Assembly (NCBI GenBank): GCA_020627925.1
Contig: JAHDFY010000005.1
Span: 1-64,000 of the forward strand
Reading direction: 5' to 3'
DNA length: 64,000 nt
Source: a bacterium
Lineage (GTDB): Bacteria; Patescibacteriota; Gracilibacteria; Absconditabacterales; Absconditicoccaceae
Positions 1-64,000 of this stretch are shown in pieces (the stretch's first letter is position 1; every line of letters begins with the position of its first letter). The position numbers were made by a program, and so were the translations under genes. The notes beneath the pieces were generated by a model. That model did not search any database. It worked only from the letters and a program-made list of their open reading frames with translations, and had not been told where the DNA came from.

Positions 1-411
1 AAAAATGAAATTATCTCATCAGAAAAGTATAGCAATATACCAGTAGAAGAGACAACGTCTTTTGAAGGATTTGTTTCTCTTTATTCTGATTTATCAGAAA
101 ATCATCCTGCCTATGTCCCTAATAGATCATTAGATGATATTACTAAGGTTCGAGTAGATTTTACAGCAATGCCTATTTTTTTACCTAAAGATCATCCTCG
201 CTATGATGAACTTTATGAGATGATTGCGAAGTCAAAGGAATATAAAGCAGAAAATTTATTCAAAACAACAGTGGGAGGAAAATCTGCTAATGGGATGATT
301 CCTATCATCAACATAGAAAAGCTTCCTCCAGAAAGACAGCAAGAGCTATGGAAAAACCACTATGATCCAAAATTAGAAGGTGAAACAGAGAGACAAAATA
401 GATCAAAATAA
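1..411 (+). CDS. C-terminal part of an unrecognised protein (partial)
   Basis: The reading frame is open from the first base of the window and ends at TAA 409-411, so only the last 136 residues are seen and the start lies upstream. The visible part is hydrophilic, with no membrane segment. It is rich in Pro, Glu and Lys and ends in a charged tail (GETERQNRSK). I recognise no domain. The next gene starts 34 bases later on the same strand, so the two may be co-transcribed. There is no in-frame TGA in this part. Confidence 0.7.
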   Translation, partial: KNEIISSEKYSNIPVEETTSFEGFVSLYSDLSENHPAYVPNRSLDDITKVRVDFTAMPIFLPKDHPRYDELYEMIAKSKEYKAENLFKTTVGGKSANGMIPIINIEKLPPERQQELWKNHYDPKLEGETERQNRSK

Positions 412-445
412 TAGATAAACTTTTTACCACTTCATAGACAAACAC

Positions 446-1147
446 ATGAAAAATAATAATAAAGCAAAAAAAGGATTATACACACTATGAGTCTTATTAT
501 TGCTTGGGTGAGCGATCTATCTTATACAACAACAATTTGACAATAATCTAGTGTATACAGGAGAATCATTTTTGGCTCATAAGTATTGTATGTCTCATGA
601 TAAGACTCTTGATATAGAATATAATGCTACGGAGGCTTACGATTGGTCTCATGATCCATTTGCATTATCCACTAGATTGACAGAAACATGAGAACGCTAC
701 GTGTATGATTTGCGCTACCTTGAGAGAGATTTGACCTATATTTCGTCATATTGTATAGTGGAATGACAAAAACATATTGAATGAGGTGGGGGAGGATACT
801 TTGGAATAAGAAGCCTTATTGATTTTAGTAATGATCAATATGAACAAGATATCAAGTTTGTTATCAATGCATTGATCAACAAAAAAACAAGACCAATGTA
901 TGAAAAAAAACATATCATGGATAATGTCCTGTTTTACACTCCTTTCAATAGAGCTGACCATCTTTTCTATTGAATGTTTTATGATGATCGTATTATAGGA
1001 AAAATGACCAAAGGAAGTATGGTTGGAACATATCTTTATGATTACCAATTATATGCAAGTGGTACAAACTTTCTTGTGTTAGAGGTAGCACCACCAATAA
1101 TACACGGTGATGTCATCATGATGGAAGAGAATAGATTTAGGCAATAA
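446..1147 (+). CDS. Membrane-anchored protein of unknown function
   Basis: This 233-residue protein appears only when TGA is read as Gly; six TGA codons are in frame. A lysine-rich start is followed by one hydrophobic segment (about residues 11-27: LYTLGVLLLLGGAIYLI), then a soluble domain that should lie outside the membrane. A run of five glycines near residue 112 begins with a TGA codon. The C-terminal half is rich in Tyr, Asp and Phe. I know no matching family. The chosen ATG is the first in frame after the upstream stop. A bidirectional terminator follows 18 bases after the stop codon. Confidence 0.8.
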
Positions 1148-1164
1148 AAAAACTAATGAAACGA

Positions 1165-1195
1165 AAAACCTCGCTGCATTGCAGTGAGGTTTTTT
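1165..1195. terminator. Bidirectional rho-independent terminator
   Basis: A stem of about 13 bp (AAAACCTCGCTGC / GCAGTGAGGTTTT, one G-U pair) has a 3-nt loop and A/T runs on both sides. It lies between the convergent gene at 446 and serS, so it can end both transcripts. Confidence 0.85.
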
Positions 1196-1200
1196 GAAAA

Positions 1201-2484
1201 TTACTTCTTCTCAATAATTTTTTGTCCTCCCATGTAAGGTTGTAACACTTCTGGGATGTTGATACTTCCATCTTCATTTTGGTTGTTTTCCATCAACGCA
1301 ATCAAAATTCTTCCCAATGCAAATGCAGTCGCATCATTCATATGGCAGAACCCTGTTTCTCCATCGTCTTTTTTGTATTTTGTCTTGAGACGGCGAGCTT
1401 GGTAATCAGTCATCCAATCAGACGTGTGAGTTTCTCTAAACTTGTTTTGTCCAGGCATCCATGTCTCCATATCAATTTGTCTATAGTCCATACTACCCAT
1501 ATCTCCTGTACAAATATTAATTACTTGGTAATGTAAACCTAGCTTTTTGAGTAAATATTCTTGTAGTCCAACAAAAAGATCTTGCTCATGTTCTCCATGC
1601 TCGGGAAGACAAAAACTTTCCATTTCAATCTTTTCAAATTGGTGCGTTCTCAAAATTCCTCTTGAGTCTTTACCATAGGTTCCGGCTTCTCTTCTAAAAG
1701 CAGCAGTAAACGCAATATATCTAATAGGCAAATCTACCTCATCAATAGTTTCATTCATATGCAATGGCCCAAGACAGTGCTCAGCACTTCCAACCAACAC
1801 CTGATTATCTTCCTCCAAGCAGTATCTATCATCTTTGGGATGTAATCTTCCCATTTTTTGCATAGTGTCTTGACTGATGATCAAAGGAGGAACAACAAGA
1901 GTGAACGGTTTCGCGTCGATGTTGAGATTTTTCTCGTTGATAATTGATTTGATCACGTCTGGATCTTGCGCCGACTCAAGCGTAAATTGCACTACCGCAT
2001 TTTGCAATCTAGCCAAATCACCAAAAAGATAAAAAAATCTTGCTCCGCTTACCACAGAAGCCTTTTTCTTATCGAGAATACCAAGCATTTCTCCCAATTC
2101 TTGATGATCACGTGGTGTAAAATCAAATGCTGGTTTTTTCCCCTCAATTCTCACTACCACATTTTCATCTTCATCCTTACCTATTGCAACATCAGGATGA
2201 ATAAGGTTAGGAATAGTGTCCCATAGTGCTTTGTGTTTTTGCTCTAGCGTTCTAAATTCTTCTGTCAATTGTTGAATCTCTGTTTTGAGTGCTTTTGCTT
2301 TTTCAACATCTCTATTCTTTCCTGCTTCTTTTTGTTGAAATTTGAGATCATCAATGGAGTGTTGTAGCTTGTTCTTATTTTCATCCAAAGAAAGAAATTC
2401 CGAGACATTAACGTCCTTATTTTTCAAATCACAGGCTTTTTGTACTTCCTGTGCATTGTCACGAATGAATTTCAGATCAAGCAT
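1201..2484 (-). CDS. serS: Seryl-tRNA synthetase
   Basis: SerRS charges tRNA-Ser with serine in the cytoplasm. The 427-residue protein has the family order: an N-terminal coiled-coil tRNA-binding arm (about residues 25-105, rich in Lys, Glu and Gln), then a class II catalytic core with motif 2 (FRREAGTYGKDSRGILRTHQ) and motif 3 near the C terminus (FALGRILIALMENNQ). The start MLDLKFIRDNA matches the usual SerRS start and has GGAG about 8 bases upstream; the longer frame to 2517 would add 11 unlikely residues. Unusually for this window, the gene contains no in-frame TGA, so it also reads intact under the standard code. Confidence 0.96.
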   Translation of the reverse strand: MLDLKFIRDNAQEVQKACDLKNKDVNVSEFLSLDENKNKLQHSIDDLKFQQKEAGKNRDVEKAKALKTEIQQLTEEFRTLEQKHKALWDTIPNLIHPDVAIGKDEDENVVVRIEGKKPAFDFTPRDHQELGEMLGILDKKKASVVSGARFFYLFGDLARLQNAVVQFTLESAQDPDVIKSIINEKNLNIDAKPFTLVVPPLIISQDTMQKMGRLHPKDDRYCLEEDNQVLVGSAEHCLGPLHMNETIDEVDLPIRYIAFTAAFRREAGTYGKDSRGILRTHQFEKIEMESFCLPEHGEHEQDLFVGLQEYLLKKLGLHYQVINICTGDMGSMDYRQIDMETWMPGQNKFRETHTSDWMTDYQARRLKTKYKKDDGETGFCHMNDATAFALGRILIALMENNQNEDGSINIPEVLQPYMGGQKIIEKK

Positions 2485-2515
2485 AGTAATCTCCATATAA
2501 GTATAAAACACTATC

Positions 2516-2543
2516 ACGATATAGTTTTACGTGAATCTTGCAA
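2516..2543 (-). promoter_or_regulatory. Candidate promoter of serS
   Basis: On the minus strand TTGCAA (2538-2543) is separated by 16 bases from TATCGT (2516-2521), ahead of the serS start. The -35 box equals the TTGCAA seen before clpB, frr and the pilin gene. The -10 match is only 4 of 6. Confidence 0.4.
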
Positions 2544-2545
2544 GA

Positions 2546-3637
2546 CTATTTCACTACGACAACCTCTTCTCCTTCAAATTCTACGACAATACTTGTAGGG
2601 ACAAAATACCAGTGGACAACATTAAATGATGCTTTGACTTCACCAGCATGAACAAAATTTTCTTGCACGAGGTTCGGATTATGTTTGATGATTTGAAAAA
2701 CCATATCACAAGTATTTGCTCCACATTGATAGATTTCTTCAAGTGGCTTGTGACGATGGTGCTGCAATGAATACCCTTGACCAAAAAAAGGCCTAATATA
2801 CTCCCAAAAATTCTCATTGCTATACAGCGCTCAAAGTGCGAATTCTCTTTGATATTCCTCCTGATTGTATTGTGTAAATTCCACAATGAGAGAGTGGGGA
2901 TCATCACCCAAAATTGTAATTGGCGCCTGGCCATCAATAAACAACACAACCGATTCTGATACAAAATCAAGCAATCAAAACTGCAGCGTGACAAAGAGCC
3001 TCCCATTTTTTCGAGAAGCACGTTGATGGGAAGGAGTGGCAAGGCTATCTTTTGCATACACCAAAAGCTCCAAAGAAATTTCTTTTTGCTGAAAATCTCG
3101 CCTTCCTCATTTATAATCAAAGACAACCTCTTCGCCCCAATATTGATTGATAGTCGCTTGATAGTGATCAATCGAGAACTGCGTTGCTTTGATATGCAAA
3201 AGCGAGCTTGAGTAGTTATGACCGGTAAGAAATAGTCACACCAACAACAAAAAATAAAAGAGAGACAGCAACACGCTAGGCCTTGTCAATCACGTGTCTA
3301 CATTGTCAAGTTTTGTTTGAACGATAAGTCAATATCTTATCCCTCCAGAAATAAGCAATCCGACAACAAAATAATAGATACCATTCCATTCCGCTGCATA
3401 TGTAAAATTGCTCACAACATTTGCCCACCAATAATGATTAGGTACCCATTCAAAATGAAACATAAAATGAATAGCGCAGAGCAAGAGTATCACATGAAAT
3501 AAAACAAGTGGATACCCTCGCCATTTTTTGTGACGAATCAAATATAAACCGGGAGCTATCAATATATTTCGCATATAGTTAAGATAGGAAGGTAAATGGT
3601 TGGTTCTTCTATAGCTGTATATTTCCAATATAGGCAT
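2546..3637 (-). CDS. Polytopic membrane protein of unknown function
   Basis: This 363-residue protein joins two open stretches across six in-frame TGA codons (for example at 3329, 3236 and 2831). Two hydrophobic segments lie in the N-terminal third (PLVLFHVILLLCAIHFMF and an YFVVGLLISGGIRYG stretch), and a third follows TRPS (VLLSLLFYFLLLVG). A soluble domain of about 220 residues ends in an acidic/valine tail (EGEEVVVVK). I recognise no family. The start is uncertain. ATG 3637 lies just after a terminator-like hairpin; the same frame is open upstream to 3845 with only a TTG (3784) as start, and ATG 3574 is also possible. I chose 3637 because the region before it looks like a structured leader. 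Confidence 0.7.
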
Positions 3638-3654
3638 TGGCTGCTTTTTATCTA

Positions 3655-3815
3655 CTAAAAAATCTCTGATACAATATGTTTCAGAGATTGTAATTTGATG
3701 TCTTATTGGTGGTTTTATTGTCCTGTTGTAGGGTATAATACCTGCATAATTGTATCGTTGGGAATGCCTTCGGGTGTTAGCCAATTCCCACCTATTCTTG
3801 TTGCTGATACAAATT
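3655..3815 (-). promoter_or_regulatory. Structured 5' leader with terminator (riboswitch-like candidate)
   Basis: Read on the minus strand, this region can form an outer stem (AATTTGTATC 3815-3806 with GATACAATT 3756-3748), an inner stem (TGGGAAT with ATTCCCA), a small GGTA/TACC hairpin (3742-3732) and a final hairpin AATCTCTGA/TCAGAGATT (3689-3661) followed by six T: a rho-independent terminator 18 bases before ATG 3637. The 3' strand of the outer stem (GATACAAT) could pair instead with ATTGTATC in the loop and 3' arm of the terminator hairpin, which would weaken it. The pairing is seen in the sequence; the regulatory role and any ligand are inference. It matches no riboswitch class I can name. 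Alternatively the region is coding from TTG 3784. Confidence 0.5.
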
Positions 3816-3889
3816 GTTGCTTCTTGTATTCTTTTATGACAGATTTACTACAAAAAGCAAGTAAACCATCATGATATCATAAAAATATT

Positions 3890-3920
3890 GCAAAAAAACG
3901 ACCAAAAAGGCCGTTTTTTC
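3890..3920 (-). terminator. Terminator of clpB
   Basis: On the minus strand AAAACGGCC and GGTCGTTTT (3917-3909 and 3903-3895; one G-U pair) form a hairpin with a 5-nt loop, followed by a T run. It begins directly after the clpB stop codon at 3922-3924. Confidence 0.8.
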
Positions 3921-3921
3921 T

Positions 3922-6663
3922 TTAGTTACTTTTGTGGATAATTATATGTTCTCATTCTACTTTGAGTGTGATCGAATCACCCGGACTGACCTTGGATTCA
4001 ATGATAGCCATTGCAAGTTCGTCAATAATCAAATTTTGTATAACTCTTTTGAGTGGCCTTGCCCCAAAAGCAGGATCAAATCATTTTTTGATAAGCAGTT
4101 CATACACTTCGTCACTGATCGTGAGAGCAATCTGCTTTTCTTTTTTGATCATGGCGATCAGCTTTTCCATTTGCACAACAATGATCCCTGCCAAAATCTC
4201 ACGCCCAATAGGATTAAAAATAATGGTGTCATCTATTCTATTCAAAAATTCCGGACGGAAAAATTGCTGCAAGAGAGGACGTATCATCGCTTCAATAGAT
4301 TGTGCCTTTGTGTCAGTATTTTCTTGTGCTTCAGTTTCTTGAATAGGATCACCTTTGATTTTTTTTGCAAGATCTTTGGCAAAGGCTTTTTTTTCGTTTT
4401 CCATTGCCGCATGTGCAGATTGTTTTGTTGGTTGTTCTCCTAATTCTTGCATGATAATGTCGCTACCAATATTGGAAGTCATGATGATAATAGCATTTTT
4501 GAAGTCAACTGTGCGACCTTTGCTGTCTGTAAGTCTTCCATCGTCTAGTAATTGCAAGAGCAAGTTGAAAACATCTGGATGTGCTTTCTCTACTTCATCC
4601 ATCAAAATAACGCTATATGGTTTTCTTCTTACGGCCTCTGTTAATTGTCCTCATTGTTCATACCCCACATAACCGGGAGGTGAACCAATGAGTTTTGCAA
4701 CAGCATGTTTTTCCATATATTCAGACATATCAAGTCTCAAAAGTGCTTTTTCATCATTAAACATAAATGATGCAAGAGTCTTCGCTAATTCAGTTTTTCC
4801 TACTCCTGTTGGTCCCAGAAAAAGAAATGATCCAATGGGTCTGTGAGGGTCTTTGAGTCCAGCACGAGCTCTTCTGATTGCTCTTGCCACTGCGTTGATT
4901 GCATTGTCTTGACCGATCACGCGCTGTTGTAGATGAGCTTCTAATTTTGCGAGTTTGTCCATTTCAGATTGCACAAGCTTTGCTGCAGGTATTCAGGTTC
5001 GTTTACTAATAACTACTGCAATATCATCTGCTTCAACATGATCTTTGAGAACAATATTTCCTTGCGATTTTGCCAATGCAATTGCTTGCTCTGTTTGTTC
5101 TAATGCTTTTTGGGTTTGCGGCAAAAGACCATGCGTAATTTCTGCTACTTTGTTGTAGTCTGTTTGTTTTTCTGCGATACTCGCTTCATGTTGTAACTGT
5201 TGGATTTTTTCTTTGAGTTCTTTGACTTGTACGACCAATTGTCTATCTTGTTCCCAAGTATTTTTTGCTGCAGTATATTCTTCATTGAGGCTTGCTAATT
5301 GCTTATCTATGGCGCTAATTCTTGTTTTGTTCTTTGTTTTATCTTCCATGGTTAATGCTTGTTTTTCTACGCTCAATTGGGAGATAGAACGTTCAAGTTT
5401 GACAAGTTCTGACGGGAGAGTAGTCAGCCCCATTTTTACACTTGCCGCCGCTTCGTCGATCAAATCAATTGCCTTGTCCGGTAAACGCCTATCATTGATA
5501 TATTTGATGCTTAGATCGACTGCTGCAACAACTGCATCATCTGTAATTTTTACTCCATGATGAGTCTCATAAGCGTTCTTAATTCATCTGAGAATGGTAA
5601 TGGCATCTTCTTTGTTGGGCTCATTGACTCTGACAGGTTGAAACCTTCTTTCCAATGCGGCATCTTTTTCTATATGAAGACGGTATTCATTGAGAGTTGT
5701 CGCTCCAATAATTCTCACATGACCTCTTGCAAGAGCGGGCTTGAGCATATTTCACATATCCATTGCACCATCAGTCTTTCATGCACCCACAACCATATGC
5801 ACTTCATCAATAAAGAGGATAATTTGCCCATTTGACTGTTCTACCTCTTTGAGGATTGCTTTTAGCCTTTCTTCAAAATCACCTCTAAACTTGCTTCACG
5901 CCATAAGTGATCCCATATCCAATTCTATAAGTTTTTTGTTTTTGAGCGAATCAGGAACGTCCCCGGCAATGATATTTTGTGCAAGGAGTTCTACAATGGC
6001 TGTTTTTCCTACACCAGGATCTCCCACTAGTACTGGATTATTTTTTGTTCTTCTTGAAAGAATTTGAATGGTTCTTCTCAGCTCGTCATCACGACCAACA
6101 ATTGGATCGAGTTTTCCTTCTTGTGCAAGCGCGGTAATGTCTTTTCCAAACTTATTGAGTGAGTCAAATGTCGCTTCAGGATTTTGTGATGTAACGTTTT
6201 TTCCTTGCCTGAGTTCTTTGAGTGCAGTATCAACCGATTTGGTAGTGATGCTATGACTTTTCAATAGCGTTTGCGCAGGAGATTCAACCTTTGTCAATCA
6301 CAAAAGCATATGCTCCGTTGTCAAATACTGATCATTCATTAGTTTCATCGCTTCTTCTGCCTGTAGAAGTATTTTTTGCAAAGAAGGATGGGCACCGATT
6401 TGAGCGTTTGAGCCTTGAATACTTGGGAGTTTGGCTCGTTGTTGGGTGACTGATTCCTTCAATGTTGTAAGAACTTCTTGGGCATTATTTCCTTTGGTAT
6501 CTTGTATTTTTTTGATAATCATCGGGACATATCCATCCGTTTGCATCAGTAATGCGTGGAGTAAGTGGACTGCTTCCATACGTGAATGATTGGCCTTAAC
6601 TGCCAATTTTTGCGCTTCCTGGATAGCCTCTGCTGCTTTACTTGTATAATGAGAAAAATTCAT
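3922..6663 (-). CDS. clpB: ClpB-type disaggregase (Hsp100)
   Basis: ClpB is a cytoplasmic hexameric AAA+ unfoldase that rescues aggregated proteins together with DnaK. The 913-residue product needs several TGA codons read as Gly, including one at 6298-6300 in the N domain and one at 4081-4083 near the C terminus. Order: double Clp_N domain (1-150), AAA1 with Walker A GDPGVGKT (about residue 210), middle coiled-coil domain (about 410-530, Lys/Glu/Gln-rich, typical of ClpB rather than ClpA or ClpX), AAA2 with GPTGVGKT (about 615) and [10 protein letters not shown], then ClpB_D2. It is somewhat longer than the usual 860 or so, partly because of an acidic, Lys/Gln-rich insertion at about 735-790 inside AAA2. 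It is monocistronic, with its own promoter and terminator. Confidence 0.97.
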
Positions 6664-6710
6664 ATCACTCTTTGTGAGGATGTAAATAGCACGTAATTGT
6701 TTGTAGTGCT

Positions 6711-6738
6711 ATAGTATGCAAGAGAGAGTATTTTGCAA
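6711..6738 (-). promoter_or_regulatory. Candidate clpB promoter
   Basis: On the minus strand TTGCAA (6733-6738), a 16-base spacer and TACTAT (6711-6716) lie about 48 bases before the clpB ATG. I saw no CIRCE or other heat-shock operator. Confidence 0.55.
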
Positions 6739-6769
6739 GTTTTTTTGATTTGCTTTGTTTTTTTGCCAC

Positions 6770-6799
6770 AAAAAAAAGACTGGCAAAATATTGCCAGCT
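6770..6799 (-). terminator. Terminator of the gene at 6830
   Basis: On the minus strand CTGGCAA and TTGCCAG (6797-6791 and 6786-6780) form a 7-bp hairpin with a 4-nt loop, followed by an eight-T run. It starts 30 bases after the stop codon of the leftward gene. Confidence 0.85.
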
Positions 6800-6829
6800 T
6801 TCTTCAATAGAAAATTTTAAATTAACAAT

Positions 6830-7753
6830 CTAATAAGCTTTGATCCTCCTCATCTTTGCAAGATTTTCTTGCGCAGATTGAATGGATTGTTTTAACTTAT
6901 CATGCTCTGTTTTGTCTTTGTCTGCTCCCTCTATTGCAGAATATTCCTTTTGGGCGTATTCAAGGTATCCAGAAAGAACTCTAATGATGACTCCTTTCAC
7001 GTTTTCATTGTTTTGTGCTAACAAACAAAGATTCTCAATTTCTTTGGGGCTCACTACTCGAGTAGTGAATTGCGTAATTTTGATCAAAGAAACACATAGC
7101 AGTGAGTCTTTTGTCTGTTGCATGAGATGGACAAGGGATTGAATATCTTTGTCTTTTACATGTAAATTAGGATTTATATGTAACAACAGCGTATCTCTCA
7201 TTGGTGTCTTACGAATAGCACCAACTTTCATTAGCATTTCTCGCTGTAGAGAGTCCATTGGTGCTTTACTACTGTTTGATGCTTTATTTTCCAAAAAGAA
7301 ATACAACCCACTATGGGTTTTGTACCACTCCCAAGTATTTTCTTCAAAAGAATGCCAATCATTGTAGATTAGCTTTCCCAAAACAGTTAAGGTAGTAATA
7401 ATCATTTCATCTCCTGGGCTTCGTTCGCCCCCATTGCCTTTGGGAGATTGGTCATTGGGAGGTAGATCTCCATCATCACCACCATTGTCGTAGTAATTAT
7501 TGTTGTTTCCGCCATTGCCACTACTTGAGACAGGAGTGGGAGAATCAGCCGAAGATGTGTCAATAGAGTTATATACTCCAACTAAAGCGACTACAAAAAG
7601 AAATAAAACCCAGGGTGGAAAACCAGGCTTTTTTTGTTTATTTTTGCCTGTTGTAGCCTTGATTTCTTTTTTTCCTTTTCCTTTTCCTTTTCCTTTTCCC
7701 TTTCCTACTTGAAAGAGTAGCAAAAAAGGAAATCGTAATTGATGTGTTTTCAT
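6830..7753 (-). CDS. Membrane protein with a glycine-lysine repeat
   Basis: This 307-residue protein of unknown function starts at ATG 7753; the frame is open further up, but the extra 48 residues look like translated AT-rich intergenic DNA. It has a basic N terminus, a (Gly-Lys)n repeat (about residues 17-27, encoded by a GGAAAA tandem repeat), one membrane segment (WVLFLFVVALVGVYNSI), a low-complexity Asn/Gly/Asp/Pro linker (about 75-125), then an alpha-helical domain with Lys/Gln/Glu-rich helices. Topology suggests a basic cytoplasmic tail and an exported helical domain. It contains no TGA codon. A strong terminator follows. Confidence 0.7.
   Translation of the reverse strand: MKTHQLRFPFLLLFQVGKGKGKGKGKGKKEIKATTGKNKQKKPGFPPWVLFLFVVALVGVYNSIDTSSADSPTPVSSSGNGGNNNNYYDNGGDDGDLPPNDQSPKGNGGERSPGDEMIITTLTVLGKLIYNDWHSFEENTWEWYKTHSGLYFFLENKASNSSKAPMDSLQREMLMKVGAIRKTPMRDTLLLHINPNLHVKDKDIQSLVHLMQQTKDSLLCVSLIKITQFTTRVVSPKEIENLCLLAQNNENVKGVIIRVLSGYLEYAQKEYSAIEGADKDKTEHDKLKQSIQSAQENLAKMRRIKAY
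7668..7704. repeat. Hexanucleotide (CCTTTT)n tandem repeat
   Basis: About five near-perfect copies of CCTTTT (GGAAAA on the coding strand) lie inside the gene at 6830-7753 and encode the Gly-Lys dipeptide repeat. Because the unit is 6 bases, changes in copy number would alter protein length without shifting the frame. Confidence 0.85.
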
Positions 7754-7969
7754 CGTGATTATTTTTATTTTTTTATTAGTTAGTGTTATTTGTTTACAAC
7801 TCAGAACAATAATAAAATAAAACAAAGAGTCAATATTTTTCTTGAAAGTAAAATGGGTGATACTCAAAAGTTTGACGTGTTGGTTCTGTTGTTGCAACTA
7901 TTCTCCTCTCATATATAAAAAGAGAAGTAGACTGCTGTGACGTCTGGATTTCATTTTCACGATACCCAT

Positions 7970-9514
7970 ATGATTCACATTATCAAAACATTCACCAATA
8001 TAGGACTGCACGGTCATGAAATAACGATTGAAGCAGATCAAAATAAAGCACTTCCCACTATCGATATTATCGGCCTACCTGATGCAGCAATCAAAGAGGC
8101 CAAAGAACGCATAAGAGCAACATACCGTAATTGCGGTCTTAAGCTACCTGCCAACAAAATTATTCTTAATCTTGCCCCCTCTCATATTCGCAAAGAGGGA
8201 ACTCGCTTTGATGTTGCAATGGCAATGGCTATTTTGACATTGATCAATGATGGAAATATTCACCACAAACAAAAGCTTACTGATTATCTATTCTTTGGTG
8301 AGCTTGGGCTTGATGGCTCGGTTAAAAAAATAAGCGGTATCTTACCTTCGGTGATTAGTGCTATTAAGATGGGGTATACGCATTTTTTTGTTCCAGCAGA
8401 TAATTTGTATGAGCTTGCTTATATTCAAGACATATTTTTGTATCCTCTTGAGACGTTTGTGCAACTTGTCGAGCATTTTACTTGATCACAATCCATAACT
8501 CCTTTGTACAATCACAAACAAATTGAAGATATTGTACATGTACCTTCAGAAAATAACATTGATTTTTGTCATATAAAATGACATGCTTTCGCTAAGAGAG
8601 CTCTGTGTATTGCTGCTGCTTGATTGCACAACGTGCTCATGGTTGGAAGCCCTTGAAGCGGAAAAACAATGCTTGCAAGAGCACTTCACGCAATTTTACC
8701 TCCTTTGGGAAAAAAAGAAATATTACATGTGTCACAGATTTACTCTTTGGTGGGAAAACTTTCACAAGAAAAGCCACTTATTACTCACAGACCATTTCGC
8801 CAAGTGCATCATACTGCAAGCAAAATTTCTATCGTAGGAGGAGGAAGACATTTGACACCGGGAGAAGTATCGCTTGCTCACAAAGGAGTGTTATTTTTTG
8901 ATGAGGTACCAGAGTTTCCAAGAGAAGTGCTTGAAGTGCTCAGACAACCTATTGAAGACAAACACATCAATATTTCACGTGTTTCATGAACGGTGCAGTA
9001 TCCTTCTAATTTTATGTTTGTAGGGACGATGAATCCTTCACCGTGTTGATATTACAATGATCCTGAAATACCATGCAAAAGTTCCTATGCGGAAGTCAAA
9101 CGCTATCAATCTAAGGTATCGGGACCACTGTTGGACAGGATTGATGTCGTGATAGAAGTACCAAGAGAGAAATTAGACAAAATTTTGCATGAGCAACAAG
9201 AAGAAACTTCTGAACAAATAAGGCAAAAAGTACTCAAAGCACGACATGTACAGCAAAAAAGATACAAGGGAACTTCTTTGGTTACCAACGCCCATCTTTC
9301 TGCACAGAATATTCAACATTATATTCCACTCGATGACGTGACTAAGTCTTTTCTCACCAAAGCAGCCAAAAAAATGAAATTATCAGCAAGAGTAGTACAT
9401 AGAACGCTTAAATTGGCAAGAACAATTGCTGATATAGAGCAACAAGAACAGGTCGTTGTCACACATATAGCAGAAGCACTGCAATATAGAAACAAAACAA
9501 TGTTTATAGAATAA
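7970..9514 (+). CDS. comM: YifB/ComM-like Mg-chelatase-family AAA+ ATPase
   Basis: Members of this family (ComM/YifB) are AAA+ helicases that promote branch migration when single-stranded DNA is integrated during natural transformation. The 514-residue product, close to the family length of about 507, is continuous only with TGA as Gly (for example around 8483, 8579, 8988 and 9047). It has the N-terminal ChlI-type domain (about 5-170; [16 protein letters not shown]), Walker A GSPGSGKT (about residue 224), Walker [11 protein letters not shown], a sensor region [12 protein letters not shown] and the C-terminal ChlI C domain. I chose ATG 7970 over the upstream GTG 7937 because the family starts just before this motif. 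No other competence gene is in view. Confidence 0.93.
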
Positions 9515-9635
9515 GATATATTTTTCATTTTTGTCAATTAGTATTTGCCAAACAAATGGCCCGATAGTTGATTTTGATAGAAACATCCATATTGTTCTTG
9601 AAAAGAGTATTTTACCATTCAATGAAATACACTAG

Positions 9636-10637
9636 ATGATTTCTAGAAAGATAGTTTTCAGATATACGCTGCTTTTTGCCTCAACGTTGCTATTGATGGT
9701 CAATAGTTTTTCTTATGCACAAGATCCTTTTGCTGATCTTGTTGAGGAACTACTTGGTGAAGGAAGCTTTGATGGAACGGTACAAGATGATGTCAATGAT
9801 GATTGGGGGTTTAGGTCAAGTGATGATGACGATATCAAAATTAGAAAATTTGATGATAAACAACTAATGTTTGAATTTCCTGCTGTAGAGAAAGACGGAG
9901 ATATTATCACCAATTACGCAGTTACTGTTATGCCAGTAAAAGGAAATGATATCGATCAACTGTTTGAAGATGATGATTTTTACGAAAATATAGATCTATA
10001 TGAAGAAAGAGTTGTTTCTGCAACTATTACAGAGTGAGATACAGCAACAATAGCAATAGAAGTTGCAGATACGAATGATACAATGTACTTGACTATTTAT
10101 CCGTTGGATGGGAATGAAAAAGGAAACCCCATTGAGGATTTCAAAATAGATCCCGATGATGATAATGACAATTCCAATGATCTGACTGATGAACTGGAAG
10201 ACTGTCTTGATAAAGAATGTGATGATAAAATTGACCAAGTATCATGTAGTGTCAACGAAGAAAATTATAGAGCAAAACTAACATGGAATGATTTGGGTGG
10301 AGATGATTTGGAAATATACATGAAAGAACATAATGACAATAACTTTGAATTAGAAGATACGGTCGACGCAAGCGATGAAAAATTTGAAGCAACACTTCCA
10401 AAAAAAACTAGTTTTCTTTTCTTACTTAAGCCAGTCAATAGAGATGGTGGGTTAGATGGAACAGAAGTGACATACCTTTGTAAATTTACTGAAGAAGAAA
10501 AGAAACCATCTGCGCCACCATGCGTATGAAGTGATTGTGTTGCAGTGACACCAAAAACATGACCAGAAACTGCGATGCTCATCTTATTTGCTATTACATT
10601 TGTGTTATATATGGCTCGTAGAAAGATCAAAAAATAA
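9636..10637 (+). CDS. Secreted acidic surface protein with C-terminal PKTG sorting-like signal
   Basis: This 333-residue protein begins with a signal peptide (RKIVFRYTLLFASTLLLMV, then SYAQ, likely cleavage near residue 28). The body is very acidic, with Asp-rich stretches near residues 45-65 and 165-190, and has two regions that look like beta-sandwich (fibronectin III-like) repeats. It ends with TPKTGPET, a hydrophobic stretch (AMLILFAITFVLYMA) and RRKIKK, the layout of a cell-wall sorting or archaeosortase/sortase-type signal. The Gly of PKTG is a TGA codon, so standard-code annotation would cut the protein at that point. A sortase gene lies at 56322. The function of the body is unknown. 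Confidence 0.8.
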
Positions 10638-10695
10638 GCTAAGAAAAAACCCTCAAAAAAATAATGTTCCAATAGTGAGGATGCTATAACCGCAT

Positions 10696-10722
10696 AAACC
10701 CTTGAATCATAAGGGTTTTTTT
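10696..10722 (+). terminator. Rho-independent terminator
   Basis: An 8-bp hairpin (AAACCCTT 10696-10703 with AAGGGTTT 10711-10718, 7-nt loop) is followed by a T run. It lies about 60 bases after the surface-protein stop codon. Confidence 0.85.
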
Positions 10723-10823
10723 CTATGATCTTTTTGTTGGATTATATATTCCCCTTGTAATATAGTCAAAATTGTATATAGTAATTGTAGTGTAACAATA
10801 CATTTAATCATTAACTAAAACGT

Positions 10824-11276
10824 ATGGTACACCTTTCTTGCTTGTACTGCAGTAGCAGTAATATTAATGAAAAAGTTTCTTCTATCAAAGATACGAAGAG
10901 GTTTTCTTGTGATAATTGCGGACAGGAATTTATTGTAAGATGAGTACCTGCAGGTGATGGCATTGAGAAAAAAGTCGATATGGTTTCTGATTTTGAATTA
11001 ATTTCGTGTGTTCACTGTGAATCAGACAAAATTCAAAAAAACGGTATTCTGAAATGAGGTGGGCAAAGATATAAATGTCTTTGTTGTTCAAGACACTTTA
11101 CGGTAGGAGGTATCAGAGGAACGTATGATGACGAATTCAAAAGAAAAATAGCAGATTATTATATCAATAGAAGAATCTCAGCAAGAAAACTTGCTAGAAA
11201 ATATAACATCTCTACATCAACTATCGTGACATGGGGTAAGATGTTCAGAGCTAGTAATGGATTTATGGGAGAATAA
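10824..11276 (+). CDS. Zinc-ribbon plus helix-turn-helix protein, IS transposase-like N-terminal module
   Basis: This 150-residue protein has two treble-clef-like Cys4 motifs: CLYC...CDNC (residues 6-33) and CVHC...CLCC (about 62-86). The second has the shape seen in InsA/IS1-type proteins (KNGILKGGGQRYKC), with one Gly from TGA. A Lys/Arg-rich helix-turn-helix follows (ISARKLARKYNISTSTIVTW, about 117-136). It resembles the DNA-binding half of IS transposases, but no catalytic DDE domain or inverted repeats were found nearby. It may be a domesticated DNA-binding protein or the remnant of an element. It has its own terminator and so forms a single-gene unit. Confidence 0.75.
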
Positions 11277-11294
11277 ATGCTTTTCTATCCTAAG

Positions 11295-11319
11295 AACTCA
11301 CCATCATGGTGAGTTTTTG
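11295..11319 (+). terminator. Rho-independent terminator
   Basis: A 10-bp hairpin (AACTCACCAT / ATGGTGAGTT, 1-nt nominal loop) with a T run lies 18 bases after the stop of the zinc-ribbon gene. Confidence 0.85.
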
Positions 11320-11399
11320 CTTGTTTTCAAAAAAAGTATCACTAATAAAAAAATGAATAAAGAATAGGAACTCTTTTCTTTTACTCTGATTATGCGATA

Positions 11400-13583
11400 A
11401 TGCTTAACAAAAAATTTCAATATGTTGCAGTTGATTTTGAAACAACAGGTCTTGATATAGAAAAGGAAGAACCTATTCAAATAGGAATTGTGCAGTGTGA
11501 TGAATCTGCCAATGTTATTGATGCATACGTATCATACATAAAACCAACAAAAGATGTTAAAGATCTCAAACAAATAGTGACATTGATTACTGGTCTCTCT
11601 CTCAGTGATGTAGTGGATGCACCTCCAAGAGAACAAGTCTATGATGATATCAAAAAACACATAAAATCTAATGCAATCTTGATCGGTCACAACATAGGCT
11701 TTGATATGGCATTCCTCAAAAAATACTGGGATTCATGTACGGTAGCATGACAAATTGATACCTACACTTTGTCGCTTGCAATGATGCACTACCAAAAAAG
11801 TTATGCACTGGAATCATTGACACAAAGTATCTATGATAATCCAATCTATCAATCATATTACAACAAAATTAAGCAACAAGTAGAAAAACTTTCTGAAATG
11901 AAAGCGCATGATGCTCTGTATGATTGTGTACAGTCACAGGCGTTATTTTTCTACATTGTTGATCGTATACAACAACTACAAACAACGTACCCGTCGTTGA
12001 ATCAATGTCTGTCTAAGTCGCAATGAATATTTTCTGCAATATTACCTTGAGCAAAGCAAAGCGCTGCTTCTATTTCTTTTCCGTTACTCGAGCGTATGGT
12101 TAGTCCACAAAGGTCAGTAGCAAAGCAGGCTAATGATTCTTTTTTTGATACTACACATCAGCAGTGTTATATTGGAAAAAATGGTTTCAAAAATTTTCTT
12201 GCGGAAGTGACACAGCACAAAATTGTCTTGGCTTTTTCGCATAGAAGCAAAATAGATATTGCAAAAAATATCCTTAATGAATTAGGTCATACCAATATTT
12301 CTTACATCAAAGAAGAACAATATATCGATCAAAGACAATTCGATCTTCGATTAAACAAGTCGCACATGACAGAGTCAGAATTTCTTTTTTGTTGTAAATA
12401 CCTTTCTCAACATGAGCAATGATTTGGTATTGTTGATATCAAAACACTCAATGATAAGTCGATACTACACACTATCCAAAAAAAATTAGATTATAAACCT
12501 CAAGATATTGTACTTGCTACGCATGGTGGGCTATATGCACTGCTCGAGAATAAGCTAGCAATTGATACACAGTGGCTAGAGGACTATACGATTGTTTATG
12601 CGGATCTTGAGCGATGGTATACTAGTTACAATAAATATGCAAATAATAGTTTTGACCCCTATTATGTATTGGATTGGATTACGACGTTGTGTTATAAATA
12701 TGATGTGCGTGCTACCACGAGGGGAGAAGTTGCACACAAACAAGCAAACGAAAAAATGAAAAAATTATACGCTGGTTTTGCTATTTGGTTGGCACTTTGG
12801 ACCAATGAAATGGGAGAATTTTTTAAAAAACGCAAGAGTAGTAGTATTATTGCTTCGCCATTGCTGGATTCATTGGACTGCTACCACAGTTCAAAAATTT
12901 GGCACAATGTATTGTGATATGTTAAAGAGGTTCTTCCATTGCTGACTTCTTTGGAAGCAAAGAGACTTGAATCGATGATTAATAATCTTTCGGATCTTTT
13001 GCAAACAATGGTAAAAATTGAAAGAAAATTATCCAACGGTTACGTTATTTTTACTCTTGCGCATGAAGTAAGTTTTACGGACTTTAGTGAGTTATTGGCA
13101 TTGTTTGCTTGATATAATAATGTACTAGTATCAAACACTGCACAATGACATCATCCTATGGCTATTGCAAATACCTATCCACAAACACAAAAAGCATTTG
13201 CTATCAAAGACGTTAACGGTTTTAATTCATTCCTACAAGAATTATCTGAGCGAGAAAAAAAAGAAAATGAAAGCCCTATCTTCTTTGTTGTTTCTACAAG
13301 AAAAAATTTATCTAAAGGATTTCTTGATAAGTTATATAAGCAATGAATGCACAAAAAATATGACCTTTTGGTGGAAAATATTACAGGAGGTATAGGAAAA
13401 CTTGTCATGAAAGCAAAGAAGCCATGACCAAAAATTATTATTGGTGGTTATCATTTTCTTTTGCAATTATTTTCTCAAAAACAAAAAATTGACATTTGTT
13501 TTATTTTGAATATAGTTTGAGGGTTGAAAGATCAAATTTTAGCAGACATTCGTTGGTATGGAGCAAACCAAGCAGCTACATAA
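11400..13583 (+). CDS. DnaQ-type 3'-5' exonuclease fused to a degenerate DinG-like helicase region
   Basis: This 727-residue protein is open across many TGA codons. The N-terminal DEDDh exonuclease domain (1-200) has all motifs: ExoI DFETTG, ExoII GHNIGFDMAFL and ExoIII HDALYDCVQ. The rest follows the order of Firmicutes DinG (exonuclease plus XPD-like helicase). A Walker A region is expected near residue 215 but no GxGKT is present (LPGAKQSAAS instead). The segment IVLATHGGLYALL matches the DinG 'IV.TNHALL' segment, but IVYADLERW stands where the DEAH box should be. The C-terminal part (FFVVSTRKNL..., then KIIIGGYHFLLQLF) resembles the DinG helicase C domain. I infer an active nuclease with a non-catalytic helicase scaffold. 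It overlaps the next gene by 26 bases. Confidence 0.72.
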
Positions 13584-14556
13584 AATAGTTCGAAGCACTT
13601 TTTTTGCAAAAGCTTTTCTGGCTTGAACAATTTTTTTTGTTGGTTTGGTAACGTGGATTCAACCTTTGGATCTACCGTTGACCTATGTCGAGCTGTATGA
13701 TCAATTTGTTCGTGATGAATACAAGCAACCATGAAAGGTTCCTGCTTCCTTACCTGATGCACAATTGCAACAGACGGTCGATGATATTTTACAGCCGACA
13801 CTACACCAAGCGTGAGATGCATGAGCAGATGACCCATTTTGGCTGACAATGAAAGAACGCGTTTGCCAAAATAACCAAGAGTATTGTCAAAAAATTCAAT
13901 ATATAGGAGAATGGAGTCACAAACAACAATACACGTATACTGCGTTATCGGTGTTTTTTATGGCAGCGATTGATAACAAAATTGTACTTGATAATTCTCT
14001 CAAAGAAACACTTACTACCTTAGAATTAAGGCAATCAGAAGGGAGAGCAAGGTGATTAGCATCGCATGACAAAGTGTATATCCATGTTCCTATGATCAAG
14101 TCTGCCAAAGAATTTGCCAAGGTACTTACTCATGAGTTATGACACACTGTTGACCTTGGACTAATTCAAGGAAAAAATAATAGCGCATTTGATCCTTTGT
14201 TTACCGAATTTGGAAAGTTGGCATTTCGTATAGATGACCCTTCCTTGGCTTATTATGCACTTTCTTGGGATGGTGAAACGGTAAGAAAATCTGCAGGAGG
14301 TGAGCAAAATTTTTGTTCGTGATATGGTGCAAGTAATCCGTTTGAAGATTTTGCGGAATGCTTTAATGCCTACCTTAATCATCACCAATACATGTACGTA
14401 TTGGCGCAGTCTGACCCAATTATCAACAAAAAATATCAGTTTTTTGCGAACCTTTTTGATGGTGATTATATCTATTCGTCATCTCGCGATGTTGCAACAG
14501 CAAGAACCTATATAAAAACGCAAAAAAGACCTTGGGACACCACCAAACTTGACTAG
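13558..14556 (+). CDS. Membrane-anchored zinc metalloprotease (HELGH)
   Basis: This 332-residue protein has an N-terminal membrane anchor (about residues 18-34) and an extracytoplasmic domain. The zinc motif HELGH (about residue 195) is followed by TVDLGL, and about 70 residues later NPFEDFAECF supplies a glutamate that could be the third zinc ligand, as in gluzincins. The glycine of HELGH is a TGA codon, one of seven in the gene, so the active site is destroyed under the standard code. Substrate unknown; a role in cell-surface or envelope protein processing is inferred from topology. The start overlaps the DinG-like gene, which implies translational coupling. A terminator follows the stop. 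Confidence 0.8.
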
Positions 14557-14580
14557 CAAAATAACATAATCAACGAGGAG

Positions 14581-14603
14581 GACTTTCATAAGAAAGTCTT
14601 TTT
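14581..14603 (+). terminator. Rho-independent terminator
   Basis: A 7-bp hairpin (GACTTTC / GAAAGTC, 4-nt loop) plus five T lies 24 bases after the protease stop codon. Confidence 0.8.
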
Positions 14604-14623
14604 ATTTCTCTTTTGTATTGCTT

Positions 14624-15388
14624 ATGACTACGCTGATACAACAATCACTCAAAAGTTTTTGATTTTCTGAAAAAGAAATAGCAGTTTATACAACACTACT
14701 CAAACTCACTAGTGCGCCAGTCTCAACACTAGCAAGACATACATGAATCAAAAGAGTCTCAGTCTATCCGGTTGTAGAGTGACTTATCAAAAAATGAGTA
14801 GCAAAAGAGCATGTCAATCATGATGGAAAATATTTTAGTGTTATTGCTCCTCAAGAGCTTTGCAAAAAACAACAAAAAAAAGTAGATAAACTTCATGAAG
14901 CTGTGCCATTGCTTGTGCAAATGATGGGAAATTTTTCTAATAAGCCACTATTACAGTATTATGAGTGAATAGATGGAATCAAAAAAATTTATGAAGATAT
15001 GCTGACATCACAAGAAGATATTCGTGCTTTTTTAGGGATAAAGGATATGAACCAAGAACTTAATGAATATCTCAATGAGGTACACATCCCAGCAAGAATA
15101 AAAAATAAAGTACGAGCAAGAGTATTACTTGCAAACACACCTTCACACAAACAATTATATGGCGCACACCACGACTGACCCAACAACCAAAAAGAACTCT
15201 ATACCGAATCAAAAAGTATTGCACATGACTCTTTTGTCTTATGAAACGAAATTGATCTTTATGGTCCTGACAAGGTTGCAGTAGTGCTATACAACCAAGG
15301 TGAACTTTCAGGATTTATCATTGAAAGTAAGACACTTTATGAGTCATTGAGATCTTTATTCGATTTAGCTCGATCAGCAACCAACTAA
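14624..15388 (+). CDS. TrmB-family transcriptional regulator
   Basis: This 254-residue protein is read through seven TGA codons. The N-terminal winged helix-turn-helix (about residues 10-75: FGFSEKEIAVYTTLLKL, then TLARHTGIKRVSVYPVVEGLIKKG) is typical of TrmB-type regulators, which are common in CPR genomes. The C-terminal part has the TrmB effector-like segment, with IRAFLG near residue 135 and a final FDLARSA region. The ligand cannot be read from sequence. It sits between the protease and the EgtD-like gene; the latter starts one base after its stop codon (15390), so the two are almost certainly co-transcribed and it may regulate its own operon. Confidence 0.85.
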
Positions 15389-15389
15389 T

Positions 15390-17891
15390 ATGAAAATTTG
15401 GGGAAAACCAACAAATAGAGGTACTGCTGATTCCACCATTGATACAACCATAAAACAACAAACCTTCCACTATGATACATATTTGGAATCTTTTTTGGAT
15501 AAAGAAAAAACAACAGTTTCTGGTTTTTTGCGAGAAGGAAAAGGAGCTCATCTGTACAAAGAATATAGAGATTCATGAGAATATTGGCCTGAAGAAGTGC
15601 AGCTCGCTATGTTGTTGCACAACCAAGAGTTGAAGCAGTTAATACAATCCTTACACCCGGATTTAGTCATAGATATGGGGGTGGGGGATGGTGTGACACT
15701 GGCGCATGTCTTACAATCTGTAGCTTTGAGAGAGAATGGAAAGCTTCCGCCTGTTTCGTTGCTTGATATCTCCGATGAAAACATAGCATTGGCAAAACAA
15801 ACGATTAAGCAGCATCATCTTCCTATATCAGAACTAGATAGGTACGGATTGGATTTCAAAAAGGCATGAAAGCTCTTCTCACACAAAGATTTCTCTCCCA
15901 AACTCGTTCTCAATCTTTGATTTTGATTTGGTAATTTTGAGTCAAAAAAATTACAAGAGCGCGATCAAGAAATTCTTACGGATGCGCGTGACAGGTTGTT
16001 GTTTACGTTTTTTGGCGTTCCACGTGATGTAGACGCAATCAAAAAAACAGAGGATGCTTATGACACTCCCTGAGCACAAAAATTTGTAAAACATGGAGTA
16101 GCTAATCTTTTTTCTCAGTTTCCAGTTGTGGTGGGTACTGATGATGTCAAAAAAGAAGTTGATGACGCAAAATATGAAGTGACCTACAACGTGCAAAAGC
16201 AACAAATTGAAGTGGCTCTTCGCTTTGCCAATGGTTTTTGTATAAAACGTCCAGGTAAAAAAGATTGTTGGATTAGTGCAGGAGAATCATACATCGTTCA
16301 TATTTCCAAAAGATATACACAACAACAAGTTACAACACTTATGCAGTCGACAGGAAAGAGGGTAACAGATTTTATTGTTGATAAAGCAAGTGGTGTCACT
16401 TTTGCTCTTGCAGACAATAAACCACAAAGAAGAAAACAGACTATCAAAAAAGTAGCGCAGTCAGGAGCATTGGCCTTGAGTTTACTACTTGCTTCTCGAG
16501 GAGCAAAAAAGTATGACCATCACCAAAAAAGCATGCAAGATAAACAAAGGATTGCTGCGCTCTATGATTCACTTACCAACACTATCAAAGAAACAACCGT
16601 CTATCCATATAATAATTTGCGACGCTACAATACTAATGCAGATGGAAAAATGACAGATAAAGAAAAATATACAAAAATAACAGAACAGGCTAACTACATC
16701 ATGAATATATACCTTCCATGTCGTTACGGTATTGATAAAAAACAAGTAGATACTGTCTATGTGCAAAAAAAATTGTATGACTTCCTTACCAATGATGAAA
16801 TACAAAAAGAAATCAAATATAATTATCTCATGATGAGTGGCGGAAAGGTTATTTTTAATCGTATTGCTGAGAGATTTTACAAAAAAATGACTCCTTATTT
16901 TGAATCTATAACAGAAGAGTCATTAATTCCCAATAAACTATTTCTTTCATATAATCAAGAATTCTTGAACACCATTTATTGATTGCCATTAGACAAAAAA
17001 GGAAGTGTTCAGACTCAACAATTACATATAACAAAAGAGGAACTGATCCCTTGAGGTTTTTTTTATACAACTCATCACAACAGAAAAGATAATCGAGGCT
17101 TTAGCGTAAACGGTATTTCTTTTCTCAAAAGAATTTTTGATCAAAAAACAAGCAAATGGTATATTATGGCAACATATCCATGTACTTTACCAAGCGAAAA
17201 TCCAGCAAAAGATTTTGATGATAATAATTATTCTTTGAATCGAGGAAGACAAATAGCGATGAATTATATGATACATAATGACAAAAAGACACAAGCATTT
17301 TTGGATATTTATGAAGCATATGTAGCAAAAGTGGCCGATCGAACCAGTCGAGAAACGAATACGGAGAATATCATCATGCCTTTTCTTGATGCAATCAAAC
17401 AAGATACAACAGATCATGATTCTCAAGAAAGTGCTAGAGCAGCAATGATGTCTTTGTTGTTTGAAAAATCATCTATCCAAAAAAATGGTGACACGTCACT
17501 AGTTGTATTTGACGAAAAACCACTTATCCGTTTTACAAAAAAAACTTTTTGTAGAGAATTAATTGGATATGAAGACGCAATAGAAAATACCATGCAAGAA
17601 TGAACCAACGACCCAATATTTGAAAATATTAATTTTAGAAACATGAGAGAAGGAGTACACAAAGGCGAAAAAGCCACTATCTCTTATCTAGGAATATTTA
17701 TTGCAATGGATGGAAAAACGTACGATCTTGCACTCTGTAGTAAGACAGAATGGTGAAAAGAAAAAAGGTACATACTTGCAATGAAAGCAGATGATGACAA
17801 AGAAAATCAATCACTGACACAGTATTATTCGCTCAACTTGGCACAAAAAATACTTGGTGATTATAGCAAAATACACAAAAAATTACGATAA
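15390..17891 (+). CDS. EgtD-like SAM methyltransferase fused to a large unknown domain
   Basis: This 833-residue protein is one frame through about ten TGA codons. Residues about 60-340 match the histidine-specific (EgtD-type, Methyltransf_33) methyltransferase plan: SAM site DLVIDMGVGDGVTL, the GNFE segment, DARDRLLFTFFGV, and a C-terminal beta domain ending GESYIVHISKRYTQQQVT and VDKASGVTFALA. In known members this family trimethylates histidine in ergothioneine synthesis; the substrate here is unknown. A hydrophobic patch (about 355-370) and a region of about 460 residues follow with no domain I recognise; that region is rich in Lys, Tyr and Asp. No other ergothioneine gene is in view. It directly follows the TrmB regulator. 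Confidence 0.68.
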
Positions 17892-17894
17892 CCA

Positions 17895-18407
17895 CTATCC
17901 TTTTCTAAATGTGACAGCACCCGATACTTTTCATTCTTCAAATGTGTCAAAATCATCCATATCATCAATGTTTTCTAGTTCTTTTTCTTCTCCTTTTGCT
18001 AGTTTGACAATAGGCTCTTGTAATTGTATTGCTTGCACAACAAAATCCTCCAAATTAATGGTTTCGCTTTTTTCATTGATAGGGAACTCTTCATCGAAAA
18101 TCTCTCTTTGTGCGTCCTCTTGATTGGTAAATTCCAAAACAAATTTTGCGCTGAAATCTTTCGCTGTTGCCTCTCTTACAAAAGCTTTTCATGAAAGATC
18201 GCTTTTGTCGTTGACCTTGGCAGCAACGTGAAGCAGTGTCACGTAAATAGTTTTGTCGTTGAGTGCTTGTAGTTCTACGATTCATTTGATTCCTTCTTTG
18301 GTAAGGCCTTGGAGTTTATCGGTAATAAGACCCTCAAATTCTATTTCGTCTTTTCCCCCAGGAGTTTTTAACAAATCGGAAACTTTTATTACAAAACTTC
18401 TTTGCAT
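17895..18407 (-). CDS. yceD: YceD-family (DUF177) protein
   Basis: This 170-residue cytoplasmic protein is read through TGA at 18282, 18189 and 17931. The acidic motif IFDEEFPINEKSETINLEDFV, followed by VQAIQLQEPIVKLAKG, is the DUF177/YceD signature (E-E-F-x-I ... I-D-L-x-x-x-V). Family members are linked to 23S rRNA accumulation and usually sit before rpmF; no rpmF lies next to this copy. The four-cysteine pattern of many YceD proteins is absent. The gene converges with the EgtD-like gene: their stop codons are 3 bases apart, with no terminator visible between them. Confidence 0.78.
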
Positions 18408-18495
18408 ACTATATCATCGTATCTAAAAATAAGCAGAATATTCTTTCTATAACAAAATATCTTCCAATAGCAATCGTACTCTTTTAGATAGTGTA

Positions 18496-21400
18496 TTAAT
18501 TAAATTCGGGCGCTCATGTTCTTGGAAGTGATGACGGGCGAATAAATTCTGTAGTAACTGATGGAAGAGGATCGTCTTCCCTTTTTTGAACAAACGGTGC
18601 AACAAGAGATATTTCTTGTTCGATATTTTCCTCTTGTGGTTCACTGACACTCGTACAATAGGTCTCTTGATATGTTTCTTGTGATAATGAAGAATCATGA
18701 CACATTCTGTCATAGTAACTTGGTGAGTAATCTCCACATGGACAGCTGTCTTGTTTGTTTTTTCTTCATCAACCACCGCTTTGGTGAAGGGTAACTACCG
18801 TGGTGTTATTATCAGGAAGAAGTGTGATGTCATAGCGTTCTTCACAAAGACTATTACCATTAGAAGCAACAACGTTATAGGTGTGAGGTAATGAACTTGT
18901 ATCAATAGTAAGAGAGAATTGTCATCACGTTGCAAGAAGTGCAGGGGAGCCATCAATAGTAACAAAAGCATTACTATCATTGACGGTTCATTGTGCTAGC
19001 AGTGTCTTTGTGGTCGAAGAAATACTCGCGTTATTGCTAGGTGTTGTTATATGTAATCCAATTGATGAGTGACAAATATTTTGTACTAGTATTGCTCACA
19101 CACTAGTGTTATTGTTGGTGATAGCGTCAGGTCATCCGTTGTGTATTTCTCCCGTTGTCTGAACAACTGTTCAAGAGAGATTTCCCGGTGATTGTAGCGA
19201 GGTAGTTTGTAGGGAAAGCGTCATAGTATCGTTGAATCATGAAGCAATAGTGCTAAATTGGTTTCATGTACAAAGAATGTCATGTGATCATGATACCCAA
19301 TTCCCTCCACTAAAACTTCTCGTATCATTATACACACACGATCATCATAAGTAACCTGTCAATCACAAATATTCCGTATTGTTATCCAGCAGTAGGGTGA
19401 GATATGATCATATTGCAGTATCTCCGCCATTACTTCCATAGTTGACGCTACAATCAAAAGGAATTCCTATAGGAGTTGTTTGTGGACAGCTAACGGTAGT
19501 AAATAGATCGGGAGAAGAACCGACAACAACACTTGCTGAAGATTCATTATTCAAAAGATTAATGTCACTATCGACTAGTGTCATAATATGAGCTTCATTG
19601 AATAGAACACTTCCATAGCTATTTGTTGTATCTACGGTGACTTCTATCGTTAACAAACCTGATGATTGAGCAGGGAGTGTAGGAATGGTAAGATTATAAA
19701 GAGAGTTGTTTCAAGTAACTAGTCATCAAGAAGAAGATGTTACGTAACTAACTCATTGTGGTAATACGTCTTTTATGACGACATTTCTTGCGTCATTTGC
19801 TCAACTATTACCATAAAAAAGAGAGTAAATTAATGTATCTCCAGTCTTGGTGCGTGAAGTGCTTTGTTGCTTGTTTAGCCATAAATCAACCTTATTGAAG
19901 ACATGAGAAGTGTGACCACTATTATTTGTGAGATTATAATCGTGGGACGTGCTGCTAATACTAATATCATTATAAATTCAAGCCAAAGGAGCTAGTATTT
20001 GTCTATCATTGCTTACTCACACAGAAAAAGTAAAGGATGGTGTTTGATACCTATCCATAGTAAACAGAACACGAAAACTATGTAATTCTGGTCCTATATT
20101 ACCATTATTACTATCGGGAGTAAAAAATGCTTGTATTGCAATTTCTGGATAAAGAATCGGATCAACAAATGAAATATCAATGGTTCCACTGTTTGATGGT
20201 GTAAGACCTCATGAAATTATATTATTTCCACTATCAACAATAGAGAACGTGATACTTGTATCTCAGGGTTCCAAGAGATCTACTTCAATTTCTCACCAGT
20301 GCGTAATATTTCCATTGTGAGGGTAGAGCATAGTAGGACGAATGAGGGGAGAAGTATATGATGCTCCATCCGGATCTTTGACATTATATCGATAGAAATA
20401 ATTTTGCTCGGGAGAATTGTTATCTATTCAGTTTATTACCGCCACACCATCAGTACGACCATCTTGATTAAAATCGACAGATTCAACTCCTCTTGTTTGT
20501 CATGATCAATGCGAATGATTTGATGCGGTGATCCATGAAGAACCGCTATGTGTGACCCATATATTGTTGGGTGTTGAATTATTGGATGTCGATGTATGCT
20601 GTGATGCAAAAACTAATCAATCATTAGTCTTGTTTCCATCAAGATTCAGTCTTGTAGCGTCCCAAGAAATTCGTCACCCTAAAGAGACTGATAATTTTTG
20701 CCAATTTCATCATATATTTTGATATATTTCATTGAACGCTGAAACATTTCACAAGGCTAATGTCTCATACAGGTTGTCTCCGTCAGTATCCATTGGTTCT
20801 ACCCAAGATCCGTAGCTTGTTCCTAGATTATCAGTAATGCTCCATACTCAGTTATTGTATGTCCATAGAGAGTTTGCAAAACTATTATTTGTTAGCTGTG
20901 ATAAGGTCTCATGAGATCCATTATTATCAAGATCTAAAAATCTTGCTCATCTTGTTGCATACGTTGTTGCAGGACTAAATGAGCCACTTTGTACCCATAT
21001 TGATCCAGAAAGAATCCATCTTGGTTTTTGTCATAGTCCATATTGTGTTACGGTATCATATGCTCCATCTCCATCAGTATCCGCAAAATTTGAAAAATAT
21101 GTGTGATTTGATACTAATAATGATGGTAAACCATTAAAATAAGTAGAAGAAGTATTTTCAGACCAAGTTCCTCACTGGTATACATAGTGTTTGTTTTGGT
21201 AAAAAATACTTTCTATTTTTCCATCATTATCAATATCTAAAAAATTTACCGCTAGTTCTAATCAGGAAGGTATTTCAGTGTGCTTGGTTCGAGTAAATAA
21301 TCAGGTATTTTCCCATATCTCCAACGTATTACTTGTACAGAACACAAAAAAATCTATGAAAGGATCGCTGTCACTATCAATCATTTCTGCATTACATCAT

Positions 21401-22017
21401 TTGATTGCAGATCACTTTTGTCAAAAAGTTTGTTGCTCATACCACTCAATAGTTTTCATACGAAGAGAGCTGTCCTGAGGGTTTGTTGATGTAGATATTT
21501 CAAGAAAACCAGACAATACTCATCAAGACCAGTCAGATGATGTTGTTTGCTCATATGAGGGTATAAATGGAGCAAGCTCTGGGAATGTAATAGTAAATCT
21601 TTTTACAGAACAATCTTGTCCTTTTGCATCCGCAAGAGGAGTTCCAATGATATTATTACCACTATCATAATAGGTAATGATTCCTTGATTAAAAGTATTT
21701 GCCTCAAGAGTTCCAACAATATAACATGTTCATATAGGAATGATTTCCTCGATAACAACATTGTGTGCAGTTTCCGATCCAATGTTGTCATAGGTTATAA
21801 AATAATCGATAGTATCATCACGTGATGTGTGAGTTAATGAATGGAAAAAATTTCCAGTTCCTATTTTTGTGATGCTCAAATCAGTCTGAGAGTTGCCGCC
21901 AGAACTTGCGTACACATGCGGAACATAAAAAAACTCAAAATTATTTTGTAATCATGAAAAACAAGAGACGACCAAAAATAACAAAAATAGTGAAAATGAG
22001 TAATATTTAGACATCAT
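18496..22017 (-). CDS. Large secreted FG-GAP/DUF11 surface protein ending in LPRTG
   Basis: This 1173-residue protein is read through several dozen TGA codons. It has a signal peptide (YYSFSLFLLFLVVSCF), a DUF11-like domain (about 45-115), at least six FG-GAP/VCBS-type Asp-rich loops (FLDIDNDGKIES, FADTDGDGAYDT, FLDLDNNGSHET, PMDTDGDNLYET, VDFNQDGRTDG) that should form a calcium-binding beta-propeller, then further DUF11/CARDB-like beta-sandwich domains (about 640-1000). An acidic/Thr-rich stalk leads to SLPRTGAPEFN and the stop. LPRTG looks like a sortase motif (its Gly is TGA), but no hydrophobic or charged tail follows. A surface adhesin role is inferred from the architecture. The start is one of two adjacent ATGs (22017 or 22014). 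Confidence 0.8.
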
Positions 22018-22278
22018 GTAATTTCTTTTGTTAATGCAATCTGATAAAAGCAAGACATAGTATATGGCAGTTAATTGTATAAAAAAATAAAAATAAGGCA
22101 AATTTTTGTAGATATTTATTGTTTTGTTTTTGTTGAGTAAAACAGGGGTTTCGCTTTTTTTATTATCGTTGCAGTTATACCGCAAAAAACTATAGTAAAA
22201 TAAGTTATAGTAAAAAAAAATGATACAACGCCAGTCCTGTTAGTTGAGCGATTGGCTTTATCTTTTCCATCAATAGTC

Positions 22279-23418
22279 ATGACAAAAGCACCGTATTATA
22301 TGACAAAATATTTCTGACAAAAAACAACAATCGTTCTTGCTCTTTCGTGAGGTCCAGATAGTATGTTTTTGTTGTCGCTTCTTCGCTCTTATCGAGATGA
22401 AAAACAACTCCCAAACGATCATTTGGTTGTTTGTACGATCAATCATAAGACAAGACCCGAAACCGATCAGGAAGTCGCATTTTTGCAAGACTATTGCAAA
22501 GACTATCCTTTTGAATGTATAGACTACCAAGGAACTGATTTTTCCGAAAGAGCATTGAGGAATTTTAGGTATCAATCATTATATAACGTATACAAAAAAT
22601 ATAAGGCTGATTTCCTCGTTTTATGACATCATCTCAACGATCGCGTTGAATCATTCATGTTGCATATGCGCCGCGGTGCATCACTCAACGGAATGAGAGG
22701 TATGCAGATAGTACAGCCCTCTTGGTTTTCTGCGGATATGACGCTTTTTAGACCATTATTGACCACTACAAGAGAGGAAATACTTACGCAAGTTACCAAC
22801 AAAAAAATACCTCATTTTATGGATCCAACCAATGTAGATCCAACCATATCACAAAGAAATAAACTTAGAAATGATATCATGCCTTGGTTATTGAACGAAG
22901 AGCAGCAGCCAACAAATTTTCTCTCAAGTATGCAACAGTTGTTTGACTATTTGGATCAGCCTTCCTCATCGATAACCCCCTTTTTGCTCAAGTTGAAGCC
23001 ATCGGATTATTGGAACGCGCAATGGTACTACAAACGACAAAACAAAGAGCAAAACATCACACTAGATCATATTGTTGCTCTTTTGAAACAAACGAATACC
23101 TACAAAAATATTTCTCATGCAAATCTTCGTGAAATACACAAATTTTTGACTCATAGCACGTCAGGATACAAATTCTTCAACGGAGTGTATCGATTTATCG
23201 CGCATGGCGCTGTCTACTTGATCAAAGCACCCCATGACTTCCGAAAAGTTACTCCACAGCAATCAGCATTTGCTCAAGCAACAGATCTTGTTAGATCCAA
23301 ATCCCGATCAAAGTACTGCATCGCACAAAAAATTCCTATTTTTCGAAGAAACTTCATCAAAGTCACCAAATCCTGAAACCAGATCACGAAGGTATTCCTA
23401 GAGGGGGTGGAGTATTAG
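22279..23418 (+). CDS. tilS: tRNA(Ile)-lysidine synthetase
   Basis: TilS converts C34 of the CAU-anticodon tRNA-Ile to lysidine so that it reads AUA codons. The 379-residue product has the PP-loop ATP motif SGGPDS (residues 23-28), whose first glycine is TGA. It continues with TINHKTRPETDQE, RALRNFRYQSLY, the GHHLNDRVESFMLHMRRG segment (Gly from TGA) and RPLLTTTREEI. The C-terminal region (about 220-379) is more divergent. The gene stands between the divergent surface protein and a TM/coiled-coil gene and is probably the first gene of a rightward unit. Confidence 0.94.
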
Positions 23419-23526
23419 AAAGCTTATATTTGATTGAAAATGGTAAGCAAATCACGCAACTTCACTTGCAAAAATACTCATGAAATCTATTGTTGTGTTA
23501 TTGTTTATTCGGTAGATATTTCATTT

Positions 23527-24084
23527 ATGAATTTGAATGATTATACCTCGTATCTCAATATTGAGGCGATTATTGCTCGTTTGCAAGGACGAGGATTTTA
23601 TGTCACCAATTCGTTGGTTGATGATTTGTTTATCTACTGGCGAGTAGTGATTGCATATGTTGTTTTGGTAATGATTCTTGCATTGATTGCTTACAAAATA
23701 TATCACAATTATTTTCGTGTTTTGAGAAAATATGTTTACAAAGTTGATGAAGTGCTTTATCGTTTTGTTGACACAGTACACCAAAAAAAAGATACAATTT
23801 ATCAATATGAAGAAACGATAGCGGTCCTTTTTGCTGCAAAAAAAGAATTACTTCATAGTAAAAATCCCAACTATATTGATGGATTTGATGTCATCAAAAA
23901 AGAGGTAGAATATATGGAAAAAGTGGTCGATGTAACGATTTTGACAAAAGAAGAGTTAGCGAAGCTTGATACCATGAGACAATTTGTGATCCATACTCGC
24001 TATAATTACCAAAGACTTTGTATTTTATTGGCATTTATGACGGGGGGGATCTATCGACTAGCGCACAAAAAATTGTTTTACTAA
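23527..24084 (+). CDS. Single-pass membrane protein with coiled coil
   Basis: This 185-residue protein is of unknown function. I chose ATG 23527 (MNLNDYTSYL); an earlier in-frame ATG at 23434 would add 31 residues that do not look like coding sequence. It has one strong membrane segment (about residues 39-58: VVIAYVVLVMILALIAYKIY), then a helical, Lys/Glu/Tyr-rich coiled-coil domain with the pattern of LemA-like helical bundles, and a final weak hydrophobic segment near residue 168. No TGA codons are present. It lies between tilS and the frr promoter. Confidence 0.7.
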   Translation: MNLNDYTSYLNIEAIIARLQGRGFYVTNSLVDDLFIYWRVVIAYVVLVMILALIAYKIYHNYFRVLRKYVYKVDEVLYRFVDTVHQKKDTIYQYEETIAVLFAAKKELLHSKNPNYIDGFDVIKKEVEYMEKVVDVTILTKEELAKLDTMRQFVIHTRYNYQRLCILLAFMTGGIYRLAHKKLFY

Positions 24085-24104
24085 AGATAAGTAAGGACTA
24101 CCAC

Positions 24105-24132
24105 TTGCAAAAACTACTTACAAAACTATAGT
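24105..24132 (+). promoter_or_regulatory. Candidate promoter of frr
   Basis: TTGCAA (24105-24110), a 16-base spacer and TATAGT (24127-24132) lie about 45 bases before the frr start. It is the same -35 type as clpB and the pilin gene. Confidence 0.5.
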
Positions 24133-24177
24133 GAACGTTAATGAATTTGTAATTATTTACCTTTTTTTGAAAATATA

Positions 24178-24726
24178 ATGGACGTGGCTGCTTGTAAAGC
24201 AAATATGCAAAAAGCTGTAGACTATCTATCAAATGAACTTTCGACGCTTTCGGTATGAAGAGCAAATAAATCATTGGTAGAGTCAATTAATGTTGATACG
24301 TGATACGGTATGATGAACGTAGGTTCTATCGCGAATATCACAACCCCTGATGCGCAAACAATTAGAATTGAACCATGGGACAAGGGTGTTATGGCCGGTC
24401 TTGAAAAGGGAATTTATGATGCGGATACAGGACTAACTCCACAAAATCAAGGAGATTACATTATGATCAAAATCCCAGCGCTTACACAAGAAAGAAGACA
24501 AGAAATTGCAAAAAAAGTAAAGCAAATGGGAGAAGATGCAAAAGCAACAGTTAGAAAACGTAGACAAGAAGAACGTGACGCTATCAAGAAATTACATGAT
24601 GAAAAAGAAATTTCAGAAGATCAAAAGAATGCTGATGAAGCAAATGTTGATGTGATTACCAAAGAATTCAATGACGTTATTGATGATATCGTAAAGACAA
24701 AATCACAAGATGTTTTGAGTATGTAA
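24178..24726 (+). CDS. frr: Ribosome recycling factor
   Basis: RRF splits post-termination ribosomes with EF-G. The 182-residue product matches the family length (about 185). It has VGRANKSLVESINVD near the N terminus (first Gly TGA), GSIANITTPDAQTIRIEPWDKG, and the long three-helix bundle with EERDAIKKLHDEKEISEDQK. Two TGA codons lie near the start, so standard-code callers would begin at an internal ATG and lose about 44 residues. yidC follows 47 bases downstream. Confidence 0.96.
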
Positions 24727-24773
24727 TGGTACTGATCAATTGAATTATCTTACTTAATTATTAATTATTGTTC

Positions 24774-25619
24774 ATGAACTTATTCTGACTATTATTCAAC
24801 GAATTCCTCTATCGTCCTATCTTCAATGTGCTAATGTTCTTTTTGGCGACGTTTGAAGGTAATCTCGGTCTTGCAATTATCCTTTTGACCTTGCTTGTAA
24901 GATTCCTTCTTATGCTCAAAGTTGGATCGCCTCATGACATGCAAAAAAATATGGGTTCTTTTCAACAAAAAACCCAAAAAATTCAAGAAAAATATAAAGA
25001 TGATCCAGAAAAAATGGGTCAAGAGCTTATGAAAGTAATGAAAAGTGAAGGAGGAGGACCGCTCAAAGGATGTTTGGGTATGCTGATTCAAATTCCAGTG
25101 ATGCTTTGATTGTTTTGAGTGATTTCTACGATAGCAAGCAAACTTGGTGCAGCAGGAAGAACTGCCTCTCTTGGCTTTTCACAATCATTCAAAGAGCAAA
25201 CATATAGTTTTTTGGAAGGATACGCTTCTAATTACTTGATGGAAACTGCTGATGCATTTCAACAATTTTTTCTTGGATGGGATCTGCTTTCACCAGGAAA
25301 TCGAACAGTAACAATTATTGCATGTTCATTGATGTATATCAATATGAAAATGATGAATGCAGTAAGACCAATGACACAACCATCTATTCCTGGTGCAAAT
25401 ATGCCAGATATGAGCAAAATGATGAACTTCATGAATCTGTTCATCGTAATCATGATGGGGCTATTTGTGTACAACACGTCAACAGGAGTAGGATTATATA
25501 TTCTAACAACAACGGTATTTAGTATCGGACAATTTATTTACCAACAAAGAGCGTTGGTAAGTGCAAAATTACAATCATGGAAAAAAGGAGGACAAAATAT
25601 CGTTGTTGATAAAAAATAA
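24774..25619 (+). CDS. yidC: YidC/Oxa1-type membrane protein insertase
   Basis: YidC inserts and folds inner-membrane proteins, alone or with SecYEG. The 281-residue product has no periplasmic P1 domain, as in Gram-positive and CPR homologues. TM1 is near residues 20-40, followed by a cytoplasmic charged hairpin (QQKTQKIQEKYKDDPEKMGQ) and PLKGCLGMLIQIPVMLGLFGV with two TGA-encoded glycines. The later TM segments end in FVYNTSTGVGLYILTT. A basic tail closes the protein. It shares the frr transcription unit and ends at a strong terminator. secD lies about 3.4 kb downstream. Confidence 0.95.
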
Positions 25620-25624
25620 ATAAG

Positions 25625-25660
25625 AAACGCTTGGAAGATACTATTCCAAGCGTTTTTTTT
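25625..25660 (+). terminator. Rho-independent terminator of frr-yidC
   Basis: A 12-bp perfect hairpin (AAACGCTTGGAA / TTCCAAGCGTTT, 7-nt loop) with eight T begins 6 bases after the yidC stop. Confidence 0.93.
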
Positions 25661-25722
25661 GTTGTTATTGATATGCAAATACATATCTTCAACATACTAT
25701 TAACAAAAAAATAATACCAACT

Positions 25723-26226
25723 ATGAATATGAAACAAAAAATAAAACCTATTAAGCTCGTATTTGCTAGGACTTTTGGTCAAATATTAACTATTCTTACC
25801 ACTGTCTTTCTCTTTTATGTAGGAATTTTTGAATGGGCAGTTATACAATGCTTGTCCTTTATTTGGGAAAGCAATCTTATTATGGTACCCATTACAAATT
25901 TCATTTTCGCACCTATACCGAGTGAAAATATGTTTGAAATTGGGTTTCATTGTTTTTTCCAAATAGCACTACTAAATCCTATTTTTATTTTTTTGATAAG
26001 TCCAAGTGTGGGCTATCGCAAAAAGATATTGCGAAAAATACTTGCCTTTGGTATGTGTGTACTGCTTTGTGCTGTTTGCTTTAGTAGTTATGTCTCTCAA
26101 AATATAGGAATAAGTCTTAATCTTTACGTAGTAGGAACAGTGATTGTTGTTGTCTTTTTGATTGGACTTGTTACTTTATTGATTGGCTTTATTACATGGC
26201 TGATTAAACTAGTAATGCGAGTCTAA
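25723..26226 (+). CDS. Four-helix membrane protein of unknown function
   Basis: This 167-residue protein has a basic N terminus and four hydrophobic segments (about residues 18-38, 72-92, 107-125 and 133-158). No charged or catalytic motif stands out and I recognise no family. It contains no TGA codons. It sits alone between two strong terminators, so it is a single-gene unit. Confidence 0.7.
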   Translation: MNMKQKIKPIKLVFARTFGQILTILTTVFLFYVGIFEWAVIQCLSFIWESNLIMVPITNFIFAPIPSENMFEIGFHCFFQIALLNPIFIFLISPSVGYRKKILRKILAFGMCVLLCAVCFSSYVSQNIGISLNLYVVGTVIVVVFLIGLVTLLIGFITWLIKLVMRV

Positions 26227-26262
26227 AATACTCTAGGCCCTTTGCAAAAATGATTATAGAAT

Positions 26263-26298
26263 AAAAACTCACCGAACGATCTGTTCGGTGAGTTTTTT
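26263..26298 (+). terminator. Rho-independent terminator
   Basis: A 15-bp perfect hairpin (arm AAAAACTCACCGAAC, 5-nt loop) runs into a T stretch, 37 bases after the membrane-protein stop. The A run on the other side would also allow leftward termination. Confidence 0.92.
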
Positions 26299-26411
26299 AG
26301 ATATATAAAATATTGCAAATAAACGAAATGAATCGTATTCGACTTACCATTGATTCCTCTACTATAAACACTACAACTGAGCTACTATAATTACCACATG
26401 ACAACAAAAAA

Positions 26412-27269
26412 ATGACAATAATACTTTCTGGAAAAAAATACGCACGTGATATGAAGAATTCTCTTCAAAAGACTATCGCAGAAAACAAGCGGTCAGATTT
26501 TTATGTTGCTATACTTTTTTTTGGTGATAACTATGGTTCTCGTATTTATACCAAAATGAAAAAAAAGTTTGGTGAAGAAATTGGTATGAATGTTCGTATT
26601 CTATGACAAGAAAAAAATTACGATACAAGTGATGTGTTGGCGCTTATCCAGACACTTAATAATGATCAACAATGTATAGGAATTATGGTGCAATTGCCAC
26701 TACCAACACATTTAGAAGCGGATAAATGACGTATTCTTACTGCAATTGATCACAAAAAAGACATTGATGGTTTGTGAGGAGAAGCCTTTGGGAAGGCTCT
26801 TGTTTTGGAAGAAGGATTTATGCCAGCAACACCAGCTGCCGTTATTGGCCTGCTTGATCATTATCATGTAACACTCAAAGGAAAAATTGTAGCAGTGATT
26901 GGACAAAGCTTGTTGGTTGGCTCTCCTTTGGCAACTATTTTGATGCAAAGAGGGGCGTCTGTTTTTTCATGTAATGAATATGCAGACCAACAAACTCTAA
27001 AATCGATAACAAAAAAATCAGATATCATCATTGCTTGTACATGAGTAGTGCACCTTATTGATCAATCTTATATAAGAGATGATCAATCACAAACTGTTAT
27101 TGATGTGGGGTATGGTCAAAAAAATGGAAAACCAGCAGGAGATCTTGATGTTGACTCGGTTGCGCCGTTTTTGCAAGCATATTCACCTGTGCCAGGTGGG
27201 GTAGGCCCAGCGACGATTGCTCATCTTTTCAACAACATCACTGTTCTCAAAAAAGTGTATTGATTCTAA
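26412..27269 (+). CDS. folD: Bifunctional methylenetetrahydrofolate dehydrogenase/cyclohydrolase
   Basis: FolD interconverts 5,10-methylene-THF and 10-formyl-THF with NADP. The 285-residue product matches the family length and carries its motifs in order: SRIYTKMKKKFGEEIGM (catalytic Tyr and Lys), MVQLPLPTHL, DHKKDIDGL, PATPAAVIGLL, the Rossmann motif VIGQSLLVGSPLATIL, DVGYGQKNGKPAGDLD and PVPGGVGPATIAHL. Five TGA codons are in frame, including the penultimate codon: the protein ends VYGF, two codons past where the standard code would stop. A TPR-protein gene follows 24 bases later. Confidence 0.95.
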
Positions 27270-27293
27270 CTATTTACTTTGCCATCGGAAGGT

Positions 27294-28889
27294 ATGACCA
27301 AAAAAAAATCACTTATAGGACAAAAAATTATTCAAGGCCTGTTTCTGGTTATGATTGTTGCATGGTTGGCTTTTTTGTTTCGCCAAAAATACCAAGAAAC
27401 ACAAAATAATGCTGGGGAAAATACTACAAACAACACAACACAATTATCACATACCAATACATCACCATCAACTACGTGATCAGTAACACAAGAAGAGAAA
27501 CAATCACCGGTAGTACACAATGAATCAATCAAAAAAACTATCACAGATAATACCAAACGTTATAATTTGGAAAAACTTGATATCGCTCAAATAAAAACTC
27601 TTTTTCAAGAATCTGCAATTGTAGGAAATGCTGATACTGCACTTGTTTTGGAACACCTGTACAAAACAACCCAACAAGAAAAAATACTCAAAACTCTTAT
27701 TGAGGTGCTGGTTGCAGAATATCGTTTTGATCAAGCATATTCGTATCTGCAGTCGTATGAGCATAATAATTACAAAATTGTCGATCCTCATACGGCATTA
27801 TATGTACTTATGAATTCAGAATTAATACAAGTAGGAAAAGAGTCCAACAAAGATTTGTTGCTTCGTCAAATTAATTATTTTCATCAGTTTGGACATATTT
27901 CAAGCGACGACAAGGCCTTTTACAGTTCGCTGCTTGCGCTATATGACAATAACCTTGAGCAATTTGCATCATTGGTTGATTCTATTACAGATCCCAAATA
28001 TGCACAATTCAAAGCAGATACAACAAAATCAATAACTATGGGACAGCATTCTTCAGATCTTCCTGTTTATTATACAAGAGGATTGCTTGCACTGGACGTG
28101 ATGCAGTATGGATACTTTAAATTAGCACAACAGATTTCTGTTGCTATTTTGCTTGAAAATGATGGTTATGATTTACCATATCAAATTCTTGCATATTCTC
28201 ATTTTGTGATGAATAATTGGGATAGAGCTATTGAGTATCTTCAAATATTGTTAGAACAAGAAACACTGACCTATCAAGAAAATTACAAACTTCTTGCTGG
28301 TATTGCTCACTATCGAAAAGGACAACATAAACAAGCGATTCTTTTTCTTTCTCAAATGCCAAAAAACCACCCATTTTTTATTGATATTCTTAGATATCAA
28401 ATAGCTGCGTATACAGCAATGGGAGATGTAAAAAATATGATGCAATCATATCAACAATTGTTGGGGCAATCGGCAATGACGGCTCTTGATTATTATAGTT
28501 TTTTTGAAAAAGTATTGTATGAGCCACTCGTGAGTGGATCAGGTTACACAGCAGCATGAGTTAATGAATACCTTATCAAACAGTACACCGCTACTTGTTG
28601 ACAAAGACTAGCAACAAAAGACCAGCACATCTGTGAGTATGGTCAAGCAGGACTCTTGCTGTATCAAAAAGACACAAAAGCTGCAACAGAACTTTTGCAA
28701 AAATTACGTTATACGATAGAGAAGTCCTACGTATTTTCTGCTTTGTGAGACTATTATCATCGTGATGGACAGATCAAAAAAGCACAAGAAATGTATACAA
28801 AAGCAGTTGCTTTGGCGGTTGACGAAGGACTCAAAAACTCTACCCAAAAAAAGTTAGTGGAGCTCTTGCAAATACAACCCATACAATAA
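27294..28889 (+). CDS. Membrane-anchored TPR-like repeat protein
   Basis: This 531-residue protein starts at ATG 27294 with GGAAGG just upstream. A basic N terminus, one membrane segment (about 13-31: IIQGLFLVMIVAWLAFLF) and a Thr/Asn/Ser-rich linker lead to helical repeats from about residue 90 to the end. Pairs of helices such as LPYQILAYSHFVMNNWDRAIEYLQILLE, YKLLAGIAHYRKGQHKQAILFL and LGDYYHRDGQIKKAQEMYTKAV follow the 34-residue TPR pattern (W/Y...LG..Y...G....A...Y..A). Such proteins usually scaffold other proteins; the partner is unknown. It is probably co-transcribed with folD. Confidence 0.8.
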
Positions 28890-28984
28890 AGCCAAAATTA
28901 CTAGATTTTATCTTGAAATAGTACTGTATAACCATACAAACAACCAAGATAACTAGTGATTTTTTTATTAACGTAAATCCGACC

Positions 28985-31249
28985 ATGAAAAGGAAACTGA
29001 AAGTATCAAAAGCGATTATTTATGCATTTGGAGCGTTGCTGATAGCATTATATGTTGTACTCTTTACTGGAAGAGTAACAGACCCAGCAACTGAACAAAC
29101 AAGATGGACTTGGTTTACTCCTAATGGTCTTCAAAGCTTTAGGCTAGGAATGGATGTGTCATGAGGAGTGAGACTGACCTACAAAGTTGATTTTTCTAAA
29201 TATGCACAACAATACGCAACGATAGAAGAATTGTCAGCTATGAAAAAAAACGCCCTCAATATTATCAAAAACCAAATTGATAAGAGAGTCTCTGTTCTTG
29301 GAGTAAGTGACTACCAAGCATACACAAAATCTATCGATGAAAATGATTACATCATTGTAGAGCTTGGAGGAGTACATAGCTTAGAACAAGCAAAAGATAT
29401 AATAGGAAAGACAGTCGAGTTAGAATTCAAACTCGCGTTTGACGAGACAAGGGACGATTCTTCTGCTGCTAGAGAACAAAGAAAATCTCTCGTTTCAGCA
29501 GTATTGCAAGACGTGCAAGCAAACCCTGACTCATTTGCGCAACTAGGACAAGGAAAGCAGTCTGATGATGTTTATTATCAAGAATTTCTTGGACAATCAA
29601 TAGAAACTCTTCCTGTTTTCTTTTCAAACAACGCTGCGTTGTTGTCTAGTATGGAATCAGGTCAAGTATCTGATGCGATATCAGGAGTGTTTCATACGTC
29701 ATATGGTTATGATCAAGAAGGTGCGCTCACATCAACTTCATTGGAAGGTCATACTATCGTTAAATTTATTGGAAAAGAAGAAAAGAAAATAGAAAAAGTA
29801 TCATTAGCAAAAGTACAAAGTGTCGCAAACATCAATAATCTATCTCTCACAACAACAGAAGTATTGTGAACGCAAGAAATTGCTCCTCAAACATTTAGGT
29901 ATGACCAAACAAAAAGTCAAATAGTGCACAACAATGGACAAGTATTGACAGGTGTCTTATGATACAATATTGATATTTATGCGCAACCAAAAGAATCTCT
30001 TATTGGAAAATCTGATGAAGAAATTGCTGCAATCAATGAAGCAGCAGCAGTACTTACTAATGAAGTAGTTGCTGCAGTACAAGCTGGTCAAGAAGTAACG
30101 GTTGAAGGTGTGCAACAACTATCTGATTCTTGGTTGGGTGATGCAGACATCAAAGGGGTAATCCCTTCGTTTGTTGTGAGTGGTGATAGTGTGCAAACAT
30201 TTGATACATTACAACAAATATTCGTAGTAAAAGTAAAACAAACAAAACAACCACAAGATGAACTCTACACAATTACAACAATAAATGAAGTAACTAACAA
30301 CAATGTTGATAAAATAAGTGAAGAATTACAAACAGAATTACTTATATCGGCGGAAACAATTTTCATCAAAGATACACCATCATGGGTTGCCGCAGTAGAC
30401 CCTGAAACAAAAGAAGTACTTAATGGTGCATATTTCAAGCAAGCTCGTTTGGACACAACACAAGGAACTCCTACTGTAGCGATTGACTTTGATGATAAAG
30501 GAAAACTAATTTTCTGTCGTATTACCAAAGCACATATCCAAGAACAAATGGCAATTTTTGTAGGAGGTGTCTTGCAAACAGCACCAACTATTCAAGACGA
30601 AATTTGTGGAGGTACGGCTATCATTAATGGTCAAGAGTCTGTTGCTGACGCAAGAAGTGTCATTGATGGATTGAATGAATGAGCGTTGCCTGCACCACTT
30701 ATCTTGGCAAACGAAGAAAAAGTTTCTCCTAGCTTGGGAGAAAGAGCATTGACTGCATCATTGATAGCAGGAGCTATTGGACTATTCGTTATCTTCTTGA
30801 TGCTATGGGCAATGTATGGTCACAGAAAAGCAACGGTAGGTATTCTTGTACTACTTATGTTCTTGGTATATTTGATGGCTTTCCTAAAAGTTATTGACTA
30901 CGCGGTATCGTTGAGTGGAATAGCTGCGATCCTCTTGTCACTAGGAATGGGTATTGATGCAAATATTTTGATCTTTGAAAGAGTTCGTGAAGAGCTAAAA
31001 AATGGTAAAAGAATGAAAGCAGCGATCGACACATGATACGCAAGAAGTTGGAATCCAATTTTTGATGGAAACTTCAGTACATTCTTTATTGCTCTCTTCC
31101 TTGTTGGTTGGGGACTATGAGTCTTCAAATGATTTGGAACAGTAATGATTTTGACCATTCTATTGATCTTACTTATCAATGTTCCCGTAACAAAACATCT
31201 ACTACACTTGTTCTTCCAAAGAAAAAAGGATTACATGAACGACAAATAA
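28985..31249 (+). CDS. secD: Protein translocase subunit SecD
   Basis: SecD uses the proton gradient to pull secreted proteins through SecYEG. The 754-residue protein has TM1 (about 9-30) and the SecD LGMDVSGGVRLTY motif (its first Gly after Ser is TGA). A large exported domain carries TMQ-like AIDFDDKGKLIF, FVGGVLQTAPTIQDEICGG and SVADARSVIDGLNEG. Five TM segments then carry GMGIDANILIFERVREELKNGK (the family hallmark) and a second half with NPIFDGNFSTFF. The exported domain is larger than usual: about 120 residues (roughly 155-290) and about 80 residues (roughly 345-430) intervene between conserved parts. No secF follows. Confidence 0.93.
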
Positions 31250-31316
31250 AACACCCATAGAGATTGTTGTGCGTGCAAGCCTTCAATCTCTTTTTTATCA
31301 TTCGTATGACAAAACC

Positions 31317-34300
31317 ATGAAATACAAAATAATTGTAGCAGTACTTACCCTGTTGCTTCTAGTTGTTGGGTATGAGGCATATCAAGCATATATGTTTGAA
31401 CATACTTATTATGTTTCTATGTTGCAAAATGCAAAGAGCTGGTATCTTCTATTGGGAGCTTTGGTTAGCGCTCTTTTGCCAGTCAGTTACTTACTGATAA
31501 CCAAAAAACCAAAATTGCAATCATTGATGATTATGGTCTTTTTGGGACTGTTGGTCTTTTCTTTTGTCCATGTTATCAACAGGTCTGGTAATCATCCAGC
31601 AATTTTAGGAACGCCAGCAACGTTGAGATTGATATTTAATGTTGGTTTTATCTATGCAATCACGTTATATTTTATTTCATGATTGCAAGCACTGGGAACA
31701 TTTATCACCAAAAAAATACTGCATTTTTCTTACAATAGAATACAAGAAGTGCTTATTTCTTTTGGTCTGTGATTGGTGACGTTAATTCTTGTTGTCTACT
31801 TTCTGATTATGCTCAGAATTTTTCACCCTGCGCTCATGCGAATAATTTTTCTTGGTCTTGGTGGACTCGTCTATATGCAAAAAAAAGATCTGAAAGAATC
31901 AGTCTCTGTGATAGAATCAATTTTGACCACAATGACACAAAAATCACTGCAGATGAAACCCTATAATATTGCAGGATTGCTCTTGCTAATCCTATCAATT
32001 TTTTACTATTACTATGGTTTCTCTCTTGCATATATCCCATTTTCAACAGCGTGGGATGCAAATCATGCTTATATGTTTTACCCAAAAGTATGGGCTGATT
32101 CTCGAGGATATAATTGGAATGTGCCTACTACTATACCATTTATTTGGTATAGCTATATCTCTATTTGGTTTTCACTATTTGCGCCACTTAATTTGTGGGT
32201 TAGTGCAGATACAATAGCAGTGCAAATGAATTTCTTAAGTGGTATTTTTGTGCTTCTTTTTGGTGTGACTTTGATGTATCAAGTAGTAAAGTTTTTTGGT
32301 GCTTATCTCAAAAAAAACCCGTCAGATGACAGTATTGAACACACGTGAATATATCTTGGATGGTTTTTCGTCTTGCTATGGCTAACCAGTGGGATGGGAG
32401 CATTTCTTGTATTTGTAGACAATAAGACGGATTTGTGAGTAATGAGCCTTACTGCGCTTGCGATGCTTTCTGGGTTTATTTTTCTCGAACTTATTGAGCA
32501 TAAAAAGAAAATTTCAAAAAAAGAAATCTTTTCATATGTTGGCGTCTCAGGATTCTTTTTTGCGGCAGCAGCAGCAGCCAAAGTAACAGCAATGCAAGAT
32601 GTGATCCTTTTCATTGCAACACTTTCTGGTTTGCGAATTGGAGCTTTTGCTCTTATTGCAGTCATGCTTGGTGCAATAGGATTGTTGGCAAAATTAAATC
32701 AAGAATGATTACAACACTATGATTTACAAGCAAAGTGAATTCCATTATTTGTGGTAGGAGTCATCATATGACTTGCTAATATTGCTGCATCATTGCAACG
32801 TAAAAAACCATTATATTGATTGCGTTCCCTCGCAGGAAAGAGTCTGATATATTTTAGATATCTTTTTGTGTGGCTATGAGTTTTTGTAGCAAGTTTGGCA
32901 ATAATTAAATTACCATACGCAATTTCCTCAACTATACAAAACCCAGAACAAAGGGCTCCTTCAGAGTTTCTAAAACGTATCTTCCTAATTCAAGAAGATA
33001 CGACAAAAGAAGAAAAACCTCTTTTGTTGGCACAAACAGACGCGAACACAACAACAATAGAAGTACAGAGCGCTATCGACCAACAAGTGATGGCAGATAA
33101 CAATAATACTCTTTCTCCTGTACAGTGTGAAGCAGAATATTGAAGCATGAGCTTCGATGAACTATTATGAGTAAAAGATGAGGTCGGGCAAGAGGCTGAG
33201 CTAAATGAAGATTTGTGAAGATATATTTGGAAATGACCGAGTAGACGAAGAACCTTCAAAAATCCAGCACTTCGACCAGCACAAGACCGTGAAAAATATG
33301 GTTCATTTTCATTGGGGTATTGGATACTTAGAGCAATGGTACGAACAGAAGGTTGTCACTCACGAAGCAGTGATGCAAAGTTATTATGTGAAAACAGAGA
33401 CTCATTTGAAAAAAACTTTGACACCTCTGCAATCAAAAACTTACATAGCCAAATGAATGAATGAACTCCAGTGTATCAAGGGGTAGAAGAAGTTGTCAAA
33501 AAAATTGATGAGAAATGACCTAATGGTGACTATACAAAAGAAAGAAAAAAACTTATTGACCTCTACCAGCACCGTACATGGCACATGGATGAGGATAAAA
33601 CAATAGCAGTTCCTTACAAATATCTTAATCCACTTAATGTTATCTTCAACTGGTCGCTACAAAATCTAAGTAGTTACTATACTGATATCGGTTTTTTCTG
33701 GATTCTCTCTCTTTTGTTGATGTTTGCTGGGGTGGTGTATGCACTTATCTATAGACATTATCACCTAGGAATAATGCAAGGAGTAGGAATTTCTGCATGG
33801 ATTCTTTGGTGGTTACTAGCTCACGGAATTGTATGGTACGCTGTTGGTGTTATTCTTTGGACTATCATAGCAAATATTACCTTTTTACATTATCTGTATA
33901 AGTGAGCAAAAAATAATAATGACAAAATATTTGCATTTGTGTTGATTGGAATTATTTTAATCTTTGGAATTATCCAAATATCGTTTAATTTTCTAAGAAT
34001 AGGAACACAAGGTGCTGCAGGTCAATTTGTTTGGTATAGAACCAACGTGGGAAAAACCCTCGAAACAAACTACACTCAACAAGGTCTCTTTTCTGATAAT
34101 AATGCTATTGATTATCAATTTGGAGCAAAAGATATCTTCAACCTTCAATTTGGTCATTACAATAAATTCCTTGATCATGTAAATGGAAGAGATCCAGAGA
34201 ACGGTGTTTATGTTGCGTGAACATACTTGACGTATTTCCTTAATGATTGGCGTAATGTCGCTTATGATTGACTCATTACTCATTTATGATTATATGTAGA

Positions 34301-35033
34301 AGATCAAGATCTTTGTAAAACATATCTCAGACTTAAAAAGAAAAAATGGAATTATCTTGTGATAGATCCAAACATTGGAACGGTTGCAACAAGTACAAAA
34401 GATAGCTTGTTCACAAGGTTCTTTGCTGATATGGATGTGACGACGAGCACAATAAGAAAGCGTGGAGTAATCATCACATTGATCAAAATGATTGAGCAAG
34501 GATATATTAAGTATCTTTATTCAAACAATATTGGTATTCACTACGCTCTTGCTTTGAGTGATGAAGAATTAATGAACTACATCAACACGATGCCAGCACC
34601 ACAAATTAGAGCTTACCTCCAACAAGTTGCACAAAAAGACCTTACGGTTATAAGAGGACAACTTATTGTAGCAAGGTTCTATGGGCAACAAATTGCAAAT
34701 AACTATCATCAACTTGTTGCGTATATCTTACAACAAAGAGTTGCAAGCGGTAAGGCTCTTTCAGAAATTGCTCATGTCTTAGGAAAAAATATTGATGAGC
34801 AAAAAGTGCTTACAACAATGCAACAAGTAATGTACGGTCAATATTCTGTTCAATTAAGAGATATAATCAAAAATGATCTGACAAAAGATGAAAGATTTAT
34901 GACATTACAATATGCGCAAATTCTTCATATGCTAGAAAAGGGACAAATTGAACAAGCGATGTCATTCTTACAACAAATATTGCAACAAAGTCTCTGATCT
35001 GCTAGTCAAATATTAGCGTTAGAACTAAACTAA
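31317..35033 (+). CDS. Giant polytopic membrane protein, possibly GT-C glycosyltransferase-like
   Basis: This 1238-residue protein is open through more than 20 TGA codons. The N-terminal half has about 14 hydrophobic segments. After several helices comes a loop with FSTAWDANHAYMFYPKVWA and, later, VDNKTDLGVMSLTALAMLSG and a helix-rich AAAAAAKVTAMQD segment. This resembles the catalytic-loop layout of GT-C membrane glycosyltransferases (acidic motif in the first exported loop, then a K-x-D-L segment), but the match is by pattern only. A soluble region (about 545-750), more TM helices (about 775-900), and a C-terminal helical domain of about 330 residues with Gln/Leu repeats follow. secD is 67 bases upstream; a strong terminator follows. 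Confidence 0.6.
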
Positions 35034-35054
35034 TTACAGATCAATAATGAAAAC

Positions 35055-35083
35055 AAAAAGATGTCTTTAGGACATCTTTTTTT
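35055..35083 (+). terminator. Rho-independent terminator
   Basis: An 11-bp perfect hairpin (AAAAAGATGTC / GACATCTTTTT, 5-nt loop) with a T run lies 21 bases after the stop of the giant membrane-protein gene. Confidence 0.92.
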
Positions 35084-35109
35084 GCTTTTTTGTCCAAAAT
35101 TCATATAAT
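35082..35109 (+). promoter_or_regulatory. Candidate promoter of the 1669-residue gene
   Basis: TTGCTT (35082-35087), a 16-base spacer and a perfect TATAAT (35104-35109) lie 32 bases before ATG 35142. Confidence 0.6.
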
Positions 35110-35141
35110 AATTGCAGTAGTTTTAGATTGGCAAAAACAAT

Positions 35142-38100
35142 ATGGCACGTAGAGGTCCAGCACAATGACCAAGAAGTAACACAAACGGTTCCAATCAAAG
35201 CGTTCACCAAGTACAAAAACTTGCAACGCAATCAGAATTGCATGGTATTTTGAGCAATGCATATGATGATTACAAAAACATTTATGAGCAACAGCATGGG
35301 CAAATTAGTGACCATAATCACTTTTTTGAGCAATTTTTTGATTACTTTGAATCAAGGAACCCCAACTTAATGTCACAAATAGATACGGATATGCTCAAAC
35401 CTCTTAAGTGGGGACACATTGCTTGAATCGGAATTGATATGGATAGCATATTGAGCGCAACAAATCAATACACCTCACTGTTTCAACGTATGCCACAACG
35501 CATGCAACTTGTTTTTTTGCAAGGTTTGCATGCAAACATCAAACGTACTCTTTCTCATCACTGTGGAGGAGGAAGAGCGCAGGCAGAACATCAAGCAATC
35601 GTACAAGGATTTGATGCTATTTTTTTGGATCCAAGTGGATCTCTGAGAGCTGGTGGCGTTTCTGATTTTGCTTCAGATTACCAACGCTTTTTGCAACAAT
35701 ACGCTAACCAATTAACATCAGGAGAGCAAAAACTTTTGGCAAGTACTCATGTAACGCTCGATGAAGTGATGAAAAATGCAGGTCTTTCACCAACAGAAAT
35801 GAGCCAATTAAAAAAAGAATGATTCTCACATTGGTCTAATGACATGCAATGAATGACTAATGCGGTAGTAACACAAAAAGTGCTTGAGTATTTCAAAGTT
35901 GCAAAACAAAATATTGATCTCTTTGCTGATGGCGTAAGTAATATTTATCACGCTCCAACAAGTATTAATTCGCTTTTTAAGGAGTTCCCTTTTGATGAAA
36001 GCTATGCACAACAACATTTTCCTTCGTTGTATAACCGTTTTGTGGATCAGCGTAGCACGGCAACCAATGCACAAATGCAAATATTACAAAAAGAACTACA
36101 TATCAATACTATTTCGCACAAGATAGACCAAATAGCACAAGCAAATGGACGACCGCAGCCATGACCATCATTGTTGAATGCGTTGCAAAAATTGCTTGAT
36201 AATAACTTTGCTATGAATGAGTTAGATCTCACGGAGCAAAATATACTATTGAGAGCACAACTATATCCTATGTTGCAACAGTTAAAAACAAATCAGGTTG
36301 CTGTCGCGTCATGACTAGATAGCGATGCATATGCTGACTTTCTCCTACAGCTTTTTGATTTGGAAAATAAGAGCATTAGTTTTTCCGCTTTTGGAAAAAA
36401 CATTACACTACAATTTTCTCAAAAAAAGTTTTTGGGACAAAAAATGGTTGATAATATGAAACTGAGTGATCTTGCTGAATTGAAAAATTTGCCACTTCAT
36501 TTTCAATTGGATTTAAATGGCCAAACAGACATTGAGAACACGCTACAGGAAATCTTACTCGCAGATCGTGACGTGGGGTCTGATATGTTTTTAGAATTAA
36601 AAGAATGAACAAGGTCATCGCTGATTACTTCACCTAGTTATGCGATGAATATTACTTTGCCAGATGGGACAACCTACAACAATGTTTACATTTCTCCCAA
36701 GTGACAGGTAAACAATACAACAGACCCAAGAAGTTTGTATGTATACTCAAAACCACCAACGCAGGTAAATTATGCAAGAGATATGATTTTACACAATGGA
36801 GAGCCATTAGTGATTGATGAGGAAACAGAGAAATGATCAATGTTTACGATTGCAGACAAAAAATTAGATCTGACCGGTGACGCAATCAATCGTTTGTTGT
36901 TATGGTATGTTGTGGGTGGTTCAGCAAAATCAGCTAATGCATTACAAAAATTTGAAGAAATGAAGGAGCAAATGAAAGACCCAAAATTTGCTTCATTTGT
37001 TGATCTTAATAAGCACTACGATTTTTCTGTTGATGAAAACGGAGAACCCGTCAATGCTGAACATAAAGAGCAACAAGAAACTCCTTTTGAAACAATACAA
37101 AGAGAGTTTTCGGATAACAACATCGTAGGAGGTTTTCCTTGAAAACAACCATTACAAGTGGGAACAAGAATGTTGCTCAAAAACAATGAAATTGTTTCTG
37201 ATGCACCACCTAAAGGAGCAAATCAACATTTGCTAGAATGGTTGGAAGTAACAAACATTGATCATCAAACTGGGCAAATTTCTTTTTCGTTGGCGAGTGC
37301 TGAACATTCTCAAGACTTGGCTCAAAGTCGATCAACAAATTTTACTATCGCAATGAAGCCAGGAATCTGGTGAGGTATACAAGAGTATGTGGGAGAATTA
37401 TTCAAAGTCGCTCCGAGTGAAAGTGTTCAATCGTTTCATGATAGATATCGTGCGATGAAAGAAGCAGGAATTACTGATGTTGATCAATTTCAAAATATGA
37501 GAGAGGAGGGCTGTCAATTTGTAATAGGAGACAAGGTTATTACTCATTTTTCTATGCCTGAAGATAGTTTGGTAGAAGGAGAGACACAACCGATTGTGTA
37601 TAAAACAACACCATTGGGAAATGGAAAAGTAAGAGTCCAAGCAGAGTATTTTGAAGCCGTCATGGAAGATGGAAAATATAAGATGGTTCCAAAAGGCAAT
37701 AAAAATGTGCCACAAGTAAAAAAAATAGCAATGGATGATGTCATGGATCACGATGCATTTTTGGTATTTATTGGAGATAGAGAGCTATTGCCACAAACAC
37801 AAGAAGAAGCACAACCTCATATTGATTTTTTCGATGAAGCAAAGAGAGGAGCAAAAAATAAACAAGCATGATGATCAAGAGGATGGGAAGTTTACTCGCT
37901 TGGTGAAATATGGGAGGTAACAAAACTTGCATGAGGAAATTTCAAAAAAATTATCACAAAGTTGCTGTTTAGGGAGGCAGGAGATAATTATGCAGATATT
38001 ATGGCCAATACAAGGTTTGCCGAAAAAATGGCATGATTGGTACCAGGAATTTGGCCATTATCATATGTCAAAGATTCTCTTGAATGAATGCAACTAGAAC

Positions 38101-40151
38101 AAGACTCTGGTCATGATGCAAGAATCCGGTGAAAAATTAATGGCTACCTTGATGGAGATGGAGGATGGAATAGTGCTTCCAGAGATGATTATGTAATGCC
38201 CAAAGTGATAGGACCATTTATCGAAAAATACAAATCAGGAGCGCAAGCATTAGGGGCTGATCGTTATAAAGCACCAGCAGTATTATTGTATTTGATGCAA
38301 AAATGTGGTGGTCCATACGGTAAATTAAAAACAGGCGATGGTAAAAGACTTCCTGATGGTACCTGGATCAAAATGATTCATGGCCAAGCAGAATACGACA
38401 AATTTGATAATGACAGAAAGAAGCTGTTGGGAGAGCTCAAAAAAAAGAATATTGATGCAGATACAACGTTGGATGAGATCGTCAAATTAGAACTACAAAT
38501 GATTGCTGATAAAATATATGTTGATACACCAACAAAACGTGATTTGTCCGAAAAATTTGCAGTAACACTTGAAGAAAAAATGAAGTCAATGATGAGCCAG
38601 TCAAGTCTTGATGAAAAAATTGGTGAAGAAACAGGAAGAAGTTTTCAGGCACTCATGGCTGACTATAGAGGAAGAATTAGCGGAGAAGGAAGAATTGCAG
38701 ATGCAGCAAAATTTATTATTGCAGCAATGCATAAACCAGCATTAACTACTACCCAAAAATCAGAAATAATGAATGGTCTCCTGTTATGATCCCTTTCATG
38801 AAAATTCGCTTTCGAGTATGGATCAGGAGTCAAAGACAAACTTGCGACAGCAGCAAGATCAGCAGGAATTCCTTTCTGTAACTTGTTTTATGAAGCCGAC
38901 CAGTGAGAAAAAATTGCAAGAGTGTTACATATTGTGACAGGTGGAGATTTTACCCAAAAAGTTGCATATAACCCAGATGAATTTACCTGATTAAATCGTA
39001 GGGTAAATATTGGAGGAGGAAGTTGATTTATGGCAAAGTTTAATGATTGGCGAAAAAGCCCATCAAAACAACAAGAAAGTAAATCAAATGCGCAATACAT
39101 TACCGATCTTCTTTTGCTGAGAAACAAGTGATCAGCACGAACGGTTCATGGTATACTGAATACGATCAAAAATGCACAAGCAGCTGGACAAGAAAATCCT
39201 TTATGAGGAGGACTTATCCTCGAAAATGATGCATGATTGTTGGGTGATATTGCATGATTTTCAACAGAAGCAAGTGGACAAAATCTTCATCCAAAAATCA
39301 AAATGAATAAGGCATATTACGATGAACCACTAGCGCTTCATAACTCTGTGTATACAGAAGTAATTAATATAGACAGAAATACAGGAGAGTGGGCAGGTGA
39401 TCCAAAACAAATCAATCGTGCCAAAGCATTGATGAAGAACCTTTCATCCAACATTCCCAAAAGTAAGATAGACAATACGACAGAATTAGAATTCTATATG
39501 AGTAAATTCTTGGGTATTTTTACCAAAGTGATGGGAGACAAAAAAAATGAAATAGCAAGAATCATCAGCACAATCAACAATAATGACTTTTTACGTAAAA
39601 ATATTGACGAACAAAGAAAGGTCATCAGATTCTTTTTATTGTGATGGGCATATAATTCCAACTATTCAGGAATTCCCGATGAACTCAAAAAAGTAATAGA
39701 GTGAGTAGCGGAATTTATGGTCAACAATGTTCATGGTATGTGATGAACATTTATGGAAAGATCATTAGGAAAGGAAGCACAAAGCTATTATAATAAACCT
39801 CATTTATACGAAGAGTGATACACCCAATTCAAAAGAAGATTTTTTTCTGGTCGTGTTGGTAACGCACAAACTGATATGAGAAATTGGTTGTATAATGATA
39901 TGCTTAGATTGGAGCAGCGTGATGGAGCTCATATAGAAATATTCGCCGAAGGAGGAACACAAGGAAACCACATTTCCGATGGCGAAAGATGACCATCCAA
40001 TGAAATTTACACACACAATTATGGAGAAGCATCATCAGATAATGATCCTATTCAAGGACACAAAAAAGCAATCAATGCACCAACAGAATCAGAACCAAAC
40101 GAAATCAAAAGTAATAAACAATTTGCTGCCGGATACAGTAGAACAAGATAA
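35142..40151 (+). CDS. Giant (1669-residue) protein of unknown function
   Basis: This one frame is continuous through about 30 TGA codons. There is no signal peptide and no clear membrane segment, so it is probably cytoplasmic unless exported by a special route. The basic N terminus (MARRGPAQGPRSN) is followed by a helical, Gln/His/Leu-rich region (about 20-400), a beta-rich middle (about 470-780, with short W-x-x-V segments and Lys/Glu tracts) and a C-terminal half with mixed helices and Gly-rich turns (for example NIGGGSGFMAKFNDW near 1290). It ends in a hydrophilic Asn/Glu/Lys tail. I recognise no catalytic motif and no internal repeat long enough to call. Its own promoter and terminator make it a single-gene unit. 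Confidence 0.75.
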
Positions 40152-40154
40152 AAA

Positions 40155-40180
40155 AAAACACTCCTCAAGGAGTGTTTTTT
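40155..40180. terminator. Bidirectional terminator
   Basis: The hairpin ACACTCC/GGAGTGT is flanked by A and T runs, between the convergent 1669-residue gene (stop 40149-40151) and trhO (stop 40191-40193). Confidence 0.85.
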
Positions 40181-40190
40181 GTATCAGTGA

Positions 40191-41300
40191 TTATGTCATG
40201 CAACTCTTGATCATTTCCTGATCAACGATGTCTTCTTTTTGGCTTTTTTTGTGATTAAATCCTTGTACTTCAAGAACTTTATCAATACCTTTTGCTGTAC
40301 GTACACATAATTCTTCCGTTGTTATTTCACCTCTTTTTACTAGAGAGCGGAGCGCTTTATAATCAGTTGAATCGAAGGAAAAATCATTTTTTACACGACC
40401 ATCTTTCTTTGCGTTATCATAACATTCTTGCGAACAAAATCACGCATGTTGTTTATAGTTTTTTTTGCGAGCAATGATTCTCGCATTACATGGACTATAA
40501 CGACAATTTTCGGTATTATCTGTATGATGACCTGTATAAATACATACTCCAATTGTCGTATGTTTTTCGTCAGGATTAACTCTCGTGCTGATGACACCAT
40601 CAAATGTGTATAAGCTACCAAGCCAGTTTCCATCACCAAATTTGTTGGTATATCCAATGACTCCATCCTTGAGTGCATAAAAGTTATCTAATCATTTCTT
40701 TTTACAAAGTACATTGAGTTTCTCGCATCTAATTCCTCCAGTACAGTACATAATAACTTTTTTGTTCATATACTTTTGCTTGTAACTTTCAAACATATCA
40801 TCAACATCTCTGAAGTTAATAGTTCCTGCGGGTTCTGCTCCTTTAAAATGTCCCAACTTATATTCGTAGGTATTTCTCATATCAAGAATTGCGTATCCTT
40901 CTTTTTCATTATCAATAATATCTTTGAGCTCTTCCATGCTTATTTCTTGTAGTGCTTGTTTTACTTCTTCTTCCGTAACGGTTTCACCCAATGCAACAAT
41001 TTCTTTTCTATATTTTACAATCATTTTATCAAATTTATGACCATCAACACTTGTCCATTTTTTTTCAATATGATCTATATCGTTGAAATAAGGGTTTTGT
41101 GCAAGAAAATATTTATATGCTTGATATTGTCCCATCGAACAGGTCATTGTTGCGCTAATTCCCTCTTCCCCAATATATACTCTTCCCTTCATTCCTATAT
41201 CATAACAGAAGCTGTAGTGCTTTCTCATTTCCTCCTGAGGATCTTTGATATCAACAAATTTATAAAATGTAAGTAGTTTAAATTCTTGTTTGTAGTGCAT
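40191..41300 (-). CDS. trhO: Rhodanese-like tRNA uridine-34 hydroxylase
   Basis: TrhO (YceA) installs 5-hydroxyuridine at the tRNA wobble base. The 369-residue product has the N-terminal YceA domain (FYKFVDIKDPQEEM, GRVYIGEEGISATM) and a rhodanese domain with YAILDMRNTYEYKLGHFKGA. The catalytic loop MYCTGGIRCEK (about residue 190) carries the conserved nucleophilic Cys. The C-terminal extension has CRYSPCN...CSQECYD, a likely zinc site. TGA at 40692 (after CKKK) and in AGFCSQEC are read as Gly; standard-code annotation would stop at residue 202 and lose the C-terminal third. Single gene; no co-transcribed partner is apparent. Confidence 0.92.
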
Positions 41301-41459
41301 GTTTGCCAGACATGAAATAAAATAAATAGCACGGAACGATTGTTACGTTCTGTGTTGAAGTAGTATGTCACAATTGCCTGTTGTGTTTTTCTCCTTCCAA
41401 GCAGAAAGAATACAGATTTGCTTCTCAATGTAAAGCTTACTACAAAAATAAAAACAGTA

Positions 41460-41487
41460 TTGACATTTTATGTTGATATTTTAAAAT
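41460..41487 (+). promoter_or_regulatory. Candidate promoter of the gene at 41526
   Basis: TTGACA (41460-41465), a 16-base spacer and TAAAAT (41482-41487) lie 38 bases before the ATG. Confidence 0.6.
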
Positions 41488-41525
41488 AAAAACAGTAAAG
41501 CATTTATATTTCTATTACGATACTC

Positions 41526-42035
41526 ATGATCAAGAGGATTTTGTTTATGTTGGCACTTATGTTTTTGTGATTCGGAGCATACCGATATTTCAGCAAACAA
41601 AATGCTCAAAACATTGTAGCAACTATTAAGGAATATGATGGAGAAGCGCTGACTACACTCAATAATGAACAATCGACTTCCGAACAAAGCAATAAAGAAA
41701 ATACGCAAACATCGGAGCAAAACGACAAGACAACAAACAAAACGTCAACCTCGTCTCATGTTGTCGATTCAACCAATGAAGCTGTGGCAAGTGTCGTAAA
41801 AACATTGCAAAAAAATCCTGCAACCATGACCAATGATGACGCAACAGTTATCATAAATAATCCTACTTTCAATATCTACCAAGGAACAACGACAACAATG
41901 AATGGAGCAAGCACAGCGGCAAAAGCAACAGTCACAACAACGAGCAACACATCCACTAGTTACTGTGCCAAAGGCTTGAGCCCTGCGGACTGTGAAATGC
42001 TTGCTAGACTAGCAAAAAACGTAGATGTTGATTAG
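41526..42035 (+). CDS. Small Thr/Ser-rich membrane-anchored exported protein
   Basis: This 169-residue protein has an N-terminal hydrophobic anchor or signal (RILFMLALMFLGFGAYRYF, Gly from TGA) and a Gln/Asn/Thr/Ser-rich low-complexity stretch (about 45-80). A central segment (ATVIINNPTFNIYQGTTTTM) looks like beta structure, followed by a Thr-rich linker and a C-terminal YCAKGLSPADCEMLARLAKN that could form a disulfide. No family is recognised. It looks like a stalk-type surface protein. Its promoter has consensus -35 TTGACA and a hairpin terminator follows. Confidence 0.72.
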
Positions 42036-42057
42036 GCAACTACTTCTACCATAGCAG

Positions 42058-42081
42058 ACATCACGAGAGTGGTGTTTTTTT
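42058..42081 (+). terminator. Rho-independent terminator
   Basis: A 7-bp hairpin (ACATCAC / GTGGTGT, GAGA loop, one G-U pair) followed by seven T lies 22 bases after the preceding stop. Confidence 0.75.
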
Positions 42082-42102
42082 GTAACAAAAAAATTTTCTG
42101 GA

Positions 42103-42130
42103 TTGCTTTTTGCGAGCACTTCTCTACTAT
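42103..42130 (+). promoter_or_regulatory. Candidate promoter of gatA
   Basis: TTGCTT (42103-42108), a 16-base spacer and TACTAT (42125-42130) lie 29 bases before the gatA ATG. The layout equals that of clpB. Confidence 0.5.
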
Positions 42131-42159
42131 AAAATCAGTTTACACCTCAATAAGACATA

Positions 42160-43581
42160 ATGAATCTAACGCTAGCTGATTATATCGCATGAGTAGAAAA
42201 CAAAACGCTCAATCCGCGTGATGTAGTATTGCATTATCTCAACAAAGCCAAAAATAATGACCAGTATAACGCATTTATTTCTGTTCCCGAACAGTACATT
42301 CACGATAATCTTGACGATTATAGTGCCAAAGTCTTACGTGCTGCACCCATCGCAATCAAAGACATTATTTTGGTTAAATGATCAAAGACAACGTGCGGAT
42401 CAGATATGTTGAGAAATTATGATTCACCGTACACCGCTACATGTATAGAAAAACTTCATAGCCACGGAGGAATAATGATAGGTAAGACCAATATGGATGA
42501 AGCAGCAATGGGAGCTTCTACAGAAACATCTGCTTTTTGAAAATGTTTTAATCCTCATGGTACTAATAGGATACCAGGAGGTAGTTCGGGATGATCAGCA
42601 GCAGCAGTTGCAGGAGATCTTGCTTTAGCTGCTTTGGGAACGGATACGGGAGGTAGTATTCGTCAACCTGCTGCTTTGTGTGGGGTAGTAGGACTTAAGC
42701 CAACATATGGAAGAGTATCAAGATATGGAGTCTCAGCGATGGCTTCCTCTTTGGATCAAGTAGGAACATTTACCAAAAATGTCTCTGATGCAGCACTTTT
42801 GCTTTGATCGGTTGCTGGTTATGATGACAAAGACGCGCAAACACAACCAAGAGATGAAGAAATGATTATACGATCAGAAGAATGCAAAAAAACAGATCTC
42901 AAAGGAATTAAGATAGCTGTACCCAAAGAATTTTATGCAGAATGACTTGATCCAAAAATTGCTCAAAAATTGGATGAAATGATCCAAAAGTTACAAGAAA
43001 AAGGTGCTATTGTTGAAGAAGTTTCGATGCCAACATTGCCCTATGCGGTAGCAACGTATTATGCAATTCAACCAGCTGAAGCGAGTACCAATCTTGCAAG
43101 ATTTGATGGATTGAAGTTTTGACTACAAGACGATACGTTCACCTATGATAATATCAAAGATTACTACAAAGCAATTAGATCAAAAGGCTTTGGAAAAGAA
43201 GTACAAAGAAGAATTTTGCTTGGAACTTATGCATTAAGTGCTGCTAATTATGAAGGAATCTATATGAAAGCATGGGAAGTAAGAGAAAAAATGAAAGATG
43301 ATTTTTCAAAAACTTTCAAAGATTATGATGTTATTTTAGGCCCAACAACACCAACTGTCGCATGGAAAATGGGAGAAGAACCCAAAGATCCTCTTGCTAT
43401 GTACATGGCAGATATTTTTGTTTGTCCGGCTAATCTAACAGGAGTTCCCGCAATGTCAATACCTGCAGGAACAGTAGAAAACGAAGGCGAACAAATGCCC
43501 GTTTGATTACAAATCATGGCTAACCACCGAAGAGAAGACCTTCTTTTCCATGTAGGAAAAGTAATGGAAAGTGTGGTTTAA
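42160..43581 (+). CDS. gatA: Glutamyl-tRNA(Gln) amidotransferase subunit A
   Basis: GatA releases ammonia from glutamine for transamidation of Glu-tRNA-Gln (or Asp-tRNA-Asn) in the GatCAB complex. The 473-residue product carries the amidase-signature triad: Lys in [10 protein letters not shown] (about residue 67), Ser in PGGSSGGSAAAVAG (about 143) and the nucleophilic Ser in [13 protein letters not shown] (about 167). A TGA codon gives the second Gly of SSGG. About ten TGA codons are in frame, so the standard code leaves only the last 96 residues as a recognisable ORF. gatB and gatC are not in this window. The VOC gene starts 21 bases later. Confidence 0.96.
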
Positions 43582-43602
43582 TTTGCAAATTAATACCAAA
43601 GT

Positions 43603-43983
43603 ATGAAAAACTTTCCAACTATGTGACCAATAATTATTGGTTCTAAAGACGCAAAGATAGCAAAAGAATTCTACATCAAAGTTTTTTGAATTACCATCCA
43701 AGTAGAAAAGCCAAACTATATAAGTGCGAGACTCTCTGACGGAACTCATATAGAAATTGAAGAAGATAGTGCAAATAGATTTCCAAATTGGGAAAAAAAT
43801 AATGTTTGAACCTACAAAAATTCACAATTTATGGTTCCAAATATAGAGAAGTTTCTAAAAACAGTAGTTGAAAATAATTGATCAGTTGTTAGCCCGATCA
43901 AATCTAAACCTTGGTGATCAACTGCAGAAATCGCAGACCCAGAAGGAAATATATTTCTAATCGGAGAAACTAAAAATATTTAG
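43603..43983 (+). CDS. VOC-family (glyoxalase/dioxygenase-fold) protein
   Basis: This 126-residue protein carries five TGA codons, so it is invisible under the standard code. The paired beta-alpha-beta-beta-beta modules of the VOC fold can be read: PIIIGSKDAKIAKEFYIKVFG at the N terminus, DGTHIEIEE, a second module from about residue 72 (QFMVPNIEKFLKTVVENNG) and the closing AEIADPEGNIFLIGE with the typical D-P-E/D-G-N segment. Metal ligands could be the Glu in HIEIEE and the Glu in FLIGE. Substrate unknown (metabolism or resistance). It is co-transcribed with gatA. Confidence 0.8.
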
Positions 43984-44043
43984 TTTGTCGATATGTAATT
44001 CTTCCCTCCGCCCGAGCAGGGCAATAAAATAACTTGTGAAAAG

Positions 44044-44076
44044 AAAAAAACACTAAGCAATCTTAGTGTTTTTTTT
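44044..44076. terminator. Bidirectional terminator
   Basis: A 9-bp hairpin (AACACTAAG 44049-44057 with CTTAGTGTT 44062-44070, 4-nt loop) has an A run on the left and a T run on the right. It ends gatA-VOC in one direction and the leftward small RNA in the other. Confidence 0.9.
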
Positions 44077-44193
44077 GATTATAGCATAAATCAAAAGAGG
44101 CAAAGGCCAGCAGACGAACTGTATCGGAGAGCTCTCTATCAGCCTCATGATAGCATTCTCCCACTCGAGGGTAACAGTCTCCTACTAACCTAT
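44077..44193 (-). ncRNA. Candidate rod-shaped small RNA
   Basis: No gene lies between 43984 and 44452. On the minus strand a near-consensus promoter (44200-44228) would start transcription close to 44193, and the terminator at 44044-44076 would end it. The first 86 nt (44190-44105) fold into one long rod. GGUUAGUAGG pairs with UCUGCUGGCC over 10 bp, then GA/UC and CUGU/ACAG. An asymmetric internal loop follows, then GGAGA/UCUCC, and the tip CUAUCA/UGAUAG has a 6-nt loop. A rod with an internal bubble recalls 6S-type RNA, but I see no decisive 6S, SRP, tmRNA or RNase P motif. Function unknown. Confidence 0.6.
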
Positions 44194-44199
44194 GACTCT

Positions 44200-44228
44200 A
44201 TTGTATAGACAAAGTATTGTCTTGTCAA
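44200..44228 (-). promoter_or_regulatory. Promoter of the rod-shaped RNA
   Basis: On the minus strand TTGACA (44223-44228) is separated by exactly 17 bases from TACAAT (44200-44205). This is among the best sigma70-type matches in the window, and no ORF follows it. Confidence 0.75.
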
Positions 44229-44252
44229 ATTTTTTGTTGAAAAAAATTAAAT

Positions 44253-44344
44253 AAAAAAAGGCCAGAGCTCCCCATAAGCTCCGGCTCGTCAGTTAGACAT
44301 GCTAACTAAACTGTCCACTTAACAATGCAAATATGCATTGTCAA
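44253..44344 (-). ncRNA. Possible second small transcript with terminator
   Basis: On the minus strand TTGACA (44339-44344) lies over a perfect dyad (ACAATGCA/TGCATTGT, 44322-44341). A 6-bp hairpin follows (AGTTAG/CTAACT, 44307-44291), then a strong terminator (GCCGGAGCT/AGCTCTGGC, 44286-44261, seven T). The -10 box (TAAGTG) is poor, so the promoter is doubtful. The terminator itself is clear. This may be a short RNA of about 55 nt, a terminator shielding the rod RNA, or an operator region. Confidence 0.4.
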
Positions 44345-44397
44345 CGCACGTACGATTATAAAGAAAATATAATTATATTTCAATACAAAATGTTTTT

Positions 44398-44426
44398 TTG
44401 CAAAAAAGTAAATACTTCGGTATACT
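44398..44426 (+). promoter_or_regulatory. Promoter of the VirB2-like gene
   Basis: TTGCAA (44398-44403), a 17-base spacer and TATACT (44421-44426) lie 27 bases before ATG 44453. Confidence 0.6.
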
Positions 44427-44452
44427 AAGGGTAGTATTTATTGATATGAGAT

Positions 44453-45265
44453 ATGATGAGTTCTACACTATTGGATCTATTGGTGCAAAAAGTACACGCT
44501 CAAACAGCGGTGCCTACCTCAAATACTAATTCGAGTAGTAATTTACTCAACGATGATGCATTTCAAGGAGTAATCAGCGAGTGAATCATTAGAGGAGACT
44601 GTGAGTCTATTTACAAAATTCTTGGAGAAACAGATGAGGCGCAGTTTCAAGAAAAAGTAAATGAATGTGTAAGCAAACAAGTACAAGAGCGAGCAATCAA
44701 AAAGCAAGAATGTGAAGATGCGTTGGCTGCTGCATCAGCCCTTGATGCTGGTCTTCAAAATGCAAATGGTAATGCTTCTTGAGGAGGATGAACAGCACAA
44801 TTTGCATCCGTTAATGAGTGTTTGCAAGGAGAGGCTGCAAAATCGTGTGATGATGAGAGAACACTCAAGGACGGACAATGTGTTTGTGCTTTTTGAGAAA
44901 CAGTTGATGGAGAATGTTTGAGAAACGACTATGGAACTTTGTGAATCAATTGTTCATCAGAACAGTTGGTCAAAGGTAACTGTTCTCTCAATGTCAGTCA
45001 GTTGTTATGAATCAGAACAGAACAATCATGATCAAATAATTTGATGACGTGGTTGCAAGATGCAACATTAGGAGCAACATCATTTATTGGTACCGTGCTG
45101 ACAATTGGGTTGGTTGCCGTAGCATTGAGATATATTTTTGGAGGTTTGGATGCGTCATTTGTGGGTAATGCAAAAAAATGATTTAGCTATGCGATAATTG
45201 GGTTTTTCTTGGTAGTGTTTAGTTATACTATTGTTAGATTGGTACAATATCTTGCACAAGGATAA
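44453..45265 (+). CDS. TrbC/VirB2-like pilin candidate with Cys-rich region
   Basis: This 270-residue protein is read through about ten TGA codons. After a weak signal-like start (LLDLLVQKVHAQTA) comes an exported region with about ten cysteines (CESIYK, CVSKQ, CDDERTLKDGQCVCAFG, INCSSEQ), likely disulfide-bonded. The C-terminal 65 residues hold two membrane segments separated by a short basic loop: FIGTVLTIGLVAVALRYIFGG, then NAKKG, then FSYAIIGFFLVVFSYTIVRLV. This two-helix hairpin is the TrbC/VirB2 pilin plan. The call rests on this pattern and on the two VirB6-like genes at 48748 and 50713. Most VirB2 proteins are about 120 residues, so this one has a large N-terminal extension. Confidence 0.6.
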
Positions 45266-45281
45266 GTTAGCAATAAGAAAA

Positions 45282-45314
45282 AAAAGACACTCTCATCAGA
45301 GAGGTCTTTTTTTT
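45282..45314. terminator. Bidirectional terminator
   Basis: The hairpin GACACTCTC / GAGAGGTC (ATCA loop, one bulged A) is flanked by A and T runs. It lies between the convergent pilin-like gene and the gene at 45313. Confidence 0.85.
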
Positions 45315-46218
45315 ATCACACACAAGAACGAACAAATTTGTAAGTAATTTCACCAAAAAATCCTTCAATCTCTTTTCTAGTGGGTCTTTGTCAAAACATC
45401 AGATGACAATACGTGATTGATTCAAGGTCATAACGTTCAAAAAAATGATTCACGATATAGTCTTGGAAGGCGTCAAAAAACTCAGGTGTTAATTTTTTAT
45501 AACGAGGTTCATAAGAAATGACGCGATGGTTGTGGATAGTAGTAATTTCCGATTCACTATAATTGTATGCAGAACATTCCAAACAACGTTCTTTATAATG
45601 ATATCGAGAATTGAGTAATTGATGCAGGAAAAAACCATAGAAATATTCTTTCCGGTGAGTGTTATTGAGAATTAGGTAGTTGTTTGTCCTGCCATCAATC
45701 TTGATCTTTTGATGACCTGTTTGTAGGTTAATCTTTCTGTCAACGTACGGATCAAGAGGGACGTTGCTATATTCGACATTGTGTTCGTTGTCAACGATCA
45801 AAATATGCCCTTTTTGATAATACTGTTCATAATATTGTACACCATCATCATAGTCACATCCATGAGTATTCTCTATCAAAAATTGCTTACCATGGAGGAT
45901 GTTTTCTAATTTACTTTTGAAAATTTCATTTTCATCATCCTCAATACACATTTTTCGCATACAAACGCTATTGTCAAAAAGCATTGAAGAAAGCGGTCTT
46001 TGCAACATTTCAAGAATGTCATCTTCATCATGGATGCTAGGAAAATCAAACCATGAAACACCTCATTCCATCTTGGAATCACTGTCGATACGATGTTTAA
46101 AATATCGCTTTGGATTTACACTTTCGCGCTCTCCAAAAAGATTCACGAGTATGTGAGGGATATAATCATTAAAAAAACCATCTTTTTCGTAGTGGGGAGT
46201 TTTGATATATAGTTGCAT
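45313..46218 (-). CDS. Protein of unknown function, His/Tyr/Cys-containing
   Basis: This 301-residue soluble protein was extended on both sides of the obvious open stretch using TGA at 46063, 45391 and 45316. It starts MQLYIKTPHYEKDGFFNDYI. Aromatic and charged residues are frequent. A CLECSAY motif (about residue 208) near HNHR could bind metal. No signal peptide or membrane segment. I recognise no family. It is the last gene of the leftward cluster and its stop codon lies in the terminator. Confidence 0.7.
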
Positions 46219-46240
46219 GATTGTAAGAAAAAATAAAGTA

Positions 46241-46744
46241 TTATATTTCTTTTCATGTTTTTTCTGCTAAAGCAGTTTTGACTATATTCATAATATTTCC
46301 CAAGCTTTGTTTCGAATTATCAATATGAACATCTTCGTTAAGAGGTTGCACCTGATTCCATAATTTTGTAATGACGGTTTCTCCTTTTGTTTTTATTTGC
46401 CTCTCTTTATCTCTTTGTATTACTGTTTCCAAAGGAGCACCAATATAAACAGTAATAAAAGTGTAAGTAGTTTTTTCAAAAAAACGTTTTACAGAAGCAA
46501 AGTAACTTTCCCTAAAAACTTCTTCTACAATAATATTGTATTCATTTTCTACAAGTTGTTGTAAAAAATGCAAACCAACACTGTGAGCAATGTTTGTACG
46601 AGCATTGCTTGATTCTTGTGATATAAGGTGCTTAAATTTGTCTATATCCAAGTGAACAATGTTAGGAAATTCCTTTTGTAGCTGCTCAGCTACTGTTGAT
46701 TTCCCAACTCAAGCAGGTCATCTAATTATTATTGCAAAAGGCAT
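46241..46744 (-). CDS. Small P-loop kinase (AAA_33/adenylate-kinase-like)
   Basis: This 167-residue protein has the N-terminal Walker A GPAGVGKST (residues 9-17), with both of its first glycines from TGA. HLDIDKFKHLIS (a D-x-D-type acceptor-site aspartate pair), NIIVEEVF (Walker B-like) and a lid-type RDKERQ stretch follow, as in nucleotide or small-molecule kinases and zeta-toxin-like enzymes. The substrate cannot be assigned. A zeta toxin is unlikely because the protein is short and no antitoxin gene is next to it. It lies 23 bases after the DUF59 gene in the same operon. Confidence 0.78.
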
Positions 46745-46767
46745 GTATTGAGCAAAAAAAGTAAAAC

Positions 46768-47187
46768 CTATTCGAACATCCTTCTCAAATCCTGATCTTT
46801 AATCATGTCTAATGTCCATTGCGGATCAAAAGTGACATCAAGATTAACAGTAAATTCAGGGAGTTTGGCATTGAGTGCATTGTGCATCATTTGTTGAATC
46901 AAATCTCATGCCGGACATGCTGGAGTAGTGTACGTCATTATTATTTCGATGTGATGATTATCATCATCGATGTTTATTGCATAGACAAGACCTAGCGTAA
47001 AGATATCGATGAGTGGAAACTCCGGATCATAGACAGTCATCAGCTGATCTTTGATCATTTCCATTAGCGGAGAGGTATCATCATCGTACAAGTTGATAGT
47101 AAATGGTTTATCATCACTTGTCATACCTGGTATTTGAGGTGGTTTGTTGTCTGTTGTGTTATGGTGATTCGTCGATTCTTCCGTCAT
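46768..47187 (-). CDS. DUF59 (MIP18/SufT-like) iron-sulfur assembly protein
   Basis: This 139-residue protein has a disordered N terminus (about 35 residues, Asn/Thr/Pro-rich). The DUF59 domain follows with KDQLMTVYDPEFPLIDIFTLGLVY and MTYTTPACPAGDLI, the conserved D-P-E...D...LG and T-x-x-x-CP motifs; the Gly after CPA is TGA. Family members act in Fe-S cluster assembly or metal trafficking. No other suf or isc gene is in the window. Its start overlaps the end of the upstream membrane-protein gene by 29 bases, which suggests translational coupling. Confidence 0.88.
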
Positions 47188-47551
47188 GTTCTGGGGTAAC
47201 CGTTAAAAATATCTGTAACAAAACAAAACCGATCAACAACATAATTCCTATTGATTTAGTCCAGTTTCATAAGAGCAAGAGTGCTATATTGGCCAGTACA
47301 TACATACCAAAAAGTAATGATAACTTATAACTGTCCTTTGCACATTTTTTTTTCTCTTTGTGGGTTGCTATATATTGAACAATATAAAAAACATAAAAGC
47401 TTAATCACCAGCTTATTATGAACACCCCCAAAAAGCCAAAACTGAGTGCTATGACGGGATCTTCATACGGATTGATGGTAAAATAGATACTAGTAAGTAT
47501 GATAATACCTACGAGGATTTTTAGAATAGTACCCAAATGATATAACCGCAT
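47159..47551 (-). CDS. Small four-helix membrane protein
   Basis: This 130-residue protein is broken by two TGA codons under the standard code. Four hydrophobic segments (about 8-26, 33-58, 73-92 and 97-116) are separated by short loops, with a Lys-rich cytoplasmic loop (HKEKKKCAKDSYK). No family is recognised. It overlaps the DUF59 gene and is first in the short operon 47551 to 45313. Confidence 0.7.
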
Positions 47552-47702
47552 TATGTTTTAATTTAGTAAAATATATATAATTACAGAGAGTACTAGTATG
47601 TATATGGTTTGTTCTATTTCTTTCAAGTTGATAACTACTCAGAACAAAGACCATTTACTTCAATAAAACATCTCCTTTATTGTCATCTACAATTTTTTCC
47701 AT

Positions 47703-47729
47703 AAATAGAAAATAGTCCATTGGACTATT
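47703..47729 (-). terminator. Terminator after ruvX
   Basis: On the minus strand AATAGTCC and GGACTATT (47729-47711, 3-nt loop) are followed by TTTTCTATTT. It lies just past the ruvX stop and before the next gene. Confidence 0.65.
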
Positions 47730-47737
47730 CGCTATAA

Positions 47738-48154
47738 TTATTGTATTTTTTTGACAAGAGAAGCAAATCTCTCTAGGAGTACCATTGCACTGACAGTATC
47801 GGTAGCAACATTTTTTTTGAAGTTAGAAACAATTTCTCCTGCTTGAGCAGTAGTATAATCTTCATCAACTTTGATTATTTTTGTCTTTTCTGGGTCAATG
47901 ATGAAGCTAAGTGATTTGATAAACTTATCTATTTTTTCTTGAATATCTTTTTGTCTACGAGGGTACCCTACTGCTATGGTATGGACACGATATCTCACAA
48001 TAAGCTCTCCTATATTAAAAAACATGCTCCCATCATTTTGCAAATATCCTACCGGCATAGGAACCATATCTTCGTCATTCATATAGGCAACACCTACATA
48101 CTTACTTCACCAGTCAATTCACATAATATGTCATTGTCTTTTTACCATTGTCAT
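47738..48154 (-). CDS. ruvX: Putative pre-16S rRNA nuclease / Holliday junction resolvase-like RuvX (YqgF)
   Basis: YqgF is an RNase H-fold nuclease needed for 16S rRNA 5' maturation and possibly junction resolution. The 138-residue product has the N-terminal IMGIDWGSKYVGVAY motif (catalytic Asp; several Gly from TGA), HTIAVGYPRRQ in the middle and a KIIKVDEDYTTAQA segment matching the conserved D-E-R/D-x-T-[ST]-x-x-A. A final Asp lies in TDTVSAMVLLERF. The start could also be Met 3 or Met 11; I kept the first. It directly follows the TehB-like gene. Confidence 0.9.
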
Positions 48155-48180
48155 GTAATCACCATAAAATTATAGAAATT

Positions 48181-48744
48181 CTAGTTATTTGTTTGAGAGT
48201 ATCAAGTGTAGCTCGCAGATTTTCTTGCAATTAATTCAAATACATGTGCGTGACGTCAATCATAAAGTTCGTATTCTCTTTCATAAAAAGAAACATTAGA
48301 TCAAAAAAATGACCAATCATCAGGTGTATAGAGTCTCATAGTAGCTGGATTTGACAACAAAATATCATCATTTTTACCAAAAAAAGTGAGGCAAAAAAGC
48401 CCTCCTGGGCGAAGGTTTTTTTCAAAAAGTTGCTGCATCATCGGGAGGCATACTTTTTTATTCAAAAACATGACAACATTCTGAGAAAGTATCAGATCAT
48501 ATGATTGCTGCGTAGCAAATCCTTGGTTGAGATCATGTTTGGTAAAAGTAATGCGAGGATGATCGGTAAGATAATTAGGCCGCTTGAACCTCGTCATATC
48601 TCCTTTGTCAATTGCATCAACATTGCATCCAAAGCTTGCTGCAAGCAATGAATGATGTCATCTTCCAGCACCAATATCTAAAACATGGGTTGCACGCTTC
48701 ATTTGGGGTATAATGCTTGTGGTGATTGTTTTCTCGCTATACAT
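48181..48744 (-). CDS. TehB-like class I SAM methyltransferase
   Basis: This 187-residue Rossmann methyltransferase has motif I HVLDIGAGRGHHSLLAASFG (one Gly from TGA), motif II NVDAIDKGD, the YDLILSQNVVMFLNK segment and NLRPGGLFCLTFFG. The spacing and the V-V-M-F-L-x-K stretch fit the TehB/tellurite-resistance-like family, whose members methylate small molecules. The in-frame TGA at 48301 lengthens the protein by about 40 residues. It starts 3 bases after the end of the VirB6-like gene at 48748 and is thus part of that operon. Confidence 0.82.
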
Positions 48745-48747
48745 AGA

Positions 48748-50688
48748 TTATATAATTTGTTTGGTCAAAAATTCTTGGTGCGTATTGATTGTTTCTGAAC
48801 TTCCCAGTGACTGATGTAGCCATGTCAAAAACTCACGTCTATCATTGGGCTGCAACGCTGCTGCAAAGTCTTTAATTGTATTTGCATCAGTATTTTGTTG
48901 AAATGCTGCAAAAATTCTCGTATTATTTTGCGGCCCATTTGTCGCAAACAACCTTTGTATTCTTGATCTATTGGTTGTAAACCATGTATCAATATGACCA
49001 GCAACCCCATCATTTGCCTGCAAAGAATAGGAATCAAGACTCGAAAGTGCGTCTTTTGTTTCGGTCAAGAATCTACTTGTATTTCACGTAAAGTCACCTC
49101 TTTTTTGGCTAGCAATTCTCTGAATTTCATTGAGTTGTGATGGTTGCAATCCACCAGAACTGAATCATAGATATCTGTCAATCTGTGCTTGGTATTGATC
49201 CAATTTTTCATTGTTTTTTGCGTTCACTCCTTTTTCAAAGTCATACCTTGCTTGCTGTGCTCCTTGCTGTAGACTATTGATACTTTGCCCTCATGCAAAA
49301 GGTACGATAGGTATTGAAGTAGCAATAGTGCTTGCTGTTTGTCTGGCTTTGTTGGCATAACTTCTTCCGACTTCTGATCCGGAGCTTGTCATTAGATATA
49401 CTAATCCCCAAAGCAATAATAGCGTAAAAACAGTGATAAGAAGACTGGTAAATAGGTTGCTTGCCGCATCTTGTAAATCACTTTCTGGAAAAATCTCTCC
49501 TTCAATAGTGACACCGCTATCAATATCTTCTAAATTGATACTTGATGCCTTGGATTGTTGATCGTAACACAATGTGACACCATTGATTTGTCTATTACAG
49601 TTGTCTGCATCGAGTGCAGTTGTGCCCAGCATTACTTTTTGCATGGTAACTACTGCAATAAGCATAATACCAAGGTAGGCAACATACAAGACAGGAGTAA
49701 ATATTAACTTAACTACTTCCGCAATAGAAAAATGCTTAATTCCTCCTTTGCTAATTGCATCTTCCTCTCAAAAAACCCGTAACAGTATTAGAATAGGCAC
49801 AAAGGCAATAAAAAGCCAAAGATACATAATTCTAAAGATGTTGATCACAACTAAGATCAAAAGAGCCAGTGTAAAAGCCAAAAGCACACCAAACTTAAGA
49901 AATATTGTTACCATAAGAGACACAGGTTTCTCTCCCGAAGGAGCATCTAGAGTAAGTGTCATATATTCCTGTATTTTGAGCGCCGAAAATCATACATACA
50001 TAAGCGGTCAAGAAACAGAATCAGGCGAAGGAGTAATAAAATCAAGAATCTCTTCTTCTGTAAAGTTTTCTTGTGTTTGAAGTTTTTCTGTACTCGCTTT
50101 GATGGCGGGATCATTCAGACTTCCATTACTCAATAGATCATAACGTTTGGGTATATTTCTAATGCTATCAATAATCGTACTTTGATTACGAACATCTTGT
50201 TCAATGATAGTATTCGGAAATGAGCTAATTGCTGTAGTTAGAATAGTAGAAATATCAATAGTCGCTCCGACAAGAAACCGACTTGCCTGTATTCCAATTG
50301 CTCCCAAAAGAATCTTTCACAAAATAGTTCCAATTTTGCTAACGCTACTTCCTGTTTGAAAGAAAAAACGAATAATTTGGTACAAAAAGAAGAATCACAG
50401 ACCATAATTAGCAAAGTTTTTGCTGATATTCCACAATTGCTTTAATATATTATCCAGATTGATAAATTCCCCATAGATGAGATCATTAGTCATAAGCTTC
50501 CCTGCAAGTGTTGCTAACAGCACCCATAACCAAGACAAGACACCAATAATGAGCTCAAACAAATTACTCACTTGAGACGTCAAAGTTACCTCTTCTGCCA
50601 CATTTTGTGCAAAAGCAAAATCTCCTACAAACACGAAGCTCAGTAGCGATGTGATAATAATCGTGATTTTACAAGAGAGTTTGCTCAT
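48748..50688 (-). CDS. VirB6/TrbL-like polytopic membrane protein (copy 1)
   Basis: This 646-residue protein has a signal peptide (KITIIITSLLSFVFVGDFAFAQ). A TM segment (VLSWLWVLLATLAGKLM) and the LIYGEFINLDNILKQLWNISK loop are followed by further TM segments (about 100-130, 250-330 and 415-440). The hydrophilic, Gln/Asn-rich C-terminal tail of about 220 residues is cytoplasmic or periplasmic. The plan (5-7 TM in the middle, long soluble tail) is that of VirB6/TrbL, the inner-membrane channel part of type IV secretion. It shares clear blocks with copy 2 (50713): the F-INLD-x-[IV]L-x-x-[LM]W-x-ISK-x-xAN loop and the GSIPIVP/TSIPIVPF segment. They are tandem paralogues. Confidence 0.72.
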
Positions 50689-50712
50689 AAGGTAATTGAT
50701 GAAATAAAATGC

Positions 50713-53298
50713 TTAACTATTTCCTGTCGGTGAAGGAGTTCATCCTGAAGGAGGCGTTCCTGTTGGATTTGTTGTTTGGTTTGGTGTTGTTGCTGGGTTC
50801 GTTGAAGTAATGCTTGTTCATGCTGCTGGTGTCGCGTTTTGCGGAGTTGCTGGAGGAGTAATTGCCGGATAATTACCATCAGCGTCTGGAGCAAAATTGT
50901 AGCTCACACCATTGATAACATAGCTTGATTTGAATGGATTTATGTTGTTGTTTTTTTCTCTATATGTTTTTCCTATTGATGAGTTCATCAACGTTCTTGC
51001 TTCTTGTAATTGAGCTATCGTTGGTGTTGATCACAAATTATCTCTTATAGCAGTAATCTCACCACCAAATCCTTCCAAAATAATTTTTTGACCCCTATCA
51101 GAGTAGTCTCAAACATTCACGTTTTGATATGCTTGACGGATGTTTTCACCTTGTGCTAGTGCACCTGTTTCCTGTAAGAGGCCTTGTGCATTTGCTCCTC
51201 ATGCAGAAACATTATTCCAATAGCTAGCTTCTCTTGCAGCAAATTGTTCTTTGCTATTCTCATCATCTTGGATACCACGAAGGTTTTTGATTTGATTATT
51301 TTGTACTTTTCTAAAGTAATCGTTTACTCTGTTTCCAAGTATTCATGGACCACGCTTTCCTATTCCAGTTGCTTGTGAAAAAGCATTTCATCATACAAAG
51401 CCAAGGCCACCACCTGCACCACTTCATGGCAAAGGAACAATCGGTATTGATCATGCAACCGTTCCTGCAGTTTTTACAATAGAATTGACCACGCCACTGG
51501 TGAAATCATTTCACTTAAATGATAATTTGATCAGCGACCAAATGAGTCCAATAGCAAAGATATTAACAAGCAGCCAAGCAAAAAGGTTCGCATAGATAGA
51601 ACCTCCACTATCATCACTTTGTGATTCATAACAGAAGTCCATTGCACCCCAAATAGTGGCACACGACATTTGCTCTTTTTCGTCGTGTTGGATAGTGATA
51701 CCAAATGATTCTCGTGATCCTTGGTTTGCTGGATCATAAAACCTTTGTGAAAGTGCTTGTAGAAAGATAATACTAAGACCCAACACGAAAATTGGCAATA
51801 CAGGCGAGAATATAATTCAGATAATATTAGTGGTAGTAAATTTCGTCTTACTAAGCCAGTCTTGTTTGCCAAATCATCGTAGCAAGGCCAAAAATGGAGA
51901 AAAAGCAATAACTACCCATAATATTCCAATTCTCATAATAAGAACAACAGCCAACACAATGAGAGGAACAATGAGCATAAGTCCGATCAGTGCTTTGAGC
52001 ATAAATTCAAAGAAAAATGCCATTCCGCTCTCTGCTTCACCACCGCCAATAGCAGTCGTATGTAAGTTAGAAAATTCCAATAAAGTAACATATAATGTCA
52101 CCATAGGACCGACAAATGTCGTTGAATCTTCCATAATATCAGACATAAAAGTACCTACACCCCATTCTTCGGTATCTTTAAATTCTTCTTTCCAGTCTAT
52201 ACCGATTCCGCCTTCATGAAGGTTCAAAATTTTTCCATTATTTCCTGTGATTCGTTCTCTGTTTTTGAGGGTATCCACAGCACCATCAGCTCTTTCTGAG
52301 TAATAGTCCAGTCCGTTTTGTCCACCAAAATCATTCTGAGAATCGTCCATAAGTGACAAAAATGTATTATCAGAATCTTTGAGACTGTCCGGGTCACTAT
52401 CTTTTGTTTCTGTCAATAATCTATATTTTTTGAGTTGTTTGACCGCATCAGCAGCCAAGTCTGAGCGATACTTCATTGCAGTAATATCTACAAGATTTTG
52501 TTGCCACAGCATACAGTATTGCTTTTTCTGTCCATTTTGAGAAAAATCTAATTTCTCATTAACATTTCATGTATAAATAGAACCAACCACCACTCATTCA
52601 GTAATACGACATGGTGCAAACGTATGGTCGCCCCATTTGTAATACACAAGGTTGTCCACTTTGTTGCTTTGTGAGTTGCTCGTATCAGAAAGGTTGAGAT
52701 AACCTTGCACTCCAAGTACGGGCTGATTTCCCATTTCCAAATTGCTCATGAGCGTCAGTGGGAGTCATCCTAGTGCAACAATCAATATGGTCGAAATATC
52801 GATAACTATGGCCAAAAGAAGCCAACTAGCCTGTATTCCTATTCCAGCAATAAGAGCTCATTTGAGTACATCAAATACTTTTTTGACACTGTCCTCCTGA
52901 GCAAAAAATGCAAACTTAATAATTTCCAAAAGAACAAAAAAACCGAGTGCAAAATTAGCAAGATTCTTACTGATTTGCCACATATTCCAGAGCACGGCAT
53001 CCAGGTTGATAAACTTACCATATACGAGCGTGTTGTCGATAGCAATTCCAGCAATAAAAAGTAATGGCCAAAGAATAATATAGATGAGCTGCAATACTGC
53101 CTGCAAGCTATCCATTACCATCACCATCAAATCACCGACTCATTCATCTGCTCACTGTGCATACACTACCAATGAAAAAAGGTCAAAAATGTTATACGCA
53201 TCACTAAAAACAGAAAAACCGATAATGCTTGCAAACATTATAAGTCCGAGAGAGAATAATAGTCATGACCATTTTTTGTGTTGTTTGGTTGGTTGCAT
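50713..53298 (-). CDS. VirB6/TrbL-like polytopic membrane protein (copy 2)
   Basis: This 861-residue protein was assembled from four open stretches over many TGA codons. N-terminal TM (GLLFSLGLIMFASIIGFSVF), then the paralogous block LVYGKFINLDAVLWNMWQISK, a large exported loop (about 190-350, Asp/Asn-rich), a cluster of TM segments (KALIGLMLIVPLIVLAVVLIM and following, about 390-560) and a C-terminal tail rich in Thr, Pro, Asn and Gly ending in PSPTGNS. It is longer than copy 1, mainly in the exported loop and the tail. First gene of the leftward operon. No VirB4 or VirD4 ATPase lies in the window, so the machine's other parts must be encoded elsewhere. Confidence 0.72.
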
Positions 53299-53515
53299 GA
53301 TGGTGGTGTGTGCACAGTATGTAAACCCTTTTGGAATTAGCTAATTTCCTACTTATCACCGATTATATTGTTTTTTTTATTGGAGGAAAAAACTAGCAAA
53401 AAACATGAGTCTTTTTTGTTGACTTATAAGTAAGGAGAGGTAAGATAGTAAAACAATTATAATCTTGCAAATAATGATTGTTTGCAGGAATTTGTTTTCT
53501 TAGTATTTTCTTGTT

Positions 53516-54115
53516 ATGCTTCTAATTGATCTATCGGGAGAAGAAATTCTATTATCTATTGCCGGAATAAATCACACCATTGACCGTAAGCATATAGAAA
53601 AAGAATTTGCAGAGGCTTTGCTCGATTTGTATAAGCAAAAAAAGTTTACTCGTTTATATGTGATTCAAGGACCTGCTTCATTTACAGTGGTGAGAATTGG
53701 TGTATTGCTGGTGAATGCGTTGGTGATGCTGCGTGCTCCCCACATGAAAGTATACACACTATCAAAGCTAGCATTTTATCGTGAAGTATACAAGCAAAAC
53801 GATCACATGGGGTCAAATTTTCTTTTTTTTGTGGGGCAAAGAAAAAACGTACGAAAAGTAGATTATCAAACACAAGAGCCACTATTGATTTCCAAAAAAG
53901 AAATGCACTGACTGCCTTGAACGTTTTGGACAGACTGTGGCGATCTCGCTGAACAACATTGAATGTGTCAACCCATCCGTACGGTAACTACAACAGAAGA
54001 GACAATAGTTCTACTTATGTGAACGCAACAGTTGTCGCTGCCATTTGTGAGTATTGAGCGAGAACAAGAGAGTATCTTACAGCCTCGTTATCTTATCCAA
54101 CCTAATATTTCATAA
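53516..54115 (+). CDS. tsaB: TsaB-like protein (tRNA t6A synthesis)
   Basis: This 199-residue protein starts ML LIDLSGEEILLS, typical of the ASKHA-type N terminus of TsaB, and has YVIQGPASFTVVRIGVLLVNAL, the TsaB G-P-G-S-F-T-x-[LV]-R-[IV]-G motif with one Ala for Gly. TsaB is the non-catalytic partner of TsaD in threonylcarbamoyl-adenosine-37 synthesis on ANN-decoding tRNAs. Four TGA codons lie in the C-terminal third. tsaD, tsaE and tsaC are not in view. The fit is good in the N-terminal half and weak after residue 130. Confidence 0.75.
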
Positions 54116-54282
54116 GCTCCAAAAATATTTGCTAAAAGATTTGACATACTCGATCTAATTATTATAAGTTTTATTGTAATATCGTAATAAATCTTTTTTT
54201 ATCTTGTTAGACTATTGCTTCTATGACACACTTGAGAAACGACCACGAAGGAAGATAATTGTAATTTCCTTACGTAGTATAA

Positions 54283-54316
54283 AAAAAACTCCCTACCTTT
54301 CGGTAAGGAGTTTTTG
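54283..54316. terminator. Bidirectional terminator
   Basis: The hairpin AAAACTCCCTACC / GGTAAGGAGTTTT (one mismatch, TTTC loop) has A and T runs. It lies between tsaB (rightward) and the EnvC-like gene (leftward stop at 54322). Confidence 0.88.
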
Positions 54317-54321
54317 GTATA

Positions 54322-56280
54322 CTATTTTTTTGATCTGTTTGGATTAGGCGCAAGTCTAAATGGATAATTATCTGGCACATGATATCCTTCTATCATGCTG
54401 AGACATTTGATCACATTGTTTTGCCAGTTGTATTCTGATGTTGCGTATTTTTTACCATCTTTGTTGGCATATCCATTGAGCTCAGCAATAGTGTTGTAAT
54501 GTCACAAATAGATGTTGTTCATGGTGCTAAAAATCAAACTTGCACCTTGTAATGGAGACATATAATTAACTCTGTCTCATCTATCATTGTTTCCTACATT
54601 ACCAATATTGTTGAGCGTCGTCAGGTGATTTCCCAGTGTTGATTCTGCAAAACCAATACAAGCACCTAACTTTGGCGAAATATTTGATCATTGGGCCGCA
54701 TCTTGCCAAAAGAGAGGATCTCTATAAATACCGACACCATATGTTTTTAGAAATGTTTCAAATCTTTCGTCAGGGGTATCTCCTTTCATAAATGTTAATT
54801 TATACATTTCTCTCGGTCTTTGGTAGAGTGCCTTGAGGGCTTCTATTTTGTACTTTTTTGGTAAAATACCTCTATTTTTGACAACACTAAGATCAACGAC
54901 TGAGAGAGGATCAAGAAACTCTCCATGTTGTGCAATCATAAACGTCAAATTAGGTCCTTGAGCAATGAATCATGCTCATTTTTCCCATGGTTCACCTCCT
55001 GTATAACCAATAAGCTCACCTTGTCTTACTAGCTGCCCTTCTTTCACTAGGAATTCGTTGACAAACTTATACACAGAAATATATCATTCTTTATGATAGA
55101 TAATCATCCAGTTGAATCCAATACCATCTTTGTTGGCAATTTTGTATACAAATCCGTCTTTTGGAGCATACATTGGGGTACGTTGTACCGAAGGTATCTC
55201 AATACCTGGAATATCAACACCATATTCTTCTTTGTATTCTTCGTCCATAAAGAAGTAATTGATATCATTAATTGGGTAGATAGGCCAATCAAAAGGGAAC
55301 GTATTTTCTAATTGAGCATATGGTTTCATCGCGTTGAGTGAGGCAATTTTACTCTCCACATTGAATGGTGTTGTATATTTTTTTGAGTGTATTTCATTGA
55401 TTGTATCCAAAATCAAATTGTGTGCTTCAATTCTCGTGTCAAAAAGAGATTTGATACTTCCTTCAATTTTTTCACTATTCTCTGCATAGAGTGCCAAGAA
55501 ATCAAGTAGGTATAACCTCTTTTGGTTAAGATCATCAATTCTTGTTTGATAATGATCAATAGTATCTTGCGCTTTACGTTTGAATTCATTACTTCTTCTC
55601 ACATTCATAACTTGTTTTTTTTCTTCTTTTTTGAGAACGCCCATCAGTTCTTCCAGTTTGACAATCATTTCTTCTACCAAAAAACTATTTGATAATTGAT
55701 CTCCTATATGTGATTCTGTTTTGAGAAATAGCTTGAGCTCATCAATATCTCCTTGATCGTTGTACAAATCATTGTGAAACTTGTACAAAAATGTAGTAAA
55801 ACGTTCAATATATTCTCTCGTTTCTTCTATTTGTCCTCTAATTTCTTCAATTTTTGCTGCACTTTCTACCATTTGTGTTTGGTAATAAGAAATTTTTTTG
55901 ACCGAAGTACTCAGCGAATCTTTGGCATTGTCCAAATCAGAAACTACTTGTAGAATTTCTCTTTTGGTTTGCTTGTATTGCTTGTTATTGTCACCAAATT
56001 CTTTGTCCAATTTATCTACTTGTTCCATGATTTCATCGATTCCTCCTGAGAGTTTTTTGATAGTCTCAAGCGCTTCTCTTGCATCAAATTCAATTTCTTT
56101 TTGTGAATAATAAATGCTTTTTGAGCTTTCTGGCTCATCAATTCTTAGCGAAGGATCGGAAACAAAAATAGTTGCTCTTGTTGGAGCTTGTAATGTTGTG
56201 CTTTGTGCCAACACTCATGGCAAATGAGAAGAGCCAATCACTGCAAGTGCAATAAGACTAGAAGTAATACGTTTCATCAT
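54322..56280 (-). CDS. Coiled-coil, degenerate LytM (EnvC-like) and lysozyme-like fusion protein
   Basis: This 652-residue exported protein has a signal peptide (ITSSLIALAVIGSSHLPGVLAQ), a long coiled coil (about 50-290, Glu/Lys/Asp/Leu heptads) and an M23/LytM-like domain (about 330-470): GFVYKIANKDGIGFNWMIIYH, KEGQLVRQGELIGYTGG and AQGPNLTFMIAQHGEFLDPL. The M23 zinc site needs H-x-x-x-D and H-x-H; here G-P-H-L-H-F is replaced by GPNLTF, so the domain looks non-catalytic, as in EnvC/NlpD amidase activators. A C-terminal region (about 520-610: ACIGFAESTLGNHLTTLNN, NIGNVGNNDRGD) resembles lysozyme/transglycosylase folds, with Glu in the FAES motif. It follows the sortase gene by 41 bases. Confidence 0.72.
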
Positions 56281-56321
56281 AATAGTGATGATAAAGGTAA
56301 AGATTTATGCTATATAGTTAA

Positions 56322-57242
56322 TTACTGAATACGTTCTGCTATGACAACACTTCTTTTTGCCGTTGATCACAACGGATAGCAAGCAATCAGTGAAATGTAA
56401 TTTCCATTATTGTACTGGGTGTACATTTCTGCTATTTTGGATGGATATATTATTTTTTTCTCTACGATTCTATATTGGTGTAGTTGTCCTCCCCATACAA
56501 TTTCTATAGTGTCATTGTGTTGTAGTTTAGTTAATTTTGCAAACACCGTGGCGTAGGGGTTTTTTTCCCATGATTGATAGCTTGAATGCCCAAAAATCAT
56601 GGTGTGACTAATAGCTGCATCAGAAGGAACAGGAGTGGTTGGGTAGGTAACTACTCACTTAAACAAATCCGCTTCAAAATCTTCATTAGTAACTTCTTCA
56701 ATGGGTTTTTTGTAATCAGGATGAATCAGCGGTACATCAACCCCAATGCTAGGAATAATCAACCTATTAACAGGAGGCAAACGATTAAAATCAATACGGT
56801 AGTCATTGAGCTTTTGTCTCAGTAGTGATGACACTTTCTCTTTTGCATCAAAATCGCTTGTCGCTGCTGGTGTATGTTGCTGAAACATTCTTTTGATATC
56901 ATTTATTTTTCTTTGTTGCTTTTGCATAGCGATTAAGCTATCGGTAGATGTGTCATCATTATTCGTTGTTGGCGTAGAATAATGCGCAATAGACTTACTG
57001 CTTTGTTCTGTTCAAGAGTTTTCCAGAGATTGAGCAAACTTTTCTGTCAGCACTTGTTCAGTCATCGTATTATCATCAAACGCCATGACAAAAAGATCAA
57101 AGTTGGTGATAACCGCGTTAGTAGCATACACGGCAATAAACAACATGATAAATACCTTCACTTCTCTTACTCATTGATGCAAGTGACGAAAAGGATTTTG
57201 TGTGTGAATGTGTTCATCTAGTTTTTCTAGCGTTGTGTGCAT
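56322..57242 (-). CDS. Sortase
   Basis: This 306-residue sortase has an N-terminal membrane segment (VKVFIMLFIAVYATNAVI, about 27-44), a low-complexity Ser/Thr/Gln/Asn linker and a C-terminal catalytic beta-barrel. The catalytic residues are readable: His in TMIFGHSSYQ (about residue 215), Cys in ISLIACYPLG (the TLxTC region, near 290; Gly from TGA) and Arg in STAKRSVV. Sortases cleave LPxTG-like signals and attach proteins to the envelope. Candidate substrates in this window are the proteins at 9636 (PKTG plus TM tail) and 18496 (LPRTG). It is first in a two-gene operon with the EnvC-like protein. The class is not assigned; it resembles class D/E enzymes. Confidence 0.87.
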
Positions 57243-57488
57243 AGAGGGCAAAAATTTCAAATAAATAGTACAAAGATAGATAATATCTTCTCCTAATACT
57301 ATTATATTCTCTTTGGCGCACCAAAACAAAAAAGAGCCAGATTGCATCACGTTTTATTTGACATTATTCACGTTGCGGTACAAAATATGTTTTTTTTGAT
57401 TGCTATAGTGTTACACTTTGATTAGAACATTGCTGCTAATGACTCATATTGATAAAAAATACGTTTTTTACGATTAACAAACCACACC

Positions 57489-57998
57489 ATGAAAAAATTA
57501 ATGATTACGATGTTTTTATCGCTAGGTTTGCTTGTTGGGGGATGTTTGTCTCTTCCTCTATGAGAGACAGAATTTTATACTAACCTGGGAGTAGATGGAG
57601 TATTTCAGTTTTCTCTTCTAGGGAAAAATGGCATGCTAGACTGAACAACACTCATGAACACCTATCAATTGACATTAATAAATCATGGAGAAAAACAATA
57701 TGACGTAGACCTTTCTTTTATGCTCAAAGACGAGCAACAAACACCAGCTATTACTTATTTTTCTTATGCTGTTACTGGCGAAAGATTCAAATATAATACA
57801 TCAATACAGGAAAAATTCTCTTTTTCCGATATAGACTTTTCTTTATATCAAACATGATTTGATGGAAAGCTCCAATCTGTTGCACAAGTGACTATTTGGG
57901 ATGAATGACAAGAAGTAGATACATTTCTATTAACAGAGACCTTTTTTGACAAAAAAAATGGGCGATTTTGACCAGAAATGAGAACAGAAAATAAATAA
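57489..57998 (+). CDS. Lipoprotein of unknown function
   Basis: This 169-residue protein has a short lipoprotein signal peptide with lipobox LLVGGC (lipidated Cys at about residue 19). The mature part, read through several TGA codons, is a single beta-rich domain with repeated aromatic residues (VDLSFML, YFSYAVTGERFKYN). No family is recognised. It sits 60 bases before recG. Confidence 0.75.
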
Positions 57999-58058
57999 TT
58001 ACGCCACAAAAATACGCCAGATCTTGTAACGGGTAAAGCAATCGCTATAAAAATAATT

Positions 58059-60122
58059 ATGACAACATTGCAGCAATTACTAAGAACGTCTCCAAGATAC
58101 ATCAACCTTCTGAAACAAACGTGAATCGTGTCAGTCAAGGATTTTTTGCTGAACTTTCCAAGAGATTATGAAGATAGAGGAACCATCAAATTACTCAAAA
58201 ATCTTGATACCGAAAGCAAGCTTACACAAAGCACCAAAGGACTCATTATCGAAAAAAAAGTATTGCCAAGATGATCCAAAAAACTCTATGAGATTAGGTT
58301 TCAGGATGAAGATGGCGCAACAGGATATATCACTTATTTCAATAGTTATTATCAATTCAAAAACGTCGAAAAAGATAAGCGATATGTAATCACAGGAAAA
58401 CCAAAACATGATTATGGGAAATTATTTTTTAATCATCCAGAACTAAAAAAAACAGAGGAGTCAGCTTCGCTTGATGCAGCAAAACATCACGATATGGGGC
58501 GTATTTATCCCGTCTATTCGGAGGTAATGGGCATCAAACCAGCCTGGTTTGCCAAAAATTCATGGAAGTTACTCAAAGAAATTCCAAGGTTTTTCAGTGA
58601 GTATTTACCTAATGAATTTCTCCAAAAATTTGATCTCATGCATGTGCATGAAACAATGCAACATATTCATTATCCTGACAGTTATGAAAAGCAGCAACGT
58701 GCTATTCGTAGAGTGTTTTTTGATAGGCTTTTGAGAATTCAATTGCATAGTTTGCTCAACAAACAAGAATACGAAAAAGATGCACATCACGACACAGGCA
58801 AGGCAATTAACCGAGACAGAGTCAAAGAAATACAAGAAAAACTACCATTTCAATTAACCAATGCACAAAAAAAATGTGTCAAAGCGATTATCGAAGATCT
58901 CCATCAAGATAAAGCGATGTTGAGACTGCTGCAATGAGATGTAGGAAGTGGTAAAACTGTCGTAGCAACCATAGCTGCTTATTATACAATCAAAGAGTTG
59001 TGAGGACAAGTGTGTTTTTTGGCTCCGTTGTCTATTCTTGCGCATCAGCACTGTCAAAAAATAGCAAAATTGCTTTTGCCTTTAGGGATTAGAGTACAAT
59101 TACTCGCAGGCTCGCTTACTGCAGGACAAAAAGCGAAAGTCAAAAAAGATCTCAAAGCAGGTAATATCGATATTATTGTGGGAACGCATGCAATTTTGCA
59201 AGATGACGTTGATTTTCACAATCTTCAGTACGTCATCATTGATGAGCAACACAAATTTGGTGTGCAACAAAGATGATTTTTTAGAAAATTTGGCTCACCA
59301 CATATTATACAAATGAGTGCAACGCCCATTCCAAGATCAATGGCCTTGGCTTTTTTTGGTGAGTTTGATGTCTCGGTGATTGATGAACTTCCAGCAGGAA
59401 GGAAAGAAATTGTTACAAGAATTGTTGCAGAGCGTGACTGGACTAAATTAGCGCCACGAATTGAGCAAAAGATTAGAGAAGGCCAAAAAGTTTTTATTGT
59501 TGCGCCTCTTATTGAAGAATCAGAAAAAATGGATGGAGTCAAATCTGCAACAGAAGCATTTCATCACACGATGGAACTTTTTCCTCATATGAAAGGAAAA
59601 ATTGGACTTTTGCACGGAAGAATGAAAGCAAAAGAAAAAGAAGATATTATGACTGCTTTCAAGGAAGGAAAACTTGCCATTCTTGTCAGTACAACAGTCA
59701 TTGAAGTAGGGGTTGATATCCCTGAAGCAACCATCATGGTCATCTACAATTCCGAAAGATTTGGCTTGTCACAACTACATCAATTACGTTGAAGAATTGG
59801 AAGATCTGATCTGCAATCTTATTGTTTTTTGGAAACCAAAAAAAAGTCCTGAGATACCTACAAACGTCTCAAAGCAATGGAAGAAACCAATGATGGTTTC
59901 AAATTAGCAGAACTTGACTTGGAATATCGTGGTGCTGGAGAAATTCTTTGAACAAGACAATCAGGGATGACGGATATTCCATTGGACATTCTGACTGATC
60001 TAAGTTTCATGGAAAAAGTACATCAATGAGGAGAACGATTGCTCACTCACTATCCAAACCTTGAAGAGCTTCCTTCTCTTAAAATATTTCTCGAAGAAAA
60101 ACTACCAGGAATGATGGTGTAG
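58059..60122 (+). CDS. recG: ATP-dependent DNA helicase RecG
   Basis: RecG remodels stalled replication forks and Holliday junctions. The 687-residue product has the N-terminal wedge/OB domain (about 1-180). The SF2 core carries Walker A LLQGDVGSGKT (about residue 295, first Gly TGA), APLSILAHQH (Ia), IIVGTHAI, the DEQH box (IIDEQHKFG), MSATPIPRSMA (III), and in the second domain IGLLHGRMK, VSTTVIEVGVDIPEA and QLHQLRGRIGRS (VI, Gly from TGA). The RecG C-terminal segment GEILGTRQSGMTDI is present. Its stop is 4 bases from the stop of the convergent NUDIX gene. Confidence 0.97.
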
Positions 60123-60126
60123 AAAA

Positions 60127-60564
60127 TTATGCTATATCGTACATCATTTTTATTTTGAAATCAAGACCGCTGATAAGTTCCATTTCTGTTGTGTGGAGAA
60201 TAGCATGAGGAGTCATTCGTTTGTGGTCTATGTGCTCTTGCGTGTCAAGAATGACACGTGATTTTTCTGATGCTTGATGATGAAATAAGTGATAATGAAA
60301 GTCACCTCGGTCAGCTCTGTAATATAATTCACATACTTTTTTAACCTCATCTATCACAATACCAGCTTCCTCTTTGACTTCTCTGATGACAGCTTCCAGA
60401 GGAGTTTCATTGTGATCGACACCTCCTCAAGGAACACATCGTTTGAGAGGGTGACTTTCTTGCTCTGATCTTTGCAAAAGCAATATTTCTCCACCGTGTT
60501 CTACAATAGCTCCTGCTACCACAAATTTAGGCAAAAAATTCTCAGGTTTTTTCAGTAAAAACAT
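60127..60564 (-). CDS. NUDIX hydrolase
   Basis: This 145-residue protein has a complete NUDIX box at about residues 46-68 (GGVDHNETPLEAVI then REVKEEAGI: G-x5-E-x7-REU-x-EE-x-GU). One Gly of the preceding VPGGG is TGA. The family cleaves nucleoside diphosphates linked to another group (X), such as oxidised NTPs or ADP-ribose; the substrate is not set by the sequence. ATG 60564 begins 24 bases after the T run of a structured leader with its own strong promoter (60588-60770), which suggests control by transcription attenuation. Confidence 0.9.
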
Positions 60565-60587
60565 CTATGATATAAGAATAGCTGTAT

Positions 60588-60737
60588 AAAAAAAAGTCCA
60601 GAAAGTTAGATAAACTTCCTGGACACGTAACCACGTAGTGATTTTTACGAATAGGCTGCTTGGTGAGCCTATTCTTGTGATTACGTTGGGCATATGGTCT
60701 TTTAGACCATATGTCCTACCACCATATTATTACTTCA
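60588..60737 (-). promoter_or_regulatory. Structured leader RNA before the NUDIX gene (riboswitch-like candidate)
   Basis: On the minus strand the RNA can form P2 (CAUAUGGUC/GACCAUAUG, 5-nt loop), P3 (ACGUAAUCAC/GUGGUUACGU, 10 bp, one G-U) enclosing a 9-bp hairpin (GAAUAGGCU/AGCCUAUUC), and P1 (GGACA with UGUCC) closing the junction. The 3' strand of P1 (GUCC) is also the first part of a 12-bp terminator (GUCCAG-G-AAGUU with AACUU-U-CUGGAC, then eight U). P1 and the terminator exclude each other: the design of a transcriptional riboswitch or attenuator. The pairing is seen in the sequence; the ligand and function are unknown. I could not match it to a named class. Confidence 0.6.
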
Positions 60738-60742
60738 TTAGG

Positions 60743-60770
60743 ATTATAAGAAAAATAAAGACAATGTCAA
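60743..60770 (-). promoter_or_regulatory. Strong promoter of the NUDIX leader
   Basis: On the minus strand a perfect TTGACA (60765-60770), a 16-base spacer and a perfect TATAAT (60743-60748) stand just after the stop of the upstream coiled-coil gene and before the structured leader. Confidence 0.85.
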
Positions 60771-60781
60771 CTAAATGTTTT

Positions 60782-61765
60782 CTATTGAAACAATGGCTGT
60801 GAGTCATAGGTTGCAGAAAGTATTTGCGTGTTATCATCACTCCATTGTAGATCAATCTGGTATGTCTTTCCTCCAGGTGTAACTTCATAGCTTATTTTTT
60901 TGTGGTGATCAGGGTATATTTCTGGAAGTTTCACAAATTTTCCCTCATTGTTATAAAAATAATAGACAAGAGTGTCTTTGTGGGATCATCGAGTTTTGCG
61001 AATACTCTCCACCTTGATGTTGACTGGTTCTCCGTCTTGGGTTTGATCAAGAGTAATAGTATAATTCCCATCAGCTCACTCAATACTGGCTTGACGAAGA
61101 CGGTTTTTTTCTGCAGATTCCAATGCATCGGTATTGATTGCATCAGCAAAATCCTCACGTGCTTGTGTATTTTCAAACGATGCATTGTAGGCGGTCAGAG
61201 CCTCAAGATTTTCGCGATAGCGTTCTATATCTCTTTGAGCATCATTGATCAGCAAATCATTGCTGCGTCTTTTGTTGAGATTGTTGATAAGCGCTTGTTG
61301 GGTGTCTTTTTTTTGTGAGTCGAGTATAGCCAAATTATCATTGAGCGATTGCAGTTTTGCTCTCAAAGCTGCTGCTTCAAATTTGTTCTTTGCTTCGAAG
61401 CTTCTCATCATCAAATGTTTTCTTTTAGCGATTTGTTGCTCTCTTTTGGCTCTTACTCTGGGGTTTCTTACCTTTGCAAGTCATTGTTTTTGTTGGTCTA
61501 TTCTAAGTTCAATGTGGTGCTGTTTTTGGTAAAAATCCGTTTGCTTAAGCTTGTTGATTTCTTTGGTGATGGCAGCGATTTGCTGATCTATATCTTGCAT
61601 GTTTTCTTGAGCGGATTTATCTGACATATCGACCGCAGTGTTCCTTTTTTGTACACTTTCAAGAAACTTGAGTGTTTTTGCTATTTTTTGTTCCCAAATC
61701 GCTTGGTCACTTTGTTGTTTGGTTGCTTCTTTTGTTTCGTGTCAACGAATTGCGTCGATTGTCAT
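60782..61765 (-). CDS. Coiled-coil protein with C-terminal beta domain
   Basis: This 327-residue protein has no signal peptide. Residues about 10-235 form almost continuous Gln/Lys/Glu-rich helices (coiled coil). The C-terminal 90 residues (from EGADGNYTITLDQTQDGEPV, Gly from TGA) look like a beta domain. The coil resembles other CPR coiled-coil proteins but I recognise no family. It directly follows the SLH-like surface protein in the same direction (33 bases), so it may be in that operon. No terminator precedes the NUDIX leader promoter. Confidence 0.72.
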
Positions 61766-61798
61766 GAGTATGCAAAGATGGGATAAAAGGAGAGTGTG

Positions 61799-64000
61799 TT
61801 AGTAGTCAGCATCAAATAAATCCTTGATGTATTGGTCGTATTTGTCATCGCTTACTTGATAGAAGAAGTTGTCCGCCGAACTAGTATCGTAGTTGTAGTT
61901 ATACATTTCTCCTTTCATTGCTGATTGAAGTATTCCCATGAGTGTTTCAGGATCCAAACCAACTTTATACATTCTGTTAGGTGACATTTCGTTGAGCTTA
62001 AAGATAATTCTATTGATGACATATCTTCTTTCTCTAATACTTAGCACTTGCAATTTGTCATACAAGGCACTCAAGAAGTGATCATTAAATCACATCACCA
62101 CTTGACTATTACCTCTGAGTGCATGTGCAACCGTATAGGCAAGTTCTTCTCTTGTTACACATTGTACACCATTTGCCAAAAGCGGTTTGAGTACATTAGT
62201 ATCTTCGTTTGCAAGACGATAGAGTCTAAACATTATTTCTTTCATTTCTTGGTGAGTAATAGGTTTGTTGGGATACATGTATTTCTTTCCATTTTTTACC
62301 TCTATGTGATTCCCATCAATGATTCCTTTTCTGTATCATCGATTGATAAAGTTGGTAATGTGAGGGTTAAAATTAGCATCTTCAAAAGGCGTATCTTCGT
62401 ACATTCTTGTGTATACATCTTGATCTCCTCTCATGTGCATTACTTTTGCCGCCACAATAACTCCTTCAACATATGAAGTACATTTTTTGGGTGAGAACAA
62501 TCTTGCATGTTTGTAATTGTATCCATTCATTAATCCCATTCTTGTCACCGTCATGATATGCATATACCACTGATGACCAGGAAGAATATCTCTATAAATG
62601 AAATCTGTATTAATCCAGTTAATGATCATTTTGTATCTGTCAATCAGTGATTTCATCGAAAGCAGCGGGTTGATTACATAACCATCAAACTGTGTCAACT
62701 CATCAATAATTAATGTTGATGCACTTTGGTTGTTGTTGAGCGGATTAGGATCGTCGACCAAAGAAGTAATTTGAGCATTGTTGGTCAAGTCAGAAGAGCC
62801 AAAGATCGTACGAACCTTTCACGATACTTCTACCTTTCCTGTTTTTCCTGATGGAATGTCACCAACAGAAAAAAGCATTCTATCATAAGTAATGGTTGGT
62901 GTTGCACCAGTCGTTGCTCCTGAGGTAACGATACCAGACATAGTAAATAGCATGTCTGATTCCAAATCTTCCAATAGCTCTGAATAAATGTATTCGACAA
63001 CAGCTCCTGTTGCTGTATCAGGACCATTATTTTTGTAAATAAGTTCAAATACAATTCTTTTTCCTCTTACGACAGATCATGATGCAGCTGTGTGACTTTG
63101 TATTTTGAGGTCTGCTAATTTTCCAGGAAATGTAAGTGCTTGCGCAGTACATGTTTGCCCATTGAGAATGGTTTGTTGTCCACAGACACATCCATCAAAA
63201 TCATTACAAACATCGCCTACATCCAGAATAGGTTGTACGCCATCAGTACATGCATTAGAACCTGTTCCGTTGATAACACATGTTTGTGGCCCTGAATCGT
63301 CACAATCTCCGTTGAGACATTGTGCAGCACAAGAAGCATCATTTCCTCAATTGATTCCATCACAATTCCATACCCAGTATCCAGCATTATTACTGACTAC
63401 TCCAGGTGTTCATCCATCACAGAGTAGTGTCGGCTTGTTTGATACCGCAACCGAGTAAGAAGTACAATCACCATCTTCAATTTGATTGATGGTACATGAA
63501 TCATCAGTTCCAGAAAAAACATTTTGACAGGTGTATGTCCATACATTACCTATCGGATCCGCAAGAAGAGGTGCAGATGGCGTTCCTTGCGTACATTGCA
63601 GATAGTTGGTTACATCGGAATAATAGAATGTCTGATTGTTGGTAATAGGATTACACAAACCATTGACTGGAGCAGATGGTTCATAAGCAATACAATCACT
63701 ATCCAAAAGACCATTGTTGATTCCCCCCGGACAAGTCCATGTCCATTCTGTATCATATTGAGGGTCTGTAGAGTTGACTGCTTGGAAGTTTGTTGCTAAT
63801 CCTTGTACACATAGATCGGGACTATTGCTTGTAAGACTTGCATAGGTTGCTTGGTGAGCAATGCCACAAGATGCTTTGACAGCACCCACTCTACATTCTG
63901 TCGAGACATTTGATGATGGTCACGTACAATCCCATACCCATTCATGATCATAAAATGGACTAAGAGAGGTTTGAATACCAAAATTGGCAGGCTGACCGTT
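61799..64000 (-). CDS. Cys-rich modular surface protein with SLH-like C-terminus (partial)
   Basis: The frame is open to the window edge, so the N terminus lies beyond 64000; 733 residues are seen. The N-terminal visible part holds repeated Cys-rich modules of about 70 residues (pattern: WVWDCTG..., then ..CRVGAV...CG...; WTWTCPGGINNG..DSDC; WTYTCQNVFSGTDDSC; YWVWNCDGI..NDASC). A DUF11-like beta domain follows (LADLKIQSHTA ... FELIYKNNGPDTATGAVV and NNAQITSLVDDPNPLNNNQ), then a C-terminal region with SLH-like segments (NFINRGYRKGIIDGNHIE, PNKPITHQEMKEIMFRLYRLA). It is probably secreted and bound to the cell surface. Six or more TGA codons are used as Gly. Confidence 0.78.

Follow-up and report, generated by a model that had tools for sequence, protein, structure and literature searches.

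A candidate promoter-terminator leader upstream of a NUDIX hydrolase gene in an Absconditabacterales genome

Introduction

The described systems closest to the locus examined here are the orphan 5' terminators, or attenuators, in which an intrinsic terminator stands directly before a co-directional gene and which have a mean stability of -16.5 kcal/mol (Naville and Gautheret, 2010; PMC2965389). Riboswitches of ykkC subtype 2c sense (d)NDPs and are found before NUDIX and HAD genes (PMC7266159). Terminator-ended small RNAs such as Spot_42 (RF00021) combine a promoter, hairpins and a terminator with a U run in a transcript of similar size.

We analysed a 64,000-nucleotide stretch of DNA (the window) from an uncultured bacterium of the SR1/Gracilibacteria type and focus here on the candidate leader of a NUDIX hydrolase gene. 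This leader resembles the orphan 5' terminators in the position of its terminator and in its predicted stability (-16.2 kcal/mol, close to their mean), but it has no recognisable alternative read-through fold and is not conserved before homologous genes. Like the ykkC 2c riboswitches it includes a terminator and precedes a NUDIX gene; unlike them it gives no match to the covariance model even at E<=10, its architecture is different, and the helix that would close the proposed three-way junction (P1, below) is unstable. With the terminator-ended small RNAs the leader shares a promoter, hairpins, a U8-tailed terminator and a similar size, but it is not a member of the Spot_42 family, for which it scores 19.2 bits where the gathering score is 80.

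Results

The candidate leader lies between two leftward genes, each translated with TGA as Gly:

60782..61765, minus strand: orphan gene of 327 aa, co-directional and 5' of the leader; some 12 nt separate its stop from the -35 box
60127..60564, minus strand: NUDIX hydrolase gene, 145 aa under code 25 (TGA = Gly); Pfam PF00293, E 4e-17

An intact Nudix box, GGVDHNETPLEAVIREVKEEAGI, is readable in the NUDIX protein, and the gene therefore looks functional. The 327-aa protein has no Pfam or NCBIfam family and no homologue among 48 genomes of the family. Neither protein was found in IMG/VR, nor the NUDIX protein in genome_contigs. Farther 5' (61799-64000, minus strand), a gene for a large DUF11 surface-type protein runs off the window.

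The interval between the two genes contains the following elements:

60743..60770, minus strand: sigma-70-type consensus promoter; TTGACA 60770-60765, 16-nt spacer, TATAAT 60748-60743; 12 of 12 positions match
60588..60735, minus strand: predicted structured RNA of about 148 nt, its start placed from the -10 box; minimum free energy (MFE) -57.8 kcal/mol, z -9.1
60688..60716, minus strand: hairpin HP1, a 10-bp stem CAUAUGGUCU/AGACCAUAUG on a GG/CC base; alone -15.5 kcal/mol
60625..60686, minus strand: hairpin HP2, stem ACGUAAUCAC/GUGGUUACGU with an inner 9-bp hairpin at 60674-60649; alone -23.2 kcal/mol
60588..60624, minus strand: intrinsic terminator, 12-bp stem 60624-60596, loop of 5, U8 60595-60588; -16.2 kcal/mol

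A first-pass annotation had read 60588-60770 as a TTGACA-16-TATAAT promoter driving an RNA of about 150 nt, with helices P2 and P3 (the latter enclosing a 9-bp hairpin), a 12-bp terminator with its U run, and the NUDIX ATG 24 bases farther on. This anatomy was recovered on the minus strand: the RNA as the predicted 148-nt folded segment, P2 and P3 as HP1 (10-bp stem) and HP2, the terminator with 12 bp and U8, and the ATG at 60564, by our count 23 nt past the U run.

Perfect promoters of the TTGACA-16-TATAAT type occur nine times in the whole 1.27-Mb genome, compared with once for a reversed-pattern control, so that a chance origin of the 12/12 promoter before the leader is unlikely. No tRNA, tmRNA or known RNA follows the other perfect promoters of the genome. 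Counting from the -10 box, transcription would start at about 60735. Close to the NUDIX ATG no promoter-like site is present on the minus strand; the only strong one lies 5' of the RNA.

The MFE of the 148-nt RNA (-57.8 kcal/mol) compares with -27.2 +/- 3.4 kcal/mol in shuffled sequences (z = -9.1), none of 200 shuffles being as stable, and after G+C correction the fold ranks first for stability when compared with 22,896 windows, each 150 nt long (both strands, 344 kb of the same genome). The predicted structure consists of three helices arranged head to tail, HP1, HP2 with its inner hairpin, and the terminator followed by U8. The terminator stem comprises 11 Watson-Crick pairs and one G-U pair, and its U run follows immediately, which gives the stable stem and adjoining U tract of an intrinsic terminator. 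It is the only minus-strand terminator-like site found between the stop of the 327-aa gene and 60624; as that stop precedes the -35 box by about 12 nt, read-through transcripts of the 327-aa gene would end at the same place.

A 7-codon frame at the start of the RNA (AUG GUG GUA GGA CAU AUG GUC UAA) is a poor candidate for leader-peptide attenuation, as it lacks a run of regulatory codons and stops within HP1. A pseudoknot between UGGUG in the leader and CACCA in the inner loop is matched in 15% of shuffles and is not claimed. The RNA is single-copy in the genome, and a MITE or repeat identity was rejected.

The first-pass annotation had also closed the hairpins into a three-way junction through a helix P1, which was to share its 3' strand (GUCC) with the terminator and thereby to exclude it:

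60712..60716, minus strand: P1 5' strand GGACA; unpaired as P1 in the predicted structure
60621..60625, minus strand: P1 3' strand UGUCC; overlaps HP2 and the terminator, unpaired as P1 in the predicted structure

Neither the junction nor the mutual exclusion was upheld. P1 is missing from both the MFE and the centroid structures, and forcing it yields -42.8 instead of -57.8 kcal/mol, a cost of 15 kcal/mol. Along growing transcripts its probability reaches at most 3%, and completion of the terminator lowers it to less than 1e-7. A fold in which terminator pairing was prohibited (-40.4 kcal/mol) left the terminator arms unpaired and contained no antiterminator. The overlap of P1 with the terminator through GUCC can indeed be drawn, but it is within chance: in 17% of shuffles the 5' region can pair with the 5' arm of the terminator over 5 nt of Watson-Crick complement, and a complement of at least the observed length, with G-U pairs allowed, occurs in 54%. 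The P1/terminator platform is therefore a drawing possibility and not an encoded competition. Mutually exclusive antiterminator and terminator folds of comparable stability, the mark of a riboswitch platform, were not found, and no ligand-driven switch is encoded recognisably in the leader. The switch could yet be saved by a ligand whose stabilisation of P1 exceeded about 10 kcal/mol. The first-pass heading "riboswitch or attenuator" thus stands in its second half, which fits the anatomy; the first half is not supported, with no Rfam match, no homologue in the genomes searched and no competitive antiterminator.

An Rfam scan of the window and of the region gave no match at curated cut-offs and, at E<=10, none to ykkC or any other riboswitch, only sub-threshold chance matches, the best of them to Spot_42 (19.2 bits, E 0.21). 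The comparison with Rfam that the first pass had proposed therefore brought no riboswitch class to its family cut-off, and its remark that no ykkC consensus is visible agrees with the scan. BLAST of the RNA against its own genome, 58 relatives, phages and plasmids returned a single copy in its own genome and short fragments elsewhere. Exact 17-23-base patterns of the RNA had no match in genome_contigs and two matches in viral contigs, both without the hairpins. A covariance model made from the one sequence entered twice, the E-values of which are rough, found no second locus in 353 genomes of the class (including 49 of the family), in a phylum sample of 380 genomes or, with looser filters, in 38 relatives; apart from its own, the genomes covered belong to other genera. 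In these searches the model recovered only the locus itself, its own reverse-complement palindrome and noise. The NUDIX protein has homologues (31-40% identity) in 12 further class genomes, and the leader RNA has no match at any of their loci. There is no conserved link between the RNA and NUDIX genes in the genomes searched.

Start-codon surroundings were surveyed in 344 of the 1,267 kb of the genome (the window plus L048-L061), with genes taken as the longest open frames under code 25. Shine-Dalgarno-like motifs were not enriched: none of the window's 47 genes had one, and in the wider sample the share was 7 of 163, less than the 0.10 expected from background; a 16S gene, sought for its anti-Shine-Dalgarno sequence, was not found in the assembly. 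Scarcity of Shine-Dalgarno motifs and loss of the CCUCC core have been reported for SR1/Absconditabacteria genomes (PMC10783764). The ATGs in our sample are preceded by a T-rich zone at -26 to -19 that peaks at -21 (T 0.58 versus about 0.34; n = 163). In good promoters before genes the -10 box mostly ends some 20-50 nt ahead of the ATG (the bins from -50 to -30 hold 14 of 21 sites); this position places the U-rich zone inside the mRNA leader, where it probably marks the translation start. The U8 of the NUDIX terminator occupies positions -31 to -24 relative to the ATG; it reaches the margin of the zone and lies slightly 5' of the genome-wide peak. Three relatives (G026, G009 and G005) give weaker hints of the same U-rich tract before ATGs.

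Terminator-like hairpins before co-directional genes are distributed bimodally, with 11 at 20-29 nt, one at 30-59 nt and about three per 10 nt at 60-119 nt. The far group has space for a promoter and the near group does not; most of the start-proximal terminators sit behind a co-directional gene. Near hairpins with a U run are exemplified by window 2546-3637 (minus strand) and 14624-15388 (plus strand), by L044 (G000:C5:378068) and by G000:C5 115316, 116567 and 150296. L044, which precedes a 366-aa gene, has the same layout as the NUDIX leader, with a perfect promoter directly before the terminator and the ATG 27 nt past the stem. The tandem genes at G000:C5 ~115316 and 116567 (L055, 15316 and 16567) have matching start-proximal hairpins with paired changes (stems TACTGCTCCTA/TAGGAGTAGTA and TACTACTCCTAA/TTAGGGGTAGTA), each after TTGAAC-17-TATACT. 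Several near hairpins are, judged by eye only, abutted by -10-like sequence, and some of them may be promoter-terminator overlaps that shield the gene from upstream transcription. Within the 366-aa gene behind L044, a tandem 15-bp repeat, TTCCAGTAGTATTGC, runs into masked Ns (L054 ~16951-17160; G000:C5 ~376951).

Discussion

We tentatively favour, with a probability of about 0.47, a lineage-specific promoter-terminator leader, that is, an attenuator, through which the NUDIX gene is expressed by read-through. The elements stand in the order of an attenuator, with the promoter 5' and an intrinsic terminator between the predicted start site and the co-directional gene. Polymerase would start at the perfect promoter (~60735) and transcribe a row of three stable hairpins. 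At the last of these, the terminator, the majority of transcripts would stop and yield a stable RNA of ~148 nt, and those that read through would include the NUDIX frame. In the latter, U8 may double as the U-rich translation-start signal that seemingly replaces the Shine-Dalgarno sequence. The terminator would also end transcripts of the upstream 327-aa gene, and regulation, if there is any, would be due to a trans-acting factor or to plain leakiness of the terminator.

The attenuator is favoured by the 12/12 promoter, by the exceptional stability of the fold (z -9.1, top of the sampled windows), by the terminator, whose 12-bp stem and U8 run stop 23 nt short of the ATG, and by the lack, unlike at other genes, of a strong promoter near the NUDIX ATG. 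The arrangement recurs at L044, and the 11 hairpins at 20-29 nt form a class of their own in the bimodal distribution. The U-rich tract at -26 to -19, together with the lack of enrichment of Shine-Dalgarno motifs, makes start-proximal U runs fit an mRNA leader. Against the attenuator, the genomes searched hold no homologue of the RNA that would point to selection on its structure; a strong terminator and no antiterminator mean that NUDIX is perhaps scarcely expressed from here and may use a promoter of its own that we do not recognise; and several of the other start-proximal terminators may overlap their gene's own promoter or just end the upstream gene.

The completeness of the unit, its very stable helices and its strong terminator would suit an independent small RNA gene of ~148 nt, acting in trans or binding protein, with NUDIX merely adjacent and served by a weak promoter or by leakage. 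This is the main rival, and the missing antiterminator and the missing conserved link to NUDIX count in its favour; we nevertheless hold it to be somewhat unlikely, as no relative searched has a homologue, no separate NUDIX promoter is recognisable, and the ATG follows at a tight 23 nt, which fits an arrangement that recurs in the genome. That the 327-aa gene has no other terminator-like site between its stop and 60624, and that most near-start terminators follow a co-directional gene, would also be expected if the hairpins were the stabilised 3' end of that gene and the promoter-like site were unused or minor. Such a 3' tail is rather improbable: a 12/12 promoter, of which there are nine per genome, would have to fall inside it, and a terminator needs much less structure than HP1 and HP2 provide. 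The weakest candidate is the first-pass reading, a new ligand-sensing riboswitch with a P1/terminator platform. A three-way junction with P1 GGACA/UGUCC sharing GUCC can be drawn, and ykkC 2c riboswitches do have NUDIX genes among their targets (PMC7266159), but the energetic penalty of P1, its low probability in every transcription intermediate, a match within chance, the lack of an Rfam match and, among the genomes searched, of homologues that could show covariation, and NUDIX homologues without the RNA make it very improbable.

If the attenuator reading holds, the locus adds one more orphan attenuator, in a bacterial branch in which RNA-based gene regulation is, to our knowledge, nearly unexplored. 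A U tract ~21 nt before ATGs, supplied in part by terminator U runs, would make start-codon marking testable in candidate-phylum bacteria that lack Shine-Dalgarno sequences. One could go farther and propose that terminator U runs 20-29 nt before starts double as a ribosome entry signal and couple premature termination to translation start, with the NUDIX leader as the most elaborate case, one that might sense a protein or metabolite; to this proposal we attach a low probability.

Two further stretches of the genome, at L054 ~11371-11600 (minus strand; G000:C5 ~371371) and L060 ~8811-9010 (plus strand; G000:C1 ~148811), are strongly folded into long hairpins that end in a terminator-like stem and T run, and have no Rfam match; they are possible non-coding RNAs.
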